Part shown: in pieces, positions 1 through 64,000 of the stretch
Layout of the letters: each line of letters starts with the position of its first letter
Numbering within the stretch: the first letter of the stretch is position 1
NCBI RefSeq assembly: GCF_016907845.1
Contig: NZ_JAFBCS010000001.1
Coordinates: 1,612,001 to 1,676,000, forward strand
Direction: 5' to 3'
DNA from: Arcanobacterium pluranimalium
GTDB taxonomy: Bacteria > Actinomycetota > Actinomycetes > Actinomycetales > Actinomycetaceae
DNA: 64,000 nt
Notes under the pieces: generated by a model
What the model saw: the letters and a program-made list of their open reading frames with translations, nothing else
The model's database searches: none
Told to the model about the DNA's origin: nothing
Position numbers and translations under genes: made by a program

Positions 1-125
1 TCGGGCGCCTGAGCGCTCGCGACTGCCTGGCTGACTCATTCGCGTGCTTTAGTCTACCTATGATCTTCAATGAACACCAAGATCGCAAACTGCCCTGCAC
101 ACACTTCGCTCAAATGCGACTTTGC

Positions 126-131
126 TAAAAT
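126..131 (+). promoter_or_regulatory. Leaderless -10 box of yaaA
   Basis: TAAAAT lies exactly six bases before the GTG start, and no ribosome binding site is visible. Transcription would begin at or next to the start codon. The same spacing recurs at nif3, fluC, tatB, dnaG and dnaE. No clear -35 element was seen. Bases 1-125 hold no gene that I can recognise. Confidence 0.45.
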
Positions 132-137
132 TGTTTT

Positions 138-917
138 GTGCTCATACTACTACCTCCTTCTGAGGGCAAAACAGCCCCGACTTCTGGCAAACCGCTCGAT
201 TTTGCACGCCTCAGTTACCCACAGCTCAATCTGCTACGCAGGAAAATAGCAACGGCGCTGACCAAAGTTAGCCGCCAGGCTGATGCACTTGAGATTTTGA
301 AAGTTGGCGCTTCGGTAGCAGACGTGGTTTCAAATCAAAAACAGCTTGGGCAATTGCCCTGTGCACCCGCGAGATCTGTGTATACCGGAGTTTTGTATAG
401 CGCACTTGACTGGCTCGATATGCCAAGCGAACGTCGTCTTTTCGCACAAGAACACGTGCTCATTTTCTCTGGCCTTTTTGGCGTTCTCCGCCCAGAAGAT
501 CTGATTCCTCATTATCGGCTTTCTATGGGCACCGCGCTGCCTGGCATTGGCAATACAAAAACTGTATGGCGCAAAGCGCTACACGATTTTAAGCCGGGTG
601 CCCACGAGCTAGTGATTGACTGCCGTTCGGCGAACTATCAGGTGTGGAATCCTAAGCACGACGCCGATTACGTCACCATTCAAGCTGTTCGGCAAAGTGG
701 AGAACACCGGCAGGTGATCTCCCATGACGCCAAGCGTTTTCGTGGAATGCTCGGCAAGTACTTACTCTCTTCCCAGACGACGTTACGCACCGCACGCGAG
801 CTCGAAGAATACGCGCGCGTTATGGTCACTGACGGCATCGTCGACGACGTCGAACTCACCGTCGATTCACACAACAAGTACAAATTAACGCTGGTGCAAT
901 ACGGTGGCGAAAGCTAA
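138..917 (+). CDS. yaaA: YaaA family (DUF328) peroxide-stress protein
   Basis: This 259-residue protein begins MLILLPPSEGK, the hallmark N-terminus of the YaaA/DUF328 family, and keeps further family stretches such as FSGLFGVLRPEDLIPHYRLS near residue 115 and the C-terminal KRFRGMLGKYL. E. coli YaaA limits free iron and DNA damage during hydrogen peroxide stress and its fold binds DNA; the chemical activity is not settled. The GTG start has a TAAAAT box six bases upstream and no Shine-Dalgarno, which suggests a leaderless mRNA. It is transcribed towards the DUF164 gene, with about 110 bp between their ends. Family assignment is firm; the role is taken from homologues. Confidence 0.9.
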   Translation: MLILLPPSEGKTAPTSGKPLDFARLSYPQLNLLRRKIATALTKVSRQADALEILKVGASVADVVSNQKQLGQLPCAPARSVYTGVLYSALDWLDMPSERRLFAQEHVLIFSGLFGVLRPEDLIPHYRLSMGTALPGIGNTKTVWRKALHDFKPGAHELVIDCRSANYQVWNPKHDADYVTIQAVRQSGEHRQVISHDAKRFRGMLGKYLLSSQTTLRTARELEEYARVMVTDGIVDDVELTVDSHNKYKLTLVQYGGES

Positions 918-1006
918 CAGACGCTAGGCACAATGCACTTAGACGTGCAAGGCACGTTTAGTCATACAAAACGCAAGACATTCGGTGTGCCAAGCGCAAT
1001 GCAGCT

Positions 1007-1041
1007 TAGGCATCGAGCAACGCGAACTAGGCATCGAGCAA
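1007..1041. repeat. Direct repeat at the 3' end of the DUF164 gene
   Basis: A 14-base unit (TAGGCATCGAGCAA) occurs at 1007-1020 and again at 1028-1041. The second copy contains the stop codon and last codons of the minus-strand gene that ends at 1027. It looks like a small local duplication in the convergent gap; no function is evident. Confidence 0.6.
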
Positions 1042-1761
1042 AACGACCACGCAATCGTAGTCTTCTGAGATGTAGATATCGTTGGGATCATGGGCGTTGA
1101 CCGCAGCTACTTCAATCGGCGAGAGTGCGACTCCCCCAGTTGATTCTCCATTGCGATGCAGACCTATAACGGCAAGTCCACCACTGACCCGCGCACGCTC
1201 ATAGGCTTGCTGTAATGCCGGCGCCAACGGAGCAAAAAGCTGTGTCCGCTGCTCATTGATACGCGCATGCTCAGATTCCAGCTCAGCCAAATCCTGTTCC
1301 AGCTGCTTCTCCAAAGCAGTCCTGTGCTCAACTTTTTGAACAATCTCTTTCTCGAGGTGAGCAAGCTGTTTTTCAAGCAATTCACACGATTCTAAAAGAT
1401 CGAATTGAGAATCTTCGAGCTGAGAAACCTGCTCACGTCCAGTTTCGATTTCGGATTGTAAGGTCAAGAGTTCGCGCGAGTCCATACCGATTCCGGCATT
1501 GAGCCGCTTATCTTTTAGCTTCAATTTAGCTTCTAACTCCGTGAGCTGCTCTTGTGCCGAATCAACGGCTTCGTTCAACTGTGAAAGCTCAGCGTGTTTG
1601 CGCTCAACTTCTTCATTGAAATGCGCTAATTCTTCTACCGCAGTGGCAATCTCGCCCCGCAAATGATGGTTGCGCATTTGCGAGCGAGTCTTTGCCAATT
1701 GGGCGTCGAGACGCGCCACTTCGAGTAGCTGGAGTTGGTCTTCCCTAGGAGCTTGAGTCAT
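1027..1761 (-). CDS. Coiled-coil DUF164 protein with degenerate zinc ribbon
   Basis: This protein (244 residues) is almost entirely heptad-like coiled coil from about residue 10 to 175. That is the layout of the actinobacterial C4 zinc-ribbon (DUF164) proteins encoded next to Nif3. In the family the C-terminus carries two CxxC pairs that bind zinc; here the matching stretch keeps the fold-like sequence (SGGLAVIGLHRNG, then YISEDYDCVVVLLDA) but only one cysteine remains. I chose the ATG at 1761 because GAGG lies five bases upstream; an ATG at 1779 would add six residues. The family's role is poorly known. The loss of the metal site is directly visible; its consequence is not. Confidence 0.75.
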   Translation of the reverse strand: MTQAPREDQLQLLEVARLDAQLAKTRSQMRNHHLRGEIATAVEELAHFNEEVERKHAELSQLNEAVDSAQEQLTELEAKLKLKDKRLNAGIGMDSRELLTLQSEIETGREQVSQLEDSQFDLLESCELLEKQLAHLEKEIVQKVEHRTALEKQLEQDLAELESEHARINEQRTQLFAPLAPALQQAYERARVSGGLAVIGLHRNGESTGGVALSPIEVAAVNAHDPNDIYISEDYDCVVVLLDA

Positions 1762-1814
1762 GATTGCCTCGCTTATCATTGACGTTCTTGCTCTTACTAT
1801 ACGGGAAAACCTGA

Positions 1815-3446
1815 TTAAGATGCCTCAGTATCTGATCCAGTAAATAGCTCTCTGATTGCTTTCTTATCAATCTTCGATCCTGCAGTTAATGGAAGCGCAT
1901 CGACCACAGCAAAATAGACAGGTACCCGGTATCTGGCCACTCTCTTATTGAGAGTTTGCCGAATTGCCTCTTCGTCGAATACCGCACCTTCAGCCAATAC
2001 AACCGCTGCCGCCGGCACTTCGCCATAAATCGAATCTGGCACCCCTACTAGCGCAGCGTCAGCGATCTGCGGAAGTAGGCGTAGTTCTTCTTCAATATCG
2101 ATGCACCAGATTTTTTCGCCACCACGATTGATCAAATCTTTTTTGCGATCAAGAACGTATACGTATCCGTCTGACGTCATTCGTCCAACGTCACCAGTAG
2201 CTAACCAGCCATCGGGGGAAAAACTCTCACTGGCGATTTTGTCGTAGCGACGTGCAATATTAGCGCCGCGGATCACGATTTCACCAATCTCATCAAAACC
2301 GAGCTCTTGGCCATTTTCATTACAAATCTTGACGTCCAAACCGGGAATAGGCTTGCCCGAGCTGCCAAGATGAGGTGAGGTAGCGGCGTCGTCGGGAAAA
2401 ACGAAACCCGGTGAACACGACTCGGTCAAACCGTAGATCGTGCGAAACTCCATCTGCGGCATCCACGCGTGAAGTGCCTGGATGCGAGAAATTGGCATAT
2501 GCGCAGCTCCACAACCAATTTTTTGCACGCTAGGCAACTGCGGGAATCGCTCCTGCTCTTCGAGCATCAGCGCGAACACCGTGGGTGAAGCATGAATAAA
2601 AGTGATGTTCGATGCGAAAATCTCGCGCACGAATGGCCGTCCAGACATGCGCTTTTGCACGTGGATCGAACCGCCCAAATAGATAAACAGCGCAATGATC
2701 GCAATCATGCCGGTCACGTGATAAATCGGCACGGCAATGATCGTTGAATCATCCTCATGCAAATCAAGAACTCGCTGGTATGAACACACCGCATGGACTG
2801 CGTTCATATTTGTGAGCAGCACTCCCTTACTCTGGGATGTGGTGCCCGAGGTGTAGAGCAAAATCGCGTCGTCTTCCACAGAGAGCTGTGGCTTTTGAGT
2901 GCAAAATTCTGCGCGGGCGCGCGCAATTTCTTCATCCTCGGTTGCGGCAAGCGGAAGCCCAAAAGCGCAGGTTTGCGAGCTAGTAACCACGGTTGGAGTG
3001 TCGGTGAACCACGGAGCTTGCTCATCTTGGCACACCACAATTTTCAAATCTGCACGCTCAACCAAAGCCATAATTTCGGCGCGCCTAAACTTTCCAGGCA
3101 AAGGCACGATAATCGCTCCGAGCCTGTTCAGCGCATAGAACGTAGTAATGAAATCGATGCCGTTATCGAGCAAAACTCCCACGCGATCATGATGCCCGAT
3201 AGCCTGTTCATGGGAAAGATAGAACGCAAAATCATCGACGTACTTTTTCACCTGGGCAAACGTGAAAGTCTTTCCGTCCTCGGTGTAAATCGCCACTTTA
3301 TCGGGCAACCTTTGGGCAGTATCGCACAACGTTTCATATAGCGACGACGCCGCGTTGCAGTAGCTGCGCACTTCACGCCCATAAACGTGAAAATTAACAA
3401 GTCCCTCAACGACGGCGTCGTCCCATAACTCTTCACCAATTAGCAT
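1815..3446 (-). CDS. Class I adenylate-forming acyl-CoA ligase
   Basis: A 543-residue AMP-dependent synthetase/ligase. Visible motifs are the phosphate loop LLYTSGTTSQSKGV, the adenine-site motif IYGLTE, the ribose-binding WLATGDVGRM, the hinge region DRKKDLINRGGEKIW, and a C-terminal catalytic lysine in LTAGSKIDKKAI. Such enzymes activate a carboxylic acid with ATP to an acyl-AMP and pass it to CoA. The open frame extends 78 codons further upstream, but the ATG at 3446 overlaps the glycerate kinase stop as TAATG, so translational coupling fixes this start. It is the last gene of the LacI-headed operon. The substrate is unknown; in context it could activate a short hydroxy- or keto-acid or acetoacetate. 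Confidence 0.85.
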   Translation of the reverse strand: MLIGEELWDDAVVEGLVNFHVYGREVRSYCNAASSLYETLCDTAQRLPDKVAIYTEDGKTFTFAQVKKYVDDFAFYLSHEQAIGHHDRVGVLLDNGIDFITTFYALNRLGAIIVPLPGKFRRAEIMALVERADLKIVVCQDEQAPWFTDTPTVVTSSQTCAFGLPLAATEDEEIARARAEFCTQKPQLSVEDDAILLYTSGTTSQSKGVLLTNMNAVHAVCSYQRVLDLHEDDSTIIAVPIYHVTGMIAIIALFIYLGGSIHVQKRMSGRPFVREIFASNITFIHASPTVFALMLEEQERFPQLPSVQKIGCGAAHMPISRIQALHAWMPQMEFRTIYGLTESCSPGFVFPDDAATSPHLGSSGKPIPGLDVKICNENGQELGFDEIGEIVIRGANIARRYDKIASESFSPDGWLATGDVGRMTSDGYVYVLDRKKDLINRGGEKIWCIDIEEELRLLPQIADAALVGVPDSIYGEVPAAAVVLAEGAVFDEEAIRQTLNKRVARYRVPVYFAVVDALPLTAGSKIDKKAIRELFTGSDTEAS

Positions 3447-4597
3447 TATTTGCTCCACATATTGCATGTAACGTTGAGAATGCGGCACATCATTTTCACG
3501 GATTCGAATAGGCTCGGCTGTGCCTTTGCCAGAGCGGTTGCAAGATCGGAAACTTCGCGGACGGTTGGGACGATTGCCGCAAAACCGTCGTCGTAAAGAC
3601 TGTCGATCCCCTCGCCAAGTTTTCCTGCGAATGCTACCGTGGGCACTCCGTATTTTCTGGCTGTGCGCATAACACCCCACGGAGTTTTCCCAAATTTGGT
3701 TTGGAAATCGATGCCTCCCTCACCAGTGAGCACCAGATCAGCATCTTGAACAATATTTTCCAAACCTACGGTGTCGATGACGACGTCGACCCCCGATTTA
3801 TTTTCGGCTCCAAGGAACGCCATAAAGGCAGCACCCAAGCCACCTGCAGCGCCTGCACCAGCGCGATGAGCAACCGGTGAAGCACAGTGATCGTCCATCA
3901 AATGACCCCATACCGCGAGCGCACCGTCAAACAGGGCGATTTCCTCAGGTTTGACCCCTTTTTGCGGGCCAAATACCGCTGTTGCACCAGACTCACCAAG
4001 CAGCGGATTAGTGACGTCGCAAGCTAAGATCACTTCGACGTCTTTCCAACGAGAATCAAGATTCGAAACATCGATATGAGCGGCATCGCTCAGATTCAAA
4101 GGCTCAAATGGGCCAACTGAGTTTCCGTCGCTGGAAGTTGCACGAATACCAAGCTCATAGCACATTCCCCAGCCGCCATCGTTGGTTGCAGAGCCGCCAA
4201 GTCCAACGATGATCTTGCGCGGAGCCAAGTCAAGAATGTGATTGAGTATCATACCCACGCCAGCAGTTCCCGAGCACTTTGGATCACGCTCTTCGGGGCG
4301 GATATGTTCGATACCAATAGCTTGTGCCACTTCTAATACTGCGAGACGCTGCTGGGCAATCCATCCAAAATGAGCAGTTCGTGCCCGGCCGAGCGCATCA
4401 ACGACGGCTACTTCACGAAGCTCACCATCGAGAGCGTCTACCAGTGATTCGGTAGTGCCTTCGCCACCATCTGCCATTGGGACTTCAACGCACTGCGCGT
4501 CTGGCCACACCTCTTTAACAGCACTCGCCATCGTTTTTGCGACTGTCTTTGCCGTCATCGTCTCTTTGAAAGAATCTGGTGCAATAACTATTTTCAT
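3446..4597 (-). CDS. glxK: Glycerate kinase (GlxK/GarK family)
   Basis: This 383-residue protein has the family signatures MKIVIAPDSFKETMTA at the N-terminus, MADGGEGTTESL near residue 43, VGLGGSATNDGGWGMCYELG near residue 135 and a VLTGEGGIDFQT motif near 285. The enzyme phosphorylates D-glycerate with ATP, usually to 2-phosphoglycerate, feeding lower glycolysis. A GGAG site lies five bases before the ATG. It follows the MFS gene after 107 bp that contain a long hairpin, and its stop overlaps the next start. In this operon it is the natural outlet for a three-carbon glycerate fragment. Confidence 0.93.
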   Translation of the reverse strand: MKIVIAPDSFKETMTAKTVAKTMASAVKEVWPDAQCVEVPMADGGEGTTESLVDALDGELREVAVVDALGRARTAHFGWIAQQRLAVLEVAQAIGIEHIRPEERDPKCSGTAGVGMILNHILDLAPRKIIVGLGGSATNDGGWGMCYELGIRATSSDGNSVGPFEPLNLSDAAHIDVSNLDSRWKDVEVILACDVTNPLLGESGATAVFGPQKGVKPEEIALFDGALAVWGHLMDDHCASPVAHRAGAGAAGGLGAAFMAFLGAENKSGVDVVIDTVGLENIVQDADLVLTGEGGIDFQTKFGKTPWGVMRTARKYGVPTVAFAGKLGEGIDSLYDDGFAAIVPTVREVSDLATALAKAQPSLFESVKMMCRILNVTCNMWSK

Positions 4598-4619
4598 CTT
4601 GACTCCGCATAGATTAACG

Positions 4620-4674
4620 AACAGATCCGTCTTGTGAGGTGACCTTTGACCGTCACCTCACAAGACTATCTGTT
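4620..4674. other. Long intercistronic hairpin between MFS and glxK
   Basis: A perfect 13-base inverted repeat (4631-4643 with 4652-4664, 8-base loop) is continued outward by a second perfect 7-base pairing (4620-4626 with 4668-4674) across a small internal loop. No U-tract follows on the minus strand, so it is more likely an attenuator, an mRNA processing or stability element, or a weak terminator within the operon than a strong end of transcription. Confidence 0.6.
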
Positions 4675-4704
4675 AGTTGTACAGTGAAACACTCATCTCA
4701 CAGT

Positions 4705-6030
4705 TCACTCGTGATGTGCCTCAATCTCGCTCTTTTTGACGAAGAACTGGATGGCAACTCCAAGGAGTGCACACAGTGCCATGAAGAAGAATGTGTAGAC
4801 ATATCCTGCACCGGACTTCCAACCGCCACCGAGTCCGATGAGCCAGCCCATGAGAACTGGAGCAAGACCGCCACCAATGAACATTGCGGTAGTCACGAAG
4901 CCATTTGCCGTGCCGTGTGCGCCATCAGGTGCGTTATCGGTTGCGGCAGCGTAGTACACCGGCCACACTGCGTTGGCAACGAGACCAAAGAAGAGCTGCA
5001 GTGCAATGTAAATTGGCACCGACGTCGCGAAATAGAACGCGGCGACTCCAACTGCCATCCAAACGCCACAGACGACGATGGTAGTACGGCGTCCGAGGTA
5101 ATCAGAAAGCGTTGGCCAGAAAATCTGTCCGATGATACCCGTGATGGTGAATACCACGGAGTACGCAGCGGCTTCGGAGTAATCCAAGCCCACGATATTT
5201 GCGAGGTAGAGCGGCAGCACGTAGTTAATACCCATGTACACAATCTGCGTGAGCAAAGTCGTGCCCGAGGTGATCATAACGACCTTATTGCGCAAGCACT
5301 TTCCAACAGCGCCAGCGGTATCGGCCTGACCATCCGCACTCTCGTCGAGTGGAACGGTCATTCCGGCTGCCGCGATCTGTGCGTAAGTGCGCTCTTGACG
5401 CTCTTTCGTGGAGTACTTCCACCAGAAAAGCATGAGCGGGATTGCCACGATGAGTCCGACGACGAATACAAGCATCCAGTTTTCGTCACCGAAGATGCTC
5501 AAGATCGCTGCTACAACGAGGCCCGAGAGCAGAGCACCTACTGGGTAACCCGTGTGATGGACACCAAGTGCAAAACCGCGACGCTCCTTTGGCCACCACT
5601 CGGTGGTATTGGAAATACCAATTGGTTCTCCAGCACCAGCACCGAGGTTCACACCAATGCGCAATGCGATGAAGAGAACCAAGTTATGGGCAACAGCCTT
5701 GATACCTGTGATAGCGGAGATCAAGTTATACCCAATGACCAATGGCACCTGGAAGATTGCACGCTTCCAACCAGTTCCGTGATTATCACTCATGCGTGAG
5801 ACGTAAATCGGCAGAACTGCCAGGGAGAGCATCACTATAGAGATAATGCCACCCCAAGCTTCAGGGGAAAGATCAAAATGATCAGTAATCGCTGGGCCGA
5901 GGCGCAAAATCACCTCTCGGTCAAAAGCGTTAATCGCCCAAATTCCCCAGGTAACTGCCAAAGCTATCCAGGAAGCGCGAGGAACTTTCGACAATGGCGC
6001 AGCGCCGCGCTGAAGTTTCTCATGTGCCAT
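4705..6030 (-). CDS. MFS transporter, probable organic or sugar acid carrier
   Basis: This 441-residue protein shows about 12 hydrophobic segments in two bundles separated by a charged loop near residues 205-245. It has MFS loop signatures such as SRMSDNHGTGWKR after helix 2, WPKERRGFALGVHHTGYPVG around helix 4-5 and SDYLGRRTT after helix 8. The pattern resembles carriers for organic or sugar acids driven by protons. A GGAGAT site precedes the ATG and the gene starts two bases after the SMP-30 stop. In this operon it most likely imports the carboxylate or lactone that the enzymes degrade. Substrate assignment is inference. Confidence 0.85.
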   Translation of the reverse strand: MAHEKLQRGAAPLSKVPRASWIALAVTWGIWAINAFDREVILRLGPAITDHFDLSPEAWGGIISIVMLSLAVLPIYVSRMSDNHGTGWKRAIFQVPLVIGYNLISAITGIKAVAHNLVLFIALRIGVNLGAGAGEPIGISNTTEWWPKERRGFALGVHHTGYPVGALLSGLVVAAILSIFGDENWMLVFVVGLIVAIPLMLFWWKYSTKERQERTYAQIAAAGMTVPLDESADGQADTAGAVGKCLRNKVVMITSGTTLLTQIVYMGINYVLPLYLANIVGLDYSEAAAYSVVFTITGIIGQIFWPTLSDYLGRRTTIVVCGVWMAVGVAAFYFATSVPIYIALQLFFGLVANAVWPVYYAAATDNAPDGAHGTANGFVTTAMFIGGGLAPVLMGWLIGLGGGWKSGAGYVYTFFFMALCALLGVAIQFFVKKSEIEAHHE

Positions 6031-6032
6031 GA

Positions 6033-6917
6033 TTAGATCTCCTTACCAAAACGTGGGGTTTCATAGCCGCATACGTCCAAGTCATCAATTACATAGAGAG
6101 AACCGCGCTCACGTCCATCCTCAGGGAAACGTGGCAATGGCGGGCGAGCCATGGTTGTGACGAACATACGATCCAAATCTGGACCGCCAAAAACAGGGCA
6201 CGTCACTTTCAAAACCGGCATCTCAATTTGGCGTTCAAGCTTGCCATCTGGATCGTAACGGTTCATCTTTCCACCATAAACATGGGCCTGCCAGACGAAA
6301 CCTTCAGCATCGACGGTCATACCGTCGCAAGCACCACCATCAGACTGATCTACTGTTGCGAAAACGCGACGGTTTGAAACTTGCCCAGTTTCTAGATCGT
6401 AGTCGTATGCCCAGATATCGCCAGTCCAGGTATCGGCGAAGTAGAAGATAGAACCATCTGGGCTCCAGCACGGTCCATTGGAGCAAATAATGCCTTCGTC
6501 CAAGACGGTCAGGCCTTTGCCCTCTTCATAGGAGTAGAGTCGCCCGGAAGCATTTTCTTCCTGTGTGTCCATCGAACCAAAGACGAAGCGTCCGCGCTGA
6601 TCAACCTTGCCGTCGTTGAGGCGATTGTACTCAAACTCCGGCTCTGGATCGACCAGCAAAGTGGCCTGATCGGTTTCAAGATCGTACTTGTACAAACCAG
6701 TTTGTAGCGCCAAAAGTGCAGATTTGCCGTCGGCATAGAGTGCCATCGAGCCAATCTTCTCACGCACATCCCACACTTTGAGGTTTGAGCCATCTTGCTC
6801 ATGATTGAAAACGCGTCCGTCTTGAGAATCAATCCACCACAGTGTGTTTGATGCGCTATCCCATATTGGCCCTTCACCCAAATTAGGTTTCAGGTCAATG
6901 ATCTTACTAATTTTCAT
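6033..6917 (-). CDS. SMP-30/gluconolactonase family lactonase
   Basis: This 294-residue six-bladed beta-propeller protein has family metal-site motifs: NLGEGPIWD near residue 13, RLNDGKVDQRGRFVFGSMD near 100, NGPCWSPDG near 150 and CDGMTVDAEGFVWQA near 200. These residues normally hold one divalent metal that opens aldonolactones. The ATG at 6917 is chosen because GGAGG lies eight bases upstream; a GTG at 6932 would place the binding site inside the gene. It sits between thiolase and MFS genes. In this pathway it would open a sugar or deoxysugar lactone to the free acid. Confidence 0.88.
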   Translation of the reverse strand: MKISKIIDLKPNLGEGPIWDSASNTLWWIDSQDGRVFNHEQDGSNLKVWDVREKIGSMALYADGKSALLALQTGLYKYDLETDQATLLVDPEPEFEYNRLNDGKVDQRGRFVFGSMDTQEENASGRLYSYEEGKGLTVLDEGIICSNGPCWSPDGSIFYFADTWTGDIWAYDYDLETGQVSNRRVFATVDQSDGGACDGMTVDAEGFVWQAHVYGGKMNRYDPDGKLERQIEMPVLKVTCPVFGGPDLDRMFVTTMARPPLPRFPEDGRERGSLYVIDDLDVCGYETPRFGKEI

Positions 6918-6932
6918 TGTCAGCCTCCTCAC

Positions 6933-8108
6933 TCACAATGCCTTGTACACAGCAGCAACGCCTTGGCCGCCGCCGATGCACATGGATACCAAACCGAATT
7001 CTTTACCTGTTCGGCGCAGGTTGTATAGGGTGCGCAACGAAAGAATTGTGCCAGTAGCTCCAACTGGGTGGCCCAATGCGATTGCTCCACCAAGTGGGTT
7101 GGTCTTTTCCATATCAAGATTCTGATCGCGGATAACCGAAAGAGCTTGAGCCGCAAATGCTTCATTGAGCTCGATCCAATCGATATCTGCGAGCGTCAAT
7201 CCTGCCTTCTCCAATGCGCGTGGAATAGCAAGAGCTGGAGCGAAGCCCATCACCTCAGGCGAGACGCCAGCTTTTGCGAAGCTCACGAACTCTCCAATTG
7301 GCTTCAAGCCCTCAGCCTTTGCCACCGACTCAGTCGTGAGTACCAACATCGCCGCTGCATCGTTAATTCCTGAGGAATTACCTGCCGTCACTGAACCGCC
7401 GTCGCGGAAAGCAGGACGCAACTTTGCCAATTTCTCAACGGTGGTGCCAGGACGCAAATGCTCATCGACGTCGAAAACTCGCTCAGACTTCTTCTCCTTA
7501 ACGGTGACGCCCACGATTTCAGGAGCAAACAGTCCAGCTTCCTGAGCAGCAGCTGCACGCTCTTGGGACAGCGCGGCGAACTCGTCTTGGTCTTCGCGAG
7601 AAATTGCGTGCTTTTCTGCAACGTTCTCAGCCGTCACGCCCATCGGGTAGTTGCCGAAAGGATCAGTCACCAAAGAAAGCGTTCCATCGATGAGAGTGTG
7701 GTGACCCATCTTCCAGCCATTGCGCGCATCAAAATCCATGAATGGCTGGCGCGACATATTCTCAGAGCCGCCGGCTACCACGAACTTCGAATCGCCAGAT
7801 TGCAGTTCAAAAGCCGCCGATTGCACTGCCTGCAATCCCGATCCGCAAAGGCGGTTGACCGTAAATGCGTTCGAATCTTCACGCACGCCCGCAGCCAGCG
7901 CGATTCGGCGTGCCAAGAAAGCGTCGCCGCCAACTTGCCCAACGCAGCCGACCACGACTTCGTCGATGGCCTCGACCGAAACTCCAGCCCGCTCAACAGC
8001 AGCTTTCATCGCAGTTGCACCCATCACGTGATTTGGCGTTCCCGAAAGCGATCCGGCGTATCCACCTACAGCTGTACGAGCGCCTTCAACTACTACGATC
8101 TTTTCCAT
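6933..8108 (-). CDS. Acetyl-CoA acetyltransferase-type thiolase
   Basis: This 391-residue thiolase has the acyl-accepting cysteine Cys88 in NRLCGSGLQAV, the GHPVGATG histidine motif and the C-terminal second cysteine motif CIGGGQG, so all catalytic positions are present. Thiolases of this length are soluble homotetramers that split a 3-oxoacyl-CoA with CoA to acetyl-CoA and a shorter acyl-CoA. A strong AGAGGAG site precedes the ATG. It lies 16 bp after the CoA-transferase gene. In this operon it may act on a 3-oxo hydroxyacyl-CoA rather than plain acetoacetyl-CoA; that is inference from neighbours. Confidence 0.93.
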   Translation of the reverse strand: MEKIVVVEGARTAVGGYAGSLSGTPNHVMGATAMKAAVERAGVSVEAIDEVVVGCVGQVGGDAFLARRIALAAGVREDSNAFTVNRLCGSGLQAVQSAAFELQSGDSKFVVAGGSENMSRQPFMDFDARNGWKMGHHTLIDGTLSLVTDPFGNYPMGVTAENVAEKHAISREDQDEFAALSQERAAAAQEAGLFAPEIVGVTVKEKKSERVFDVDEHLRPGTTVEKLAKLRPAFRDGGSVTAGNSSGINDAAAMLVLTTESVAKAEGLKPIGEFVSFAKAGVSPEVMGFAPALAIPRALEKAGLTLADIDWIELNEAFAAQALSVIRDQNLDMEKTNPLGGAIALGHPVGATGTILSLRTLYNLRRTGKEFGLVSMCIGGGQGVAAVYKAL

Positions 8109-8124
8109 TGTTCTCCTCTTTCTT

Positions 8125-9585
8125 TTACTTCTTCGTAATTACTTGAGACGCCGCAGCTCGCGCAGCATCGTTGTCATCTACTTCGAGCACTTTCCATCCG
8201 TCTTCGGTGAGCTGAACGAGATAGTGTTCTGTTGCCAAATAGACTTCTTGGCCCTTGTCCAACGCAGCTTTTCCATAGAAAGTGAGCTGATCAACCTCAG
8301 GCACCCACTTGGGGTGTCTCGAATCAGCGACCATGAGGAAGCAAATTCTCTTGGCACCATCAACGATGTCCATGAACCCGCCACAGCCAATTGCTTTGCC
8401 GGCAAATGCGGAGACGTTGATATTGCCCTCGCCGTCAACTTGCCCGACACCCATGAACGTGATGTCCACGCCACCACCGTTGTAGAAGTCAAACTGTTGT
8501 GGGTGGCCAATAATGGCTGCTGGATGCAAAGCGCAACCAAAGTCGACGACGCCGAGTGGCACACCGCCGTAAGTTCCGGACTCAACAGTGAGCGTAATAT
8601 TGGCAATTTGCCCGCTCACAGCCAGGGCGCGACCAATTGAGTCGCCAGGCAAGCCGGTGCCGAGGTTGATAATGTCGCCATCACGCACAAGCTTCGCTCC
8701 ACGTTCACCGATCGCAATACGGGTTGGCTCGAGTTCGTGTGAGAGTAAAGCTTCTCCAAGTTCTTCAGGCGATGCGTAACCGGTCAGAAGATCCCAGTTC
8801 ACTTCGATCGAAGCATTCGTCTGCCGATGGTATTTGGCTGGATCGGAGGTGACCATCACGTAGTCCACCAAGACACCTGGCACTTCAACTTCGCGAGCTG
8901 GAATATCGCCGCGCTCAACAATTTCCTTGACCTGTGCAATCACGATTCCACCGTTGTTGTGTACCGCTTGGGCGATTGCCAAGTTATCAAGAATCGTCAC
9001 ATCGTCTTCTTGCGACATATTCCCGTCAGGATCGATTCGTGAGCCACGAATGATAGCTACATCTAGCGGGAAGGACTTGTAGAATAAGTACTCTTTCCCG
9101 TCAAGTTCCATAAGCGAGACGTATTCGTCCGGAGCAGTTGCAGCCTTGGCCGAGTCGTTGATACGGCCGCCGTCGTGGCGCGGATCAATGAACGTGCCCA
9201 AACCGACGGTGGATAGTTGCCCTGGTCGGTGTGCCGCAATGGTGCGGTACAACGTCGAAATCTGGCCCTGCGGCAAGCAGATTGCTTCTACTTCGTCGGC
9301 GCCAAGCACGTTGGCCATCGGTGGGTTGAGTCCCCAATGTGGGCCGATAACGCGTTTGAGCAATCCTGGATGTGCCAGGCGTGCCAGGCCGTCAATACGG
9401 TTGGATTGACCTGCAGCATGCACGAATGTGAGCTGGTTAGGCACACCTTTACTCAAAAATGATTTCTCAATTTCAAAGTAAATTTCGTCTGCCACGCCCA
9501 TCATCGTGAAGCCGTTTCCGACGACGGTCGCGCCGTTGGGGATCAAGCCCGCCACTTCGTGTGGTTCTACCTGCTTGAAGCTCAT
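8125..9585 (-). CDS. Single-chain CoA-transferase (propionate/YdiF-like, class I)
   Basis: This 486-residue protein carries fused alpha and beta halves of a family I CoA-transferase. The N-terminal half contains GNGFTMMGVADEIYF; the second half has TVESGTYGGVP, whose glutamate is the covalent catalytic residue in the family, followed by FDFYNGGGVDITFMGVGQVD. Similar proteins (YdiF, propionate CoA-transferase) exchange CoA among acetate, propionate, hydroxy- and ketoacids. It is a little shorter than the usual 510-530 residues. The start codon overlaps the dehydrogenase stop by four bases (ATGA). In this operon it probably loads the keto acid made by the dehydrogenase with CoA before thiolysis. 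Confidence 0.88.
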   Translation of the reverse strand: MSFKQVEPHEVAGLIPNGATVVGNGFTMMGVADEIYFEIEKSFLSKGVPNQLTFVHAAGQSNRIDGLARLAHPGLLKRVIGPHWGLNPPMANVLGADEVEAICLPQGQISTLYRTIAAHRPGQLSTVGLGTFIDPRHDGGRINDSAKAATAPDEYVSLMELDGKEYLFYKSFPLDVAIIRGSRIDPDGNMSQEDDVTILDNLAIAQAVHNNGGIVIAQVKEIVERGDIPAREVEVPGVLVDYVMVTSDPAKYHRQTNASIEVNWDLLTGYASPEELGEALLSHELEPTRIAIGERGAKLVRDGDIINLGTGLPGDSIGRALAVSGQIANITLTVESGTYGGVPLGVVDFGCALHPAAIIGHPQQFDFYNGGGVDITFMGVGQVDGEGNINVSAFAGKAIGCGGFMDIVDGAKRICFLMVADSRHPKWVPEVDQLTFYGKAALDKGQEVYLATEHYLVQLTEDGWKVLEVDDNDAARAAASQVITKK

Positions 9586-10343
9586 AGCTTGTAACCTCCG
9601 CCGATATTGATTACTTCACCGGTGAGGTAAGAGGCGTCGTCCGAAACGAGAAAAGCTACGAGATTTGCCACGTCTTCAGGCTGGCCAGCGCGCTTGAGTG
9701 GCACTTTCGCAACTTGCTCATCGTAGAGGTTGTCGAACCCTGCGCGAGATGGAACCTCGCGCAGCGCCGTCGTCATCGATGTCTCGATAAAGCCTGGGCA
9801 GATGGCGTTGGCGGTAATACCTTTGAATGCGAGTTCTTTCGAAATCGATCGGGTCAGCGATACGACGCCGCCCTTGGCTGCAGCGTAGTTTGTCTGTCCG
9901 ATATTGCCCATCCACGATGCTGATGCCACGTTGCAGATGCGACCATAGCCGTTTTCGCGCATATGAGTTCCAACTTTGCGGCAGAAGTAGAAGACGGCCG
10001 AGAGGTCAACAGCAATTACTGTGTCCCACATTTCGTCGGTCATTTTGTGCAGCATGCCGTCGCGGTTGATTCCGGCGTTGTTGACGAGGATGTCAATTTT
10101 GCCAAAGTCGGCAATCACCTGATCCACAGTGGCGTCGACTGCCTCACGATTAGACACGTCAAGCGCGATACCAACTGATTTACCGCCGCACAGTTCCGCC
10201 GTTGCGCGGGCAGCGTCGCCGTTAATGTCGATGACGACGACGGTGGCACCACGCTGTGCAAGTTTGAGCGCGATCCCACGCCCAATTCCTTGGGAGGCTC
10301 CTGTTACGATTGCGACTTTGTTCTCCAATGGGGTGCATGTCAT
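9582..10343 (-). CDS. Short-chain dehydrogenase/reductase (FabG-like)
   Basis: This 253-residue classical SDR has the cofactor motif TGASQGIGRGI, NNAG, a catalytic serine in NVASAS and YAAAK. An aspartate after the second strand (VVIDIN) favours NAD over NADP. The likely reaction is oxidation of a hydroxy acid to a keto acid, or the reverse. The ATG at 10343 overlaps the LacI stop as ATGA and has GGAG eight bases upstream; an earlier in-frame start would add 11 residues. Annotators may call it 3-oxoacyl-ACP reductase, but the catabolic operon argues for a 3-hydroxyacid or deoxyaldonate 3-dehydrogenase. Confidence 0.9.
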   Translation of the reverse strand: MTCTPLENKVAIVTGASQGIGRGIALKLAQRGATVVVIDINGDAARATAELCGGKSVGIALDVSNREAVDATVDQVIADFGKIDILVNNAGINRDGMLHKMTDEMWDTVIAVDLSAVFYFCRKVGTHMRENGYGRICNVASASWMGNIGQTNYAAAKGGVVSLTRSISKELAFKGITANAICPGFIETSMTTALREVPSRAGFDNLYDEQVAKVPLKRAGQPEDVANLVAFLVSDDASYLTGEVINIGGGYKL

Positions 10344-11398
10344 GAGACGTGCTCCTTTCCTAGTTGGCACCGGCACGAATTACCAATGCGTAGTGAGTAT
10401 TGACAAATCACTTCATGAGGAGTGATTGACTTATTTCTGATGAGGTCATCGAGGTAGATAACTGCGTTTTCTGCCATGTCATCAACAGGTTGTACAACGG
10501 TTGTGAGTGAGAAATCGGGCGACCGATGACTTATCACACCGTCGAAACCACAGATAGCTATATCTGCTGGAATATTGATGCCTTGCGCTGTGAAATCTTG
10601 CATAATGCCAAGGGCGATGGCATCTGAACCGCAGATAATCGCTTCTGGAAGTCCACGATCTAAACTGCGTAGATATTGAGCTGCTTTCATACCGCCATCG
10701 ACGCCGAGGGATGTGCGAACAATCCACTGTTGCGGAACGAAAATTCCGCTTTCTACAAGGCCGTCCAAATATCCGGCATAGCGATCATTGGAAGCAGAAG
10801 AGCGCCGTGGCCCTACAACGAGTGCGATTTTTTCGAAGCCATGGGAGGCCATGTGCAAAGCAATATCTTTCGAGGCAGCTTTGTTATCTATGCCCACAAA
10901 AGCGCCATTCACAGTTGGGATTTTTCGCGAAACCTGAACATATGGGATATTCCATTTGCGCAATTCTTGGACGACGGCGGCGTCACCGTCCTGAGTTGCG
11001 GTGAGAATGATCCCGTCCACGCGATGACTTGCCATGGCTCGAACTGTTGTGAGCAGTTCAAGTGGATCGTCACCAGTATGAGAGAGGTAGGCGTCGTATC
11101 CGTGCCAGCGTGCGTGATTTGAAACCGCGACTCCCAGCTCTTGATAGAACGGATTGCTCAGGTCAGCCAAGATAAGCCCAACGAGTGGTTTTGTAGTTTT
11201 CCAGTTCAGGGCTTTTTGTGGGATTTCCATTCCCTTCTTTTCAGCCAATGAGAGGATCATTTGACGGGTGCGCGCTGAAACACCAGGTTTACCATTAAGC
11301 GCATACGACACCGCTGCTCGAGATACACCGAGTATCCGAGCAATATCTGCTGCACTTCCTTCTTGTGAAGGTTTAATAATCCGATTTTCGCGATCCAA
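10340..11398 (-). CDS. LacI-family transcriptional regulator
   Basis: This 352-residue repressor has an N-terminal helix-turn-helix plus hinge helix (AADIARILGVSRAAVSYALN, residues 16-35), then a periplasmic-binding-protein-like sensor domain (LVGLILADLSNPFY from about residue 71; DGIILTATQ; ICGFDGVISHRSPDFSLTTV). Translation begins at TTG 11398, with AAGGGAG nine bases upstream. It is the first gene of the operon and overlaps the SDR gene by four bases, so it most likely autoregulates the whole cluster in response to the substrate or an intermediate. Confidence 0.93.
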   Translation of the reverse strand: MDRENRIIKPSQEGSAADIARILGVSRAAVSYALNGKPGVSARTRQMILSLAEKKGMEIPQKALNWKTTKPLVGLILADLSNPFYQELGVAVSNHARWHGYDAYLSHTGDDPLELLTTVRAMASHRVDGIILTATQDGDAAVVQELRKWNIPYVQVSRKIPTVNGAFVGIDNKAASKDIALHMASHGFEKIALVVGPRRSSASNDRYAGYLDGLVESGIFVPQQWIVRTSLGVDGGMKAAQYLRSLDRGLPEAIICGSDAIALGIMQDFTAQGINIPADIAICGFDGVISHRSPDFSLTTVVQPVDDMAENAVIYLDDLIRNKSITPHEVICQYSLRIGNSCRCQLGKEHVS

Positions 11399-11530
11399 AA
11401 CGATTCACTCCCTTGTGTACCGATAGCGTTCGCATTTGCATGCGTCCACATCGACTTGTGACTAGACTCTCAACCCAGTTGTGAGTTAAGCAACGTTAAG
11501 TTATCAACTATCGCTGACCAACTTTAGCGA
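11399..11530 (-). promoter_or_regulatory. Upstream region of the LacI-headed operon with candidate operators
   Basis: Two candidate LacI-type sites are visible: an inverted repeat CGCAT-N4-ATGCG at 11431-11444, 33-46 bases upstream of the TTG start, and an AACGTT-centred element near 11493-11498 flanked by GTTAAG direct repeats. No convincing -10/-35 pair was found. The remainder of the 309-bp gap up to nif3 holds a terminator at 11577-11622 and otherwise nothing recognisable. Confidence 0.35.
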
Positions 11531-11576
11531 CGAATCCGACAAAGACCCCGCCATAATGCGTTTACCAGCAGATACA

Positions 11577-11622
11577 AAATAATCCCGTCTGTTAAGTTTT
11601 CACTTAACAGACGGGATTATTT
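11577..11622. terminator. Strong hairpin terminator downstream of nif3
   Basis: A perfect 20-base inverted repeat (11577-11596 with 11603-11622) encloses a six-base loop. On the minus strand the stem ends in ATTATTTTG, a short U-rich tail. It lies 86 bases after the nif3 stop and separates nif3 transcription from the catabolic operon. Confidence 0.85.
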
Positions 11623-11707
11623 AACTAAGTTTCTCGCCAAAGAAATTAACCAAGGAGAGAATTAAGTCCTTAGGTTAACTCCCTGTGAGTAGCTCGGATT
11701 AATTTGC

Positions 11708-12508
11708 TCAGATCCGCATACTCCACGGGTCAGTCACAATAGTTGAAATATAGGTTGCCACACCACATTCACTTGCTATCCTGCGCTGCAAATTTGGCAA
11801 AACGGGCCATTCAGAAGCGAAATGAGTAGTTCCAATAAGCGCACACCCTCCCGCCCATAAATGATCGGTAGCCGGATGATGACGCAAATCAGCTGTGATA
11901 TAGACGTCTGCCCCGGCGTCGTCTACTGCTTTCAAAAATGAATCTCCTGAACCAGGCGAAACTGCAACCGTTTTAACGATTCGCTGCGGGTCGCCTCCAA
12001 TGGTGATACCAGCCGGAACCTGAGGAATGATCGCCTTAATACGATGAGCCAATTCGAGCACGCTCATCGTCATCGGCAACGTGCCAATTCTTCCAATGCC
12101 CAGCTCTTTATTCTCACTATGCGGCTGAAGCGGACGTTGCTGCTCTAGACCAAGCAGATCAGCAAAAGCGGCCGCAGTGCCATCTGCGGCTGAATCTGCA
12201 TTCGTATGCGCAGCGAGCAAAGCGCAGTCATGCTTGATCAATTTATGCACCCAAGAACCTTTTGCACTGTCCGTTGCAACGCTCGACGTACCACGCAAAT
12301 ACAGCGGGTGGTGCGTAATCAACATATCGGCGCCGCGTTCAATAGCTTCATTTATGGTGGATTCACACGGATCAACCGCAAAGCCCACCAGTTTTACTGG
12401 AGCATTCACATCCCCAACTACCAAACCAACACGATCCCAATCCTCAGCCAAGGAAGCTGGGTAATGCCGGTTCATCGCAGCCACAACATTCTCAACAGTT
12501 ACAGACAT
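11708..12508 (-). CDS. Nif3-like dinuclear metal centre protein (YbgI/YqfO family)
   Basis: This 266-residue protein has the conserved metal ligands of the Nif3/GTP cyclohydrolase I type 2 family: THHPLY near residue 65, AAHTNAD near 100, an acidic/His region ITADLRHHPATDH near 212 and THFASEWPVL near 233. The family forms hexameric rings with two metals per subunit; its true substrate is uncertain. A TAGAAT box lies six bases before the ATG (leaderless). In many actinobacteria the DUF164 gene follows directly; here that partner lies about 10 kb away beyond the catabolic operon. Confidence 0.92.
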   Translation of the reverse strand: MSVTVENVVAAMNRHYPASLAEDWDRVGLVVGDVNAPVKLVGFAVDPCESTINEAIERGADMLITHHPLYLRGTSSVATDSAKGSWVHKLIKHDCALLAAHTNADSAADGTAAAFADLLGLEQQRPLQPHSENKELGIGRIGTLPMTMSVLELAHRIKAIIPQVPAGITIGGDPQRIVKTVAVSPGSGDSFLKAVDDAGADVYITADLRHHPATDHLWAGGCALIGTTHFASEWPVLPNLQRRIASECGVATYISTIVTDPWSMRI

Positions 12509-12514
12509 ACCGCA

Positions 12515-12520
12515 ATTCTA
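12515..12520 (-). promoter_or_regulatory. Leaderless -10 box of nif3
   Basis: On the minus strand TAGAAT stands exactly six bases before the nif3 ATG at 12508, with no ribosome binding site between. It faces away from an identical box serving the fluoride channel gene 25 bp further on. Confidence 0.6.
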
Positions 12521-12545
12521 GCAAGCATACAGAACTACTTAGACC

Positions 12546-12551
12546 TAGAAT
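12546..12551 (+). promoter_or_regulatory. Leaderless -10 box of the fluoride channel operon
   Basis: TAGAAT is followed by six bases and the GTG start at 12558, with no Shine-Dalgarno. The 49-bp divergent gap leaves no room for a fluoride riboswitch, whose conserved core was not seen. Confidence 0.6.
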
Positions 12552-12557
12552 ATCGAC

Positions 12558-12968
12558 GTGGTTCTATCAATAATTTCGGTATTCTGCGGCGGATTTTTAG
12601 GCGTAAGTGCGCGCTATATCCTCGCTAGCACATTCCCGACCAACGCCTCGTTACCCCTGGGTATTCTGACGATCAATATGTTGGGATGTTTCCTGCTCGG
12701 TTATATCTCACAGAAAATCGCGCATAGTTCTTTGAAGAACCACATAAAAAAGCACATCAGGCTCCTTGCCTGTACCGGATTTCTCGGCGGTTTTACCACA
12801 TACAGCGCTATCGTCGTTGATTCAAATCTGCTTCTAGCAAAGGGGCAAACCACATTGGCACTTATCTATCCCATATTCTCGATTGTGCTCGGCGTGGCAT
12901 CCGTTGCCCTTGGCGCCCGTTTGGTTTTGCCGCGCGCTCCCCAAGCAGACAAAGAGGCGCAGGCATGA
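12558..12968 (+). CDS. crcB: Fluoride channel FluC/CrcB, first subunit
   Basis: This 136-residue protein has four hydrophobic segments and CrcB hallmarks: GGFLGVSARY in helix 1, LTINMLGCFLLG in helix 2 (pore asparagine) and TGFLGGFTTYSA in helix 3 (phenylalanine box and sodium-site threonines). Fluc channels expel fluoride as dual-topology dimers; two adjacent genes usually mean an antiparallel heterodimer. The GTG start has a leaderless TAGAAT box. Its end overlaps the second subunit by four bases (ATGA). Confidence 0.93.
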   Translation: MVLSIISVFCGGFLGVSARYILASTFPTNASLPLGILTINMLGCFLLGYISQKIAHSSLKNHIKKHIRLLACTGFLGGFTTYSAIVVDSNLLLAKGQTTLALIYPIFSIVLGVASVALGARLVLPRAPQADKEAQA

Positions 12969-13330
12969 CCACTCTATTGATCGCCTGCGCCGGCGGATTT
13001 GGGGTAGTTATGCGTTTCTTAATCGATTCCGTGATGTCCAAGGATAAGTTTCCCACTGGCACATTTACCATTAACCTCATTGGATCTGCCATTTTAGGAT
13101 TTTTCACCGGAATGTACCTCGGATCTGGTATTTCACAATCCACGCTCGCGATCCTGGGCACCGGATTCGCAGGCGGCTTCACAACGTTCAGTACGGCGTC
13201 GTTAGAAACCTACACCATGCTAAAAGATAACCAGGCAAAGAAAGCACACCTTTACGCTTGGAGTATGCTAATCCTTTGCCTGATTACCGCTTATATTTCG
13301 ATCTTATTAGGTTTTACCCTCACGAAATGA
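12965..13330 (+). CDS. crcB: Fluoride channel FluC/CrcB, second subunit
   Basis: This 121-residue protein has four hydrophobic segments with CAGGFGVVMRFLID, FTINLIGSAILGFFTG and TGFAGGFTTFSTASLE, the same pore elements as its upstream partner. The ATG overlaps the first subunit's stop (ATGA), so both are made together and probably assemble as an opposed-orientation heterodimer in the membrane. The gene ends 18 bp before the convergent amino-acid carrier gene. Confidence 0.93.
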   Translation: MTTLLIACAGGFGVVMRFLIDSVMSKDKFPTGTFTINLIGSAILGFFTGMYLGSGISQSTLAILGTGFAGGFTTFSTASLETYTMLKDNQAKKAHLYAWSMLILCLITAYISILLGFTLTK

Positions 13331-13348
13331 CCTGCGCCATTGCCAATC

Positions 13349-14788
13349 CTAAGCTTGGGCGTTTTCACGCTCTACCCAAATATCAGAGGGCAGCTCTCCT
13401 GGCATGTGTGGATTATTCGTTGCCACAAACGGCTTATTGGGATCAGCCTGGAAATCACGCAAGGCGCCAAATACCCACTTACCAAGTAACACAATCGCTA
13501 CCAGGTTAATCAAGGCCATTCCCGCCATCGTGATGTCGGCGAAATTCCATACGGCATTGAGTGAAGACAACGAGCCGATTGCCACAGAGATTACGACGAC
13601 GACGCCAAGCACCTTCGATCCCCAGGCTTTTCCTCTGGTCATGAAGTCAATATTGATTTCTGCATAGGCGAAATTGCCGATAATTGACGAATAGCAGAAC
13701 ACAAGGATGAGCACGACCATGACGGGAACAATCCACTCGCCCAGCTCGTAAGTAGCAGCGGCAATCGTGAGCGATGCGCCGTCTAGATCAGTTGCTTCGC
13801 CCGGTTTGTACACGTGGCCAAGCGAATTGAGAATGATGAACGCGGTGGCAGAACACACCAAAATAGTGTCGACGAAAACGCCCATCGCCTGAATGAAGCC
13901 TTGTTTAACAGGATGTGAGACCTGGGCGGTGGAAGCCGCGTTGGGAGCCGAACCCTCGCCCGCTTCATTAGAGAACAGGCCGCGGCGCGTACCATTGAGC
14001 ATTGCCGCTACCACGCTACCTGTTGTTCCAGCCAGTCCTTGCTCGAGACCAAAAGCCGAAGCAAAAATCAGCTTCACAATCGGAATGATATTTTCAAGGT
14101 TCATCACGATCACTGCAGCAGCGATGAGAATATACGCAATTGCCATGAGAGGAGCCATCCACTCAGTGACTTTTGCAACTCGCTTGAGACCTCCAAACAC
14201 AACCATTCCAGTGAGCACGAATAACACACTGGCAGTAACCCAAGGACTCACGCTGTAATGATCTTTTAAGGTAGCGGCAATCGTATTGGCCTGCACCATT
14301 TCATAGGAAATGCCAAAGGAGAACACCAAGAATATTGCAAAAACAAAACCCCATTTGCGCGATCCTAGGCCGCGTTGAATATAGAAAGCAGGACCGCCAC
14401 GGAATGTTCCATCATGCCAACGCACTTTGAACAGCTGTGCCATCGTAGCTTCAACAAAAGCTGTAGCCATGCCGAGCACAGCCACTACCCACATCCAGAA
14501 AACCGCTCCTGGCCCACCCAAGACGAGTGCGATTGCCACGCCAGCGATATTGCCCGTACCTACTCGTGAAGCTAGTCCAATCGCAAATGCTTGGAATGAG
14601 GAAATACCGCCATCACGGGATTCACGTGATGAAAAGACGATCTTGACCATTTTCCCAAAATTGCTAAATTGCACAGCTCGGGTGCGTACCGTGAAGTAAA
14701 TTCCAGCGCTAATCAGCAGAGCAATGAGGATGTACGTGTATATGAAGTCCGAAATTGAACCAAAATACGCTGCAATCGCGTCAGCCAT
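13349..14788 (-). CDS. Sodium:alanine/glycine symporter (AGCS family)
   Basis: This 479-residue membrane protein has about 11 hydrophobic helices. AGCS signatures include the N-terminal FAIGLASRVGTGNIAGVAIA (residues about 68-87), GGPGAVFWMWVVA, the FRGGPAFYIQRGLG loop and FSNEAGEGSAPNAASTA near residue 275. Family members take up alanine, glycine or serine with sodium. I chose the ATG at 14788 because GGGAAG lies about six bases upstream; an ATG at 14827 lacks a site. It is a single-gene unit convergent with the fluoride genes. Exact amino acid is not decidable from sequence. Confidence 0.92.
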   Translation of the reverse strand: MADAIAAYFGSISDFIYTYILIALLISAGIYFTVRTRAVQFSNFGKMVKIVFSSRESRDGGISSFQAFAIGLASRVGTGNIAGVAIALVLGGPGAVFWMWVVAVLGMATAFVEATMAQLFKVRWHDGTFRGGPAFYIQRGLGSRKWGFVFAIFLVFSFGISYEMVQANTIAATLKDHYSVSPWVTASVLFVLTGMVVFGGLKRVAKVTEWMAPLMAIAYILIAAAVIVMNLENIIPIVKLIFASAFGLEQGLAGTTGSVVAAMLNGTRRGLFSNEAGEGSAPNAASTAQVSHPVKQGFIQAMGVFVDTILVCSATAFIILNSLGHVYKPGEATDLDGASLTIAAATYELGEWIVPVMVVLILVFCYSSIIGNFAYAEINIDFMTRGKAWGSKVLGVVVVISVAIGSLSSLNAVWNFADITMAGMALINLVAIVLLGKWVFGALRDFQADPNKPFVATNNPHMPGELPSDIWVERENAQA

Positions 14789-14837
14789 AAAATCTTCCCA
14801 TCGACCAATCTCAGAAATATTCAACATTTACACCGAG

Positions 14838-14862
14838 ATATCTTTTGATGACTCAAAGATAT
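14838..14862. promoter_or_regulatory. Inverted repeat upstream of the AGCS carrier
   Basis: ATATCTTTTGA and TCAAAGATAT flank four bases, a 10-base inverted repeat with one bulged T. It is 50-74 bases upstream of the chosen start, a position suitable for an operator. No regulator can be named. Confidence 0.35.
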
Positions 14863-14888
14863 TACAAAGAAAAAGTAAACTTTGGCAA

Positions 14889-15210
14889 TCTTGCCATGGT
14901 GGGAGCGCTGGCCGTCCCTGTTTCTTCGCTCCGGCCACACGCCCTACCCTGGTATACAGCATGTCCTGGTACAGGGCCTGCTACACACACTAGCCTGACG
15001 ACATACGGCCCGTCCTGCTACACGCCCTGCCCCGCACACAGCTCCAACCGCGCAAAACTTCAAACGCGCAAAACTTCAAACGCTCCGCGACACACGTTGG
15101 TTCCAGTCACACATGCCTCGCTGATGCACATTCCACACCGGACACGACCCCTAGCCTCCTCCACGCACACGCCTCAGACAAGCATTTGGGGCATGTATGT
15201 CGCCTTATCA
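14889..15210. other. C-rich noncoding stretch with small repeats
   Basis: No credible gene is seen between the AGCS gene and tRNA-Val. About 300 bases are strikingly C-rich and G-poor on the plus strand. A 16-base unit (CGCGCAAAACTTCAAA) is tandemly duplicated at 15049-15080, and short CCTGGTA/CCTGCTA-type words recur around 14945-15025. Open frames here have no family resemblance and an unnatural composition. Confidence 0.5.
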
Positions 15211-15216
15211 CCTCTT

Positions 15217-15278
15217 TTTTGGTGTGTTTTTGTAAACATCTTGATATATATCGAGATGTTTACAAAAACACACCAAAA
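15217..15278. repeat. 62-bp near-perfect palindrome, copy 1
   Basis: Arms 15217-15241 and 15254-15278 are perfectly complementary over 25 bases, and the central 12 bases (TGATATATATCG) are self-complementary except at one pair. The ends are TTTTGGTG and CACCAAAA. A related 62-bp element with the same ends and centre lies at 28674-28735. Both are found about 50 bp beyond a tRNA terminator. It may be a dispersed palindromic repeat or remnant of a small mobile element, or a binding site. Confidence 0.85.
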
Positions 15279-15330
15279 CCCAACACGACCCGCCCATAAG
15301 CCTCCCTTACGTGCCCAGAATGGCATCAAA

Positions 15331-15371
15331 AACAAAACTCCCTCTCGAAGATTTCGAGAGGGAGTTTTGTT
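15331..15371 (-). terminator. Terminator of tRNA-Val
   Basis: A perfect 19-base stem (15331-15349 with 15353-15371, 3-base loop) follows the tRNA directly on the minus strand and runs into TTTTGTTTTTGAT. The stem even includes the last base of the encoded CCA, a classic compact intrinsic terminator. Confidence 0.92.
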
Positions 15372-15446
15372 GGTGGACCCTACCGGACTCGAACCGATGA
15401 CAACCTGGGTGTAAACCAGGTGCTCTACCAACTGAGCTAAGAGTCC
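15371..15446 (-). tRNA. tRNA-Val (anticodon UAC)
   Basis: The minus strand folds into a full cloverleaf: acceptor GGACTCT/AGGGTCC with one G-U pair, D-arm GCTC/GAGC, anticodon stem CCTGG/CCAGG around loop TTTACAC (anticodon UAC, reads GUA and GUG), and T-loop TTCGAGT. The discriminator A is followed by an encoded CCA (15373-15371). It is transcribed alone and ends at the adjoining hairpin. Confidence 0.95.
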
Positions 15447-15502
15447 GTTAGAAGCATATCCACAAATCCTGCTAAATTCCAAATTCATTCCCAAAACGTG
15501 AC

Positions 15503-15541
15503 GAGCGGCGCATTTCGACAACCAGCCGAAATGCGCCGCTC
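15503..15541. terminator. Hairpin downstream of the DUF3052 gene
   Basis: A perfect 15-base GC-rich stem (15503-15517 with 15527-15541, 9-base loop) lies about 130 bases past the DUF3052 stop, between it and tRNA-Val. The U-rich tail is weak (CGTTTTGGG on the minus strand), so termination is plausible but not certain. Confidence 0.6.
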
Positions 15542-15671
15542 TCACGAAATTTACGCTACAAACCCTCAGATACTCATATCCGCACGTGTTAAACGCGTGT
15601 CAACTCTGCGCACAGCAAGTAAGCACTCAACGCACCCACACGCACACCTAAATTAGCATCGGAGCCTAAGC

Positions 15672-16082
15672 TCAGTGCCCGCGCGAGACGATCCGATATG
15701 CCGTCCAGTCTCCACCTAAAGCAACAGAACTGGGTACCGACAACCCCGCAGTCTTCGCCGCCTCTGCCACATCCGCCGTCGCCACATGGAATTCTGATGA
15801 AACAACCGGAACAAGACACCAAATGGCACCCGCTCCCGAATCGAGAGATGCGGCACAATCTACGAGGTAATCCGTAAGATCATCGACGTTTCCGTCGTCC
15901 GAACGCCACCATGCCAATACTGAATCGGCAGCGCCGCGATAGTCCTCATCTTCAAGTTGTTGCCCGGTGATATTCTCAATGGAATCGCGCAAGTCAAAGT
16001 CAACGTCGTCGTCATATCCGAACTCTTGGACGACATCGCCTAGCTTAAAGCCTAATTTTTCACCGGTAGTTGTGCCGGACAC
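15672..16082 (-). CDS. DUF3052 family actinobacterial protein
   Basis: This protein (136 residues from GTG 16082) shows the DUF3052 pattern: TGEKLGFKLGDVVQEFGYDD at the N-terminus, a central acidic LEDEDYRGAADSVLAWWRSD motif and the C-terminal VATADVAEAAKTAGLSVPSS region. The family is restricted to actinobacteria and is usually encoded divergently from aceE, as here; its function is unknown. The start is chosen for the AAAGGA site nine bases upstream and because the conserved domain begins right after it; the frame is open for 17 more codons to GTG 16133. Confidence 0.85.
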   Translation of the reverse strand: MSGTTTGEKLGFKLGDVVQEFGYDDDVDFDLRDSIENITGQQLEDEDYRGAADSVLAWWRSDDGNVDDLTDYLVDCAASLDSGAGAIWCLVPVVSSEFHVATADVAEAAKTAGLSVPSSVALGGDWTAYRIVSRGH

Positions 16083-16138
16083 TCGTAACCGTCCTTTCAA
16101 GACGCTATGTGTAACCCTTATAAGGTACATCACGAAAT

Positions 16139-16144
16139 ATTGTA
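16139..16144 (-). promoter_or_regulatory. Candidate -10 box of the DUF3052 gene
   Basis: TACAAT on the minus strand is placed so that transcription would begin near 16132, giving a leader of about 50 bases before the GTG at 16082. The rest of the 16083-16350 divergent gap must also hold the aceE promoter, for which no clear boxes were recognised. Confidence 0.35.
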
Positions 16145-16350
16145 AAGTCTCGTTGTTTTCTCAGCACCTTAAAAGGAAGATTTCTTCAATTTCAAAAAAG
16201 TGAGTCGTCTCCCATTGAAAATTCCGCCAAGAATGTAGGGCTTTTGACCCAAATCCGGTACATTTATGTCTAAGGAGAGGTTAAAGAACGCCTTAAGACA
16301 CCTAGGCTTCCTTAAACCTCCCAAGAATTAGCAAATTTAAGGGAGACAAC

Positions 16351-19104
16351 GTGAGTCAAGTTCCTATTCGTCCGCTGATCAATGGTTTGCTCAGCCAGGT
16401 TCCGGATGTTGATCGAGAAGAAACCCAAGAGTGGCTAGAGTCCATTGACGGTCTCATTGACGCTCAAGGCGATGCCCGCGCTCGTTATCTATTGATGGCA
16501 ATGGAACGACGCGCCCGTGAGCGTGGGGTTCGTTTACCAGGCAACCTCGTAACACCTTACGTTAATACGATCGGTATCGACGACGAGCCGTTCTATCCAG
16601 GCGACGAGAAACTCGAGCGTGAATTCCGTCGTTGGGTTCGTTGGAATGCAGCAGTTCAAGTAACCCGCGCACAGCGTTCTGGCATCGCGGTAGGTGGGCA
16701 TATTTCCTCTTTTGCTGCCCAAGCAACTCTCTACGAAGTGGGACACAACTGGTTCTTCCGTGGCAAGAACTCCCCCGGTGGCGGAGATCAGGTATTCTTC
16801 CAAGGCCACTCCTCACCAGGAAACTACGCCCGAGCATATCTCGAAGGACGTCTGACGGAAGCCGATCTCGATTCTTTCCGCCAGCAGGTATCACGCAAAT
16901 CTGGTGGCAAGGGATTGCCTTCGTATCCGCACCCTCGCCAACTCCCAGATTTTTGGGAATTCCCAACCGTTTCGCTCGGACTTGGCCCAATTTCGGCGAT
17001 CTACCAGGCGTGGTATAACCGTTATCTGCACGACCGCGGTCTGAAAGATACCTCTCAGCAGCACGTGTGGGCTTTCATGGGCGACGGCGAGATGGACGAA
17101 GTCGAGTCCCGCGGTCTTCTCCACCTCGCCGCAGGTCAGAACCTTGACAACCTCACCTTTGTGATCAACTGTAACCTGCAGCGTCTCGACGGCCCTGTCC
17201 GTGGTAACGGCCAGATCATTCAGGAGCTTGAAGCCTCGTTCCGTGGCGCTGGCTGGAACGTCATTAAGGTTATCTGGGGACGCGAATGGGACGAACTCCT
17301 CCACGCTGATAAAGACCGTGCGCTCGTCAATATTATGAACAACACTTTGGACGGCGATTACCAGACGTTCAAGGCTAACGACGGCGGTTACATCCGCGAG
17401 CACTTCTTCGGTCGCGATCCACGCACCAAAGCTATGGTGGCTGATTGGTCCGATGAAAAGATCTTCGCCATGAAGCGCGGCGGTCACGATTACCGCAAGG
17501 TTTACGCGGCTTACAAAGCTGCAGTTGATCACAAAGACCAACCAACCGTCATCTTGGCACACACGGTCAAGGGATACTCGCTCGGCTCGAATTTCGCAGG
17601 CCGCAACTCCACCCATCAGATGAAGAAACTCAATTCGGACGATCTGAAGTTGCTCCGCGATACCTTACATCTTGATTTCACTGATGAGCAGCTCGAAGAT
17701 CCTTACAACGCTCCGTACTTCAAGCCAGAGCCAAACGCTCCTGCGCTTGAGTACATGCTCGACCGTCGTCGTGAGCTCGGAGGATACTTGCCCGAACGCC
17801 GCGTCGTTGAGCAAGGCATTAGCCTGCCAAACGACAAGGTATACGACGTCCTCAAGGGCGGTTCTGGTAAGCAAAAAGTGGCCACCACCATGGGCTTTGT
17901 ACGCTTGATGAAGGATCTCATCCGCGACAAAGAATTTGGTCATCGCATTGTGCCGATCATTCCAGACGAAGCGCGCACATTCGGTTTGGATGCCCTCTTC
18001 CCCACTGCAAAGATCTTTAACGTTCACGGCCAGCATTACACTGCGGTGGACTCAGATCTTCTGCTTTCTTATAAGGAATCAGAAAAGGGTCAGATCCTCC
18101 ACACTGGCATTACCGAAGCAGGTTCAAACGCGGCATTTACTGCTGTGGGAACTTCATACGCTACGCACGGCGTACCGATGGTGCCAATCTACATCTTCTA
18201 CTCGATGTTTGGATTCCAGCGCACTGGCGATCAGTTCTGGCATGCCGCTGATCAAATGGCACGCGGATTCATCATGGGTGCAACTGCTGGCCGCACTACC
18301 CTCACGGGCGAAGGCTTGCAGCACCTCGATGGTCACTCCCATGTGCTCGCTTCAACGAATCCGGCCATCGTTCAATACGATCCAGCGTATGCATACGAAA
18401 TTCGCCATATCGTACGCGACGGTATCGTACGCATGTACGGCGATGGTTCAGACGGCCGCGATCAGGACGTTATGTACTATCTGACCGTTTACAATGAGCC
18501 AATCTTGCAGCCAGCAGAGCCTGAGAACGTGGACGTGGACGGCATTATCAAGGGTATTTACCAAGTGGATGCAGCCGAAGGTGACGGACACAAGGTTCAA
18601 CTGCTCGCTTCGGGTGTGGGAGTTCCTTGGGCTCGCGAAGCTCGTGAAATGTTGCGCAATGACTGGGGCATTTCTGCGGCTGTTTGGTCGGTCACCTCAT
18701 GGTATGAGCTGCGTAAAGACGGTCTTGCGACCGATGAATACAACTTCTTGCATCCTGAAGAAGAACCGCGCGAAGCTTGGCTCACGAGCCGTTTGAAGAA
18801 TGAAGAGGGACCATTCATTGCAACCTCCGATTTTGAAAAGCAGAACCAAGATGCAATCCGTCCGTGGATTCCAGGTGACTACTACGTGCTCGGTGCTAAC
18901 GGCTTCGGTGTTTCGGATACTCGTGCAGCTGCACGTCGTCACTTCAAGATCGACGCAGCGTCGATGGTAGTTCGTGCACTGCAAGCTCTTGCGGATCAAG
19001 GTAAGATTGATCGTTCACTTGTGAAACAAGCAATCGATAAGTACGATCTGTTCAATCCAAACGCTGGAGAATCAGGTATATCTGATCCAAACGAAGTTGC
19101 CTAA
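16351..19104 (+). CDS. aceE: Pyruvate dehydrogenase E1 component, homodimeric type
   Basis: This 917-residue enzyme decarboxylates pyruvate with thiamine diphosphate and passes the acetyl group to the lipoyl E2. The thiamine-binding motif runs from [12 protein letters not shown] (near residue 245) to [13 protein letters not shown]. Other family blocks are [20 protein letters not shown] near 113, the transketolase-like [20 protein letters not shown] near 610 and [13 protein letters not shown] near 650. Length matches the AceE family. The GTG start has GGGAG seven bases upstream. The E2 and E3 genes are not in the window. Confidence 0.97.
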
Positions 19105-19150
19105 GTTCTCAGATGAGGTCTGTGCGCAGAGTCTAGCTGCTGAAAACTCC

Positions 19151-19280
19151 GTTCGATTGCGGTTAGCTTGGTTCGATTGCGGTTAGCTTGGTTCAACTCC
19201 AGCGAACTTGGTTCAACTGATACGAACTGCGTTTAACTCGATTCAACTTTGGTTTGCTCGGTTCAACTCCGTGCACGATA
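19151..19280. repeat. 20-bp-period degenerate tandem array
   Basis: Two exact tandem copies of a 20-base unit beginning GTTCGATTGC occupy 19151-19190. They are followed in the same phase by diverged units beginning GTTCAACT or GTTTAACT at 19191, 19211, 19231 and, after a 10-base slip, 19261. There are no spacers of CRISPR type. The array lies between the aceE stop and its terminator, so it is transcribed as part of the aceE 3' untranslated region. Confidence 0.7.
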
Positions 19281-19291
19281 GCGACTAAAGC

Positions 19292-19331
19292 GGTGTGGGT
19301 TGGGATAATCCTAATTATCCCAACCCACACC
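19292..19331 (+). terminator. aceE terminator
   Basis: A perfect 18-base stem (19292-19309 with 19314-19331) encloses CCTA and is followed by TTTATATT. It ends the aceE transcript 190 bases after the stop. The following 120 bases up to the ABC gene are AT-rich and presumably contain its promoter. Confidence 0.88.
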
Positions 19332-19454
19332 TTTATATTGCCTTTCTTACAAAGCAAGCTAGTTTGCCAATGTCGATTTTGGAACAAGCGTAGGCTGTGT
19401 CAATAGTTATTAGTTAAATAAGTTATGAACTTACGTGAGAATATTTGAGGCAAT

Positions 19455-21227
19455 ATGGAACTATTTCGAACTGCGTGGGAATTTCTGCGCTCCAAAAAGC
19501 GCTATCTTGTGGCGTTGATCGTCTTTCAACTGGGCCAAGTGATCCTCTCGCTCTGGCTTCCCTCTCTCAATGCGCAGATCATCGATCATGGTATTTTGGC
19601 AAACGATCGCCACATTATCTATACGCGCGGAATGCTGATGCTCGGCATTTCTCTGGTGCAAATATCTTTTATGGTTCTGGCAATCTACTTCGGTTCAAAG
19701 CTGGCTATGGAATTTGGGCGGGACCTGCGCGCAACCACTTTCCGACACGTCCAAAACTTTTCGGCCGTAGATCAGCATAAATTCGGCGCGCCCACACTCA
19801 TCACCCGCGTCACAAACGACATCACCCAAATGCAAATGGTGGTGCTTTTGACTTTCACGATCATGATCACGGCGCCAATTATGGGTATCGGTGGAATCAT
19901 CATGGCGCTTGAGCAGGATGCGGGCTTATCCAAGCTGCTTCTTATTATTGTTCCTGCACTAGCCCTGCTGATCGGGGTAACGATGGCTCTGCTCACTCCG
20001 CGTTATCAGATACAACAGGCGCGAGTGGATCGAATCAATACGCTTTTGTGCGAACAACTCGCCGGCGTGCGAGTCATCCGAGCTTTCGTGCGTCAAAAGA
20101 CAGAGGCTGAGAAGTTCGATGTTGCCAACGAAGAATTGCGCTCTGTGTGGCTTCAAATCGGCTGGCTCTGGGCCTTTATGCTCCCTACAGCATTCTTGAT
20201 CGTAGGGCTTTCCTCGTGCGCAGTGATCTGGTTTGGCGGGCAACGGGTGAGCATTGGCGATCTCAATATCGGTGCACTTACCGCCTATATCAACTATCTG
20301 ATGATGATTCTGATGTCGGTGATGATGTCTGGCATGATGGCGATGTTCTACCCACGTGGCGAGATCTCTGCAAAGCGTATCGCGCAAGTGCGCAATCAGG
20401 AATCGACGATCGTCAACCCGGCTAATCCTCGCGAGCTTCCTGCATCTCCCCTACTATTCGAGCTAAAGGACGCTTCCTTGCGCTTCCCTGGCGCCGAAGA
20501 GCCAGTACTCAGCGGTATCAATATGACGTTGGAGCAGGGCAGGACCGTCGCCCTCATCGGTTCGACCGGCTCGGGAAAAACCTCCCTAATCCGGCTATTT
20601 CCTCGTTTAATTGATGTGAGCAGTGGCAGCATCACCGCTGGTGGAGTGCCTGTTAATGAGCTTGATCTGCATGAGCTTCGCTCGAAAATTGCAATCGTCG
20701 CCCAGCGTGCCTTTCTCTTTTCGGGCACTATCGGCGAAAACGTCGCCGGCACGGTGGGTTCAGATGTTTCTTACGACGTCGCCCGCGTCAAGCAAGCTTT
20801 AGAGCTCGCCCAAGCTTGGGAATTCGTTTCAACTCTCGACGGCCAGATCGAAGCGAAAGTTGAATCGGGTGGAAAGAATTTTTCTGGTGGCCAACGCCAA
20901 CGCCTCACTATAGCTCGAGCACTTTACCGCTGTTTACCTGATACTTTAGGGCATCACGACGCCGATCTGCTGATTTTCGACGACTCGTTTTCAGCCTTAG
21001 ATTATGCTACCGATGCACGCCTGAGAGCTGCCTTGAAATCAACGTTAACTAATGTTGCGGTATTAATTGTTGCCCAGCGTGTAGCTACTATTCGCAATGC
21101 GGATGAGATTTGTGTGCTGGATAATGGCTTGATCGTCGGTCGTGGCACGCATGCTGAACTCTTCGAGTCCTGCACTACCTACCAAGAAATCGTCCAATCA
21201 CAGCTCACTGCGGAGGAGGCAAAATGA
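19455..21227 (+). CDS. ABC exporter half-transporter, subunit A
   Basis: This 590-residue protein has an N-terminal six-helix ABC exporter membrane domain (about residues 1-310) and a C-terminal ATPase domain. The ATPase has Walker A GSTGSGKTS, signature SGGQRQR and Walker B LLIFDDSFSALD. The usual catalytic glutamate after Walker B is an aspartate. With its overlapping partner it should form a heterodimeric multidrug- or peptide-type exporter. The aspartate marks this subunit's Walker site as the degenerate one. GAGG lies five bases before the ATG. The substrate is unknown. Confidence 0.93.
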   Translation: MELFRTAWEFLRSKKRYLVALIVFQLGQVILSLWLPSLNAQIIDHGILANDRHIIYTRGMLMLGISLVQISFMVLAIYFGSKLAMEFGRDLRATTFRHVQNFSAVDQHKFGAPTLITRVTNDITQMQMVVLLTFTIMITAPIMGIGGIIMALEQDAGLSKLLLIIVPALALLIGVTMALLTPRYQIQQARVDRINTLLCEQLAGVRVIRAFVRQKTEAEKFDVANEELRSVWLQIGWLWAFMLPTAFLIVGLSSCAVIWFGGQRVSIGDLNIGALTAYINYLMMILMSVMMSGMMAMFYPRGEISAKRIAQVRNQESTIVNPANPRELPASPLLFELKDASLRFPGAEEPVLSGINMTLEQGRTVALIGSTGSGKTSLIRLFPRLIDVSSGSITAGGVPVNELDLHELRSKIAIVAQRAFLFSGTIGENVAGTVGSDVSYDVARVKQALELAQAWEFVSTLDGQIEAKVESGGKNFSGGQRQRLTIARALYRCLPDTLGHHDADLLIFDDSFSALDYATDARLRAALKSTLTNVAVLIVAQRVATIRNADEICVLDNGLIVGRGTHAELFESCTTYQEIVQSQLTAEEAK

Positions 21228-23017
21228 ACGGTCCCGGTGTAGATCCAACTGCCACCTCTCGCGATACGAAAGGGTCATTGAAACGGCTCGCTCGTCTCTT
21301 GAAACCTGCCCGTTGGCAGATCGTCTTTATTATGCTCTTGACCTTGCTCGCTACCGCAGCTTCGGTAGCAGCGCCGAAATTCCTCGGTGATGCAACGAAC
21401 GTCATCGTTGCGGGTATGGCAGGTAGCGGCGTTGACTTTGGACGTCTATCACGTGTGTTGTTATTCGTCGTCGCCCTATACCTCATTTACGCCGTAGCTT
21501 CGTTCATCGCTGGTTTCATTATCCGAGTCGTGGTGCAAGATCTTGGCTTCAACCTGCGCAAAACTGCACAGGAGAAGATCGATAAGCTGCCGTTGTCGTA
21601 TGTTGACCAACATCAACGTGGCGATTTGCTCTCACGCGTCACGAACGACATCGACAATCTCAATCAGACGTTGATGCAGACGTTTAACCAGGTTATTTCC
21701 TCTCTGTACATGGTTATTGGGATTATTGCCATGATGATCTGGATTTCGTGGTGGCTCGCGCTGCTCTCGGTGTTGGCATTTCCACTCGGCATGCTGGCCA
21801 TGGTCAAGATTCTGAAACTGTCCAAGCCACAATTTAAAGCGCAGTGGCAAAAGACGGGCGAAGTGTCGTCTATTGTTGAAGAATCCTTTACAGGTCACGA
21901 GATCGTGGCTTTGTACAATATGCAAGATATGCGTACGAATTCCTTTGATCGTGCCAATGACGAACTCTTCACTGCGGGTTTCAAAGGGCAATTCTATTCG
22001 CAGATGATGCAGCCAATCATGGCTTTTGTGGCTAATATTTCCTTCGTAGTCGTTGCGGTTGCTGGCGCATTACAGGTGCTCAGCGGGGCTTTGACAATCG
22101 GTGCAATTCAAGCATTTATCCAGTATTCGCGCCAACTTAATCATCCGGTCGGTACGCTGGCTTCCACAGCCAATCTGATTCAGTCTGGGGCAGCTTCTGC
22201 GGAACGAGTTTTTGATTTCCTTGATTCTGAGCAGATGACTCCCGATGCAACTGCTGATTTGCCTCCTAGTGCTGCTCATAGCTCAGGCACATTGAGTTTT
22301 GAGAACGTGTCATTCGGTTACACGCCTGATACGACCGTGATTTCTCACCTCAACCTCACGGTTGAACGCGGACAACAAGTGGCCATTGTAGGACCAACCG
22401 GCGCAGGCAAGACGACGCTCGTCAATTTGCTGATGCGCTTCTATGACGTGAGCTCAGGAAGTATCAAAATCGACGGAGCTTCAATCACTGATTTCTCCAA
22501 GGACTCTTTGCGTTCAAAAATCGGAATGGTTTTGCAAGATACCTGGCTATTTGAGGGCACGATTGCAGAAAACATTGGTTACGGCCGAGTCGGTGCAACC
22601 CGCGATGAGATTATCGCTGCAGCTAAAGCGATTGGTGTGGATCGGTTAATCCGCCAGCTCCCCGAGGGCTACGATACGGTGGTTGACGACGAAGACGGCG
22701 GTCTTTCGGTTGGCGAAAAGCAGCTCCTCACTATTGCACGCGCGTATATCGCCGATCCTGAGATTCTGATTCTCGATGAGGCAACCTCCTCGGTTGACAC
22801 TCGCACAGAAATGCTCGTGCAAAGAGCGATGAACCATTTGCGAACAGGACGAACATCATTTGTGATTGCTCATCGACTCTCTACCATTAGAGAAGCGGAC
22901 GTAATCATTGTGATGGTTGCCGGTGATGTTGTTGAGCAAGGCACGCATCAGTCGCTGATGGATAAACGCGGTTACTACTACGATCTTTACCAATCGCAGT
23001 TCAATGCCAACAATTAG
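21224..23017 (+). CDS. ABC exporter half-transporter, subunit B
   Basis: This 597-residue protein has six membrane helices (about residues 25-320) and an ATPase domain with Walker A GPTGAGKTT, signature LSVGEKQL (degenerate from LSGGQ) and a canonical Walker B ILILDEATSSVD. The intact Walker site here would pair with the intact SGGQ of subunit A, and the weak SVGEK with A's aspartate. That gives one active and one degenerate ATP site as in TM287/288 or BmrCD. Start and upstream stop overlap as ATGA. The substrate cannot be told from sequence. Confidence 0.93.
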   Translation: MNGPGVDPTATSRDTKGSLKRLARLLKPARWQIVFIMLLTLLATAASVAAPKFLGDATNVIVAGMAGSGVDFGRLSRVLLFVVALYLIYAVASFIAGFIIRVVVQDLGFNLRKTAQEKIDKLPLSYVDQHQRGDLLSRVTNDIDNLNQTLMQTFNQVISSLYMVIGIIAMMIWISWWLALLSVLAFPLGMLAMVKILKLSKPQFKAQWQKTGEVSSIVEESFTGHEIVALYNMQDMRTNSFDRANDELFTAGFKGQFYSQMMQPIMAFVANISFVVVAVAGALQVLSGALTIGAIQAFIQYSRQLNHPVGTLASTANLIQSGAASAERVFDFLDSEQMTPDATADLPPSAAHSSGTLSFENVSFGYTPDTTVISHLNLTVERGQQVAIVGPTGAGKTTLVNLLMRFYDVSSGSIKIDGASITDFSKDSLRSKIGMVLQDTWLFEGTIAENIGYGRVGATRDEIIAAAKAIGVDRLIRQLPEGYDTVVDDEDGGLSVGEKQLLTIARAYIADPEILILDEATSSVDTRTEMLVQRAMNHLRTGRTSFVIAHRLSTIREADVIIVMVAGDVVEQGTHQSLMDKRGYYYDLYQSQFNANN

Positions 23018-23105
23018 TCAGTACTGCCGCATCGGCGGTACTGACTAAGCCGGGTGCTTTGTGCTCTGGTTTTGTTCTCTCAGCCTTTGAGAGAACAAAG
23101 CACCC
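23017..23105. terminator. Convergent hairpin region between ABC and HAD genes
   Basis: Two hairpins are present. One, at 23017-23045, is a 13-base stem with one G-T pair starting at the ABC stop codon. The second, at 23072-23098, has a perfect 11-base stem and can extend through outer pairing of 23052-23061 with 23096-23105; it overlaps the last codons of the HAD gene. Together they probably end both converging transcripts. Confidence 0.65.
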
Positions 23106-23796
23106 TTATCAGCTCTTCTTGTGATTTCACACTCGCCCAGGCTAAGTCATGCTCACTTTGTGGTGCGCCTCCCCATTGCACTAACACAGTGCGAATATTG
23201 TGTGCGCCCGCGCCTTCGATATCGAAAATGCGGTCACCAACCATCACGACGTCAGTGCGCATGGCTTCGCCGTTGTCAGGTACGTGTGGACGCGCCGCAA
23301 CGTCAGGTGCCTGCGCAAGCACACCGGCGTCGTACAAATACTGCAGAGCATCGGCCACAACGAGAGTTTTCGAACTGTGCATCGTATCCGTGTGAGCTCC
23401 ACATATGCGCGAAAATACGGAAGAGATATCGAGGTTGTCACACACTTCTTGCGCTAAATGAGTCAATTTTGACGTGGCAACCAAAAGCGGTACGCCAAGC
23501 TCTTCTTTTATTACTCGCAGCGTACGACCCATGCCGGGAAACAGTGGAGTTTGATCCATCACTTGCAGGTATCGATGCCGGTAGTCGGCGATGTAGTCCT
23601 CAATCTGATCTTGCGCCACACCCATACGCGCAAACGACTGATGTAAGGGCGGCCCAACACAGGGCATGAACGATGCCGGCGGCATATCCACCCCCGCTTT
23701 CTCAAGCATCGTCTCATGCAAAGCATTGCAGATAAGCGGTGCAGAATCCGTGAGCGTGCCGTCAAGATCGAAAAGTACTGCTTTTAGTTCATTCAT
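23080..23796 (-). CDS. HAD-superfamily phosphatase (phosphoglycolate phosphatase-like)
   Basis: This 238-residue protein has the HAD motifs: nucleophile DLDGTLTDS at residues 10-18, a helical cap (residues about 20-90), the motif II/III region with ATSKL near 118 and the acidic VGDRIFDIEGAGAHN near 190. It is of the GmhB/Gph-like subclass with a small helical cap, commonly annotated as phosphoglycolate phosphatase or pyrophosphatase PpaX-like. The physiological substrate is not predictable. It lies 123 bases after the threonylcarbamoyl-AMP synthase gene, probably in one transcript. Confidence 0.85.
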   Translation of the reverse strand: MNELKAVLFDLDGTLTDSAPLICNALHETMLEKAGVDMPPASFMPCVGPPLHQSFARMGVAQDQIEDYIADYRHRYLQVMDQTPLFPGMGRTLRVIKEELGVPLLVATSKLTHLAQEVCDNLDISSVFSRICGAHTDTMHSSKTLVVADALQYLYDAGVLAQAPDVAARPHVPDNGEAMRTDVVMVGDRIFDIEGAGAHNIRTVLVQWGGAPQSEHDLAWASVKSQEELIRVLCSLKG

Positions 23797-23919
23797 TGGG
23801 TTGCCAGTTCACCTTATTTTGCGTTGAACGTTGATATTTCCGATTAGAGAAATTGCTCGTTTTGGAGAAATTGCTCGTCCCGGTTGGTATTTCTGGTTTG
23901 CTCTGTTGTGAGACGTCCA

Positions 23920-24540
23920 TTAAGCCAGAGTATCGAGGCGTCCTGCGCCCTCACGAAGAATTTCTATGCTGCCCGAGGAAAGATCGACGACGGTCGTCGG
24001 CCCCTCTGCCCCGATTGGCCCCTCAACGACGATATCGAGCACATGCCCAAGCTCATCGTTAATCTGCCATCCCTCCCGCTGTGGTTCAGTTTCCCCTGGT
24101 AAAATCAGCGTTGAGCACAGCAAAGGCTCGTCCATAGTCTCTAGGATCGCCTGTGTGATCTTGTGATCGGGAATGCGCACGCCCACGGTGGACTTTTTCG
24201 GGTTGAGCATCATTCGTGGCACCTCTTTAGTGGCCTTTAAAATGAATGTGAATGGACCGGGCGTCTTGCTCTTTATCAATCGAAAATTGGCGTTATCGAT
24301 GATCACGAGCTTGCCGAGCTGCCCAAAATCGTGACACAACAACGTAAAGTGATGCTTGGAATCCACGCGACGAATTGCGCGGATGCGTTCCAATCCATCT
24401 TTGTTGCCTAACCGGCACGCTATCGCATAGCCCGAATCCGTGGGAATTGCCGCGATGTCTCCTTGACGCAAACGTTCCACGACTCGATCAACGATGCGTT
24501 GCTGTGGGTTATCTGGATGTAAATCAACATAGTGTGCCAT
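23920..24540 (-). CDS. Sua5/YciO/YrdC family, L-threonylcarbamoyladenylate synthase-like
   Basis: This protein (206 residues) is a single YrdC-type domain: AIPTDSGYAIACRLGNKDGL near residue 35, IRRVDSKHHFTLLC, TPGPFTFIL near 105 and STVGVRIPDH near 125. The domain makes threonylcarbamoyl-AMP for tRNA t6A37 in Sua5/TsaC, whereas the YciO branch has an unclear role; the size and sequence look closer to YciO. The ATG at 24540 has GAGGAG just upstream; the longer open frame (to 24705) is noncoding leader. A TATAAT box lies at 24563-24568. Confidence 0.85.
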   Translation of the reverse strand: MAHYVDLHPDNPQQRIVDRVVERLRQGDIAAIPTDSGYAIACRLGNKDGLERIRAIRRVDSKHHFTLLCHDFGQLGKLVIIDNANFRLIKSKTPGPFTFILKATKEVPRMMLNPKKSTVGVRIPDHKITQAILETMDEPLLCSTLILPGETEPQREGWQINDELGHVLDIVVEGPIGAEGPTTVVDLSSGSIEILREGAGRLDTLA

Positions 24541-24562
24541 GAGCTCTCCTCGTTCTATGCTT

Positions 24563-24568
24563 ATTATA
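24563..24568 (-). promoter_or_regulatory. -10 box of the YciO-like gene
   Basis: A consensus TATAAT on the minus strand would start transcription near 24556, leaving a leader of about 15 bases that contains the GAGGAG ribosome site before ATG 24540. No good -35 hexamer was identified at 17 bp. Confidence 0.5.
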
Positions 24569-24754
24569 GTCAATCGGAGCCGCGAGAAGCTCATCAGGCA
24601 GGCACAGTTGCTGAATATTATTACATGTTTGCCCAAATTGCTTAGGATAGACAGTGGAATCAAACCGTGAACTAGCGCCGGCGAATCGGCAAATACCGAG
24701 TACATTCATGTACGACGCCGGGGTAAGAGTTGCGAGTATGCAGGAGTGGCGAAA

Positions 24755-25162
24755 ATGAGTATTTCTTTAGACGACGAACAACAGCTTGCCCTCGCACGCT
24801 TTAGAGTTGCCCTGGCTGATGTGGCTCCAGAAATTCCCGCGACTGAGGCCGACTATACCTCTAATTTGCGCGATGAGCTCGGCTTAGACACCGTTTCAAT
24901 CTGGGCAATTGCCACGCAGCTCGAGCGCTTGGCAAAAATTAATATCCTCGACGACGACGTCTGCGCAGCGACAACAGTTGCACAGCTTTGTGAAGCGATT
25001 AAGACGCCGGTACCAGCAGATCTCGATCCCAAATCGCAAATCCGCTCCGAGGCTGATTTTCAAGATTCTAAGACGCGCGACGCTGCACAGCTGAGCCAGC
25101 TTGAGGAGGAAAGCCAACTCGCTAGTGCCGCTGATCTACGTGCGTTATTTGGTAACGATTAG
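24755..25162 (+). CDS. Acyl-carrier-like protein lacking the phosphopantetheine serine
   Basis: The first 80 or so residues of this 135-residue protein resemble an acyl carrier protein four-helix bundle: an acidic N-terminal helix, then NLRDELGLDTVSIWAIATQL and a TTVAQLCEAI helix. In carrier proteins the LGLDS motif presents the serine that bears the 4'-phosphopantetheine arm; here it reads LGLDT. A charged, serine-rich tail of about 55 residues follows, ending SAADLRALFGND. The ATG at 24755 has AGGAG eight bases upstream. It may be a non-acylated structural or regulatory relative; function unknown. Confidence 0.6.
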   Translation: MSISLDDEQQLALARFRVALADVAPEIPATEADYTSNLRDELGLDTVSIWAIATQLERLAKINILDDDVCAATTVAQLCEAIKTPVPADLDPKSQIRSEADFQDSKTRDAAQLSQLEEESQLASAADLRALFGND

Positions 25163-25190
25163 AGCATTCGCCCAAATCTACCCGGTTGCG

Positions 25191-25697
25191 TTATCCGACG
25201 CGATGTAGCCAACGTACCGGTGCTCCTGCTCCTGCATAACGGAACACTTCAAGCTCATCGTCCCACGCCTGACCGAGCGCAACGTCCATCAAGCGGCGCA
25301 ACTCATCGGCGTCGCCAGCAGACTGTTCAAGAGCTGCACGGATTCGGTTTTCAGGAATGACGACGTTCCCTACCAGATCTGTTTGAGCGTAGAAAATGCC
25401 AAGACCAGGGGTGCACGACCAACGACCACCCTCTGAAACTGGTGTATTTTCTTCAGTAATTTCAAAGCGCAGATGCTCCCAGCCGCCCAGCGCCGAGGCG
25501 AGCATCGCACCAGTTCCGATTTCGCCAGTCCAGGCGACTTCTCCTCGGTTCATTTGTGGCTGTGCCGGCTGTTTCGTCCATTCAATATGCACAGGGTATC
25601 CGAGCACACTTGTAACCGCCCATTCAACGTGTGGTTGAACAGCCGGAGTTACCGAATGAATAAATATGACACCTCGTGTGGTGTATTTTGAACTCAC
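25191..25697 (-). CDS. DUF3145 family actinobacterial protein
   Basis: This protein (168 residues from GTG 25697) has the DUF3145 features: TTRGVIFIHS at the start, PHVEWAVTSVLGYPVHIEWT, a central GGWEHLRFEITEE, PGLGIFYAQTDLVGNVVIPE and the strongly conserved WDDELEVFRYAGAGAPVRWL end. The family occurs across actinobacteria with no assigned function. GAGGAGG lies six bases before the GTG, which decides the start over an ATG 39 bases upstream. It converges with the carrier-like gene across 28 bp. Confidence 0.9.
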   Translation of the reverse strand: MSSKYTTRGVIFIHSVTPAVQPHVEWAVTSVLGYPVHIEWTKQPAQPQMNRGEVAWTGEIGTGAMLASALGGWEHLRFEITEENTPVSEGGRWSCTPGLGIFYAQTDLVGNVVIPENRIRAALEQSAGDADELRRLMDVALGQAWDDELEVFRYAGAGAPVRWLHRVG

Positions 25698-25789
25698 CGC
25701 GATCCTCCTCATCTTGGGTGAAATTCCCCGTAACACCCACCTTGAGGATCCTGTGATGACTTCATTCTAGCTATTTGTTTAACGCACTG

Positions 25790-26731
25790 TCACTTTTCGG
25801 AGTGTTTCTCCTGAAAGGAGGAAAATATTTCCATTGAATTCGTAGACTCAAACACAAACCCATTCTTCAGCAAAACATCTGGCACAACTTGCTGCGATGC
25901 CAAAATCGTCTCTCGTCCCATCTGGCCAAGACCACAGCGAATTATCGACTTTGGAACTGTTAAGATTGCTGGTCGGCGCACAAAATCAGCCATATGCTCA
26001 GTCCACTGTGCGTTGCGCACCGGATGAGGTGCGCAAAAGTTTACCGGTCCGAAGATCTGGCTATGCTCAATGCAAAAATGTATCGCCCTAATGTAGTCTT
26101 GAAGCGAAATAACGGGCATCCAAGCAGCACCTGAACCTATTTTTGCTCCCAAGCCGAGCTTAAATAGCGCCGTCATTGCCTTTAAAAGCCCACCACTAGG
26201 ATGCATCACAAGACCAGTGCGAATATTAACCACACGCACTCCGTATTCTCGTGCACGATTCGCTTCGTATTCCCACGCTTGGCATAACTCGGACAGGAAG
26301 CCATTACCTACTGGAGTGTCTTCGGAAACGGGCTGATCGGCGTCGTAACCGTAATATCCGACGGCAGATCCAGACAACAGCACTCGCGGACGCTGTTGCT
26401 CCGGGACTTTTGCAATCCCATCAACGAGAGTCCGAACCGATGATATACGCGATTGCCACAGCGTTTCACGATATTTTTTGGTCCACATCCGGTTAATGTG
26501 CGCACCATTGAGGCACACAGCCACATTGGCACCTGCTATCGCCTGCGGGTCGATCATTCCCTGCCCAGGATCCCACCGAACAGGAAGCCGAGAACCTTCC
26601 TGTGGGACGTGGCCTTGACTGTTTCGAGTAAGGCATCTGACCTGCGAATAACGGCAAAGAGCGCTCTTGACGAAAGCGGAACCGATAAAACCAGATGATC
26701 CCGCAACGAGAAGAACGCTCTTATCCGACAT
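25790..26731 (-). CDS. TIGR01777-type NAD-dependent epimerase-like protein (YfcH family)
   Basis: This 313-residue protein has an N-terminal Rossmann motif VLLVAGSSGFIGSAF, LSGSAVGYYGYDADQPVSED near residue 120 in place of the usual SDR active-site region, and a C-terminal DUF1731 domain (RRPAILTVPKSIIRCGLGQM and VPDVLLKNGF). The family (E. coli YfcH, plant GC1/SulA) is linked loosely to division and nucleotide sugar-like folds, but its reaction is unknown. The ATG overlaps the def stop as TGATG, so the two are translationally coupled. Confidence 0.9.
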   Translation of the reverse strand: MSDKSVLLVAGSSGFIGSAFVKSALCRYSQVRCLTRNSQGHVPQEGSRLPVRWDPGQGMIDPQAIAGANVAVCLNGAHINRMWTKKYRETLWQSRISSVRTLVDGIAKVPEQQRPRVLLSGSAVGYYGYDADQPVSEDTPVGNGFLSELCQAWEYEANRAREYGVRVVNIRTGLVMHPSGGLLKAMTALFKLGLGAKIGSGAAWMPVISLQDYIRAIHFCIEHSQIFGPVNFCAPHPVRNAQWTEHMADFVRRPAILTVPKSIIRCGLGQMGRETILASQQVVPDVLLKNGFVFESTNSMEIFSSFQEKHSEK

Positions 26732-27222
26732 CAGAAACCTTTTTCGCGGATTTCTCTCAGTGCCTTTTTACGTTCGGCTCGCTCAAGACGGTCGATGTAC
26801 AAGTGCCCATCGAGATGATCAACCTCGTGTTGAATGAGTCGACCCCAAATCTCTTCACCCTCAACAACAACCTTATTGCCATCAAGATCGACACCTTCGG
26901 CTTTTGCATACCATGCACGCTTGCATGGATACCAAAGCTCAGGAACGGATAAGCAACCCTCGTCGCCGTCTTGATACTCGTCCTCAGAGAGCTCAACAAT
27001 CACCGGGTTGAGGATATAGCCACGTTTCCCATCGATATTCCACGAGAACGCCCGGAACGATTGACCGATCTGATTTGCCGCCAGGCCTGCTCGCCCAGGC
27101 TCATTCACGTTTTCCATCAAATCATCAACGAGCTGACGAATACCTGGAGTTATTTCAGTGATCGGGGCGCAAACTGTACGCAAAACAGGATCGCCAACGA
27201 TTCGAATGTCACGGTAAGTCAT
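26731..27222 (-). CDS. def: Peptide deformylase
   Basis: This 163-residue metalloenzyme removes the formyl group from the N-terminal methionine of new proteins. All three motifs are present: GRAGLAANQ (motif 1), EGCLS (metal cysteine, motif 2) and QHEVDHLDG (HExxH, motif 3). Length is typical of actinobacterial type I enzymes. A GAGG site lies nine bases before the ATG. tRNA-Asn is encoded upstream with its own terminator, so def has its own promoter in the 90-bp gap. Confidence 0.96.
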
Positions 27223-27309
27223 TGCTCATTATCCTCACATGAGATTGATAAGTTGTTTTCCACCTACTATTGTCACAGGCAGGTTGGACATTCCACAACT
27301 AATAATTAA

Positions 27310-27337
27310 AGGCCTCCAATATTACTATCAGAGGCCT
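27310..27337 (-). terminator. Terminator of tRNA-Asn
   Basis: AGGCCTC (27310-27316) pairs with GAGGCCT (27331-27337) around a 14-base loop and is followed on the minus strand by TTTAATTATT. It sits six bases past the tRNA 3' end. Confidence 0.7.
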
Positions 27338-27343
27338 CTCAAG

Positions 27344-27415
27344 CTCCCGCGGTTGGACTCGAACCAACAACCGTTCGATTAACAGTCGAATGCTCTGCCA
27401 TTGAGCTACGCGGGA
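27344..27415 (-). tRNA. tRNA-Asn (anticodon GUU)
   Basis: The minus strand forms a complete cloverleaf: acceptor TCCCGCG/CGCGGGA, D-arm GCTC/GAGC, anticodon stem TTCGA/TCGAA around CTGTTAA (anticodon GUU), T-arm GTTGG/CCAAC with TTCGAGT, discriminator G. CCA is not encoded. Confidence 0.96.
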
Positions 27416-27558
27416 TCGCGACTTGAATTACTTTAGCAAATTTTTGAGCGAAAGCGAATTCCACGACCACCATTTTTCGGCTTATTTTCGCCAGTGTGAC
27501 GGTCATCACCTGCAAATACCCTGTGTTCTAGCTAATATCTGCTCCTATATCTGCGAGG

Positions 27559-28068
27559 TCAGAGACCTACAGCTTCCCGGAGCTCAGTCTCCAATTCGCG
27601 CAAAAGTTCTTCATCTCGATCTTTATCGTGAATTTCACCGTCAACAAGAATCTGAGTAAAGAGAGTTTCATCAGAGTTTCTCCGCACCTGACCGCGTGCG
27701 ATCACGCCCGAGGTGAGTTCAACGAACTGCTGATACACAACTGAGCGATCAATCCGTTCACGAACTGCGGTAACAAAATTCTCGCTATAGTTTTCCACCA
27801 ACTCAAAACGCATCTGCGGCAAAGCTGGATCAATAAACGTCAACGTCAAAAGACGCTGCGAATCCTCCCAGGCAGCATGCGCAAAATCTGACCATTCAAT
27901 AAGCTGCGCCTGTTCTCCAGGACCGAGAATGGCTAAGGCTGCAGGCGAAATCGCTAGCCATCGCCGTCCGCCGTCACGCACAACCTCACATGCGGCAGAC
28001 GGCCGGATTCCAGCCGCTTTGCACAATTCTGTTGCTTCACGATCCATACCTTTATTAAATCCCAGCAC
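27559..28068 (-). CDS. Conserved hypothetical protein
   Basis: This protein is about 169 residues, soluble, with mixed alpha/beta composition. An early stretch reads RRWLAISPAALAIL, followed by WEDSQRLLTLTFID and FVTAVRERIDRSVVYQQFVEL, ending in a very acidic helix (DKDRDEELLRELETEL). I recognise no catalytic motif; similar unnamed proteins occur in actinobacteria, where the first part resembles a small PH-like or lipid-binding strand set. Start is uncertain: GTG 28068 has GAGGTGG at good spacing; ATG 28098 and ATG 28047 are alternatives. It follows a small membrane protein gene with slight overlap. Confidence 0.6.
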   Translation of the reverse strand: MLGFNKGMDREATELCKAAGIRPSAACEVVRDGGRRWLAISPAALAILGPGEQAQLIEWSDFAHAAWEDSQRLLTLTFIDPALPQMRFELVENYSENFVTAVRERIDRSVVYQQFVELTSGVIARGQVRRNSDETLFTQILVDGEIHDKDRDEELLRELETELREAVGL

Positions 28069-28348
28069 CGTTACCCACCTCGTTTTGGTCATTCTCAAAG
28101 GTTACACTTATGGCAGGGCTAGATGAATGTGAGCTACTTTCTCTGAATTTTTGGCCGGCAAAGTATCCACAAACGAGCAATATCAGCCCAAGCACTAGAG
28201 CGAAAATGAAATTCCTCCGTTGAGCTTTTTTCAACTTCTGCATATCTTGAGCAGAAAGCTTTCCAACCGAAGATGGAGATTCGGCAGTTACGCCACTATT
28301 TTCAGCTCGAGAATTGGCGTTATTTTCAGCGTTATCCGCTTCAGTCAT
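28055..28348 (-). CDS. Small single-pass membrane protein, unknown
   Basis: This 97-residue protein has a hydrophilic, Asn/Glu/Ser-rich N-terminus (about 40 residues), a basic stretch KLKKAQRRN, one transmembrane helix FIFALVLGLILLVCGYFAG (about residues 48-66) and a short Ser-rich outer tail. Positive-inside charge places the N-terminus in the cytoplasm. It overlaps the start of the downstream conserved gene, suggesting a two-gene unit. I do not recognise a family. ATG 28348 is chosen; a GTG at 28357 would add three residues. Confidence 0.55.
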   Translation of the reverse strand: MTEADNAENNANSRAENSGVTAESPSSVGKLSAQDMQKLKKAQRRNFIFALVLGLILLVCGYFAGQKFRESSSHSSSPAISVTFENDQNEVGNGAGI

Positions 28349-28673
28349 AAATTTCACTCATTCCATTCAAAAGATGTTAGACGCTAGGCCAAGCCTATCG
28401 ACCTCAAAGCAACTATGCCACAGCCAAAGTGCGCAGCACCGGATCCACATTCGCCACCAATCCCACAAACTCGCATCGGCGCAAAATAAAAGGACGGAAC
28501 ACATTAAGAGAATGAGACAAATCTTGAGTTCCTTCGCCATGCCTCAAAGAACTAGAAACAGCGTTCGGTCGTACACCATTTCACGGTCTCATCTCCAATG
28601 CATTCCGTCACAATTAAGACTATCACTGTGATTGTGAAATTTCTCAGTTTTGATTGAATATATACACATGAAT
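28349..28673. other. Intergenic region without recognisable gene
   Basis: About 325 bases upstream of the small membrane protein gene hold no open frame with family resemblance and no RNA fold that I can name. The promoter of the two-gene unit is presumably near 28349-28420. Confidence 0.5.
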
Positions 28674-28735
28674 TTTTGGTGCTGTTTTGGCAACTAGTCG
28701 ATATATATCGAGATGTTGCAAAAAGAGCACCAAAA
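28674..28735. repeat. 62-bp palindrome, copy 2
   Basis: Arms 28674-28698 and 28711-28735 match at 20 of 25 positions around a perfect 12-base palindrome CGATATATATCG. Ends are TTTTGGTG and CACCAAAA, and the right half shares the sequence ATATATCGAGATGTT with the copy at 15217-15278. Like that copy it lies about 50 bp past a tRNA terminator on the minus strand. Confidence 0.8.
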
Positions 28736-28751
28736 TCGGCATGGTCTCTCT

Positions 28752-28762
28752 CCCCCCCCCCC
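28752..28762. repeat. Run of eleven C
   Basis: A homopolymer of 11 cytosines lies between the palindrome and the tRNA-Met terminator. Such tracts are slippage-prone; here it is noncoding, so length variation would not alter a protein. Confidence 0.8.
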
Positions 28763-28784
28763 GGGCACCAACCGAAAATAAAAA

Positions 28785-28810
28785 GTCGGGTATGCGCATG
28801 CATACCCGAC
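28785..28810 (-). terminator. Terminator of tRNA-Met
   Basis: A perfect 11-base stem (28785-28795 with 28800-28810, loop GCAT on the plus strand) is followed on the minus strand by TTTTTATTTTC. It begins five bases after the tRNA 3' end. Confidence 0.9.
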
Positions 28811-28815
28811 GAGCG

Positions 28816-28889
28816 TGCCCCCGGCAGGACTTGAACCCGCGACCCTGGAATTATGAGTTCCCTGCTCTAACCGTCTGAGCTACAGGGGC
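28816..28889 (-). tRNA. tRNA-Met (anticodon CAU)
   Basis: The minus strand folds as acceptor GCCCCTG/CGGGGGC, D-arm GCTC/GAGC, anticodon loop CTCATAA (CAU) on stem GGGAA/TTCCA, T-arm GCGGG/CCTGC and discriminator A; CCA is not encoded. The top pair of the anticodon stem is a G-A mismatch. The loop matches elongator tRNA-Met; a tRNA-Ile2 precursor (lysidine-modified CAU) cannot be excluded from the anticodon alone. Confidence 0.9.
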
Positions 28890-28938
28890 ATCTCCCCTAG
28901 GTTATATCGAAATTAAACCCGATTGCCAACTGACTATC

Positions 28939-29799
28939 TCAATTGTGCCCAAGTGTGACAGATCCAAAAGGTGAACGCGCTTTAAACTGGCAAATTTTAC
29001 ACAGATTACCCTCATGAAGTGGATGCCTAGCTCCACATTTTTCACAAGCAGACGTTGCGACCTGAAATAGCTCAACACTGTTGTCTTCGAGAAGGTCGCG
29101 CAAATCCACCTCGCCCTCAACCCATATTCCTTGCTCCGGGCATAAACTCACGCACCGCTCATCACCTCGGCACAAATCTCGATGTTGAATCACTGTACTA
29201 GCAGTGTCCAGTTGGACGATTTCTAATGCACCGTTAGGGCAAGCACGAGCGCAAACTCCACATCCAGTACAAGTGGTGATACCGAGACGATGCCCTCCTA
29301 GCGAAGCACTGAGGGTGGACTGAGATGACAGACGCCCCTGCTCGCGGAGTAACTCAATCGAACGCACAGTGCGATCTACGTCGTCGCCAACAAAAGAATA
29401 TGGAGTTTTTTCCGCAACAGAAAGCCCCAATAGAACTCGGCGTGGAAGCGGAATCTTCCCGCAGCGAAGTACCTGCTCACCGCGACGCATGAAACGTCCA
29501 AAACCCTGAAACGGCGATACCATCCCCGGAGTGAGTCCCATCCACTGCTGAATTTTTTCGGCAGAACCAGCAGTTGCATGCTCGCACTGCTCTACGCTTA
29601 CGTGTTGAATACCTAATGCAAGAAGTTGAGCCGGTAAACCAAGTGGCGCACTGGCTATGCACTCGTTCCACTGCACGATTTGCACTGTTCTCGGACTGCG
29701 CGCGAGATGGGAGTGCGCGCAGGTCAAAATTACCGTCTGCGGTAAATCATGCGCGAACAACCATCGCAATAACGGTCGAACCAGATCTGAATCGCTCAA
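28939..29799 (-). CDS. 4Fe-4S ferredoxin-domain protein with C-terminal zinc-finger-like module
   Basis: From TTG 29799 this protein has 286 residues. Residues about 1-170 form an unrecognised alpha/beta domain with cysteines in TCAHSH and EQCEH. Two ferredoxin-type cluster motifs follow: CTGCGVCARACPNG and CRGDERCVSLCPEQG. The C-terminus has CEKCGARHPLHEGNLCKICQ, a likely zinc site. It probably binds two iron-sulfur clusters and could be an electron carrier or sensor; no partner enzyme is adjacent. The TTG has a strong GGAGGAGGGAG site five bases upstream, better than GTG 29850. It is divergent from tatB. Confidence 0.75.
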   Translation of the reverse strand: MSDSDLVRPLLRWLFAHDLPQTVILTCAHSHLARSPRTVQIVQWNECIASAPLGLPAQLLALGIQHVSVEQCEHATAGSAEKIQQWMGLTPGMVSPFQGFGRFMRRGEQVLRCGKIPLPRRVLLGLSVAEKTPYSFVGDDVDRTVRSIELLREQGRLSSQSTLSASLGGHRLGITTCTGCGVCARACPNGALEIVQLDTASTVIQHRDLCRGDERCVSLCPEQGIWVEGEVDLRDLLEDNSVELFQVATSACEKCGARHPLHEGNLCKICQFKARSPFGSVTLGHN

Positions 29800-30094
29800 G
29801 GTTACTCCCTCCTCCAACTGCCTAGCTATGTTCCATTCTCGATTTATCACCTGTACAGCGCCGCGTTATTCCATCTGCATCGTGGGTGCCCTGATTCCGT
29901 CTGCATCGTGGGCAACTCCACTATTACCTACACAAGCACTTTAAAGTCGCCTCTGAATCCTGCTACCACCTGCCCTGCGCTCTGAGTATGTATCCTATGG
30001 CGCGCAGACAGCAAACGCGAACACAAACATCACAAAATGCGAACACGAACGTCACATATTCACTTTCGTTTTACTTAACAACATTAGCGTGCGG
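29800..30094. other. Divergent intergenic region upstream of the tat genes
   Basis: Apart from the extended open frame of the ferredoxin-type gene there is no gene here. Two pairs of imperfect direct repeats are visible: TCTGCATCGTGGG-like words near 29875 and 29898, and GCGAACAC-RAAC-RTCACA-like words near 30016 and 30038. They could be binding sites or simple duplications. Confidence 0.4.
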
Positions 30095-30100
30095 TAGACT
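30095..30100 (+). promoter_or_regulatory. Leaderless -10 box of the tat operon
   Basis: TAGACT stands six bases before the tatB ATG at 30107, with no ribosome binding site. Transcription should begin at the start codon. Confidence 0.5.
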
Positions 30101-30106
30101 CACGCT

Positions 30107-30481
30107 ATGGAGTTTTTCGGCATTTCAGGCACAGAATTTGTGGTGATCCTACTTGTGGCACTGCTCGTACTTGGGCCGAAGTCTATCGCTCAATTCCTCC
30201 ATGTATTCAAAAATGGAGTTACGAAAGCGAAACAGTTTTCTGCTCGTCTACGCGAAGAATCGCGGGCAGAAAATTATGTTCCATCAATTGATCTCTCGGA
30301 GTTTGACGTGCGCGGACTCGATCCACGCCAAATCATCCGCGACGCTGTTCAAGAAGAAATGCAGGCATGGATGAAACAAGCAAATCCGATGAATCAGCCA
30401 GGTCCGAGCATTACAACGCCTACCAGTGAAAGCGATCGGAAGATAACTCCACCTTGGAAAACTGAAAATACCTCCGAATAA
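30107..30481 (+). CDS. tatB: Twin-arginine translocase subunit TatB-like
   Basis: This 124-residue protein has one N-terminal membrane helix (FVVILLVALLVLGPKS), the TatB-type glutamate at residue 10 in GTEF, the VLGPKSI hinge, then an amphipathic helix (residues about 30-52) and a long polar tail. TatB forms the substrate-recognition complex with TatC. It is the first gene of a tatB-tatA-tatC run; leaderless start. The presence of a separate shorter TatA-like gene supports naming this one TatB. Confidence 0.85.
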   Translation: MEFFGISGTEFVVILLVALLVLGPKSIAQFLHVFKNGVTKAKQFSARLREESRAENYVPSIDLSEFDVRGLDPRQIIRDAVQEEMQAWMKQANPMNQPGPSITTPTSESDRKITPPWKTENTSE

Positions 30482-30526
30482 AGATTTTCGAACTCAGTCC
30501 ATCCCCTAATATCGAAGGAAAAGAAA

Positions 30527-30712
30527 ATGAAGCCACTACACATCGTCATTTTGCTTCTCGTCATTATCATCGTTTTTGGCGCTGCCAAGTTGCCAGATAT
30601 TGCTCGCTCAATCGGTCAGTCAGCCAAGATCCTCAAAAAAGAGATGAAAGAACTCACCGAGGACGACAAGCCAAACCCACCTAGCCAAAACACCACCGAG
30701 AACAACAACTGA
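30527..30712 (+). CDS. tatA: Twin-arginine translocase subunit TatA
   Basis: This 61-residue protein has a short membrane helix (IVILLLVIIIVFG), the conserved FGAAKLPDIARSIGQSAKIL hinge and amphipathic helix, and an acidic polar tail. TatA multimers form the transient passage for folded proteins. The ribosome site GAAGGAAAAG precedes the ATG. It lies 45 bases after tatB and 20 before tatC. Confidence 0.95.
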   Translation: MKPLHIVILLLVIIIVFGAAKLPDIARSIGQSAKILKKEMKELTEDDKPNPPSQNTTENNN

Positions 30713-30732
30713 ACTCGTTCAGCTCATCTCGT

Positions 30733-31533
30733 ATGGTGACCGTGCGAAAACGTTCAAATCCTGAAGGTGTTATGCCAATTCGCGAACATTTTCAGGAGTT
30801 ACGCAAACGCCTCTTGCTCTCTATTGCTGGTATTTCTCTGGCATCAATCGCAGGCTGGTATTTGTACGATCCAGTTTTAGTGTGGATTCAAGCTCCGCTC
30901 AAGGAGATTGACGCCGATAGCGCTCGCCTCAACTTCCAGACGATCGGTGCCGCTTTTGACCTCAAACTGCGGATGTCGTTTTGGATTGGCACAATTTTGG
31001 CAAGCCCGTGGTGGGTCTACCAGATCTTTGCATTCATTTCACCGGGATTACGCAAAAAAGAACGCCGAAATCTTGTTGCGTTCGGTTTCGTTGGGGTGAT
31101 TCTATTTGCTGCTGGTGCTGCAAGTGCGATCATAATGATCCCACGCGCAGTGGAAATTCTCGCGTCTTTTACCCCTCCTGAAGCTCTAACCTTGCTGCGG
31201 GCAGATTCGTATATATCGTTCTACACCCGATTAGTGCTCGCTTTTGGATTCTCATTCCTCATTCCAGAAATCCTGGTGGTGCTCAACTTCCTCGGGCTGC
31301 TCAGTTCCCGAAATATGCTCAAAGCCTGGCGTTGGGCAGTGGTGATAGCTTTTACCTTCGCCGCAATCGCAAATCCGCTCCCCTCTCCGTGGCCGATGAC
31401 TATTCAAGCTGCAGTACTTATTGTGCTTTATCTTCTGGCCATCGGTATCTCAGCTCTGCATGAACGCAGCATTGCTAAACGCAAGACAACTAACCAAACT
31501 GTTGAAAGGACAAACTCAAATGGCACATCATGA
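30733..31533 (+). CDS. tatC: Twin-arginine translocase subunit TatC
   Basis: This 266-residue protein has six membrane helices. The cytoplasmic N-terminus carries the family motif MPIREHFQELRKRLL, preceded by NPEG, an extension common in actinobacterial TatC. Another conserved block is SPWWVYQIFAFISPGLRKKERR near residue 95. TatC binds the twin-arginine signal peptide. No good ribosome site precedes ATG 30733; ATG 30772 is an alternative start. The last 14 bases overlap the DUF6457 gene. Confidence 0.95.
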   Translation: MVTVRKRSNPEGVMPIREHFQELRKRLLLSIAGISLASIAGWYLYDPVLVWIQAPLKEIDADSARLNFQTIGAAFDLKLRMSFWIGTILASPWWVYQIFAFISPGLRKKERRNLVAFGFVGVILFAAGAASAIIMIPRAVEILASFTPPEALTLLRADSYISFYTRLVLAFGFSFLIPEILVVLNFLGLLSSRNMLKAWRWAVVIAFTFAAIANPLPSPWPMTIQAAVLIVLYLLAIGISALHERSIAKRKTTNQTVERTNSNGTS

Positions 31534-31786
31534 TGATCCACAAAAGATGGAAAACCTCCGCCTTTGGATCGCTGAAGTTGAAAACGAACTCGGTTGCGTG
31601 GGTACTCTTGCTCCAGTTCAAAAAGATCTGCTCAAGCTCATCTCCACAGTTGCGCACGGTCCCTCGCGTCCAGGTGCCCCGCTCACGGCCTATTTAATCG
31701 GCTATCTCGCTGGTTCACAGCCAGATAAAAATCCGCTCGAGATCATCGATTCAATTCGCAAACTTGCCGAGAAATACGAAAGCTAA
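31520..31786 (+). CDS. DUF6457 family small protein
   Basis: This 88-residue protein has the pattern of the actinobacterial DUF6457 family: LRLWIAEVENELGCVGTL at the start, a central VAHGPSRPGAPLTAYLIGYLAG and a helical end. In other genomes this domain is often near molybdopterin-related genes; function unknown. Translation starts inside the last codons of tatC (ATG 31520 against tatC stop 31531-31533), with AGGA nine bases upstream. It is convergent with dnaG across 12 bp. Confidence 0.8.
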   Translation: MAHHDDPQKMENLRLWIAEVENELGCVGTLAPVQKDLLKLISTVAHGPSRPGAPLTAYLIGYLAGSQPDKNPLEIIDSIRKLAEKYES

Positions 31787-31798
31787 TAACGCAAGATT

Positions 31799-33787
31799 TT
31801 ACGTATCCGTTTCGTCAAAGAGTCGGCGCTGCTTTTCAAGTTCGATGAGGCGCTCAAATAATGCTGCCTGCTGGGCTGGATCGTCACATCGCTGCATTTC
31901 ACCGCGCACCTCAGCAATTTGCCGCATAAAGCCATGCCGTACCAGCGACATCATCACCCCGCGCACATAACGCCACATATCGGAGGGTCTATCTTCGGCG
32001 ATCGGCTCAACTGACAGCTGCGCAATGGCACGTCGCACCTCAGAACTGGCATCTTCCATAAGCAGATTCACATACCATGAGCAGGCGCGACTCTCTGCCA
32101 CATTAGGATCAATTCCCTGTGCAATGAGCTGTTCTAAATACTCTTGATACCTGCCCACCGAGCCAACGGCACTTATTCTGTCAAAAATAGCGCGATGCAC
32201 AGGAACGATAAATGACTGACTCGGCAAACTTTGAATATTCGCTTCCATCGCCATCCGTGGCAGTTGCACTGCGATTTCAAGCGCAGCGCGTTCTACTTTC
32301 TCAACAGGATCAACGATCTGCGATTTTTCTTTGAGCGCGGGGCTTTGTGTTACGACGGCGTCGTCGTGCGAATCATTGGAAGCAAACTGACTGATCGCAG
32401 CAGTTGCGCCACGCAATAATTTATGAGCTTCGTCCACCGACATGCGCACTGAATTTTCATCCATGCCCAGCCAACCCGAGAGTTCGCGAGTGTACTCACT
32501 GCGCAGTACCCGATCCTTAATCGATGCAACTATCGGAGCTGCTGCGCGCAAACCCGCAGCTCTACCCTCTGCAGTGTGCAAGGAAACGTCTTTGAGTAAA
32601 GAGCGAATAACGAAAGCAAAAAGAGGCTCACGCGATGCGATAATCTCGCGCACTGCGGCGTCGCCATACTTCATCCGCACATCGCAGGGATCAAGCCCAC
32701 CGGGTGAAATCGCCACAAATGTTTGCGCCCCAAAATTCTGATCCTCTTGGAAAGCGCGAATCGCAGCCTTTTGCCCAGCAGCATCGCCGTCGAAAGTGAA
32801 GATAACTTCCCCGCCCATGCTCTGACCGGTGTGGAGAATAACTCCGGAACTCGGACCTTGCGTATCACGCAATAAACGCCGCGCAATTTTCACATGTTCG
32901 TGTCCAAAAGCGGTACCACAAGTGGCAACAGCATGCGGGATTCCGGCCAGATGTGCGGCCATCACATCCGTATAGCCCTCAACCACCACAATTTTTCGAT
33001 CGCTAGAAATCGCCTTTTTCGCCCGATCAAGACCGTAAAGCACCTGCGATTTCTTGTAGATGCTCGTCTCTGGCGTATTGAGGTATTTCGGGCCTTCGTC
33101 GTCGTTATTCATTTTGCGGGCGCCAAAACCAATCGGATCACCGGTGATCGAATGAATCGGCCACATTACCCGGCCACGAAAGCGATCATAGATACCGCGC
33201 GTGCCTTGCGTCGCTAACCCCGAAGCGAGAATTTCTTTCTCAGTAAAACCACGTTTGCGCAGTTCTTTCAAAAGCGAATCCCACGTATTGGGAGAATAGC
33301 CGATCTGATACGAAGCGATCACAGCGTCGTCGAAACCGCGCTCATAAAGCATTTCTTTCGCGGCTTTTCCCTCAGGAGTTAGCAACTGACGCATATAAAA
33401 CTCTTGCGCAATACGGTGAGCATCAACGAGTCGCGAGCGCGTCGGTTCCCCGCGGCGACTGCGGTTATTTTGAGCCGAGTCTTCTTCGTACTCGATATGA
33501 ATACCAGCCTTGCGAGCCAACATTTCAACCGCTTCGACAAAAGAAATATGCTCAATCCGCTCCACGAAAGAGATCGCGTCTCCGCCTTCGCCGCAACCGA
33601 AACAATGCCAACGCCCCACGTGTGGGCGCACGTTGAACGACGGCGTCTTTTCGTCATGAAATGGGCATAGCCCTTTGAGAGAACCAGTTCCAGCAGATTT
33701 GAGCGTGATATATTCTGAGATAACATCCTCGATACGCGTGCGCTCACGCACTTCGTCGATAATATCGCGCTTGATCAATCCTGCCAT
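31799..33787 (-). CDS. dnaG: DNA primase
   Basis: This 662-residue primase makes RNA primers at the replication fork. The N-terminal zinc ribbon (CPFHDEKTPSFN and WHCFGCGEGG) binds template; the central TOPRIM domain shows VVEGYTDVMAAHLAG near residue 265 and TFDGDAAGQKAA near 323; the C-terminal part is the helicase-binding region. Length is normal for actinobacteria. The ATG has a TAGAAT box six bases upstream and no ribosome site, so the mRNA appears leaderless. Confidence 0.97.
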   Translation of the reverse strand: MAGLIKRDIIDEVRERTRIEDVISEYITLKSAGTGSLKGLCPFHDEKTPSFNVRPHVGRWHCFGCGEGGDAISFVERIEHISFVEAVEMLARKAGIHIEYEEDSAQNNRSRRGEPTRSRLVDAHRIAQEFYMRQLLTPEGKAAKEMLYERGFDDAVIASYQIGYSPNTWDSLLKELRKRGFTEKEILASGLATQGTRGIYDRFRGRVMWPIHSITGDPIGFGARKMNNDDEGPKYLNTPETSIYKKSQVLYGLDRAKKAISSDRKIVVVEGYTDVMAAHLAGIPHAVATCGTAFGHEHVKIARRLLRDTQGPSSGVILHTGQSMGGEVIFTFDGDAAGQKAAIRAFQEDQNFGAQTFVAISPGGLDPCDVRMKYGDAAVREIIASREPLFAFVIRSLLKDVSLHTAEGRAAGLRAAAPIVASIKDRVLRSEYTRELSGWLGMDENSVRMSVDEAHKLLRGATAAISQFASNDSHDDAVVTQSPALKEKSQIVDPVEKVERAALEIAVQLPRMAMEANIQSLPSQSFIVPVHRAIFDRISAVGSVGRYQEYLEQLIAQGIDPNVAESRACSWYVNLLMEDASSEVRRAIAQLSVEPIAEDRPSDMWRYVRGVMMSLVRHGFMRQIAEVRGEMQRCDDPAQQAALFERLIELEKQRRLFDETDT

Positions 33788-33793
33788 GATCGT

Positions 33794-33799
33794 ATTCTA
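33794..33799 (-). promoter_or_regulatory. Leaderless -10 box of dnaG
   Basis: TAGAAT on the minus strand is followed by six bases and the dnaG ATG at 33787. It separates dnaG from the upstream dgt gene, 51 bp away. Confidence 0.55.
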
Positions 33800-33838
33800 T
33801 CCATAATTGCCGGCCTTAGTTGCGCCATAATCACGGGC

Positions 33839-35107
33839 TTAATTGCGCAGCATCCCACATAGGTGCGCGTGCCACTGGCGCGCTGATTGATCCGTCAACG
33901 AGGCGATTTGATCTGCAATAACGCGCCTGCGCTCAGCATCATTGCCAGCTTCATCCCAAAACCCTAAAAACATCGGCTCCAAGCGTTCGCGGGGATTTTC
34001 ACTGATGGCGTCCATGAGGTCAAAGAGGATTGTGCGCTGGGTGTAATATACCGGTTCTTGTTCACGCGGCTGCATGACGTAATGAACCGCCATTCCTTTG
34101 AGCAGCAATATCTCAGCTTTCGTTGCTTCAGGCACCACAATATTTGCATTGTAGCGAATAAGCGGATCAGTCCCATATTCGGCGAGCGTGGCCCGGGCTA
34201 CCTCGCGCACGAAACGCCCGATGAGGTCCGAGGTGAGATCTTTGAGCATGGCTAGATCACGCAAAGTCCCATTAAATTCGCGCGGCCATGAATCCATCTG
34301 TGACAACCGTTCAAAGGCCTGCGTGAGCTCTTCAACTGAGGAACTGTGACCATACCAATTCACTGTTGAATCAAAGATCTCTTCACGTTCAGCCATCATA
34401 TTAGCCAAGACCAGCGGCGGCCTAGCAAACCGCGAGTTAGTGATGGCACTGTGGACTACGGCGTCTTCCAAATCGTGCACTGAGTAGGCGATATCATCAG
34501 AAAGATCCATCACCTGCGCTTCCACACACCTTTGGTGTCCGTGCTGCCCATGCGCCCAATGAAAGACGTTGAGGTCGTCGGTGTATGCGCCGAATTTATT
34601 GGATTTCGACGCCGGTCCCTCACCTTGCGCCCACGGGTATTTGATCGTGGCGTCGATAGTTGCGCGCGTGAGGTTCAAGCCAGCAGATCGTCCATCGCGG
34701 TGAAAACGTTTCGGTTCGAGGCGGCTCAACACTCGCAGCGTCTGCGCGTTGCCCTCAAATCCACCAATATCGGCGAGCATCTCATCGAGGGCACGCTCGC
34801 CATTGTGTCCAAATGGAGGATGCCCGATATCGTGGCATAAACAAGCGGTTTCCACGATATCGGGATCGCAACCGAGAATTTTCGCTAGTGATCTGCCCAC
34901 TTGAGCAACTTCGAGGGAATGCGTGAGTCGCGTGCGGATAAAATCGTCAGATTCCGGCCCGAGCACCTGGGTTTTCGCACCTAATCTCCGCAATGCCGAA
35001 GAGTGTAAAACTCGGGCACGATCGCGTTCAAAATCGGTGCGAGTATTGCTTTTAGGCGGCTCAGGCACCCACCGTTCCACGTCAAAAGATTCGTACTGCG
35101 TTTGCAA
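33839..35107 (-). CDS. dgt: dGTPase / HD-domain dNTP triphosphohydrolase
   Basis: This 422-residue HD-superfamily enzyme hydrolyses dNTPs to nucleosides and triphosphate. Metal and substrate motifs are visible: RARVLHSSALRRLGAKTQV near residue 30, RLTHSLEVAQVGRSLA near 60 and CLCHDIGHPPFGHNGE near 90, with the second acidic DLSDDIAYSVHDLEDAV near 205. A TTG start (35107) has GGAGG nine bases upstream. It begins five bases after the dus stop and probably shares its transcript; in actinobacteria dgt is typically upstream of dnaG, as here. Confidence 0.95.
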   Translation of the reverse strand: MQTQYESFDVERWVPEPPKSNTRTDFERDRARVLHSSALRRLGAKTQVLGPESDDFIRTRLTHSLEVAQVGRSLAKILGCDPDIVETACLCHDIGHPPFGHNGERALDEMLADIGGFEGNAQTLRVLSRLEPKRFHRDGRSAGLNLTRATIDATIKYPWAQGEGPASKSNKFGAYTDDLNVFHWAHGQHGHQRCVEAQVMDLSDDIAYSVHDLEDAVVHSAITNSRFARPPLVLANMMAEREEIFDSTVNWYGHSSSVEELTQAFERLSQMDSWPREFNGTLRDLAMLKDLTSDLIGRFVREVARATLAEYGTDPLIRYNANIVVPEATKAEILLLKGMAVHYVMQPREQEPVYYTQRTILFDLMDAISENPRERLEPMFLGFWDEAGNDAERRRVIADQIASLTDQSARQWHAHLCGMLRN

Positions 35108-35112
35108 GTCCC

Positions 35113-36324
35113 TCAGCCTCCAGAAATTCCAATCTCTGCTTCATGAATTTTAGCTTGTTGTGCACTGTTGAGCGTGTGACTTTCAAGCCAAAATTCAGGC
35201 AAGTGTGGCCGTTTTGGATTCCCTGCTCGGCCACGCTGCCCACTGGCGGCCTGCGGATACTCCTGATCCAGGTCTAAGGAATTGAGTCGTTCTTCGAGTT
35301 CAACCAGTGTAGAAACTAAGCCAAGTTGATGGCGAATTTCGCCGCCAACCGAAAAACCGCGCATATACCAGCTCATATGCTTTCTCATTTCGCGCAGCGC
35401 TCGGTGTTCGTCATGAAAATGCTCGACCGACAGCTGGGCATGCCGCAAGATCACTTGGGCAACTTCGCGCAAATCGGGGCGATACTGCTGATTAGCACCG
35501 TGCAAATGCGCTGCAAGATCGAAGAAGATCCACGGTCTACCTTGACACCCACGACCGACAACGACGCCGTCACAGCCAGTTTCGTTCATCATGCGTTGCG
35601 CATCGGGTGCTTCAAAGACATCACCATTACCGAAAACTGGCAAATCGGAAATCTCCTTAAGGATGGCGATCTTCTCCCAATCGGCCTGGCCGGAATAGTG
35701 CTGTTCGGTTGTTCGGGCATGCAAGGTCAGTGCACTAATACCAGCACTGCGAGAAATGCGCGCCACATCGCGAAAGGTTTCGTGATCAGCGTCGATACCA
35801 ACGCGGAATTTTGCAGTTACTGGAACTTCGTGTGCTCGTCCACGCGAGGCCGTTTGTGCAGCTCGCACAGCCGATTTAACGACGTCTTCATAAAGGTCGT
35901 GCTTCCACGGCAGCGCTGACCCACCGCCCTTACGAGTCACTTTAGGCACTGGGCAACCAAAATTGAGATCAATATGATCTGCTAGATCTTCTTCAACGAG
36001 TATTTTTACAGCTGCAGCAGTAGTAGCCGGTTGTACTCCGTAGAGTTGCACTGAACGGACGGGGTCTTCCTGATCAGGTTTGACCATATTGAGCGTTTCT
36101 GGAATCCGCTCGACCAGTGCCCTTGTGGTGATCATTTCGCAGATATACAAGCCTGCGGGAGCCATATCTCCAGTGGTTCTGCCACCGCTTGCCTGATAAC
36201 CCGCACTTTGGGCACCTCTCTGCCCAAATTCTCGGCAGATTTGCCGAAAAGGTGGATTCGTCACTCCCGCCATCGGCGAGAGCATCATCGGCGTTCCTAA
36301 TGTTACTTCCCCGATATTGATCAC
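35113..36324 (-). CDS. dusB: tRNA-dihydrouridine synthase (DusB family)
   Basis: This 403-residue FMN enzyme reduces uridine to dihydrouridine in tRNA D-loops. The TIM-barrel domain starts with MLSPMAGVTNPPFRQICREF; the catalytic cysteine is in DLNFGCPVPKVTRKGGGSAL near residue 125, and FMN-site motifs GNGDVFEAPDA and DGVVVGRGCQGRPWIF follow. A helical RNA-binding domain forms the end. The GTG start overlaps the YibE/F stop (GTGA). Actinobacteria usually have a single Dus of this type. Confidence 0.95.
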   Translation of the reverse strand: MINIGEVTLGTPMMLSPMAGVTNPPFRQICREFGQRGAQSAGYQASGGRTTGDMAPAGLYICEMITTRALVERIPETLNMVKPDQEDPVRSVQLYGVQPATTAAAVKILVEEDLADHIDLNFGCPVPKVTRKGGGSALPWKHDLYEDVVKSAVRAAQTASRGRAHEVPVTAKFRVGIDADHETFRDVARISRSAGISALTLHARTTEQHYSGQADWEKIAILKEISDLPVFGNGDVFEAPDAQRMMNETGCDGVVVGRGCQGRPWIFFDLAAHLHGANQQYRPDLREVAQVILRHAQLSVEHFHDEHRALREMRKHMSWYMRGFSVGGEIRHQLGLVSTLVELEERLNSLDLDQEYPQAASGQRGRAGNPKRPHLPEFWLESHTLNSAQQAKIHEAEIGISGG

Positions 36325-37583
36325 GATTTTGCCACTTTACTTGGGGAAACAGGAGCAAGAATGGCTGCAATAGCTGTGGTCATCGGAATGGCGAGCACGA
36401 GTCCAATTGAAGCGACAAGCGTGCGAACAATTTCTTCTGCAACCTCGCCAATTACAAAGAAATCGAGGAAGCCGCGATCGATCAATGCTGCGGCCATGAG
36501 CAGCGGAAGTGCTGTTCCTACATAGGCGAATGCTAGAGTGTACACAGTGGATGCGATATGGTCACGGCCAACGATCATGCCTTGCCGCACAAGCTGTTGA
36601 CGGCTTGCAGCCGGATTGGCAGCGTGCAGTTCCCATACTGTAGAAACTTGCGTGATGGTAACGTCGTTCAGCGCACCCAAACCCGCAAGCACCATTCCTG
36701 CCAACAAAATCTGCTGCATCGACACATCAGGCAAATAACCAGTGAGTGATATTGCGGCATCACTATATGTACCGGTGAGTTTGGTAGTTCCAATCGAGAT
36801 AACCGCTGCCACAGCAGTGATCATGAGGCCCGCGAAAGTGCCGAGCACCGCCGTCGTCGTGCGAATCGAAATACCGTGTGCGAAATAGATCGATGCGAAC
36901 ATCATGGCGGCAGATCCCACTGCAACCACTAAAAATGCTGGCTTACCAGCCATCAGTGCTGGCAGGAGGAACAAAACGACGACGGCGAGCGAAGCCGCAA
37001 GACCCACCAAAGCAGCTAGACCTTTACCACGTGCTACCAGCGCCACCACTAATACGTAGATAACAACGATCAAAATGAGCGGCGTGCTGCGGTGAAAATC
37101 AACAAAAACGTAGGCAGTGCCAGTACTAATAGAGTCTGGCGTGAAAAGGGCTTGCACCTCATCGCCAACTCGCAAACCGTTGTTAACAATTTCAAGTGGG
37201 ACGCTAACGGGTACCTCTACCCCTTCCACTTTCATTTTTACTGGCGTTTGGCCGTTTTGGTCCGTTGCGCCAATAGCCGAAATCTCTCCCACTACTTTCG
37301 ATGTGCCTGGAGCGTTTAGCGGATGCGTACCGACTCGTGATTCACCAGCTGAGGGCCATAATGCAACCATGGCGATAACAGTGATAATCGCCATGGGGAT
37401 AATGATTGCACTGAGTAGCCGCACAATCTTCTTCCGCGCTTTCGGATCGAGATCGAGTGGCGCCGAGTGGGAGTGCGAATGTGAATGGCTACGAGCAGCA
37501 TGAACATCTCCAGCTTGCACAGCAGGACGCGAGAGGGCGCGCTCGTTACCGTCCGCGCCCTCCGCATTCTTGAAGAACTTCAC
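36321..37583 (-). CDS. YibE/F family multipass membrane protein
   Basis: This 420-residue protein has an N-terminal cytoplasmic tail with a histidine-serine run (ARSHSHSHSHSAP, residues about 30-42), a first membrane helix (about 58-77), an extracytoplasmic beta-rich segment (about 80-160) and some seven further helices. The later part has family words VLAGLGALNDVTITQVSTVWEL and GRDHIASTVYTLAFAYVGTALPL. YibE/F proteins are uncharacterised probable transporters. GTG start with AAGGAC five bases upstream. It lies 14 bases after the glycyl-tRNA synthetase gene and overlaps dusB, so the three likely share an mRNA. Confidence 0.9.
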   Translation of the reverse strand: MKFFKNAEGADGNERALSRPAVQAGDVHAARSHSHSHSHSAPLDLDPKARKKIVRLLSAIIIPMAIITVIAMVALWPSAGESRVGTHPLNAPGTSKVVGEISAIGATDQNGQTPVKMKVEGVEVPVSVPLEIVNNGLRVGDEVQALFTPDSISTGTAYVFVDFHRSTPLILIVVIYVLVVALVARGKGLAALVGLAASLAVVVLFLLPALMAGKPAFLVVAVGSAAMMFASIYFAHGISIRTTTAVLGTFAGLMITAVAAVISIGTTKLTGTYSDAAISLTGYLPDVSMQQILLAGMVLAGLGALNDVTITQVSTVWELHAANPAASRQQLVRQGMIVGRDHIASTVYTLAFAYVGTALPLLMAAALIDRGFLDFFVIGEVAEEIVRTLVASIGLVLAIPMTTAIAAILAPVSPSKVAKS

Positions 37584-37597
37584 AAATTGTCCTTGCC

Positions 37598-38992
37598 TCA
37601 GGCGCCGATGAGCTTTCCGGCAAGGAACTGCTCAACTTCGGCGATCGGAATACGAATTTGTGCCATCGTATCGCGATCACGCACGGTGACGGCGTCGTCT
37701 TCTAGCGAGTCGAAATCAACCGTGATGCAGTACGGAGTTCCGATTTCGTCTTGGCGACGGTAACGACGACCAACCGCACCGGCGTCGTCGAAATCAATAT
37801 TCCAGTGACGACGCAACTTCGCAGCAATCTCACGCGCTAACGGCGAAAGCTGCTCGGAACGCGAGAGCGGCAAAACCGCAGCCTTGACTGGCGCCAGGCG
37901 CGGATCGAGCTTCAAAACGATGCGCTTGTCCACACCACCCTTGGTATTTGGTGCCTCATCTTCGGTGTAGGCCTCCACCAAGAACGCCATCATCGAGCGG
38001 GTCAAACCAGCTGAAGGCTCAATCACATACGGCGTGTAGCGTTCACCCGTCGCTTGATCAAAGTATTCGAGTTTCTTGCCCGAAGCTTCAGAATGGGACG
38101 AGAGATCAAAATCTGTACGGTTGGCGATACCCTCGAGTTCGCCCCACTCACTACCTTGGAAGCCAAAGCGGTACTCAATGTCTACCGTGCGCTTCGAGTA
38201 ATGAGAGAGCTTAGCCTGCGGGTGCTCGTAGAGACGCAGATTTTCTGGATTCACGCCTAGGTCCTTGTACCATTCGAGACGAGCGTCGATCCAGGACTGG
38301 TGCCACTCCTCGTCCTCCCCTGGCTTGACGAAGAACTCCAGCTCCATCTGCTCAAATTCACGGGTGCGGAAAATGAAGTTTCCTGGCGTGATCTCGTTGC
38401 GGAAAGACTTTCCAACTTGGCCGATACCGAATGGTGGCTTGCGACGGGCAGTTGTGAGCACGTTGTTGAAATTGACGAAAATGCCCTGTGCTGTTTCTGG
38501 GCGAAGATAATGCAGACCAGACTCATCGTCAACCGGCCCGAGGAAGGTCTTGAGCAAGCCCGAGAAAGGCTTCGATTCGGTCCACGTCCCTCGGTTGCCA
38601 CAATTGGGGCATGGAACATCAGCCATCGACACTTCGTCTTCCGAAATACCTTTCTTAGCTGCGTACTCTTCGATCAATTGATCTTCACGCAGGCGCTTGT
38701 GGCAGCTCGTACACTCAACGAGCGGATCCGAGAAAGTTGCAACATGCCCAGATGCGACCCACACCTCACGTGGCAAGATGATGGACGAATCAAGGCCGAC
38801 GACGTCCTCACGCGCAGTGACATTAGCTTTCCACCACTGGCGCTTGATGTTTTCTTTCAGTTCGACGCCGAGTGGGCCGTAGTCCCACGCGGAGCGAGTT
38901 CCGCCGTAAATTTCGCCCGCAGGAAAGACGAATCCGCGGCGCTTTGCTAGAGAAATTACGTTATCCAACCGTGATGGCGCTGGTTTTGCCAT
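37598..38992 (-). CDS. glyS: Glycyl-tRNA synthetase, dimeric class II type
   Basis: This 464-residue enzyme charges tRNA-Gly. The N-terminus has [18 protein letters not shown] and [14 protein letters not shown]; motif 2 is near [20 protein letters not shown], motif 3 near [10 protein letters not shown], and an anticodon-binding domain ends the protein. A zinc-knuckle-like insertion (CTSCHKRL and [10 protein letters not shown]) is visible near residues 100-145. ATG 38992 has AAGGAG eight bases upstream; the longer frame to 39046 has none. It is the first gene of the glyS-yibE/F-dusB run. Confidence 0.96.
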
Positions 38993-39256
38993 GAAATACA
39001 CTCCTTGTTGAGTCCACATCTGGATGATGCGGTGATTTTCTACCACTGGCTGTGGCAGTGTCCAAGCACCGAATCCGGTTGCCGAACGTATTTGCGCAGT
39101 ATCTTAGCCAATGCTGTTACACATGAGAAACTTACGCGAGCGAACTATGCGCTACTGCTTTCGATTGTACGGAACTGCTGATTGGGCTGCGAAACTAGCA
39201 CATGATATTTCCAAAGAATGGTGCAATCTCACACACTTTCCGCTTGACTCTCCCCA
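38993..39256. other. Divergent promoter region between glyS and znuA
   Basis: No gene is seen in these roughly 260 bases. No T-box specifier arrangement was recognised upstream of glyS. The right end leads into the zinc operon promoter. Confidence 0.4.
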
Positions 39257-39262
39257 TATAAT
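39257..39262 (+). promoter_or_regulatory. -10 box of the zinc uptake operon
   Basis: A consensus TATAAT would start transcription near 39269. This excludes the in-frame ATG at 39265 as a start and points to ATG 39280, leaving a leader of about ten bases. Confidence 0.55.
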
Positions 39263-39265
39263 TAA

Positions 39266-39280
39266 TGAGAATAGTTTGCA
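39266..39280 (+). promoter_or_regulatory. Candidate Zur operator over the zinc operon start site
   Basis: TGAGAATAGTTTGCA resembles the TGANAAT-NN-TTNTCA type of Fur/Zur site with several mismatches and covers the predicted transcription start. The Zur gene is the fourth gene of this cluster, so repression by zinc-bound Zur is expected. Sequence support alone is weak. Confidence 0.3.
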
Positions 39281-40395
39281 TGAAGGAAAAATTATCATTA
39301 AAATTTGCAGCGATCTTTGGCGCTGCAGCCCTCGCTCTCGCCGGATGTTCCGGATCTAGCGAAACTTCCAAAGATTCCACAAAGCTCAATGTGAGCACGT
39401 CATTCTACCCAATCACCTACCTTGTTGAAAAAATCGGCGGCGATGCCGTAAAGGTCAACGACCTCACACCTCCTGGATCTGATGCCCACGGTGCCGAACT
39501 TTCTCCAGCAGAGATCTCAGCCATGGAAAAATCCGATCTAGTGATCTACCTTGCAACGATGTCTCCGTCAATTGACGAAGCGATCAAGACCGCAAAGATC
39601 AAAAAGTCGGTAGAGATTGGACAATCCGTCTCGCTCCTGCCACGTACCGAAATTGCTGCTGTTTCTGAGCAGTTGCCAAACGTCGATCCAAAGGCGAAAG
39701 TCGACAATCACGATCATGAAGCTGGTCACGATGACCACGACGCCGACCACAAAGACGAGCACAAAGACGACGCCAAGGGTCACGACGACAACGATCATGA
39801 AGCTGGTCACGATGACCACGACGGCGAAGGCCACGACGAACATGGTCACGACGAACATGGTCACGATCACGGCGTGAACGATCCGCACTTCTGGACTGAC
39901 CCAAGCCGCCTTGCTAAGGCAGCGCCAGTGATTGCAGACGAACTTGCAAAGCTCGATTCAAAGAATGCCAATAAGTTCAAAGACAATGCTAAGAAGATCG
40001 CTGATGAGCTCAACAAACTCGCAGCAGATTTCAAAGCAACGCTAGCTAAAGAACAGTGTCGAACTCGCTCATTCGTCGTCACACACCTCGCATTCGGATA
40101 CTTGGCAAAAGAGAACAATCTCAAGCAAATCGGCATTGCCTCCTTCGATCCTGACCTCGAACCATCACCGGCACGTATCGCGCAAATTAAAGAAATCGTT
40201 GCCCGCGATCACGTCAACACGATCTTCACCACCTCGGATCAGGAGATGAAGACGGCAAATTCAGTTGCAAATGAAACTGGGGCCAAGGTTCAGGTTCTCG
40301 ATCCAGCTGCCACGAAGCGTGACAAGAACAAGGACTACATGGATGTTATGAAGCAGAACTTCAAGCTGCTTTCTGATTCCATGAGCTGCAAGTAA
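39280..40395 (+). CDS. znuA: Zinc ABC transporter substrate-binding lipoprotein
   Basis: This 371-residue lipoprotein has signal LKFAAIFGAAALALAGC with cysteine at about residue 24. Cluster A-I metal-binding features are PPGSDAHGAELSPAEI near residue 75, NDPHFWTDPSRLAKAAP near 205 and VVTHLAFGYLA near 270. A very Asp/His-rich loop (about residues 145-195) is built of repeated GHDDHD/HDEHGHD words and marks a zinc rather than manganese carrier. It captures zinc outside the membrane for the ZnuC/ZnuB importer encoded downstream. Confidence 0.93.
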   Translation: MKEKLSLKFAAIFGAAALALAGCSGSSETSKDSTKLNVSTSFYPITYLVEKIGGDAVKVNDLTPPGSDAHGAELSPAEISAMEKSDLVIYLATMSPSIDEAIKTAKIKKSVEIGQSVSLLPRTEIAAVSEQLPNVDPKAKVDNHDHEAGHDDHDADHKDEHKDDAKGHDDNDHEAGHDDHDGEGHDEHGHDEHGHDHGVNDPHFWTDPSRLAKAAPVIADELAKLDSKNANKFKDNAKKIADELNKLAADFKATLAKEQCRTRSFVVTHLAFGYLAKENNLKQIGIASFDPDLEPSPARIAQIKEIVARDHVNTIFTTSDQEMKTANSVANETGAKVQVLDPAATKRDKNKDYMDVMKQNFKLLSDSMSCK

Positions 40396-40410
40396 AAATC
40401 ATAACCGTCG

Positions 40411-40457
40411 ATGATGCGCTGGTTACTGATACGATTTATCAGTAACCAGCGCATCAT
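40411..40457 (+). terminator. Hairpin between znuA and znuC
   Basis: A perfect 21-base stem (40411-40431 with 40437-40457, loop CGATT) lies just after znuA. The U-tail is weak (TGGTATCTC). Partial termination would make more binding protein than membrane parts, a common arrangement. Confidence 0.75.
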
Positions 40458-40565
40458 TGGTATCTCAATATTTCGCAGCTAGTGCGAAATATGCGGTATG
40501 CCGATTTTCAGCTGCAACACCTGCCAAGCAGCAACGACTCGTGGGATAACACACGAAGGAGACCC

Positions 40566-41351
40566 ATGACCAACTCGATTATTGAAGTGCGTGACCTCCA
40601 CGTCACCTTGGGCGCCGCACACATCCTGCGCGGGATAAATTTTGATGTTGACAACGGAACAACACTTGCCATCCTCGGACCAAACGGATCAGGCAAATCA
40701 ACCCTCGTTAGAGCGCTTGTTAACGCAATTCCACATTCACAAGGCAACATCAGGCTTATCGGCGCAGATCTTGGCCGCAGCCGCAAGGTGTCGTGGAAAG
40801 ATATTGGTTACGCACCGCAAAGAATCACCGCAGCTGCAGGCGTACCAGCTACTGCTTTAGAAACCGTGGAAAGTGGTCTCGTTTATGGCGGTTCGCTGCG
40901 GTTACCCAAAGATTCCAAAGCGCGCGCTCTGGCGGCGCTCGAGCTAGTCGGACTGGCACAACGCGCCAAAGAATCGGTACAAACTTTTTCCGGTGGGCAG
41001 CAACAACGAGTTCTCATCGCCCGGGCTCTCGTGAAAAACCCGAAGATACTTTTTCTTGATGAGCCTTTTGCTGGAATCGACAAAGAGTCCCGCGAAAGTA
41101 TTATTTCTACGCTTTACCAGCTCAAAGACGACGGCGTCACGCTCGTTCTGGTGCTGCATGAGCTCTATGGGCTAGAAGACCTCATCGATGAGTCAATTAT
41201 GCTTGAACACGGTCGCATCGTTGCTCAAGGCGTACCTGAAACGTTTGTAGGACGCGCAGAACACGGCCACCCAGCACACGACCACCAGCATCCTCACGAG
41301 AATAATAAGCCATCCTTTCGCGCTCCCGAGTTAGGAGGGCAACTGCCATGA
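40566..41351 (+). CDS. znuC: Zinc ABC transporter ATP-binding protein
   Basis: This 261-residue ATPase has Walker A GPNGSGKST, Q-loop YAPQRI, signature TFSGGQQQR and Walker B ILFLDEPFAGID, then a switch histidine in LVLHEL. The C-terminal tail is His-rich (HGHPAHDHQHPHEN), possibly a zinc sensor or store. ATG 40566 has AAGGAG just upstream; the open frame starts earlier but without a site. Its stop overlaps the permease start (ATGA). Confidence 0.93.
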   Translation: MTNSIIEVRDLHVTLGAAHILRGINFDVDNGTTLAILGPNGSGKSTLVRALVNAIPHSQGNIRLIGADLGRSRKVSWKDIGYAPQRITAAAGVPATALETVESGLVYGGSLRLPKDSKARALAALELVGLAQRAKESVQTFSGGQQQRVLIARALVKNPKILFLDEPFAGIDKESRESIISTLYQLKDDGVTLVLVLHELYGLEDLIDESIMLEHGRIVAQGVPETFVGRAEHGHPAHDHQHPHENNKPSFRAPELGGQLP

Positions 41352-42310
41352 TTATCGATATGCTTTCCTCTACTTTGATGCAGCGAGCACTGATTGTTGC
41401 TGTACTTGTGGGTCTGGCTGCCCCAATCGTCGGAACCTATCTCGTGCAACGCAAGCTCACACTGCTTGGCGACGGCATCGGACACGTCGCACTGACCGGC
41501 GTCGCCCTGGGATGGATCGGTGCTGGCGCAGCTCAAGCAGCAAACCGCGACGCTTGGGCTGTACCTGGCGCGATTATGGCTTCGGTGATCGGCGCACTGC
41601 TCATCGAATGGATGCGCAGCAGAGCCAACTCCTCAGGCGATGTGGCTCTCGCTTTGCTTTTCTACGGAGGCATTGCCGGAGGCGTATTGCTCATTGGTAT
41701 TGCCGGCGGTACCACAACAAATCTCAACGGGTATCTTTTCGGGTCAATCTCTACAGTTACGCAACTGGATATGTGGCTCACGGTAGGCTTGACGCTTTTT
41801 ATTATTGCGGTGGGAATTGGCTTGAAACCAGCGCTTTTTACTCTGTGTCACGACGCCGAATTCGCACGTGCCTCAGGACTTCCGGTTGCCTTGCTGTCGG
41901 TTTTGATTTCAGTGACGGCTGCACTCACCGTTTCGGTTGCGATGCGGGTGGTTGGCGCTCTGTTGGTTTCAGCTCTAATGATCGTTCCAGTAGCAATTTC
42001 CCAGATGATCACCCGGTCTTTCCGAGCCACCATGACTATTGCTATGGCTATTGGAGTTACAGTCAGCGTGATTGGACTCACAATCACTTACGTCAAACCG
42101 TGGTCCCCGGGCGCGACGATCATCCTCATCGCCGTCGGACTTTACTTGATAGTAGCTATTATCAGGCCTACAATCGTTTCTGTGCTCCATCAGAACCGCG
42201 TAGCAGAACCTCACCAACTGCTCGATTCTGATGTTGTTGTGGCGCACAAAGAGGCGACGAATTCGCCCTCAGCGTGCCAAAATACAGAACTACTGACCAC
42301 TGGTGAGTGA
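41348..42310 (+). CDS. znuB: Zinc ABC transporter permease
   Basis: This 320-residue member of the ABC-3 permease family has about eight membrane helices. Family words are YLVQRKLTLLGDGIGHVALTGVALG near residue 30 and VAMRVVGALLVSALMIVPVAIS near 200; a polar tail of about 35 residues follows the last helix. It forms the zinc channel with ZnuC. The ATG overlaps the ZnuC stop. Confidence 0.94.
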   Translation: MIIDMLSSTLMQRALIVAVLVGLAAPIVGTYLVQRKLTLLGDGIGHVALTGVALGWIGAGAAQAANRDAWAVPGAIMASVIGALLIEWMRSRANSSGDVALALLFYGGIAGGVLLIGIAGGTTTNLNGYLFGSISTVTQLDMWLTVGLTLFIIAVGIGLKPALFTLCHDAEFARASGLPVALLSVLISVTAALTVSVAMRVVGALLVSALMIVPVAISQMITRSFRATMTIAMAIGVTVSVIGLTITYVKPWSPGATIILIAVGLYLIVAIIRPTIVSVLHQNRVAEPHQLLDSDVVVAHKEATNSPSACQNTELLTTGE

Positions 42311-42374
42311 ATTTGCGCTAATATCCTTCTTAACGAAGAACATTAGGCGTTATCAGTTCTTCATAGGAGGAAAC

Positions 42375-42773
42375 ATGCAGAGAATGACCAAGCAGCGCGC
42401 CGCAATCATGCAGCTGCTACGCTCTCAAAGCAACTTTTTGTCGGCACAAGATCTTCACGATCTACTCCGGCAAAGTGGACACAATATCGGTTTGGCCACT
42501 GTATACCGCAATTTGCAAGCCCTTGCTCAAATTCGTTCTGTTGACGTAGTGCGCCAAGAAGGCTCGGATGTACAGCTCTTCCGCTACTGTTCAGAAGAAA
42601 AGCACCACCATCACCTTGTGTGCCGAACCTGCGGTAAAACAATAGATATTCAAGGTGATGCAGTTGAAAAATGGGCAGCTGCTATCGCCGATGATCACAA
42701 CTTCACAAGCGTCACTCATTCCGTAGAACTCTACGGAGAATGCGCTGCATGCGGCGAAAAAGCAAAAAACTAA
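42375..42773 (+). CDS. zur: Fur-family zinc uptake regulator (Zur)
   Basis: This 132-residue repressor has a winged helix with recognition helix GLATVYRNLQAL near residue 40, the metal-sensing EEKHHHHLVCRTCGK near 75 and a second CAAC pair at the end (structural zinc). Placement directly behind znuA-znuC-znuB identifies it as Zur rather than Fur. ATG 42375 has GGAGG four bases upstream; the frame is open 24 codons earlier. A TTCTT-N4-AAGAA inverted repeat lies around 42327-42340 upstream and may matter for autoregulation. Confidence 0.9.
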   Translation: MQRMTKQRAAIMQLLRSQSNFLSAQDLHDLLRQSGHNIGLATVYRNLQALAQIRSVDVVRQEGSDVQLFRYCSEEKHHHHLVCRTCGKTIDIQGDAVEKWAAAIADDHNFTSVTHSVELYGECAACGEKAKN

Positions 42774-42797
42774 ACGAACTCATAAGGTGAATGTGGT

Positions 42798-43022
42798 ATG
42801 GAAGAATTTCCGGTACGTCTCCCCATCAAACTCGGGCAATTTCTCAAGCTGGCGTCGCTCGCTGAACACGGCGCTGAAGCTCGCAGTTTGATTACTGAGG
42901 GGTACGTATACGTCAATGGTGAGCTGGAAATGCGCCGTACCCATCAACTCTCAGATGGCGATGAAGTGCGAGTTGAAGATAGATTCGGCAATGGCACAGC
43001 TATTCGAGTAGTCAGTGAATAA
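42798..43022 (+). CDS. S4-domain RNA-binding protein (YbcJ/YaaA-like)
   Basis: This 74-residue protein is a single S4 domain: PIKLGQFLKLASLAEHGAEA, then ITEGYVYVNGELEMRRTHQL and a terminal strand DEVRVEDRFG. Such small proteins bind structured RNA; the exact target is unknown. It follows zur by 24 bases and may be co-transcribed. AGGTG precedes the ATG. Confidence 0.9.
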   Translation: MEEFPVRLPIKLGQFLKLASLAEHGAEARSLITEGYVYVNGELEMRRTHQLSDGDEVRVEDRFGNGTAIRVVSE

Positions 43023-43044
43023 TCTTCATTGAAAGATCCTTAGC

Positions 43045-43082
43045 TAGTGGGGGGAAGCATAAAATATGCTTCCCCCCCACTA
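43045..43082. terminator. Convergent hairpin after the S4 gene
   Basis: TAGTGGGGGGAAGCATA and TATGCTTCCCCCCCACTA form a 16-17-base stem with one extra C, around an AAA loop. It probably ends the zinc operon transcript; a second, weaker inverted repeat (43176-43184 with 43201-43209) lies closer to the dnaE stop and may serve dnaE. Confidence 0.65.
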
Positions 43083-43218
43083 TGTGCAATTATGATCAGT
43101 ACGGCTTTGCTACCGGAACACGCCTAACTCGTGCCCGCTTTTTAGCCGTGCCACCAGGGTAAACTGAACCAGTTCAGGGCACTGCCCGAAGCGCGATTTT
43201 AGTGCCCTGTGCGCGAAT

Positions 43219-46200
43219 TTAGTGTCCCATGATACAGTCACGCCCCAGCAATACTTTCAAGTCACCATACAAACTTGGGCTCGCAGACACACTATACCGC
43301 GCATCAAGCTGCACAATCGTCGTCTTTTTGGCCTGTTTGATATGCATTCTCACCGGTGCAGTACCCGGATACTGCGCAAGTAATTGTTTGAAACGCTCCA
43401 TCAACTCGGATGTGCACATCCGTTCGGCAATATGAATATCGATCGGCAAATCGGCATCGATATCAGTTGGAGGCATACTCATTTCACGAGCGTTAAGCGA
43501 AATTGCACCATCACGAATCGAGACGCGCGCCGTCACCGACACCACCGAGTCTTGCAAAAGCATTGATGAAACAGTTTGGTACGTCGCGGGGAAGAAATTC
43601 ACTTCCACTGATCCGGTAAGGTCTTCCACGATTGCCGTTGCCCACGCTTTGCCATTCTTCTTCGAAATGCGCGTCTGTACCGAGCTGATAATGCCCGCTA
43701 CCACCACGGATGCGCCATCACTTAAAGACTCATTATCCAACAGCTCAACAACTGTGGTATCAGAGTTGCGATTCAAGAATGGTTCCAAACCAGACAATGG
43801 GTGATCTGAAACATAAAGTCCGAGCATATCGCGTTCAAAATTGAGTTTTTGTTTCTTATCCCATTCTGGAATATCTGGTACCGACACCTCGAAGCCAGAA
43901 GAATTATCTGCGCCTAAGTCGCCAAAGAGGTCAAACTGTCCTGCGGCCTCATTGCGTTTGACGGAAACGACCGAGTCAACTGCTTCTTCAATAATTCCCA
44001 GTAGTGAACGCCGCGTGTAGCCCATGCTGTCAAAAGCACCCGCTTTAATCAGACATTCCAAAGCCCGCTTATTACATACCTGAAGTGGAACTTTATCCAA
44101 GAAATCTTGGAAAGATGTGAATGCGCCCTTTTCTTCGCGCGCCGAAATGATTCCATCGACGACGTTCGAACCCACGTTTCGCACCGCAGACAGTCCCACG
44201 CGGATTTCCTCACCAACAGCCCAGTAATCTGCCCGCGATTCGTTGACGTCTGGAACGAGAACTGCGATCCCCATTCGACGACATTCAGCCAAATAAGTGG
44301 CCACTTTATCTTTCTTACCAGTATTGGAAGTGAGCAGAGCAGCCATAAATTCTGCCGGGAAATGCGCCTTCAAAAATGCCGTTTGATACGAGACCAAAGC
44401 GTAGGCTTCAGAATGCGATTTATTAAAGGCATAGGACGAGAATGGAACGAGGATTTCCCACAGAGTATCGATAGACTGTTGCGAATAACCGTTGGCACGC
44501 ATACCCGCCGAAAATCCCTCGAACTGTTGCTGCAGAACTTCTGCTTTCTTCTTACCCATAGCTTTACGCAAAATATCTGCTTGTCCGAGCGTAAAGCCAG
44601 CAAGTTTTTGAGCAATACGCATAACTTGCTCTTGGTAAACGATCAATCCATGAGTCTGTCCAAGAATCTCCTCAAGTGATTCTTCAAGTTCGGGATGAAT
44701 CGGAGTTTTATTCTGCAATCCGTTCTTGCGCAAGGCGTAGTTAATATGGGAGTTCGCTCCCATTGGTCCAGGTCGATAAAGTGCAGAAACAGCAGAAATA
44801 TCGGCAAAATTGTCCATTTTCATCTGCTTGAGCAGGCTGCGCATGCCGCCACCATCAAGCTGGAAAATTCCGAGCGTTTCAGCTCGTGCTAGCAACTCAT
44901 AGGTCTTTTTATCGTCGAGCTCAATTTCGTCGATATTAGGTGGATTCTTATCGTTTTCTGCAGCGTTACGCAAAGCGTCGTTGATCATCGTGAGGTTAGA
45001 AAGCCCCAAGAAATCCATCTTGATCAAACCCAGCTCTTCGCATTGCGGATATTCGAACTGAGTAAGAATGGCACCATCCTTGGCGTTCTTCATAATTGGG
45101 ATGACATCCGTGAGCGGAGCCGAGGACATAATCACCGCACAGGCGTGCATGCCTGTTTGCCGCACCAAGCCTTCCAATCCCAATGCCAAATCAAAGACTT
45201 TTTTCGCATCAGGATCGTTATCCACCACAGCGCGAAACTCACTAGCTTCGGCAAAGCGTGGATGTTCCTTGTTGTAGATCTGATTGACTGGAATATCCTT
45301 ACCCATCACCGAGGGCGGCATGGCTTTAGTGAGTCGATCGCCCATCTCAAAAGGATAGCCGAGTACGCGCGCTGAATCTTTAAGCGCTTGTTTCGACTTG
45401 ATAGTACCGAACGTAACTACCTGGGAGACTTTGTCTTTGCCATATTTCTTCTCGACGTATTCAATCACTTCCCCACGACGACGGTCGTCAAAGTCGATAT
45501 CAAGATCAGGCATTGAAACGCGTTCTGGGTTCAAGAATCTCTCGAAGAGCAGATCGTGGCGAATCGGATCAAGTTGGGTAATACCAAGTGCATAAGCAAC
45601 CATAGAGCCTGCACCAGAACCACGGCCAGGGCCTACGCGAATTCCTTCATTCCGCGCCCACTTAATATAGTCCGAAACCACTAAGAAGTAGCCTGGGAAT
45701 CCCATATTGACGATAACTTCTACCTCATAATTTGCACGTTGGCGCACGTGATCCGGTATCGTCTCGCCAAAGCGTTCATGCAGGCCATTTTCAACTTCTC
45801 GTATAAACCACGATGTTTCGTCTTCACCAGGTGGCACAGGGAACTTCGGCATATAGTTCGCACCGTCCGCAGTAGTTTCAAAATTGACGTTGCACCGCTC
45901 GGCGATGAGCAAAGTATTGGAGCAAGCCTGCGGAATATCAGCAAATAATTGCTGCATCTCTTGGGTAGAACGCAGATAGTAGCCTTCGCCGTCGAAACGA
46001 AAACGATCCGGATCCATCAAAGTTGAACCAGAGTTGATACACAACATCGCATCTTGAATCTTGGCATCGGATTTCTTCACATAGTGTGAATCATTCGTCG
46101 CAATAATTGGTGCGCCAATTTGATGAGCAAGTGCAATGAGCTCCTTTTGTACTTTTCGCTCAATTTCGATGCCGTGATCCATCACTTCAACGAAAAAATT

Positions 46201-46758
46201 CTCTTTCCCAAAAATATCTTGAAGCTCGCCTGCAGCCCGAAGCGCCTCATCGTATTGCCCCAACCGCAGGCGCGTTTGCACTTCACCCGACGGACACCCT
46301 GCGGTACCGATCAACCCCTCATGATAAGTCTCTAAAAGATCCCGATCCATGCGCGGCCATTTGCCCATCTGCCCTTCTAAGGAGGCTAAAGACCCCATCC
46401 TAAACAGATTGTGCATACCAGTGTTGTTTTCACTGAGCAAAGTCATGTGCGTATACGCACCACGCGCTGAAACGTCGTCTGCAGATTGCGCAGGCGTACC
46501 CCATTTCACTCGGGTGGTATCAAACCTAGAAGTGCCTGGCGTCATATATGCTTCGATGCCAATAATCGGCTTCACACCAGCTTGTTTCGCGGCTTTCCAA
46601 AATTCAAAAGCTCCAAAAAGATAGCCATGATCGGTGATCGCCACCGCAGACTGCTCCTGCGCCACGACCTCATTAACTAGCTTGCTGATTTTGGCCGCGC
46701 CGTCAAGCATTGAATAATCGGTGTGAACGTGAAGATGAGCAAAATCTTGTTGAGCCAT
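43219..46758 (-). CDS. dnaE: DNA polymerase III alpha subunit
   Basis: This 1179-residue replicative polymerase has an N-terminal PHP domain (FAHLHVHTDYSMLDGAAKI), the polymerase active site PDLDIDFDDRRR near residue 410, the fingers, a helix-hairpin-helix region (LSAVRNVGSNVVDGI near 805) and an OB fold near 990 (VVVAGIISSVQTRISK). Start choice: TAAACT lies six bases before ATG 46758, matching the leaderless pattern of this genome, whereas GTG 46764 would begin right at the box. It reads away from the rluD/GNAT pair. Confidence 0.97.
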   Translation of the reverse strand: MAQQDFAHLHVHTDYSMLDGAAKISKLVNEVVAQEQSAVAITDHGYLFGAFEFWKAAKQAGVKPIIGIEAYMTPGTSRFDTTRVKWGTPAQSADDVSARGAYTHMTLLSENNTGMHNLFRMGSLASLEGQMGKWPRMDRDLLETYHEGLIGTAGCPSGEVQTRLRLGQYDEALRAAGELQDIFGKENFFVEVMDHGIEIERKVQKELIALAHQIGAPIIATNDSHYVKKSDAKIQDAMLCINSGSTLMDPDRFRFDGEGYYLRSTQEMQQLFADIPQACSNTLLIAERCNVNFETTADGANYMPKFPVPPGEDETSWFIREVENGLHERFGETIPDHVRQRANYEVEVIVNMGFPGYFLVVSDYIKWARNEGIRVGPGRGSGAGSMVAYALGITQLDPIRHDLLFERFLNPERVSMPDLDIDFDDRRRGEVIEYVEKKYGKDKVSQVVTFGTIKSKQALKDSARVLGYPFEMGDRLTKAMPPSVMGKDIPVNQIYNKEHPRFAEASEFRAVVDNDPDAKKVFDLALGLEGLVRQTGMHACAVIMSSAPLTDVIPIMKNAKDGAILTQFEYPQCEELGLIKMDFLGLSNLTMINDALRNAAENDKNPPNIDEIELDDKKTYELLARAETLGIFQLDGGGMRSLLKQMKMDNFADISAVSALYRPGPMGANSHINYALRKNGLQNKTPIHPELEESLEEILGQTHGLIVYQEQVMRIAQKLAGFTLGQADILRKAMGKKKAEVLQQQFEGFSAGMRANGYSQQSIDTLWEILVPFSSYAFNKSHSEAYALVSYQTAFLKAHFPAEFMAALLTSNTGKKDKVATYLAECRRMGIAVLVPDVNESRADYWAVGEEIRVGLSAVRNVGSNVVDGIISAREEKGAFTSFQDFLDKVPLQVCNKRALECLIKAGAFDSMGYTRRSLLGIIEEAVDSVVSVKRNEAAGQFDLFGDLGADNSSGFEVSVPDIPEWDKKQKLNFERDMLGLYVSDHPLSGLEPFLNRNSDTTVVELLDNESLSDGASVVVAGIISSVQTRISKKNGKAWATAIVEDLTGSVEVNFFPATYQTVSSMLLQDSVVSVTARVSIRDGAISLNAREMSMPPTDIDADLPIDIHIAERMCTSELMERFKQLLAQYPGTAPVRMHIKQAKKTTIVQLDARYSVSASPSLYGDLKVLLGRDCIMGH

Positions 46759-46764
46759 AGTCAC

Positions 46765-46770
46765 AGTTTA
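46765..46770 (-). promoter_or_regulatory. Leaderless -10 box of dnaE
   Basis: TAAACT on the minus strand is followed by GTGACT and then ATG 46758. The six-base distance supports a leaderless dnaE mRNA and the downstream start. Confidence 0.5.
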
Positions 46771-46835
46771 CAGAGCTTGCGTCCGGCAGTGGACATTCAA
46801 ATCAGCTCAAGCTCTATTTCACGCTAAAAACTACC

Positions 46836-47315
46836 TCAATGAATTGCGTCACGATCGCGCACATCGATTTCACAGGCCATATCTCTATGCTCAATTTGGG
46901 CATCGAGATAAATACGATCATCGACATTGGCGTATCCAAGCGCTTCATAAAAAGGAACCGCCTGCAACTGTGCCGAGAGCACGCAACGCACGCGAGCGCC
47001 GTCTACAGAAAATCGCTGCGCTGCCACTCGATGCGCAGCCTCCATAAGGATTCTGCCCCACCCGCGCCCACGGCCAATAGCGCGAACCGCAACCCGTCCA
47101 ATATGCACAAGACCTGCACCATCAGGCAAAATCCGCGCAGTTCCCAGATCGATATCGCCATCGCACATGAGGATATGCACAGTCGTAGGATCGCGATCTA
47201 AAGCGTCAAGCTCCTCAGCCAAAGGCACCTTTTGCTCTTGAACAAACACTTCCTTGCGAATCGCAAAACAACGCTGCAATTCTTCTTCAGTTTGCACCTC
47301 ACGCACGGAAATCAT
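46836..47315 (-). CDS. GNAT-family N-acetyltransferase
   Basis: This 159-residue protein has an N-terminal CFAIRKEVFVQEQKVPLAEELD of the YjcF/ElaA-like subgroup, the acetyl-CoA loop VRAIGRGRGWGRILM (R/QxxGxG/A) and PFYEALGY near residue 128. It would transfer acetyl to an amine of unknown identity. The ATG overlaps the rluD stop as TGATG, so the two are coupled. Confidence 0.88.
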   Translation of the reverse strand: MISVREVQTEEELQRCFAIRKEVFVQEQKVPLAEELDALDRDPTTVHILMCDGDIDLGTARILPDGAGLVHIGRVAVRAIGRGRGWGRILMEAAHRVAAQRFSVDGARVRCVLSAQLQAVPFYEALGYANVDDRIYLDAQIEHRDMACEIDVRDRDAIH

Positions 47316-48244
47316 CACATCACGCCCTGACGCATAAGCTCGAGAGCATGGTGCAAATCGGCAGGATATGGCGAATGGAATTCCACATATTCGTTCGTGC
47401 GCGGATGATCAAAACCGAGCTTAACAGCATGTAGCCATTGGCGTTCTAGTCCAAGTTTTGCCGAGAGCACCGGATCTGCGCCGTACATATCGTCGCCGAC
47501 GCACGGATGGCGAGTTGCTGCCATATGCACGCGGATTTGATGGGTACGTCCCGTTTCGAGGTGGACTTCGAGCAAAGTGCCGCCAGACATCGCTTCGAGA
47601 GTGTCATAGTGCGTCACAGCAAATTTACCGTCCTGGCGCACACCCATTTTCCATTGGTGGCGATAATCGCGGCCAATTGGTGCCTCGATCGTACCGACCG
47701 TCGGTTCTGGATGACCTTGCACCAAAGCGTGATAGATCTTCGTTACAGTGCGGTCACGAAAAGCTCGTTTCAACAGTGTATAAGCGAGTTCCGACTTCGC
47801 AACGACCATGGCGCCAGTGGTACCGACGTCGAGCCGATGCACGATTCCCTTGCGCTCTGGTGGACCAGACGTGGTCAAACGCACTCCCATAGCCAAAAGC
47901 GCACCAAGCACATCCGGACCTTCGAAATTCAAAGATGCGTGTGCCGCTACCCCAACGGGTTTATCGACCACGATGATATCGTCGTCTTCAAACAAAGTAT
48001 TCATCCCTGGCACCGGGGTGGGCACAGGCTCCAAGGAGGGTGGCGCAGGAATATCAACCTCAATCACCATGCCCTCAAGAATCTTAAAAGAGCCTTTAGC
48101 TGTGGTAATGCCGTCTACCCAAACTTTCCCATCCAAAATAAGATCGAGACATTTTGCCCGCGAAATACCTGTAAAGCGCGAAAGCGCAGCGTCGAGGCGT
48201 TCTCCACTAAATTCTGGGAACACAGGATAGGTTTTAAGACTCAC
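47315..48244 (-). CDS. rluD: RluA-family 23S rRNA pseudouridine synthase (RluD-like)
   Basis: This 309-residue enzyme has an N-terminal S4 RNA-binding domain (ERLDAALSRFTGISRAKCLD) and a catalytic domain with the active aspartate in VHRLDVGTTGAMVVAK near residue 138 and ETGRTHQIRVHMAATRHP near 220. RluD-type enzymes modify helix 69 of 23S rRNA. In actinobacteria it follows lspA, as here. GTG start with GAGG seven bases upstream. Confidence 0.94.
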   Translation of the reverse strand: MSLKTYPVFPEFSGERLDAALSRFTGISRAKCLDLILDGKVWVDGITTAKGSFKILEGMVIEVDIPAPPSLEPVPTPVPGMNTLFEDDDIIVVDKPVGVAAHASLNFEGPDVLGALLAMGVRLTTSGPPERKGIVHRLDVGTTGAMVVAKSELAYTLLKRAFRDRTVTKIYHALVQGHPEPTVGTIEAPIGRDYRHQWKMGVRQDGKFAVTHYDTLEAMSGGTLLEVHLETGRTHQIRVHMAATRHPCVGDDMYGADPVLSAKLGLERQWLHAVKLGFDHPRTNEYVEFHSPYPADLHHALELMRQGVM

Positions 48245-48294
48245 AGTTTTTCCTCAGTATTGACGACGGCGAAATAGTTAACGACGACGGCGAA

Positions 48295-48810
48295 TCAGTT
48301 TCGCTCACGGCTTTGATCGCGATCGGGAATGCTTTGGATTGGATCAATAGCCTCAATCGCGATAAAGGCAATGACGCCACACACGAGCGCAATATCAGCG
48401 ATATTTCCGATAAACCAGTTGTTGTAGTTGATGAAGTCCACAACGTGTCCCCGCCCAAATGCGGGTTCGCGAATTAATCGATCGATAAGGTTGCCAACTG
48501 CACCAGCCCAGATCGAACTCAAAATAATCACTTGGCTGCGACGGGGAAACTTTCGCAAAATGAAAGGCATCGCCAGCGCAACAAGCGCCGCAAAGAGGGT
48601 GAACACCCAGGTAGCACCATTACCTAAAGAAAAAGCAGCTCCAGAATTGTACGTGAGTTTCAACGAGAGCCACGATCCAAGAATCTTGATCTCACGCCCA
48701 TCGGCGAGTTGATCAACAGCCCAAATCTTCGATATCTGATCTAGCACCACGATCACTGCAAATACGAGCAGCGGTAATACCCAAAAGCTAATGCGTTTCT
48801 TCACCCTCAT
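48295..48810 (-). CDS. lspA: Lipoprotein signal peptidase II
   Basis: This 171-residue protein has four membrane helices and cleaves lipoprotein signal peptides before the lipid-modified cysteine. Conserved blocks are LDQISKIWA, TYNSGAAFSLG, and the aspartate motifs GAVGNLIDRL and GNIADIAL, the last two supplying the catalytic pair. The first start is ATG 48810, but a TAGGCT box lies six bases before GTG 48804, so a leaderless start two codons later is possible. Confidence 0.95.
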   Translation of the reverse strand: MRVKKRISFWVLPLLVFAVIVVLDQISKIWAVDQLADGREIKILGSWLSLKLTYNSGAAFSLGNGATWVFTLFAALVALAMPFILRKFPRRSQVIILSSIWAGAVGNLIDRLIREPAFGRGHVVDFINYNNWFIGNIADIALVCGVIAFIAIEAIDPIQSIPDRDQSRERN

Positions 48811-48816
48811 AGCCTA
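48811..48816 (-). promoter_or_regulatory. Candidate -10 box of lspA
   Basis: TAGGCT on the minus strand abuts ATG 48810 and stands six bases before GTG 48804. It lies directly behind the divIVA terminator, so lspA-rluD-GNAT likely start here as a separate unit. Confidence 0.35.
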
Positions 48817-48826
48817 CCAACAAAAA

Positions 48827-48850
48827 GGAGGGCATCTCACGATGCCCTCC
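48827..48850 (-). terminator. divIVA terminator
   Basis: A perfect 10-base stem GGAGGGCATC/GATGCCCTCC with a 4-base loop is followed on the minus strand by TTTTTG. It lies 17 bases after the divIVA stop. Confidence 0.88.
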
Positions 48851-48866
48851 CCTTCACGTGTTGTTA

Positions 48867-49463
48867 TCAGATTTGACCACTTTGGCCAGAACCGTTGTTC
48901 TCAACATTACTGAGGAGCGACTCAAGGTAGCTCTTTAAACGAGTGCGGTAGTCACGCTCAAATTCACGCAACTCTGAAATCTTGCGTTCAAGCAATGAGC
49001 GCTCTTCTTCGAGCTTCGTAAGCGTGCGGTTGTAGTTGTCCTCGGCATCGGTGATGATGCGAGTACGCTCAGCCTCTGCCTCAGAAATAATACGCTCGGA
49101 CTCTGCCTTACCGTTGGCTACATACTCATCGTGGAGACGCTGAGCAAGTGAAAGCACGCCGGTTGCGGTTGCCGCTTCATCAGTTACAGGCTGCGCGAAG
49201 GACGCAGTAGAGTCTGCCTGGGTAGGCTGTGGCTCCGCCTGCTGAGGCGTTGCCATACCAGCAGCGGTTTCGAGCTCGGTAACACGAGCCTGTGCCGACT
49301 TCAGTTGTGCCTCAAGTTCTGCCTTTTCCTTGGTCAGTTGAGCGATAGTCTCAGCAACTTCGTCTAGGAAAAAATCGACTTCATCCTGATCGTAGCCATC
49401 TTCAACGCGCTTGGGTTCTTTGAAGCGCATGTTGACGACATCGTTTTCCGTCAGCATTGCCAT
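48867..49463 (-). CDS. divIVA: DivIVA/Wag31 polar growth and division protein
   Basis: This 198-residue coiled-coil protein has the N-terminal membrane-curvature domain (LTENDVVNMRFKEPKRVEDG then YDQDEVDFFLDEV), a Gln/Pro/Ala-rich linker (residues about 70-95) and a long second coiled coil (about 100-185). Wag31 marks poles and septa and directs wall growth in actinobacteria. It is the last gene of the division cluster and carries its own terminator; GAGGT seven bases before the ATG. Confidence 0.95.
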   Translation of the reverse strand: MAMLTENDVVNMRFKEPKRVEDGYDQDEVDFFLDEVAETIAQLTKEKAELEAQLKSAQARVTELETAAGMATPQQAEPQPTQADSTASFAQPVTDEAATATGVLSLAQRLHDEYVANGKAESERIISEAEAERTRIITDAEDNYNRTLTKLEEERSLLERKISELREFERDYRTRLKSYLESLLSNVENNGSGQSGQI

Positions 49464-49502
49464 GTTTGTACCTCGTGTCTAAGTATTTGTTTATCAGCAA
49501 AT

Positions 49503-49508
49503 ATTGTA
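49503..49508 (-). promoter_or_regulatory. Candidate -10 box of divIVA
   Basis: TACAAT on the minus strand lies about 40 bases before the divIVA ATG in a 211-bp AT-rich gap after yggT. No strong -35 partner was seen. Nothing else was recognised in this gap. Confidence 0.35.
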
Positions 49509-49674
49509 TTCCATTTGTTTCCACGAATGTGAAAATTTACTCGAAATGCCTATTTGCTCTTTTTCAAAGTTACAGGTATTTCTTATCACATTCCAACAGA
49601 ACGCTGCCATTAAATCGCAAAATAATTTAATTCTCTATTATCAGATATTGGTAAAACTGTTGAATTCACGCCAA

Positions 49675-49980
49675 TTACAGTAAAAGCAAAACTGCAATTC
49701 TGGTGATGAGGAACATAAGAAGTTTAATCGAAAAATACAGGACTAAGAATCCAATGTCTATCGCAATGCCACCAAACCGTAGCGGCGGAACATAGCGACC
49801 AATGTATCGCAGTGGCGGATCAGTTAGTCGGTAAATCCAATTCGCCACCACGAGCAAAACGCCTTGCGGCTGCCAATCTCGCGCAAAGATTTGGGCAAAA
49901 TCCAAAATAACTCGCCCAATCAAGATGAGAATATAAGCTTCACAAGCCCAATAAAGAAAATTCAAAATTGTTGTGATCAC
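49675..49980 (-). CDS. YggT family membrane protein
   Basis: This 101-residue protein has two hydrophobic regions (residues about 5-28 and 72-98) separated by the family loop NWIYRLTDPPLRYIGRYVPP. YggT proteins are found between sepF and divIVA in Gram-positive division clusters and may help assemble wall or transport factors; the mechanism is unknown. GTG start, 12 bases after the sepF stop. Confidence 0.92.
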   Translation of the reverse strand: MITTILNFLYWACEAYILILIGRVILDFAQIFARDWQPQGVLLVVANWIYRLTDPPLRYIGRYVPPLRFGGIAIDIGFLVLYFSIKLLMFLITRIAVLLLL

Positions 49981-49992
49981 TTGTTAAAATCC

Positions 49993-50412
49993 TCAGCGGG
50001 CAAAGTCATGTTCTGTTTCAGATCCGCGCGAATCGATACTTACCGAATGTGGGGTAAGTAGGAATACGTCGTCTGAAATACGAGAGAACACACCCTCCAA
50101 GCCAAAGCAAAGGCCGAGCGCAAAATCGACGATACGGGCACGCTCGCCATCTGCAGCTTCACTGAGGTTCAAAATCACAGGCAAGCCGTTGCGGAACTCT
50201 ACAGCGAAATCTTTGATGTCTTTGTAGGACGACACCCACACCGTAACGATCCTTGCAATATCAACATTGGCAACCGAACGGATAGGCGTAACCTGCGCGT
50301 CGTCAGACTCGAAGTATTCCTCATCTGCGTAGTCAACAAAATCGCCGTCTTCGTAGCCAAAATCTTCATCGCCCACTGCGGCCTTTTGGTTGATCCGATC
50401 TAGAAAACCCAT
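49993..50412 (-). CDS. sepF: Cell division protein SepF
   Basis: This 139-residue protein has an N-terminal amphipathic membrane-binding helix (MGFLDRINQKA), a long acidic linker rich in Tyr/Glu/Asp (residues about 15-40) and the C-terminal DUF552 domain with DFAVEFRNGLPVILNLSEA and RIVDFALGLCFGLEGVFSRI. SepF anchors FtsZ to the membrane, the essential anchor where FtsA is absent. GGAG precedes the ATG. Confidence 0.95.
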   Translation of the reverse strand: MGFLDRINQKAAVGDEDFGYEDGDFVDYADEEYFESDDAQVTPIRSVANVDIARIVTVWVSSYKDIKDFAVEFRNGLPVILNLSEAADGERARIVDFALGLCFGLEGVFSRISDDVFLLTPHSVSIDSRGSETEHDFAR

Positions 50413-50547
50413 GTTCTCTCCTTAATAAAGCATGCTGATACAAAACTATAAAAGATGAATCTGAAAGGGAAGATCTCAGCCGGTGTGTCTGCAAACTCCC
50501 CTATTTTAGTCTCTTCTCGCAACCGTCTTTCAATCGTCTCGCAACCA

Positions 50548-51342
50548 TCACTCTCGGCTCAAAACTGCATATCCAGCAAAGCGCCCAGTAGACGTGCCCG
50601 CTTTGCCAGCTCGGCGATGCGAGAAATATTTGTGCGATTCCAATGTGCACGCCCCATGACGAACCACCTGCGCTAATTCCAAAGCTCGAAGCTGGTGCTC
50701 AAGGCCTGCCGGAATATCCAGTGCAGGAGTACCCCAGCTCGTTATGCTTACTGCCCAGGGCGCTGTGCGCTCAAAAACTTCTACCATCTGCGCCGGTAAT
50801 TCATAGCAGTTACCACAAATACTCGGCCCAATAAAAGCGTGTAACTGCGCGCGCTGCGTCCCTCGCTTGCACATCTCACCCACAACTTTTCCGGCGATCC
50901 CTTGCTCAAAACCAGCTCTACCCACATGAACCACAGCCGTTCGCGCTCCAGTCTGATCCACCAAGATCAACGGAACGCAGTCTGCAACCATCACCGCTGC
51001 GCCTTGAGAACTGCCCGGGCGTATTGAACTTCGCTCCACAATGATCGCATCGGCGTCTCCAACACTCCAAGAATCACCCACTAATTGCGCCGATTGCGCA
51101 TCTTTGACCTCACTGCCATGCACTTGATCCATCCACACCAAATGAGCATCAAGGCCGTGTTCGAGAATCGCGCGATTTTGACGCACGAGCTGAGCGTCGT
51201 CGCCAACGTGAAAAGCGAGATTCAACGAAGCGTACGGCTCAGGCGATACGCCACCGTAACGAGTTGTGAAACCACAGCGCACACCTGCCTTAGCCAACCA
51301 TGGCAGATCAATGGCCTCATAAGGTGGCAATTCCGAGCGCAT
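50548..51342 (-). CDS. pgeF: Laccase-domain protein PgeF/YfiH (peptidoglycan editing factor)
   Basis: This 264-residue protein has the COG1496 features: FTTRYGGVSPEPYASLNLA near the start, MDQVHGSEV (His), MVADCVPLIL (Cys) and VVHVGRAGFEQGI (His), which together form the zinc active site. Family members act on purine nucleosides or prevent L-Ser misincorporation in peptidoglycan. Its place between ftsZ and sepF is usual. ATG 51342 has GGAGGT four bases upstream. Confidence 0.92.
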   Translation of the reverse strand: MRSELPPYEAIDLPWLAKAGVRCGFTTRYGGVSPEPYASLNLAFHVGDDAQLVRQNRAILEHGLDAHLVWMDQVHGSEVKDAQSAQLVGDSWSVGDADAIIVERSSIRPGSSQGAAVMVADCVPLILVDQTGARTAVVHVGRAGFEQGIAGKVVGEMCKRGTQRAQLHAFIGPSICGNCYELPAQMVEVFERTAPWAVSITSWGTPALDIPAGLEHQLRALELAQVVRHGACTLESHKYFSHRRAGKAGTSTGRFAGYAVLSRE

Positions 51343-51424
51343 AGATACCTCCACGTTTTCCTCATAGAACCTTATCGATTAATGATCCGACTGATAGTCA
51401 TTTGATGCGCAACAGCGATAAAAA

Positions 51425-51458
51425 TGTGGCCTTTGATAGGCAATTATCAAAGGCCACA
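51425..51458 (-). terminator. ftsZ terminator
   Basis: A perfect 14-base stem (51425-51438 with 51445-51458, 6-base loop) is followed on the minus strand by ATTTTTAT. It lies about 30 bases beyond the ftsZ stop and separates ftsZ from pgeF-sepF-yggT. Confidence 0.9.
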
Positions 51459-51487
51459 GGTTGAAGTTATCCTATCTGATCCAGATA

Positions 51488-52735
51488 TTATTCCTCGCCG
51501 AAAAGGAACGGCGGAATATCAAGATCAGGACGACGCCGGGTCGATTCGTCCTCCAAAATCGGTGGCACATCGAGCGACGTCGGTGCGGCACTTTGCGTCG
51601 TGAGCGGCGGCAGATCGTTGTCGTGATTGGCATGTGGCATCGCAGGTGAAGCAACATTGCCGCTCACCGCTGGACGCTGCGCTACCCGCTCGTCTGCGCT
51701 TGGAATTTCGCGATGCTTAGCAGCACCTTGCTCTGGCGCAGCAGGAATAGTTGGCTGAGCCATAGTCTTCTCTACTGGAGCAAGGTAGTCCTCAGTCTCA
51801 TCGAATCCCGCAGCGATGACGGTAACGCGCAGTTCATCGCCAAGTGACTCGTCGATCATCAAACCAATAATGATGTTCGCATTTGGATCAACAGCTTCCT
51901 TGACCAGGTTCGAAGCCTCAGAGTATTCGGTCAAGCCCAAATCGGTTGAGGCGGTGAAAGCCAAGAGCACGCCATGCGCGCCGTCAATACGTGCTTCAAG
52001 AAGCGGAGAAGAGATAGCATTTTCTGTTGCACGCAAGGCACGATCGGCACCAGAAGCACTGCCGATACCCATCAGTGCGGTTCCGGCGTCTTTCATAATT
52101 GCTTTCACATCAGCAAAGTCGAGGTTGATCTCACCAGCTTTAGTGATGAGGTCAGAAATGCCTTTCACGCCTGAGTTGAGCACTTCGTCTGCCATACGGA
52201 AAGCTTCAATAATGCCGATGTTCTTCTCTGAAATCTCGAGAAGTCGATCGTTTGGAATGACGATAAGTGTGTCTACCGCTTCGCGCAGTGCAGCAATACC
52301 TGCATTTGCGTTACGAGTGCGCTGTTGCCCTTCAAAACCAAATGGCCGAGTCACAACTCCAACCGTCAAAGCGCCGAGCTCACGAGCCACCGAAGCGACG
52401 ATCGGAGCAGCTCCCGTTCCGGTTCCGCCGCCTTCACCAGCGGTAACAAAGACCATATCGGCTCCATCAAGAGCGTTACGCACTGTCTCAATGTTCTCTT
52501 CAGCAGCGCGCTTACCCACAGTCGGATCAGCGCCAGCGCCGAGTCCTTGTGAGACGTTCATGCCGATATCTAGCTTAGTTTCCGCTTCTGATTTTGCCAG
52601 CGACTGTGCATCGGTATTGACAGCAATAAAGTCAACACCAGCTAGTCCGTCTTGAATCATTCGGTCAATAGCGTTTACGCCACCGCCGCCTACACCAACA
52701 ACTTTGATGTCGGCTGCATTATTCATTGACAACAT
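51488..52735 (-). CDS. ftsZ: Cell division tubulin FtsZ
   Basis: This 415-residue GTPase polymerises into the division ring. The N-terminal [15 protein letters not shown] and the tubulin signature [10 protein letters not shown] near residue 105 bind GTP; the T7-type loop contains [15 protein letters not shown] near 205. A variable Pro/Ala-rich linker follows (about residues 325-400), ending in the C-terminal binding tail [10 protein letters not shown] for SepF and other partners. ATG 52735 has AAGGA seven bases upstream. Confidence 0.97.
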
Positions 52736-52766
52736 TGCCTATTCCTTCCGAAACCTCAAGTATTAC

Positions 52767-52786
52767 TTGAAGTTTTACGACTTCAA
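52767..52786 (-). other. Hairpin in the ftsZ 5' leader
   Basis: TTGAAGT and ACTTCAA (7 bases each, 6-base loop) occur about 30 bases upstream of ftsZ, beside CAAGTATTACTTG. They may form a small leader structure or operator. The ftsQ-ftsZ gap of 140 bp probably also holds the ftsZ promoter. Confidence 0.3.
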
Positions 52787-52875
52787 CCTCGCGGAAAAAA
52801 TAATGTCAATGAATCAATTAAGCAACGATATAACCGGTGTGTTGCACAATTAGCTTCCGTTAACGCACACCTTCA

Positions 52876-54051
52876 TCACTTTGCAACCGGCGCACCTGGA
52901 ACAGAAACGTCGATCTTCGACTTTGGTTCAGCCAAAATTGAACGCAAAACGCGAGCCTTCGCATCGCCGTCTTTCGAAATCCCCCAAAAAACCTCACGCC
53001 CATCTTTGAACACAAAAGTCATCTGATACCCAGAAGAAACCTTGACTCGCGCCACCTGCGCAGCTAGATCCGTGTTGAGATACCCAAATAACTGGTTGAT
53101 ATCTTTCAATGCACGCTGAGCATCCATGCCATCAGGAATATTTTCGAGCACCGGCAAATTCTGCGTCATCTCAGCAGGCAGGTGCAGTTCCTCACCTTTG
53201 GCCGATAGAGGCACGCAGGCATTGTTCTTGTTCACGCACACCACCGGGTACTGTGGCTTAATTTCCACTACCAGCCCTGAAAATGGCGATGCGCTCACAT
53301 CGGCCTGTGCGACTTCAGGAATTGCTTCCAAAGCTTCTTCAAGCTCACCGCGATTAATACGCAGCAACTGCTCGCCCTCGTATTGGCTCAATACCGAATT
53401 GACCTGCGTTTCACCGGCAGTATTGGTTGGCCCATCATAATTGACTGAGATATTCGAAGCGCTAATGCGCAAAAGCGGAGAAAACAGCAGCAGCCACGTA
53501 GTAAAGGCCAAAAAACCTGCCAATGCCAGCGCAATAGCGAGCTTTTTGATGCGCACTTTGCGCACCTCATGCCGTTGCTCGGTCAAGCGATCGTTCAACG
53601 ACAGCACATTAGAGCTCTTCTTTTTTGCGCCGCCGCTCTTTCCCACTTCGCGTTTAGCAGGCATAGCCGCTGCCAGCTTCTGACGCCACTCGTGATATTC
53701 AGAATGTTGCTCAGATTCCGAATCGGCATCCACAAGGCTCGCCCTTTGCTCAAGGCGCTCTTTGACGCGCGCAAAAGGCGCAGTCAAACCTCGAAAACGC
53801 GAGCGCTGCTCAGCTTCAGCATGCGCGATCTCATCCTTATCGAAGTCCAACTCGGCGCTGTCGTATGTCGCGACTGGAGCAGTTTCAGCAGCAGGAGCGC
53901 TGTGAGCATAGGCTGCAGTCTCTACAGAATCCGCTGTAGTTGCCCCTTGCCCTGCTGGGAGATCTCGACTACGGGAATCACTGGCTTGCTGCTGAGTGTG
54001 ATCGGCCGGCGAAATACTTCGCAGTTTACGAGGTTGGCGAGGTGCTCTCAT
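52876..54051 (-). CDS. ftsQ: Cell division protein FtsQ/DivIB
   Basis: This 391-residue protein has a long, charged cytoplasmic N-terminus (residues 1-165, much longer than usual), one membrane helix (LAIALALAGFLAFTTWLLLF, about 170-190), a POTRA domain (LRISASNISVNYDG onward) and a FtsQ beta domain with VEIKPQYPVVCVNKNNACVP. It links early and late divisome parts. The start overlaps murC (ATGA). Confidence 0.92.
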   Translation of the reverse strand: MRAPRQPRKLRSISPADHTQQQASDSRSRDLPAGQGATTADSVETAAYAHSAPAAETAPVATYDSAELDFDKDEIAHAEAEQRSRFRGLTAPFARVKERLEQRASLVDADSESEQHSEYHEWRQKLAAAMPAKREVGKSGGAKKKSSNVLSLNDRLTEQRHEVRKVRIKKLAIALALAGFLAFTTWLLLFSPLLRISASNISVNYDGPTNTAGETQVNSVLSQYEGEQLLRINRGELEEALEAIPEVAQADVSASPFSGLVVEIKPQYPVVCVNKNNACVPLSAKGEELHLPAEMTQNLPVLENIPDGMDAQRALKDINQLFGYLNTDLAAQVARVKVSSGYQMTFVFKDGREVFWGISKDGDAKARVLRSILAEPKSKIDVSVPGAPVAK

Positions 54052-55424
54052 GAGTTCTTCTCCAGTTCCTCCAAAATTACAGCTCCGAGTTCAGTCACGT
54101 CACCAGCGCCAACGGTGAGAATCGCATCCCCTGGTTCGGCACGGCGGGCAATCTCATGGGCAGCTTGAATCCGATCGGGAATGTAATCGGCAGTAGGTAA
54201 AAACGCAGTGATTGCATCGCCTTCAACGCCGTCGCTCGGAACCTCGCGAGCAGCATAAACACTGGTCACGACGACGTCGTCGGCAAGCGACAGCGCCTGG
54301 GCGAAACGCTGGGCAAAATTTTTGGTGCGGGAATATAAGTGCGGTTGAAACAGCACTCGAACTTTGCCAGAAAATAGCGACTTCGCAGTTCGCAGGGTAG
54401 CTTCAACCTCAGTTGGATGATGGGCATAATCGTCGATAACTTTGATACCGCGCTGCTCCCCGCGCAGTTCAAATCGCCGTCCTGTCCCGCGGAATGCCTG
54501 CAGCGCACGAGCCATATCTTGGCCAGAGATGCCAAGCTCAACGCCAACTAACCAGGCGCCTACCGCGTTGAGTAGCATATGCTCACCTGGAACTGCCATC
54601 TTCAGTTCATAATTTTGAGCGCCAAACACGATACGGGCGCATTGCGCATCTGCATCTGGATCTGCGTCTGCATCTGGATCACGCAGCAGCGCATGAGCTT
54701 GACCGATACTACATTCGGTACGTCCATAGGTCCACACCCGCGCTCCAGCTTGCACAGCTTGCTCAGCAAGTGCGCGCGAGCCATCATTATCCGCACAGCA
54801 GACCAAAAGACCGCCAGGCACAATACGCTGTGAAAAATCAACAAAGGCCTGCTCAAACTTTTCCAGCGTTCCGTAGTGGTCAAGATGGTCGGCTTCAATA
54901 TTGAGTACCAACGCAACGCGCGGGGCATAGTTCAAAAAAGATTGATCTGATTCATCGGCTTCAGCAACAAGAATTTGGCCGCTACCCAAATATCCGCCCG
55001 AGAGTCCACCGGCCAGTGAACCGCCGATAGCTCGCGAAGGATCGAGCCCAAGCTCTGCTAAAGCCACAGCCAGCATTCCTGTGGTCGAGGTTTTACCGTG
55101 CGCACCCGCCACCGCCACGAAATCTTTATTCTGCGCCGCAAAAGCTAGTGCTTGCGAGCGGTGCATTATTTTTTGACCTCGCGCACGGGCGATGTGCAGC
55201 TCCGGGTTCTCGGGCTTTATAGCTGACGAAACGACGACGATCGCGTCGTCATCCATATTCTCTTGCGCATGTCCCACAGCGACGACGGCACCAGCGTCAC
55301 GCAGCCGCCGCACGTTTTGCGAATCCGCACGATCCGATCCATGCACGCTATGGCCTTGGGCTAAGAGTAAGTCTGCCACCACAGACATTCCAGCTCCGCC
55401 AATACCAATGAGATGAAACTTCAC
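54048..55424 (-). CDS. murC: UDP-N-acetylmuramate--L-alanine ligase
   Basis: This 458-residue ATP-dependent ligase adds the first L-alanine to UDP-MurNAc. Motifs: HLIGIGGAGMSVVADLLL at the N-terminus, the P-loop AGAHGKTSTTGML near residue 109, AEADESDQSF and YAHHPTEV near 325. Residues about 249-260 contain an in-frame Asp-Pro-Asp-Ala repeat that is not typical of the family. The start overlaps the murG stop by four bases. Confidence 0.96.
   Translation of the reverse strand: MKFHLIGIGGAGMSVVADLLLAQGHSVHGSDRADSQNVRRLRDAGAVVAVGHAQENMDDDAIVVVSSAIKPENPELHIARARGQKIMHRSQALAFAAQNKDFVAVAGAHGKTSTTGMLAVALAELGLDPSRAIGGSLAGGLSGGYLGSGQILVAEADESDQSFLNYAPRVALVLNIEADHLDHYGTLEKFEQAFVDFSQRIVPGGLLVCCADNDGSRALAEQAVQAGARVWTYGRTECSIGQAHALLRDPDADADPDADAQCARIVFGAQNYELKMAVPGEHMLLNAVGAWLVGVELGISGQDMARALQAFRGTGRRFELRGEQRGIKVIDDYAHHPTEVEATLRTAKSLFSGKVRVLFQPHLYSRTKNFAQRFAQALSLADDVVVTSVYAAREVPSDGVEGDAITAFLPTADYIPDRIQAAHEIARRAEPGDAILTVGAGDVTELGAVILEELEKNS
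54646..54680. repeat. In-frame microsatellite in murC
   Basis: Hexamer-like units of GCATCT/GGATCT/GCGTCT in tandem encode a short Asp/Ala/Pro repeat in MurC. Length variation by slippage in multiples of three or six would keep the frame. Confidence 0.6.
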
Positions 55425-56545
55425 GAGGCAATCTCCAAGGTTTTCTGAGCTAGCACCTGTGCCCCATCGAGAGCAGATACCGCACGGGCTTTTGTAGACA
55501 TTTCGCTCAATACGTTGTTTTCAAATAAAGGCAATACATTGGCTCGCAGCCACTGCGGCGTGAATTCACTATCGGCAACCATGAGGGCGCCACCAGCCTC
55601 TACGACGTCTTGGGCATTGAGAGCTTGTTCGCCATTGCCGATAGGCAACGGCACGAAAACCGCTGGAATACCCAAGCCTGAAACTTCAGCTACCATCCCT
55701 GCGCCTGCACGAGTGATCACCAAATCTGCCAGAGCGTAGGCTTTCTCCATGCCCATGAGATAGTCAATGACTTGATAACCGCAGCTGTGCAAATGAGCAG
55801 TCTGTTCTCGCACCTGGGTATCTTTTCCCTTGCCAGTAATGTGGAGAACCTGGATTCCGGCGTCGATCATTTCTTGGGCGCACTGCACAAGAACCTCGTT
55901 CAGGTGCAGCGCACCTAGCGAACCTCCCGTAACTACAACTACTGGCTTATTAGCATCGAAGTTGTACGCAGCGAGCATCTGGGCGCGCAAATCTTGGCGT
56001 AACCGCTCGTGATCTGCTAAATCCGAAATACTTGCACGCATCGGCAAACCTATAACTTGTGTGCTTCCATGACGCGCTTTCAATGCAGTAGAGGCAAAAG
56101 TGAGCGCCACAAAATGAGCAAAACGCGCTCCAAGTTTATTGGCCAAACCAGGACGAGCATTGCCTTCATGCACGATCACCGGAATATTCAATGACTTTGC
56201 TGCCATGTACACCGGAGTAGAGACGTAGCCACCAAATCCAACGACTACATCAGCCTTTGCCTGGCGAAGTACCTCTTTGGCAGCTTTGATAGATTTACCA
56301 AAACGCGGCAGGAATGTAATCGCATCTTTGTTGATGCGGCGCGGGAATGGCACACGATCAATCGTGACGAGGTGATAGCCTGCGGCTGGTACCAGCTCCG
56401 TTTCGAGTCCCTGATCGGTACCCACCACCGTAATCTCCACGTTTGAATCCAGCTTCTTTAAGGCATCCGCAGTTGATAACAACGGATTTACGTGGCCGGC
56501 AGTTCCTCCGCCAGCGAGAACCACCGAAATGTGCCGATCAGGCAT
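55421..56545 (-). CDS. murG: UDP-GlcNAc:lipid I N-acetylglucosaminyltransferase
   Basis: This 374-residue GT28 enzyme makes lipid II on the inner membrane face. Motifs: VVLAGGGTAGHVNPLLSTAD at the N-terminus, VVGFGGYVSTPVY near residue 100, TGGSLGALHLNEV near 208 and RAGAGMVAEVSGLGIPAVFV near 285. GAGG lies close to the ATG. It overlaps ftsW by eight bases and murC by four. Confidence 0.96.
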   Translation of the reverse strand: MPDRHISVVLAGGGTAGHVNPLLSTADALKKLDSNVEITVVGTDQGLETELVPAAGYHLVTIDRVPFPRRINKDAITFLPRFGKSIKAAKEVLRQAKADVVVGFGGYVSTPVYMAAKSLNIPVIVHEGNARPGLANKLGARFAHFVALTFASTALKARHGSTQVIGLPMRASISDLADHERLRQDLRAQMLAAYNFDANKPVVVVTGGSLGALHLNEVLVQCAQEMIDAGIQVLHITGKGKDTQVREQTAHLHSCGYQVIDYLMGMEKAYALADLVITRAGAGMVAEVSGLGIPAVFVPLPIGNGEQALNAQDVVEAGGALMVADSEFTPQWLRANVLPLFENNVLSEMSTKARAVSALDGAQVLAQKTLEIAS

Positions 56546-57893
56546 CTTTCCTCCTCAATACTGCGCGTGCACGGTGCACCAACGTTGAGCGAATCCGCAG
56601 GCTCTCTTTTACACCTGGCACGCTCATCGCGCATGAAATCACTATCCCAATCATAAACAGTGTAGCCATCAAAGCTGAGCCGCCTTGTGAGAGAAATGGC
56701 AGTGGCACGCCAAAAACAGGAAGCAGGCCAGTAACGACGCACATATTGAGGAATGCCTGCCCGCAAATCCACAATCCAGCACCGGCAGATAAAAGCTGAC
56801 CGTATCTGAAAGGATGATTCACAATCAAGCGCAAAAATGCCCACGCAAGCACCAAAAACAGCACTACGATGATGATTGAGCCGAACAAACCTAGCTCTTC
56901 GCCAATAACAGCGAAAATGAAGTCAGTATGGGCTTCCTTCAGATCTCGCCATTTTTCCTTGCCAGCGCCAATTCCCAGTCCAGACCAGCCTCCGGTGCCA
57001 AAAGCGAATTGGGCAAAATCCGCTTGGCTAGGTTCTTTAAGGCCAGGCGTGGAGAAGAGATTATTGAAATAACTAGTTACTCGGCTTAGACGCGACGGTT
57101 GAATGGCGATCAGTGCACCTGCGCCAACTATTCCCGCGCCAAAAACAATACCGAGATATTTCAAAGGCAAACCGGCCAGCCACAGCATTCCTAAACCAAT
57201 GAGCACATACACGATTGATGTGCCCATGTCTCCTGGCAGCAAAACCAGTCCGGTGGCAATAGTGAGTCCGCCCACAGGCAGGGCAAGAGCGTGGAGATCT
57301 GCCATTTGCGGCACCCGCAACCTGCCAATCACATGAGCCAGCCACACGATTACTGCTAGTTTTAAGAACTCCGATGGTTGAAGCTGTAAACCGCCAATTT
57401 TTAACCAGTTCGTATTACCGGCCACTTCTTTTCCAAAAAAGACCACTGCAAGCTGCATAATGCAAGCGCCAGCGAAAATCACATAGCACATTCGCTCAAT
57501 CAAGCGATAGGGAAGGATCGCCAGCACCACTGCGCCGATGACGCCAAGTACTGCCCAAAACACCTGCCTGATCGCAACGGAAAACAAGCCAACGCCCTCG
57601 CCGTAGCGATCAACTGCGCGAATTGACGATGCAGACGTTGCCGAAAACACCATAAAAATTCCAATGATCAGCAAAATGGTGGACGCAACCAGCAGCGTGA
57701 TAACCGATCTTTGCACGGCGTCACGCCGTTCACGTTGATTTTGCGTCAATTCTCGCGTTTGGCCTACCGGTGGATCAATAGGTTCAGCAAAGAGCACTGG
57801 CGTAGGATTCATGGCGCTGCTGCGATTCATAGCGCCACCGCGATTCACTGCGCTGCTGTAGTTGACAGCGCCGGAATGCATTGACTGCCCCAT
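56538..57893 (-). CDS. ftsW: SEDS peptidoglycan polymerase FtsW
   Basis: This 451-residue membrane protein has about ten helices. SEDS motifs include GGLQLQPSEFLKLAVIVWLA near residue 160, LLPGDMGTSIVY near 200, GGWSGLGIGAGKEKW near 290 and VPLPFLSQGGSALMATL near 400. It polymerises septal glycan with its class B penicillin-binding partner. The N-terminal 30 residues are an unusual Ser/Asn/Ala repeat (see 57806-57859). It starts two bases after murD. Confidence 0.95.
   Translation of the reverse strand: MGQSMHSGAVNYSSAVNRGGAMNRSSAMNPTPVLFAEPIDPPVGQTRELTQNQRERRDAVQRSVITLLVASTILLIIGIFMVFSATSASSIRAVDRYGEGVGLFSVAIRQVFWAVLGVIGAVVLAILPYRLIERMCYVIFAGACIMQLAVVFFGKEVAGNTNWLKIGGLQLQPSEFLKLAVIVWLAHVIGRLRVPQMADLHALALPVGGLTIATGLVLLPGDMGTSIVYVLIGLGMLWLAGLPLKYLGIVFGAGIVGAGALIAIQPSRLSRVTSYFNNLFSTPGLKEPSQADFAQFAFGTGGWSGLGIGAGKEKWRDLKEAHTDFIFAVIGEELGLFGSIIIVVLFLVLAWAFLRLIVNHPFRYGQLLSAGAGLWICGQAFLNMCVVTGLLPVFGVPLPFLSQGGSALMATLFMIGIVISCAMSVPGVKESLRIRSTLVHRARAVLRRKDA
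57806..57859. repeat. Three 18-bp tandem units at the ftsW 5' end
   Basis: Three consecutive 18-base units beginning GATTCA (57806, 57824, 57842) encode six-residue repeats of the pattern N-R/Y-S/G-S/G-A-M/V in the cytoplasmic tail of FtsW. Units differ by a few substitutions. Confidence 0.75.
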
Positions 57894-57895
57894 TT

Positions 57896-59386
57896 TTAAC
57901 TGCCCTCCTGAACTTGCGCAATCTTGTGCGATACTGCTTGTGAAAAAGCTTGACCACGATGTGCATAAGAGGTGAACTGATCCATCGACGCGCTTGCTGG
58001 AGCGAGCAACACAGATCGAGTCTGTGAAGTAATATGGCGCTGCGCAGCTTCCACCGCCAATTCCATCGGATTTGTGGCGTCCGTATCGACGTAGTGCACT
58101 GGCACGTTAAGCGAACTCAACGCGCTGCGCCATGGCTCTTGATCACGCCCAATAACGATAACCGCACCGAGCACACTTTCAACTTCACTCACTAGCTGTT
58201 CGAATCGTGCCCCCTTTGCAAGGCCGCCAACGATCCAAACCACAGATTTTTCAGGGCGTCCGCACAGCGAAGCTTTTGCAGCATGCGCATTCGTCGCTTT
58301 CGAATCGTCGATCCATTCTACGCCGTCCACACACGCCACAGTCTCAATGCGATGCGCTCCGAGCCGATAGGCAGCAAGACCTGCCCGAACTTGCTCAGCA
58401 TCCACACCGATCGATCGGGCGAGCGCAGCGGCAGCCAAAGCATCTTTCACCAAGTGCGCCGGGAGCTGTTCCAGCCCGAGACCCTTCAGATCTCCTAATT
58501 CAAATAGTTCAGTGGCTTCGCGGCGGTAATGTGCACCAAATGCTCGATCAACGGCCACGTCCTCGACCAAGCCGATTTGCCCAAGCGCAGGAATTCCCAG
58601 TGATACCCCAATAGCACGCGCTCCTTCTTGCACATCAGCTTCGTCAACCATACTCTGCACTTGCGAATCGCCAACTGGATACACACAGGCCAGCTGAGTG
58701 CGTTCATATATCGAAGCTTTTGCTTGCCAATAGGCTTGCCGAGTGCCATGCCATTCCAAATGGTCATCGTCAATATTGAGGCATAAGGCCGCTGCTGGCG
58801 CCATGGAATGTGTGGCTTTGAGTTGAAACGAAGAAAGCTCAACGGCAAATGCCCGCGGAGCATTGGCATCGGTGCGACTAACCTCCTGCACGGCCGGTGT
58901 GCCAATATTCCCCACCGCCACACCTTTGAAGTGCGAATGTTGCAAAATGGAGGCGAGCATGGAGACCGTCGTCGTCTTTCCATTCGTTCCCGTCACGCAC
59001 AGCCACGGTGCGAATACACCGGCTTCGTCGCACGCACGCAGTCGCCATGCGAGCTCGATCTCGGACCAAATCTCAATATTGCGTTCGCGTAGCGTTGTCC
59101 ATTCGATTCCAGTTTCAGGAAAGCCCGGTGAAATAACGACGACGTCGGGCTGCCAAGTTACGAGCGAGTCGAGCATTTTTTGCGCGGCTGAGTCGCTAAA
59201 AGCATAGGATATGCGCGAATCAGCACTATATGTTGCTACCGCTTCAGGCTGAGAATCCCAAACGCCTACGACGGCCCGCGTCTTTGTGACCAGTGCGTCC
59301 ACACATGCACGGCCAGACACTCCTAATCCCAATACGGCGATTCTCCGAGCATCAAAATCCTTGACAGTAGGGATCGAATAACTCAT
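57896..59386 (-). CDS. murD: UDP-MurNAc-L-alanine--D-glutamate ligase
   Basis: This 496-residue ligase adds D-glutamate. Motifs: RIAVLGLGVSGRACVDAL at the N-terminus, P-loop TGTNGKTTTVSML near residue 133, NIDDDHLEWHG near 205 and DDSKATNAHAA near 365. ATG 59386 overlaps the mraY stop as ATGA; an upstream ATG at 59401 would extend into mraY without a ribosome site. Confidence 0.95.
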   Translation of the reverse strand: MSYSIPTVKDFDARRIAVLGLGVSGRACVDALVTKTRAVVGVWDSQPEAVATYSADSRISYAFSDSAAQKMLDSLVTWQPDVVVISPGFPETGIEWTTLRERNIEIWSEIELAWRLRACDEAGVFAPWLCVTGTNGKTTTVSMLASILQHSHFKGVAVGNIGTPAVQEVSRTDANAPRAFAVELSSFQLKATHSMAPAAALCLNIDDDHLEWHGTRQAYWQAKASIYERTQLACVYPVGDSQVQSMVDEADVQEGARAIGVSLGIPALGQIGLVEDVAVDRAFGAHYRREATELFELGDLKGLGLEQLPAHLVKDALAAAALARSIGVDAEQVRAGLAAYRLGAHRIETVACVDGVEWIDDSKATNAHAAKASLCGRPEKSVVWIVGGLAKGARFEQLVSEVESVLGAVIVIGRDQEPWRSALSSLNVPVHYVDTDATNPMELAVEAAQRHITSQTRSVLLAPASASMDQFTSYAHRGQAFSQAVSHKIAQVQEGS

Positions 59387-60468
59387 TGTTGTGAAAGCCA
59401 TTCCGCATAGAATAGTCCGATACCTAAAGCAGCCAGTAGGAATTGGATGAGCCAGAATCTCACTACGATAGTGACTTCTTTCCAGCCTTTAAGCTCAAAG
59501 TGATGATGAAGCGGTGCCATTCTGAACACACGTTTACCAGTCGTTTTGAAGAATCCGATCTGGATAACATCTGAAATAACGATGATAACGAACAGTCCGC
59601 CCAAAAAAACTGCCAGCACTTGGGTCTGCGTAAGAATCGAGATACCAGCAAAAGCTCCACCGAGTGCGAGCGAGCCGGTATCTCCCATAAAAATGCGAGC
59701 CGGCGAAGTGTTATGCCACAAAAATCCTAAACAAGCTCCCACGATAGCTGCCGCGATCATGGCCAAATCACGAGGATCGCGCACGTCATAACAACCATTT
59801 TCTGGATTGACCACCGATAAACACGGCTGGTACGACTGCCACAGCGTGACCACTACGTAGGCGCCGAAAGCAATAGCTGAAGCGCCCGCTGCTAAGCCAT
59901 CGAGTCCATCAGTGAGATTTACGGCATTCGACCAAGCTGTAATAAGGAAATTTGCCCACAGCACGAACAAAATAATGCCCAGTACAGTTATACCAAAGGC
60001 CAGGTCAAGCCTGGTATCACGCACAATAGAAATATGCGTCGACGCAGGCGAACGATTGAGTTCATTGCGAAATTGAAGCGCGAGTATGGAGAAAGTGATT
60101 CCAATGGCGCCCTGCCCGATCATTTTTGCCATCGGAGTCAAGCCCAGCGAGCGCTCTTTGCGCACTTTGATGAAGTCGTCAAGGAAGCCGATGAAGCCCA
60201 GTCCGATCATGAGGAAGAGCAGTAAGATGCCTGAGGCGTTAGGGGTTCGCGACGTCGCAATATTACTTGCCAAGTATCCAAGCACAGTAGCCAAAATAAT
60301 GATGATGCCACCCATAGTTGGAGTACCGCGCTTCGTTAGGTGCGTCGTCGGGCCGTCCTCACGAATGAACTGCCCATACGAACGCCGCTCAAGCAGCTTA
60401 ATAAGAAGAGGAGTGCAAAACAGGGAAATAGCAAGCGCTATCGCACCTGCGACCAAAATCGAAAGCAT
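59383..60468 (-). CDS. mraY: Phospho-MurNAc-pentapeptide translocase
   Basis: This 361-residue membrane enzyme with about ten helices transfers phospho-MurNAc-pentapeptide to undecaprenyl phosphate (lipid I). Family motifs: GPTTHLTKRGTPTMGGIIII near residue 39, GFLDDFIKV near 97, NLTDGLDGLAAG near 190 and FRMAPLHHHFE near 325. GGGGAG lies just before the ATG, which directly follows the murF stop. Confidence 0.97.
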   Translation of the reverse strand: MLSILVAGAIALAISLFCTPLLIKLLERRSYGQFIREDGPTTHLTKRGTPTMGGIIIILATVLGYLASNIATSRTPNASGILLLFLMIGLGFIGFLDDFIKVRKERSLGLTPMAKMIGQGAIGITFSILALQFRNELNRSPASTHISIVRDTRLDLAFGITVLGIILFVLWANFLITAWSNAVNLTDGLDGLAAGASAIAFGAYVVVTLWQSYQPCLSVVNPENGCYDVRDPRDLAMIAAAIVGACLGFLWHNTSPARIFMGDTGSLALGGAFAGISILTQTQVLAVFLGGLFVIIVISDVIQIGFFKTTGKRVFRMAPLHHHFELKGWKEVTIVVRFWLIQFLLAALGIGLFYAEWLSQQ

Positions 60469-61920
60469 TTACTCCCCTTCTGTCAAGAGTTCATCGGCGA
60501 TCTTCCAAACCCCCGAACCGTTCGAGCCCTTTAATAAGACTACGTCACCAGCGCGCAATTCTGAGCGAAGAAACTCTTGCGCAGAGTCAACAGTACTGAA
60601 TTGGCGCACGTTCACTCCACCCAATTCGGCTGCTTGCGCCAGCTTGGATGTGCCTTCTCCAATGCAAAATGCCACGTCAACCCCTAATTGAGCAAGATAT
60701 TCGCCAATGTGGCGGTGTTCGGTGTCAGATTCAGCACCCAACTCTAGCATTGTGCCAAGCACCGCAATTTTTCGCCTATTCGCACCCAAATCCGCTAATG
60801 CACGCAAACCCGCACGCATCGAATCCGGATTGGCATTATAAGAATCGTCAATCACCGTGATTTCGCCAATGCGGCGCACATCCATACGGTGTGGGCTCGC
60901 CGCATTAGCCTGCTGTAGCACTTGAGCAATATGCTCGATCGGCACGTTGAGCAGGTGGGCAACTGCTCCGGCAGCTAACGCATTATTAACATGATGCAAG
61001 CCAGCAAGTGCCATCCGTACGCGCTCCTGCTGCTCACCAATATGAAGCACGAACTGGGCGTGGCCCTCGCAATTAGTAATATCCGAAGCGTAGACCAGCA
61101 CGTCAGCCTTGGAATTCGTGATGGTCTTTGCCCCGGTGGCAGAAAAGAACGTAACGGGCACCGAACTCAATTCTTCCATCGCGACGACGCGACCGTCGTC
61201 GGCATTCAAAACGACTTGGCCATCTGCCTGCGTACCAGTCACTAGCTCTGACTTTGCCCGCGCCACATTCTCAATTCCACCAAACTCGCCCAAATGCGCC
61301 CGTGCCACGGCCAATACAGCCGAAATATCAGGAGAAGCAATTGATGTTAAATACTCGATGTTGCCAATATGATCTGCGCCCATTTCCAAAACGAGAGTCG
61401 CAGTTTGTTTATCAGCACGAAGTACTGTCAGTGGCACGCCAATCTCGTTATTGAAAGAATTGGGTGGTGCCACAATTGCACCGCGATATGCCAGCATCTG
61501 GGCAAGCAGGTCTTTAGTGGTTGTCTTTCCCACTGAGCCAGTAATACCAACCACTTTCAAGTCCGGGTTTCCGTTGTGGCGCAACTGCCGCAGCGATTCG
61601 CGCGCCAACATTCCCAAGGCTTTCACTACATCGTTGACGCATATTAACCGCTCAGGAGCTACTCCTGCGGCAAGCGCCGTATCCGGATCATCCGAAAGCA
61701 CCGCCACTGCCCCACGATTTAACGCATCTGCACCAAAACTGTTGCCATTCGAACGCTCACCTTTGATAGCAACGAATAATTCGCCACCTACAACTGCCCG
61801 ATTATCAGTAACTACAGCTGTAATAGCGGCGTCCTTAATATCGGATATATTGGGCGCGAGCGAATCAAGCAGTGTCCCTTCGCATGCGTGCAAGACTTTC
61901 TCAAACGTGGCATCAAACAT
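60469..61920 (-). CDS. murF: UDP-MurNAc-tripeptide--D-alanyl-D-alanine ligase
   Basis: This 483-residue ligase adds D-Ala-D-Ala to complete the pentapeptide. Motifs: SDIKDAAITAVVTDNRAVVGGELFVAI near the start (substrate domain), P-loop TGSVGKTTTKDLL near residue 127, NSFNNEIGVPLTVLRA near 155 and DDSYNANPDSMRAGL near 350. ATG 61920 lies seven bases after the murE stop; the frame is open 20 codons earlier but within murE. Confidence 0.95.
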   Translation of the reverse strand: MFDATFEKVLHACEGTLLDSLAPNISDIKDAAITAVVTDNRAVVGGELFVAIKGERSNGNSFGADALNRGAVAVLSDDPDTALAAGVAPERLICVNDVVKALGMLARESLRQLRHNGNPDLKVVGITGSVGKTTTKDLLAQMLAYRGAIVAPPNSFNNEIGVPLTVLRADKQTATLVLEMGADHIGNIEYLTSIASPDISAVLAVARAHLGEFGGIENVARAKSELVTGTQADGQVVLNADDGRVVAMEELSSVPVTFFSATGAKTITNSKADVLVYASDITNCEGHAQFVLHIGEQQERVRMALAGLHHVNNALAAGAVAHLLNVPIEHIAQVLQQANAASPHRMDVRRIGEITVIDDSYNANPDSMRAGLRALADLGANRRKIAVLGTMLELGAESDTEHRHIGEYLAQLGVDVAFCIGEGTSKLAQAAELGGVNVRQFSTVDSAQEFLRSELRAGDVVLLKGSNGSGVWKIADELLTEGE

Positions 61921-61927
61921 CTGTCTA

Positions 61928-63661
61928 TCAGCGTTCCTTAACTGAATTCTTCTCCCGAGCTTCGAGCGCCTGCCGGGCAACTACCCGATCGTCAAGCTCG
62001 ATCATCACACCGTCGCAATCTTGCCACAATTCGTGCCCACGACCAGCGATGAAAATGGTATCAGCGCTTTGCGCCCGGGCGATCACGCTAGCAATTGCCT
62101 GTGAGCGGTCAGCGATTTCTTCGAAATCAGCGCCTGGTTTAATCCCAGCGATAATTTCCTCACGAATCTGAGCTGGATCCTCTGAATGTGGATCGTCATC
62201 GGTGATCACCGTAAAATCTGCCAGCGCAGAGACGATCTCACCCATAAGCGGGCGCTTCGCTCTGTCGCGGTCTCCCGCAGAACCCGTGAGAACCACCAAC
62301 TTTCCCGCAGTAGTAGGGCGAAGAGTGCTGATCGCTTTGGCTAATGCATCTGGATTATGTGCAAAATCTACGATGACGCGCGGCTGGCTCGAAATAAGTT
62401 CCATCCGTCCTGGAACTCTCGGGAACAGCCCACCTTGTTCATACAGGACCTGCGAAATCTGCGCACAACTAATTCCCGAGTGGACGAGCATCGCGATTGC
62501 CAAGGCGGCGTTATACACATTGAACTCTCCGGGCATACCCAAATGAACAGAGATTTTCTCCCCTTGCGGTGAGTACAGATCGAAATATGAACCGTCCGCG
62601 TTCAAGGAGATATCCTCCACGTGCCAGCCAATTCTGCCATCAAGATCTGACTTCACAGCCAGCGCAACGCAGGACTCGGCTCGCTGACTTTGAGTTTCTT
62701 CATAGAGCCTGCGGCCAAATTCATCGTCTGTCGAGATCACGCAAAAACGCGAGTTCTGAGGTTCAAACAGTTCTTTTTTCGCTGCGTAATAATCCTCGAA
62801 CGTCTTGTGAAAATCAAGATGGTCTTGGGTGAGGTTTGTAAATCCAGCGACGTCAAAACAAATTGGCTTTGTGCGTTTTTGGGCGAGCGCGTGAGACGAC
62901 ACTTCCATAACCAAAGAGTCCATACCGCGTTCGCGCATATTCGCAAGCATCGATTGTAATTCGACTGCCTGCGGAGTCGTCATCGAAGCGGGAATCTCTT
63001 GGTCGCCTACTTTCACGACGACGGTGCCTACCAGTCCCACCGTATGCCCAAGTGCCGAGAGCAGAGAGTCGAGAATATAACTGGTGGTCGTCTTGCCATT
63101 CGTGCCCGTAATTCCATAAGAAACAGTGGCACTACTGGGGTTTCCAAACACGTGGGCAGCCAAAAGACCTTGTATATCAACGATATTCGCCACCACCAGC
63201 ACCGGGATCGTCACTGTGCCATGACTGTTGATGAGCTCCCAACCTGCGCGATCGGTAATTACGGCTACAGCCCCTACCGCCTGGGCATCAGTAGCAAATT
63301 TTGCTCCATGTACGCGCTCTCCTGGCACAGCGAGAAAGACGTCGCCACAGATAATGTCTTTACTGCCTATAGCTAGGCCGTGCACATCAATCTGGGCAAA
63401 TTCCGAGTCTGCCAGTAGTTCTTGTTTGTGGGTGACGCGCTGGGCATTTGCTGCTTGCTGCGATTGTGGCGCACGCGCTGCTTGCTGCGTGCGCTGTGCA
63501 TGTGGCGATTGCTGCGTTTGTGGCGCATGCGCCTCACTTATCACACGCTCTATTCCGAGCGGGCGAGCTTGAACATAAATTTCTTCAAGCATCTGCTGTT
63601 CGAGAAGAAAATCAACGATGCCAGCAAGAGTTTCTTGTGGACTTTCTACGGGTCGTATCAT
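61928..63661 (-). CDS. murE: UDP-MurNAc-tripeptide synthetase (probable L-lysine/ornithine type)
   Basis: This 577-residue ligase adds the third stem residue. Motifs: P-loop GITGTNGKTTTSYIL near residue 160, TTPQAVELQ near 205, VMEVSSHALAQKR near 227 and NLTQDHLDFH. Where diaminopimelate enzymes have DNPR, this one has DDPHSEDP near 480, suggesting a different diamino acid. Residues about 43-80 form a Gln/Ala/His-rich repeat linker before the substrate domain, an unusual extension. ATG 63661 overlaps the upstream PBP stop as TGATG. Confidence 0.93.
   Translation of the reverse strand: MIRPVESPQETLAGIVDFLLEQQMLEEIYVQARPLGIERVISEAHAPQTQQSPHAQRTQQAARAPQSQQAANAQRVTHKQELLADSEFAQIDVHGLAIGSKDIICGDVFLAVPGERVHGAKFATDAQAVGAVAVITDRAGWELINSHGTVTIPVLVVANIVDIQGLLAAHVFGNPSSATVSYGITGTNGKTTTSYILDSLLSALGHTVGLVGTVVVKVGDQEIPASMTTPQAVELQSMLANMRERGMDSLVMEVSSHALAQKRTKPICFDVAGFTNLTQDHLDFHKTFEDYYAAKKELFEPQNSRFCVISTDDEFGRRLYEETQSQRAESCVALAVKSDLDGRIGWHVEDISLNADGSYFDLYSPQGEKISVHLGMPGEFNVYNAALAIAMLVHSGISCAQISQVLYEQGGLFPRVPGRMELISSQPRVIVDFAHNPDALAKAISTLRPTTAGKLVVLTGSAGDRDRAKRPLMGEIVSALADFTVITDDDPHSEDPAQIREEIIAGIKPGADFEEIADRSQAIASVIARAQSADTIFIAGRGHELWQDCDGVMIELDDRVVARQALEAREKNSVKER
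63437..63535. repeat. In-frame repetitive linker of murE
   Basis: Imperfect repeats of GCTGCTTGCTGCG, TGTGGCGCA and GCGCTGTGCA-type words encode an AQQ/HAQ-rich low-complexity linker. The sequence is composed of a few short words in changing order, typical of slippage and unequal crossing over. Confidence 0.65.
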
Positions 63662-64000
63662 CACTTCCCCATTTCGGATTCGTACCACGGATACTTGTAC
63701 AAAGGCACGCTTGAAGGTGGAACTTTCATCTGTCGCATCGCAAATTCTCCAATATCGGCAAACACAGGAGCAGCGATAACACCACCAAATCCCGGCTCAT
63801 GCCCAGTGTAAATCACCACAGCCACCGCAATCTTCGGGTTTTCAGCCGGAATTAGACCGGTAAATGTGCCCACGAGAGCTGTAGTCTTGCCAGCTGAGTT
63901 GATAACTTGCGCGGTACCGGTCTTACCAGCAACATTGTAGCCAGCAACCGCTGCAAGCTGACCCGTTGAACCCTTTTGAGTCACGCCCTGCATCATTTTC
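63661..64000 (-). CDS. ftsI: Penicillin-binding protein FtsI/PBP2-type, C-terminal part (partial)
   Basis: The last 112 or so codons of a transpeptidase gene that runs off the right edge. Visible are [17 protein letters not shown], containing the KTGT active-site triad, then [20 protein letters not shown] and the terminal PWYESEMGK. Position directly upstream of murE identifies it as the class B PBP of division, FtsI. The stop overlaps the murE start (TGATG). The serine motif and N-terminal part lie outside the window. Confidence 0.9.

Follow-up and report, generated by a model that had tools for sequence, protein, structure and literature searches.

A LacI-controlled operon of Arcanobacterium pluranimalium that resembles the Klebsiella route for 2-deoxyribonate breakdown

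An eight-gene operon

The window (the whole stretch of 64,000 nucleotides of Arcanobacterium pluranimalium DNA analysed here) carries on its minus strand, at positions 1815 to 11398, an eight-gene operon that quite likely enables the cell, under LacI control, to take up 2-deoxy-D-ribonate (or its lactone) and degrade it through an acyl-CoA route of the Klebsiella type. Judged by its proteins, it appears to be a Gram-positive counterpart of the Klebsiella route for 2-deoxyribonate, which is the sugar of DNA in oxidised form. The first gene encodes the LacI-family regulator (10340..11398; PF00356/PF13377; called start TTG) and is followed by those for an SDR dehydrogenase (9582..10343; PF13561; start at 10343), a single-chain (fused) family I CoA-transferase (8125..9585; PF01144), a thiolase (6933..8108; PF00108 and PF02803), an SMP-30 lactonase (6033..6932; PF08450; first ATG at 6917), an MFS carrier (4705..6030; PF07690), a glycerate kinase (3446..4597; PF02595) and an AMP-forming acyl-CoA ligase (1815..3446; PF00501; start at 3446). 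The preliminary description had named these eight families, in this order and on one strand; all are present, and all eight proteins score above the Pfam cut-offs. The junctions are tight or overlapping: the lacI stop and the SDR start form an ATGA overlap, the SDR and CoA-transferase genes share 4 bases, the CoA-transferase and thiolase genes are 16 bases apart, and the glycerate kinase stop and the ligase start form a TAATG overlap, with a gap of 107 bases between the MFS and glycerate kinase genes. The open reading frame of the ligase extends from 3680, and the homologous frames of the related loci L033 and L034 start at the equivalent of 3446.

Matches to NCBIfam (E <= 0.001) were obtained for seven of the eight proteins, with none for the SMP-30 protein, and the curated cut-off was passed only by the glycerate kinase, the thiolase and the SDR, under names that are general. 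The thiolase carries the motifs NRLCGSG, GHPVGATG and CIGGG and is the sole PF00108 match of the genome, which makes the assignment cleanly testable. The glycerate kinase is the sole PF02595 match and the CoA-transferase the sole match in its own genome at E 0.001.

Relation to known deoxyribonate routes

The combination of enzymes had been put forward as one not described before, but it is already the pathway of Klebsiella michiganensis, as Price et al. 2019 make clear (PMC6365646). According to that text, deoxyribonate use by this organism was deduced from mutant fitness data, and not with purified enzymes, and involves a cluster of strain M5al (BWI76_RS23695-23730) that specifies a CoA-synthetase, a CoA-transferase, a beta-hydroxyacyl-CoA dehydrogenase, a thiolase, a lactonase, two MFS carriers and a glycerate kinase; the enzyme set of the operon, from the ligase to the glycerate kinase, is the same. 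The authors proposed that the dehydrogenase acts on the CoA ester and that the CoA-transferase may convert glyceryl-CoA to glycerate, and M5al is stated to encode neither the beta-keto acid cleavage enzyme (BKACE) nor deoxyribonate dehydrogenase (PMC6365646). Likewise, the Arcanobacterium genome as a whole contains no match to BKACE (PF05853), an absence that is common given that only 1 of 14 control genomes had one, and the operon SDR falls outside the deoxyribonate-dehydrogenase clade. The biochemistry of the Arcanobacterium operon is not new; the addition lies in its spread, regulation and variants, in that a pathway for which the genetic evidence comes from a single Klebsiella strain is extended to Actinomycetota, including Arcanobacterium and Varibaculum, and gains a regulator with a readable footprint. 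Both genera are animal- and human-associated. Human urine contains deoxyribonate (PMC6365646), which would be a plausible supply for pathway bearers that are animal- or human-associated. Searches of the open-access journal literature pointed to no description of this pathway for Actinobacteria.

Two other routes are related to the one proposed here. The BKACE-type clusters of Pseudomonas simiae and Paraburkholderia, and those on plasmids of Rhizobium, Phyllobacterium, Agrobacterium and Caballeronia, have lactonases 56-59% identical to that of the operon and the same proposed products, but they split the keto acid by BKACE, which the Arcanobacterium genome lacks, and the operon contains no SDR of the deoxyribonate-dehydrogenase clade. 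The second route, via deoxyribose kinase and deoxyribose-5-phosphate aldolase, concerns the same sugar family but is phosphorylated and non-oxidative; the two DeoC-family matches of the genome lie at 0.99 and 1.08 Mb, and neither is in the operon (1.61-1.62 Mb).

Comparison of the individual proteins

The gene order of the published M5al cluster, as deduced from locus-tag numbers, is also found in the Klebsiella pneumoniae records CP125156.1 and NZ_CP091979.1, and identities were computed against CP125156.1, which was equated with the M5al cluster by gene order. They amount to 50% for the SDR, 39% for the CoA-transferase, 49% for the thiolase, 55% for the SMP-30 protein, 57% for the MFS carrier, 37% for the glycerate kinase and 34% for the ligase. 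The arrangement of the genes differs between the two clusters: LacI heads the Arcanobacterium operon, whereas the last gene of the K. pneumoniae cluster is annotated as a sugar diacid recognition domain protein.

For the SDR, the Klebsiella cluster provided the top three matches among at least 5000 plasmid records, and in the tree the Klebsiella, actinobacterial and Chloroflexi rows formed one clade (34 of 74; support 100/96), with the SDRs of BKACE clusters in a separate one (99/95). The operon SDR shares 31-32% identity with the BKACE-cluster SDRs of Rhizobiales and 33% with the Caballeronia counterpart; a fabG-like SDR of the Caballeronia BKACE cluster reaches 48%. The enzyme is probably an NAD-dependent 2-deoxyribonyl-CoA 3-dehydrogenase. 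In the ligase search, which returned 3054 plasmid records, the three best matches were likewise from the Klebsiella cluster, at 286 bits; the highest other score among the best 15 of the 3054 was 251. The enzyme would probably be a 2-deoxyribonate-CoA ligase. A quick tree of the CoA-transferases placed Klebsiella in one clade with the rows from Actinobacteria and Chloroflexi (31 of the 68 rows; SH-aLRT 99), and a function as glyceryl-CoA:deoxyribonate CoA-transferase is probable. The SMP-30 protein is 55-59% identical to the lactonases of the deoxyribonate-type clusters of Klebsiella, Rhizobium, Phyllobacterium and Agrobacterium, against 45% for a second Phyllobacterium copy, suggesting that it is probably a deoxyribonolactonase.

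The thiolase, the CoA-transferase and the glycerate kinase have plasmid matches that exceed their identities to Klebsiella. The thiolases of Rhodococcus plasmids reach 57%, and the quick thiolase tree united the actinobacterial and Rhodococcus sequences (support 93, unstarred) and placed that of Klebsiella apart. A clear orthology of the operon thiolase, which belongs to another subclade, with that of Klebsiella was therefore not upheld, and because of this pattern it was probably recruited separately; the thiolase of the actinobacterial locus L040, unlike that of Arcanobacterium, does sit in the Klebsiella subclade. The one Rhodococcus neighbourhood inspected was annotated with acyl-CoA dehydrogenases and other thiolases, and was not taken as a deoxyribonate cluster; a Streptomyces neighbourhood that was also inspected carried no annotation.

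Conservation among Actinobacteria and distant matches

Eighteen actinobacterial loci were collected via CoA-transferase matches. The order LacI-SDR-CoA-transferase-thiolase is kept in 16 of them, the exceptions being L040, in which the thiolase lies on the opposite strand, and L042, which lacks a LacI match (found in the other 17), and this recurrence makes the operon more than a chance assembly. All 18 loci have the SDR and the thiolase; within the available locus DNA the glycerate kinase was found in 15, either Klebsiella-type carrier in 13 and the lactonase in 8, and the operons of several relatives are without lactonase and MFS. The constant parts are the SDR and thiolase (all loci) and the kinase (most); the carriers, the lactonase, the ligase and the type of thiolase are swapped.

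These counts also bear on a more ordinary function, in which the enzymes would serve the metabolism of short-chain 3-hydroxy acids, acetoacetate or polyhydroxybutyrate and the lactonase and kinase would be unrelated neighbours. The best NCBIfam names in the operon, FabG, BktB and FadX, fit such a role, and one sampled proteobacterial genome (locus L106) has a trio of CoA-transferase, SDR and thiolase without adjoining lactonase, carrier or kinase. However, all three L106 proteins fall outside the clades of the operon, and the kinase, lactonase and carriers recur as given above, making this reading very improbable.

L106 was recovered in a search with the CoA-transferase that 16 of 398 sampled proteobacterial genomes passed (E 1e-90). 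Among the 16 best loci, it was the only one with an SDR and thiolase of comparable identity beside the CoA-transferase (L102 and L105 had weak matches to both), and near its trio there was no kinase, ligase or lactonase; the proteobacterial matches were not accepted as cluster members. Within the family of the L106 genome, 19 of 296 passed a thiolase search at E 1e-100 and 12 of these 19 had an SDR close by; wider surroundings were inspected for one of the 12 (L157). Thirteen Chloroflexi loci (L050-L062) contain the SDR-CoA-transferase pair, which in L060 is not contiguous in the usual way but broken up. The available DNA, often short downstream, showed neither a thiolase nor a kinase or ligase, and these loci were not counted as members. 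Ten further loci (L063-L072; Peptoniphilaceae, Methylobacterium and others), with CoA-transferases of 31-39% identity and in four cases a weak ligase match (24-28%), were considered paralogues. The SDR matches of Azospirillum and Novosphingobium (both 46%) rank below those of Klebsiella and Burkholderia; the former has none of the other operon genes and the latter is surrounded by a different gene set.

Proposed pathway and the order of its steps

From the gene content, homology, clades, conserved motif and co-occurrence we infer each of the following reactions, as well as the substrate and the recycling of CoA. Import of the acid or the lactone would fall to two MFS carriers, of which the operon encodes one and a gene elsewhere, behind the same footprint (see below), the other; the SMP-30 protein would open the lactone. 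The ligase would then form 2-deoxyribonyl-CoA, a role probably taken over by the CoA-transferase after the first turn, and the SDR would oxidize C3 with NAD to yield 3-keto-2-deoxyribonyl-CoA. Cleavage with CoA by the thiolase would give acetyl-CoA and glyceryl-CoA, the CoA-transferase would pass the CoA on to the next deoxyribonate and free glycerate, and the glycerate kinase would produce 2-phosphoglycerate. It is plausible that glyceryl-CoA is the CoA donor for the next round. The GapMind authors list the glyceryl-CoA hydrolase of deoxyribonate oxidation as an unknown step (PMC9007349), and the operon CoA-transferase would be a concrete candidate for this release of glycerate.

The combination of a glycerate kinase with a two-carbon cut by the thiolase argues for a five-carbon 2-deoxy acid as the substrate. 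The same chemistry could be applied to a different epimer of the 2-deoxypentonate or to a 3,4,5-trihydroxy acid related to it, as the stereochemistry at C3 is not readable from sequence and two of the enzymes, the ligase and the glycerate kinase, have diverged widely from those of Klebsiella. On the other hand, the lactonase and the MFS carrier, which meet the free substrate, are the proteins closest to Klebsiella, the former being equally close to the lactonases of the BKACE-type clusters of Rhizobiales, so that a different substrate seems unlikely.

With respect to the order of the steps, the preliminary description had the free acid oxidized before CoA was loaded, and it listed the ligase without assigning it a role. 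The reverse, with CoA loaded before oxidation, is more likely, because the tree places the SDR beside Klebsiella's enzyme of the acyl-CoA type, outside the BKACE-cluster clade, and the top matches of the ligase are from the Klebsiella cluster. CoA-transferases of this family commonly use 3-oxo acids, which would suit a scheme in which the SDR oxidizes free 2-deoxyribonate, the CoA-transferase loads the 3-keto acid, the thiolase cleaves it and the ligase is a primer or accessory. Such a scheme also finds some support in four actinobacterial loci (L046-L049) in which no ligase was seen within the available locus DNA: three of the four have a second SDR, of the BKACE-cluster clade, as compared to none of 12 ligase-bearing loci. 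The Arcanobacterium operon, however, has a single SDR, of the Klebsiella acyl-CoA type, no other SDR of the genome matches it at more than 34%, and its ligase tracks that of Klebsiella, which renders oxidation of the free acid quite unlikely here.

The loci without ligase may represent a hybrid third route, in which the transporter, lactonase and deoxyribonate-dehydrogenase module of the Rhizobium type is combined with SDR, CoA-transferase and thiolase, which substitute for BKACE, and the turnover of CoA is left entirely to the CoA-transferase. We put this forward tentatively, as a possibility on the doubtful side; Leucobacter celer (L047), a member of the Microbacteriaceae (L049) and perhaps Nocardia (L046, which has only the dehydrogenase-type SDR from the module) may be candidates. 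If true, each incoming acid would receive its CoA from glyceryl-CoA, the Arcanobacterium ligase would only prime the cycle, and the enzyme for the GapMind step would be named.

Carriers and regulation

On the basis of its similarity to the second K. pneumoniae carrier (MFS2; the 57% given above), the operon MFS is the orthologue of the second Klebsiella carrier (BWI76_RS23725, equated by position); the Klebsiella cluster accounts for the top three of 262 plasmid records, followed by matches of 47% and then 38%. Unlike in Klebsiella, the other carrier (MFS1 type) is encoded away from the operon. An alignment of seven upstream regions revealed a conserved 16-base footprint, CTTAACGTTGCTTAAC, upstream of lacI (11485..11500, minus strand), which is a probable LacI operator or promoter element, with an expectation of 0.06 per window at two mismatches. 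The single further copy in the genome at one mismatch precedes the lone MFS gene. Of the Klebsiella-type components, the operon supplies the kinase, the lactonase and the MFS2-type carrier, and the MFS1-type carrier is the product of this lone gene. For both upstream regions the candidate site is CTTAACRTTGCTTAAC, and a one-mismatch footprint precedes the lone MFS gene in all three closely related Arcanobacterium genomes that have it outside the operon. Copies with two mismatches are not commoner than for the reversed control (4 versus 6). The MFS1-type carrier (at least 81% identity) occurs in all four operon-bearing and in none of six operon-free Arcanobacterium genomes (Fisher 0.005, treating the 10 genomes as independent).

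Between the Nif3-like gene and lacI lies an inverted repeat, CCCGTCTGTTAAGT-GAAA-ACTTAACAGACGGG (11584..11615, minus strand), a candidate for the terminator of the upstream gene and/or a second operator. An alignment viewed by eye shows joint changes of both arms among three Arcanobacterium genomes.

The operon and its genomic setting

All eight genes of the operon (window 1815-11398: LacI regulator, SDR, CoA-transferase, thiolase, SMP-30 lactonase, MFS carrier, glycerate kinase and acyl-CoA ligase) were found on the minus strand, where the preliminary description had placed them, and every family was confirmed by Pfam. Direct reading of two junctions revealed a shared ATGA between lacI and the SDR gene and a shared TAATG between the kinase and ligase genes. 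The operon is real and coherent. Its distribution is patchy: the flanking genes, which we take to be a Nif3-like gene on one side and ZnR on the other, adjoin each other directly in six further Arcanobacterium genomes (L164-L169), one of which, G006, carries the operon elsewhere. The operon CoA-transferase was matched in 3 of the 9 genus-mates sampled, and among 39 other sampled family members 1 carries it at 61% identity or more. A search of genus-mate G001 gave no Nif3 match. From another collection, named records of Varibaculum and Actinomyces with the operon CoA-transferase were recovered, and in an Arcanobacterium bovis record (L032) this protein is 97% identical. Two adjoining short membrane proteins at window 12558-13330 resemble, by eye, a CrcB-type fluoride channel pair.

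The window occupies positions 1,612,001-1,676,000 of a genome assembled as a single contig of 2.10 Mb. This genome holds one thiolase and one glycerate kinase; no beta-keto acid cleavage enzyme (BKACE, PF05853) was found in it, although the same holds for 13 of 14 control genomes. The presence of a glycerate kinase and of a thiolase removing acetyl-CoA implies a five-carbon 2-deoxy acid as the substrate. The Cys and His motifs of the thiolase, the AMP-binding signature of the ligase and the ESG of the CoA-transferase are present. In the SDR the second strand is followed by an acidic residue, a sign of NAD preference; the SDR translation contains YAAAK, and a Ser-Tyr-Lys pattern with fixed spacing gave no match owing to that spacing. 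Glyceryl-CoA may pass its CoA to deoxyribonate, which would spare the ATP of the ligase at every turn.

Relation to the Klebsiella deoxyribonate cluster

The enzyme combination was at first thought to be undescribed. That claim fails, since the same set makes up the deoxyribonate pathway that Price et al. 2019 (PMC6365646) propose for K. michiganensis from mutant fitness data; the window operon is a further case of an already known pathway. As reference we used the K. pneumoniae record CP125156.1 (L131, 5.37 Mb), whose cluster was matched to that of strain M5al by comparing its gene order with the published locus tags. The same order was found on a 280 kb K. pneumoniae plasmid (L144, NZ_CP091979.1, 128638-147510), where an IS3-type element (ISKpn1) lies between the thiolase and the first MFS gene. 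L131 and an A. baumannii record (L135, NZ_CP064203.1, 3.97 Mb) are filed as plasmids and, judged by size, are probably chromosomes.

In BLASTP against CP125156.1 the identities were 57% for the MFS protein (to the second carrier), 55% for SMP-30, 50% for the SDR, 49% for the thiolase, 39% for the CoA-transferase, 37% for the glycerate kinase and 34% for the ligase. The low values for the latter two are not alarming, because even in the loci of Corynebacterium (L043, L044) and Propioniferax (L045), which share the core genes, the kinase and ligase are only 36-45% identical to those of the window. When a collection of 72,556 plasmid records was searched with the window proteins, the Klebsiella cluster supplied the best three of 3054 records for the ligase, of 262 for the MFS protein and of at least 5000 for the SDR. 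The SDR matches that followed were mostly from Burkholderiaceae (nine among the best 25 rows), and the three inspected all sit in BKACE clusters; those of Azospirillum and Novosphingobium lie outside such clusters. Of 805 records matched by SMP-30, the six best were Rhizobium, Phyllobacterium, Agrobacterium and three Klebsiella. The five inspected all proved to be deoxyribonate-type clusters, and those of Rhizobium, Phyllobacterium and Agrobacterium include BKACE. Two of the weaker SMP-30 matches (~49%) were also inspected: the Acinetobacter locus has a lactonase and carriers with none of the pathway enzymes, and that of P. oryzihabitans is a different gene set. Klebsiella was not singled out in this collection by the CoA-transferase, thiolase or kinase.

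In a quick tree of the CoA-transferase, Klebsiella, actinobacterial and Chloroflexi rows were united (31 of 68 rows, support 99; 37 rows outside). The quick thiolase tree did not unite the window protein with that of Klebsiella, which grouped with L040 and one sampled genome (support 98); the remaining actinobacterial rows formed one clade of 18 rows (99), which lies closer to the thiolases of Rhodococcus and Streptomyces (93).

SDR clades and the order of steps

The preliminary description had the free acid oxidized first and then loaded with CoA. Its outline was right, but this order is probably wrong, as judged from a careful SDR tree of 74 rows, in which several branches are long and were flagged by the program. 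One clade (34 rows, 100/96) unites the Klebsiella SDR with the core SDRs of the actinobacterial loci, the window's included, and of the Chloroflexi loci; a separate one (9 rows, 99/95) contains the BKACE-adjacent SDRs of Rhizobium, Agrobacterium, Phyllobacterium, Caballeronia and Paraburkholderia. The latter clade should hold the deoxyribonate dehydrogenase, because in gene order the clusters of Caballeronia and Paraburkholderia agree with the one published for P. bryophila; a Pseudomonas member of this enzyme is reported to have been purified (PMC6365646). A fabG-like SDR of the Burkholderiaceae clusters is 48% identical to the window SDR, yet falls outside its 34-row clade; it corresponds to the protein that the authors suspect of acting on deoxyribonyl-CoA (PMC6365646). 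Since the window SDR groups with that of Klebsiella, apart from the BKACE-adjacent SDRs, it more likely acts on a CoA ester.

Variation among related loci

Named genomes yielded 41 loci, 18 of which form the actinobacterial group (L032-L049); the CoA-transferase is present by construction, and the counts refer to matches within the available DNA around each locus. The SDR and the thiolase occur in all 18, LacI in 17, a Klebsiella-type carrier (either of the two) in 13 and the lactonase in 8. Glycerate kinase was matched in 15, at only 31-37% in L047-L049; L039 and L042 end at a contig edge and L046 has none. The ligase was found in 12, two loci being cut by contig ends and four being without it. 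A second SDR of the deoxyribonate-dehydrogenase clade occurs in three of these four (L046, L047 and L049, by the 9-row clade), versus none of the 12 ligase-bearing loci. L047 and L049 carry a divergent set of ABC transporter, SMP-30 (68-70% to that of Rhizobium), SDR and hydroxyacyl-CoA dehydrogenase (27-30%), as in the Rhizobium BKACE cluster, and BKACE is absent from both sets. The thiolase of L040 is nearest to that of Klebsiella (55%) and divergent, together with a gene of first-carrier type. In Propioniferax innocua (L045:16964-18906) the lactonase came in two and the second-type carrier in three overlapping match pieces; they were counted as present, and the genes may be broken or the assembly in error.

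L037 (FQLW01000005.1) is labelled Tissierella sp. (Bacillota), but in the SDR, thiolase and CoA-transferase trees its operon lies very near the Varibaculum one, so this record is probably misnamed. Thirteen loci of soil Chloroflexi MAGs (L050-L062) have an SDR-CoA-transferase pair that falls in the clades of the window proteins; thiolase, kinase and ligase were not detected in their available DNA. In another sampled genome (L157) one strand carries kinase, SDR, CoA-transferase and ligase and the other a thiolase, all at 47-73% to Klebsiella; between the two parts lie genes that by eye resemble a TRAP-type transporter.

A conserved footprint and a carrier outside the operon

Alignment of seven upstream regions revealed a footprint, CTTAACRTTGCTTAAC, about 100 bases before lacI. 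Among twelve loci outside the discovery set (L038-L049) it was found in 6 at one mismatch or fewer and in 8 at two or fewer, and in none of 20 first-order Markov resamplings; it is absent from L042-L045. A second copy faces the divergent operon in L040 (two mismatches) and L049 (one mismatch). Elsewhere in the window's genome only one site occurs at one mismatch or fewer (0.09 expected by composition), some 170 bases upstream of a lone MFS gene on the minus strand (G000:C1:1251045-1252394; L159:3042-4394). Sites with up to two mismatches are uninformative, as there were 4 versus 6 for a reversed-pattern control. The lone MFS protein is 82% identical to the carrier in the operon of L034, which is 52% identical to the first carrier of Klebsiella; by sequence it is an orthologue of this other deoxyribonate carrier type. 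Such a carrier (81% or more) occurs in all 4 operon-bearing genomes and in none of 6 others (best 40%), and the footprint before it is kept in all three genomes that have it outside the operon (the window's genome, G008 and G009), which are close relatives.

A long inverted repeat at window 11584-11615, whose arms co-vary in three Arcanobacterium genomes around a constant inner GTTAAG/CTTAAC, might act both as a terminator and as a second operator. Similar GTTAAG...CTTAA(C) pairs were also seen by eye upstream of the lone MFS gene.
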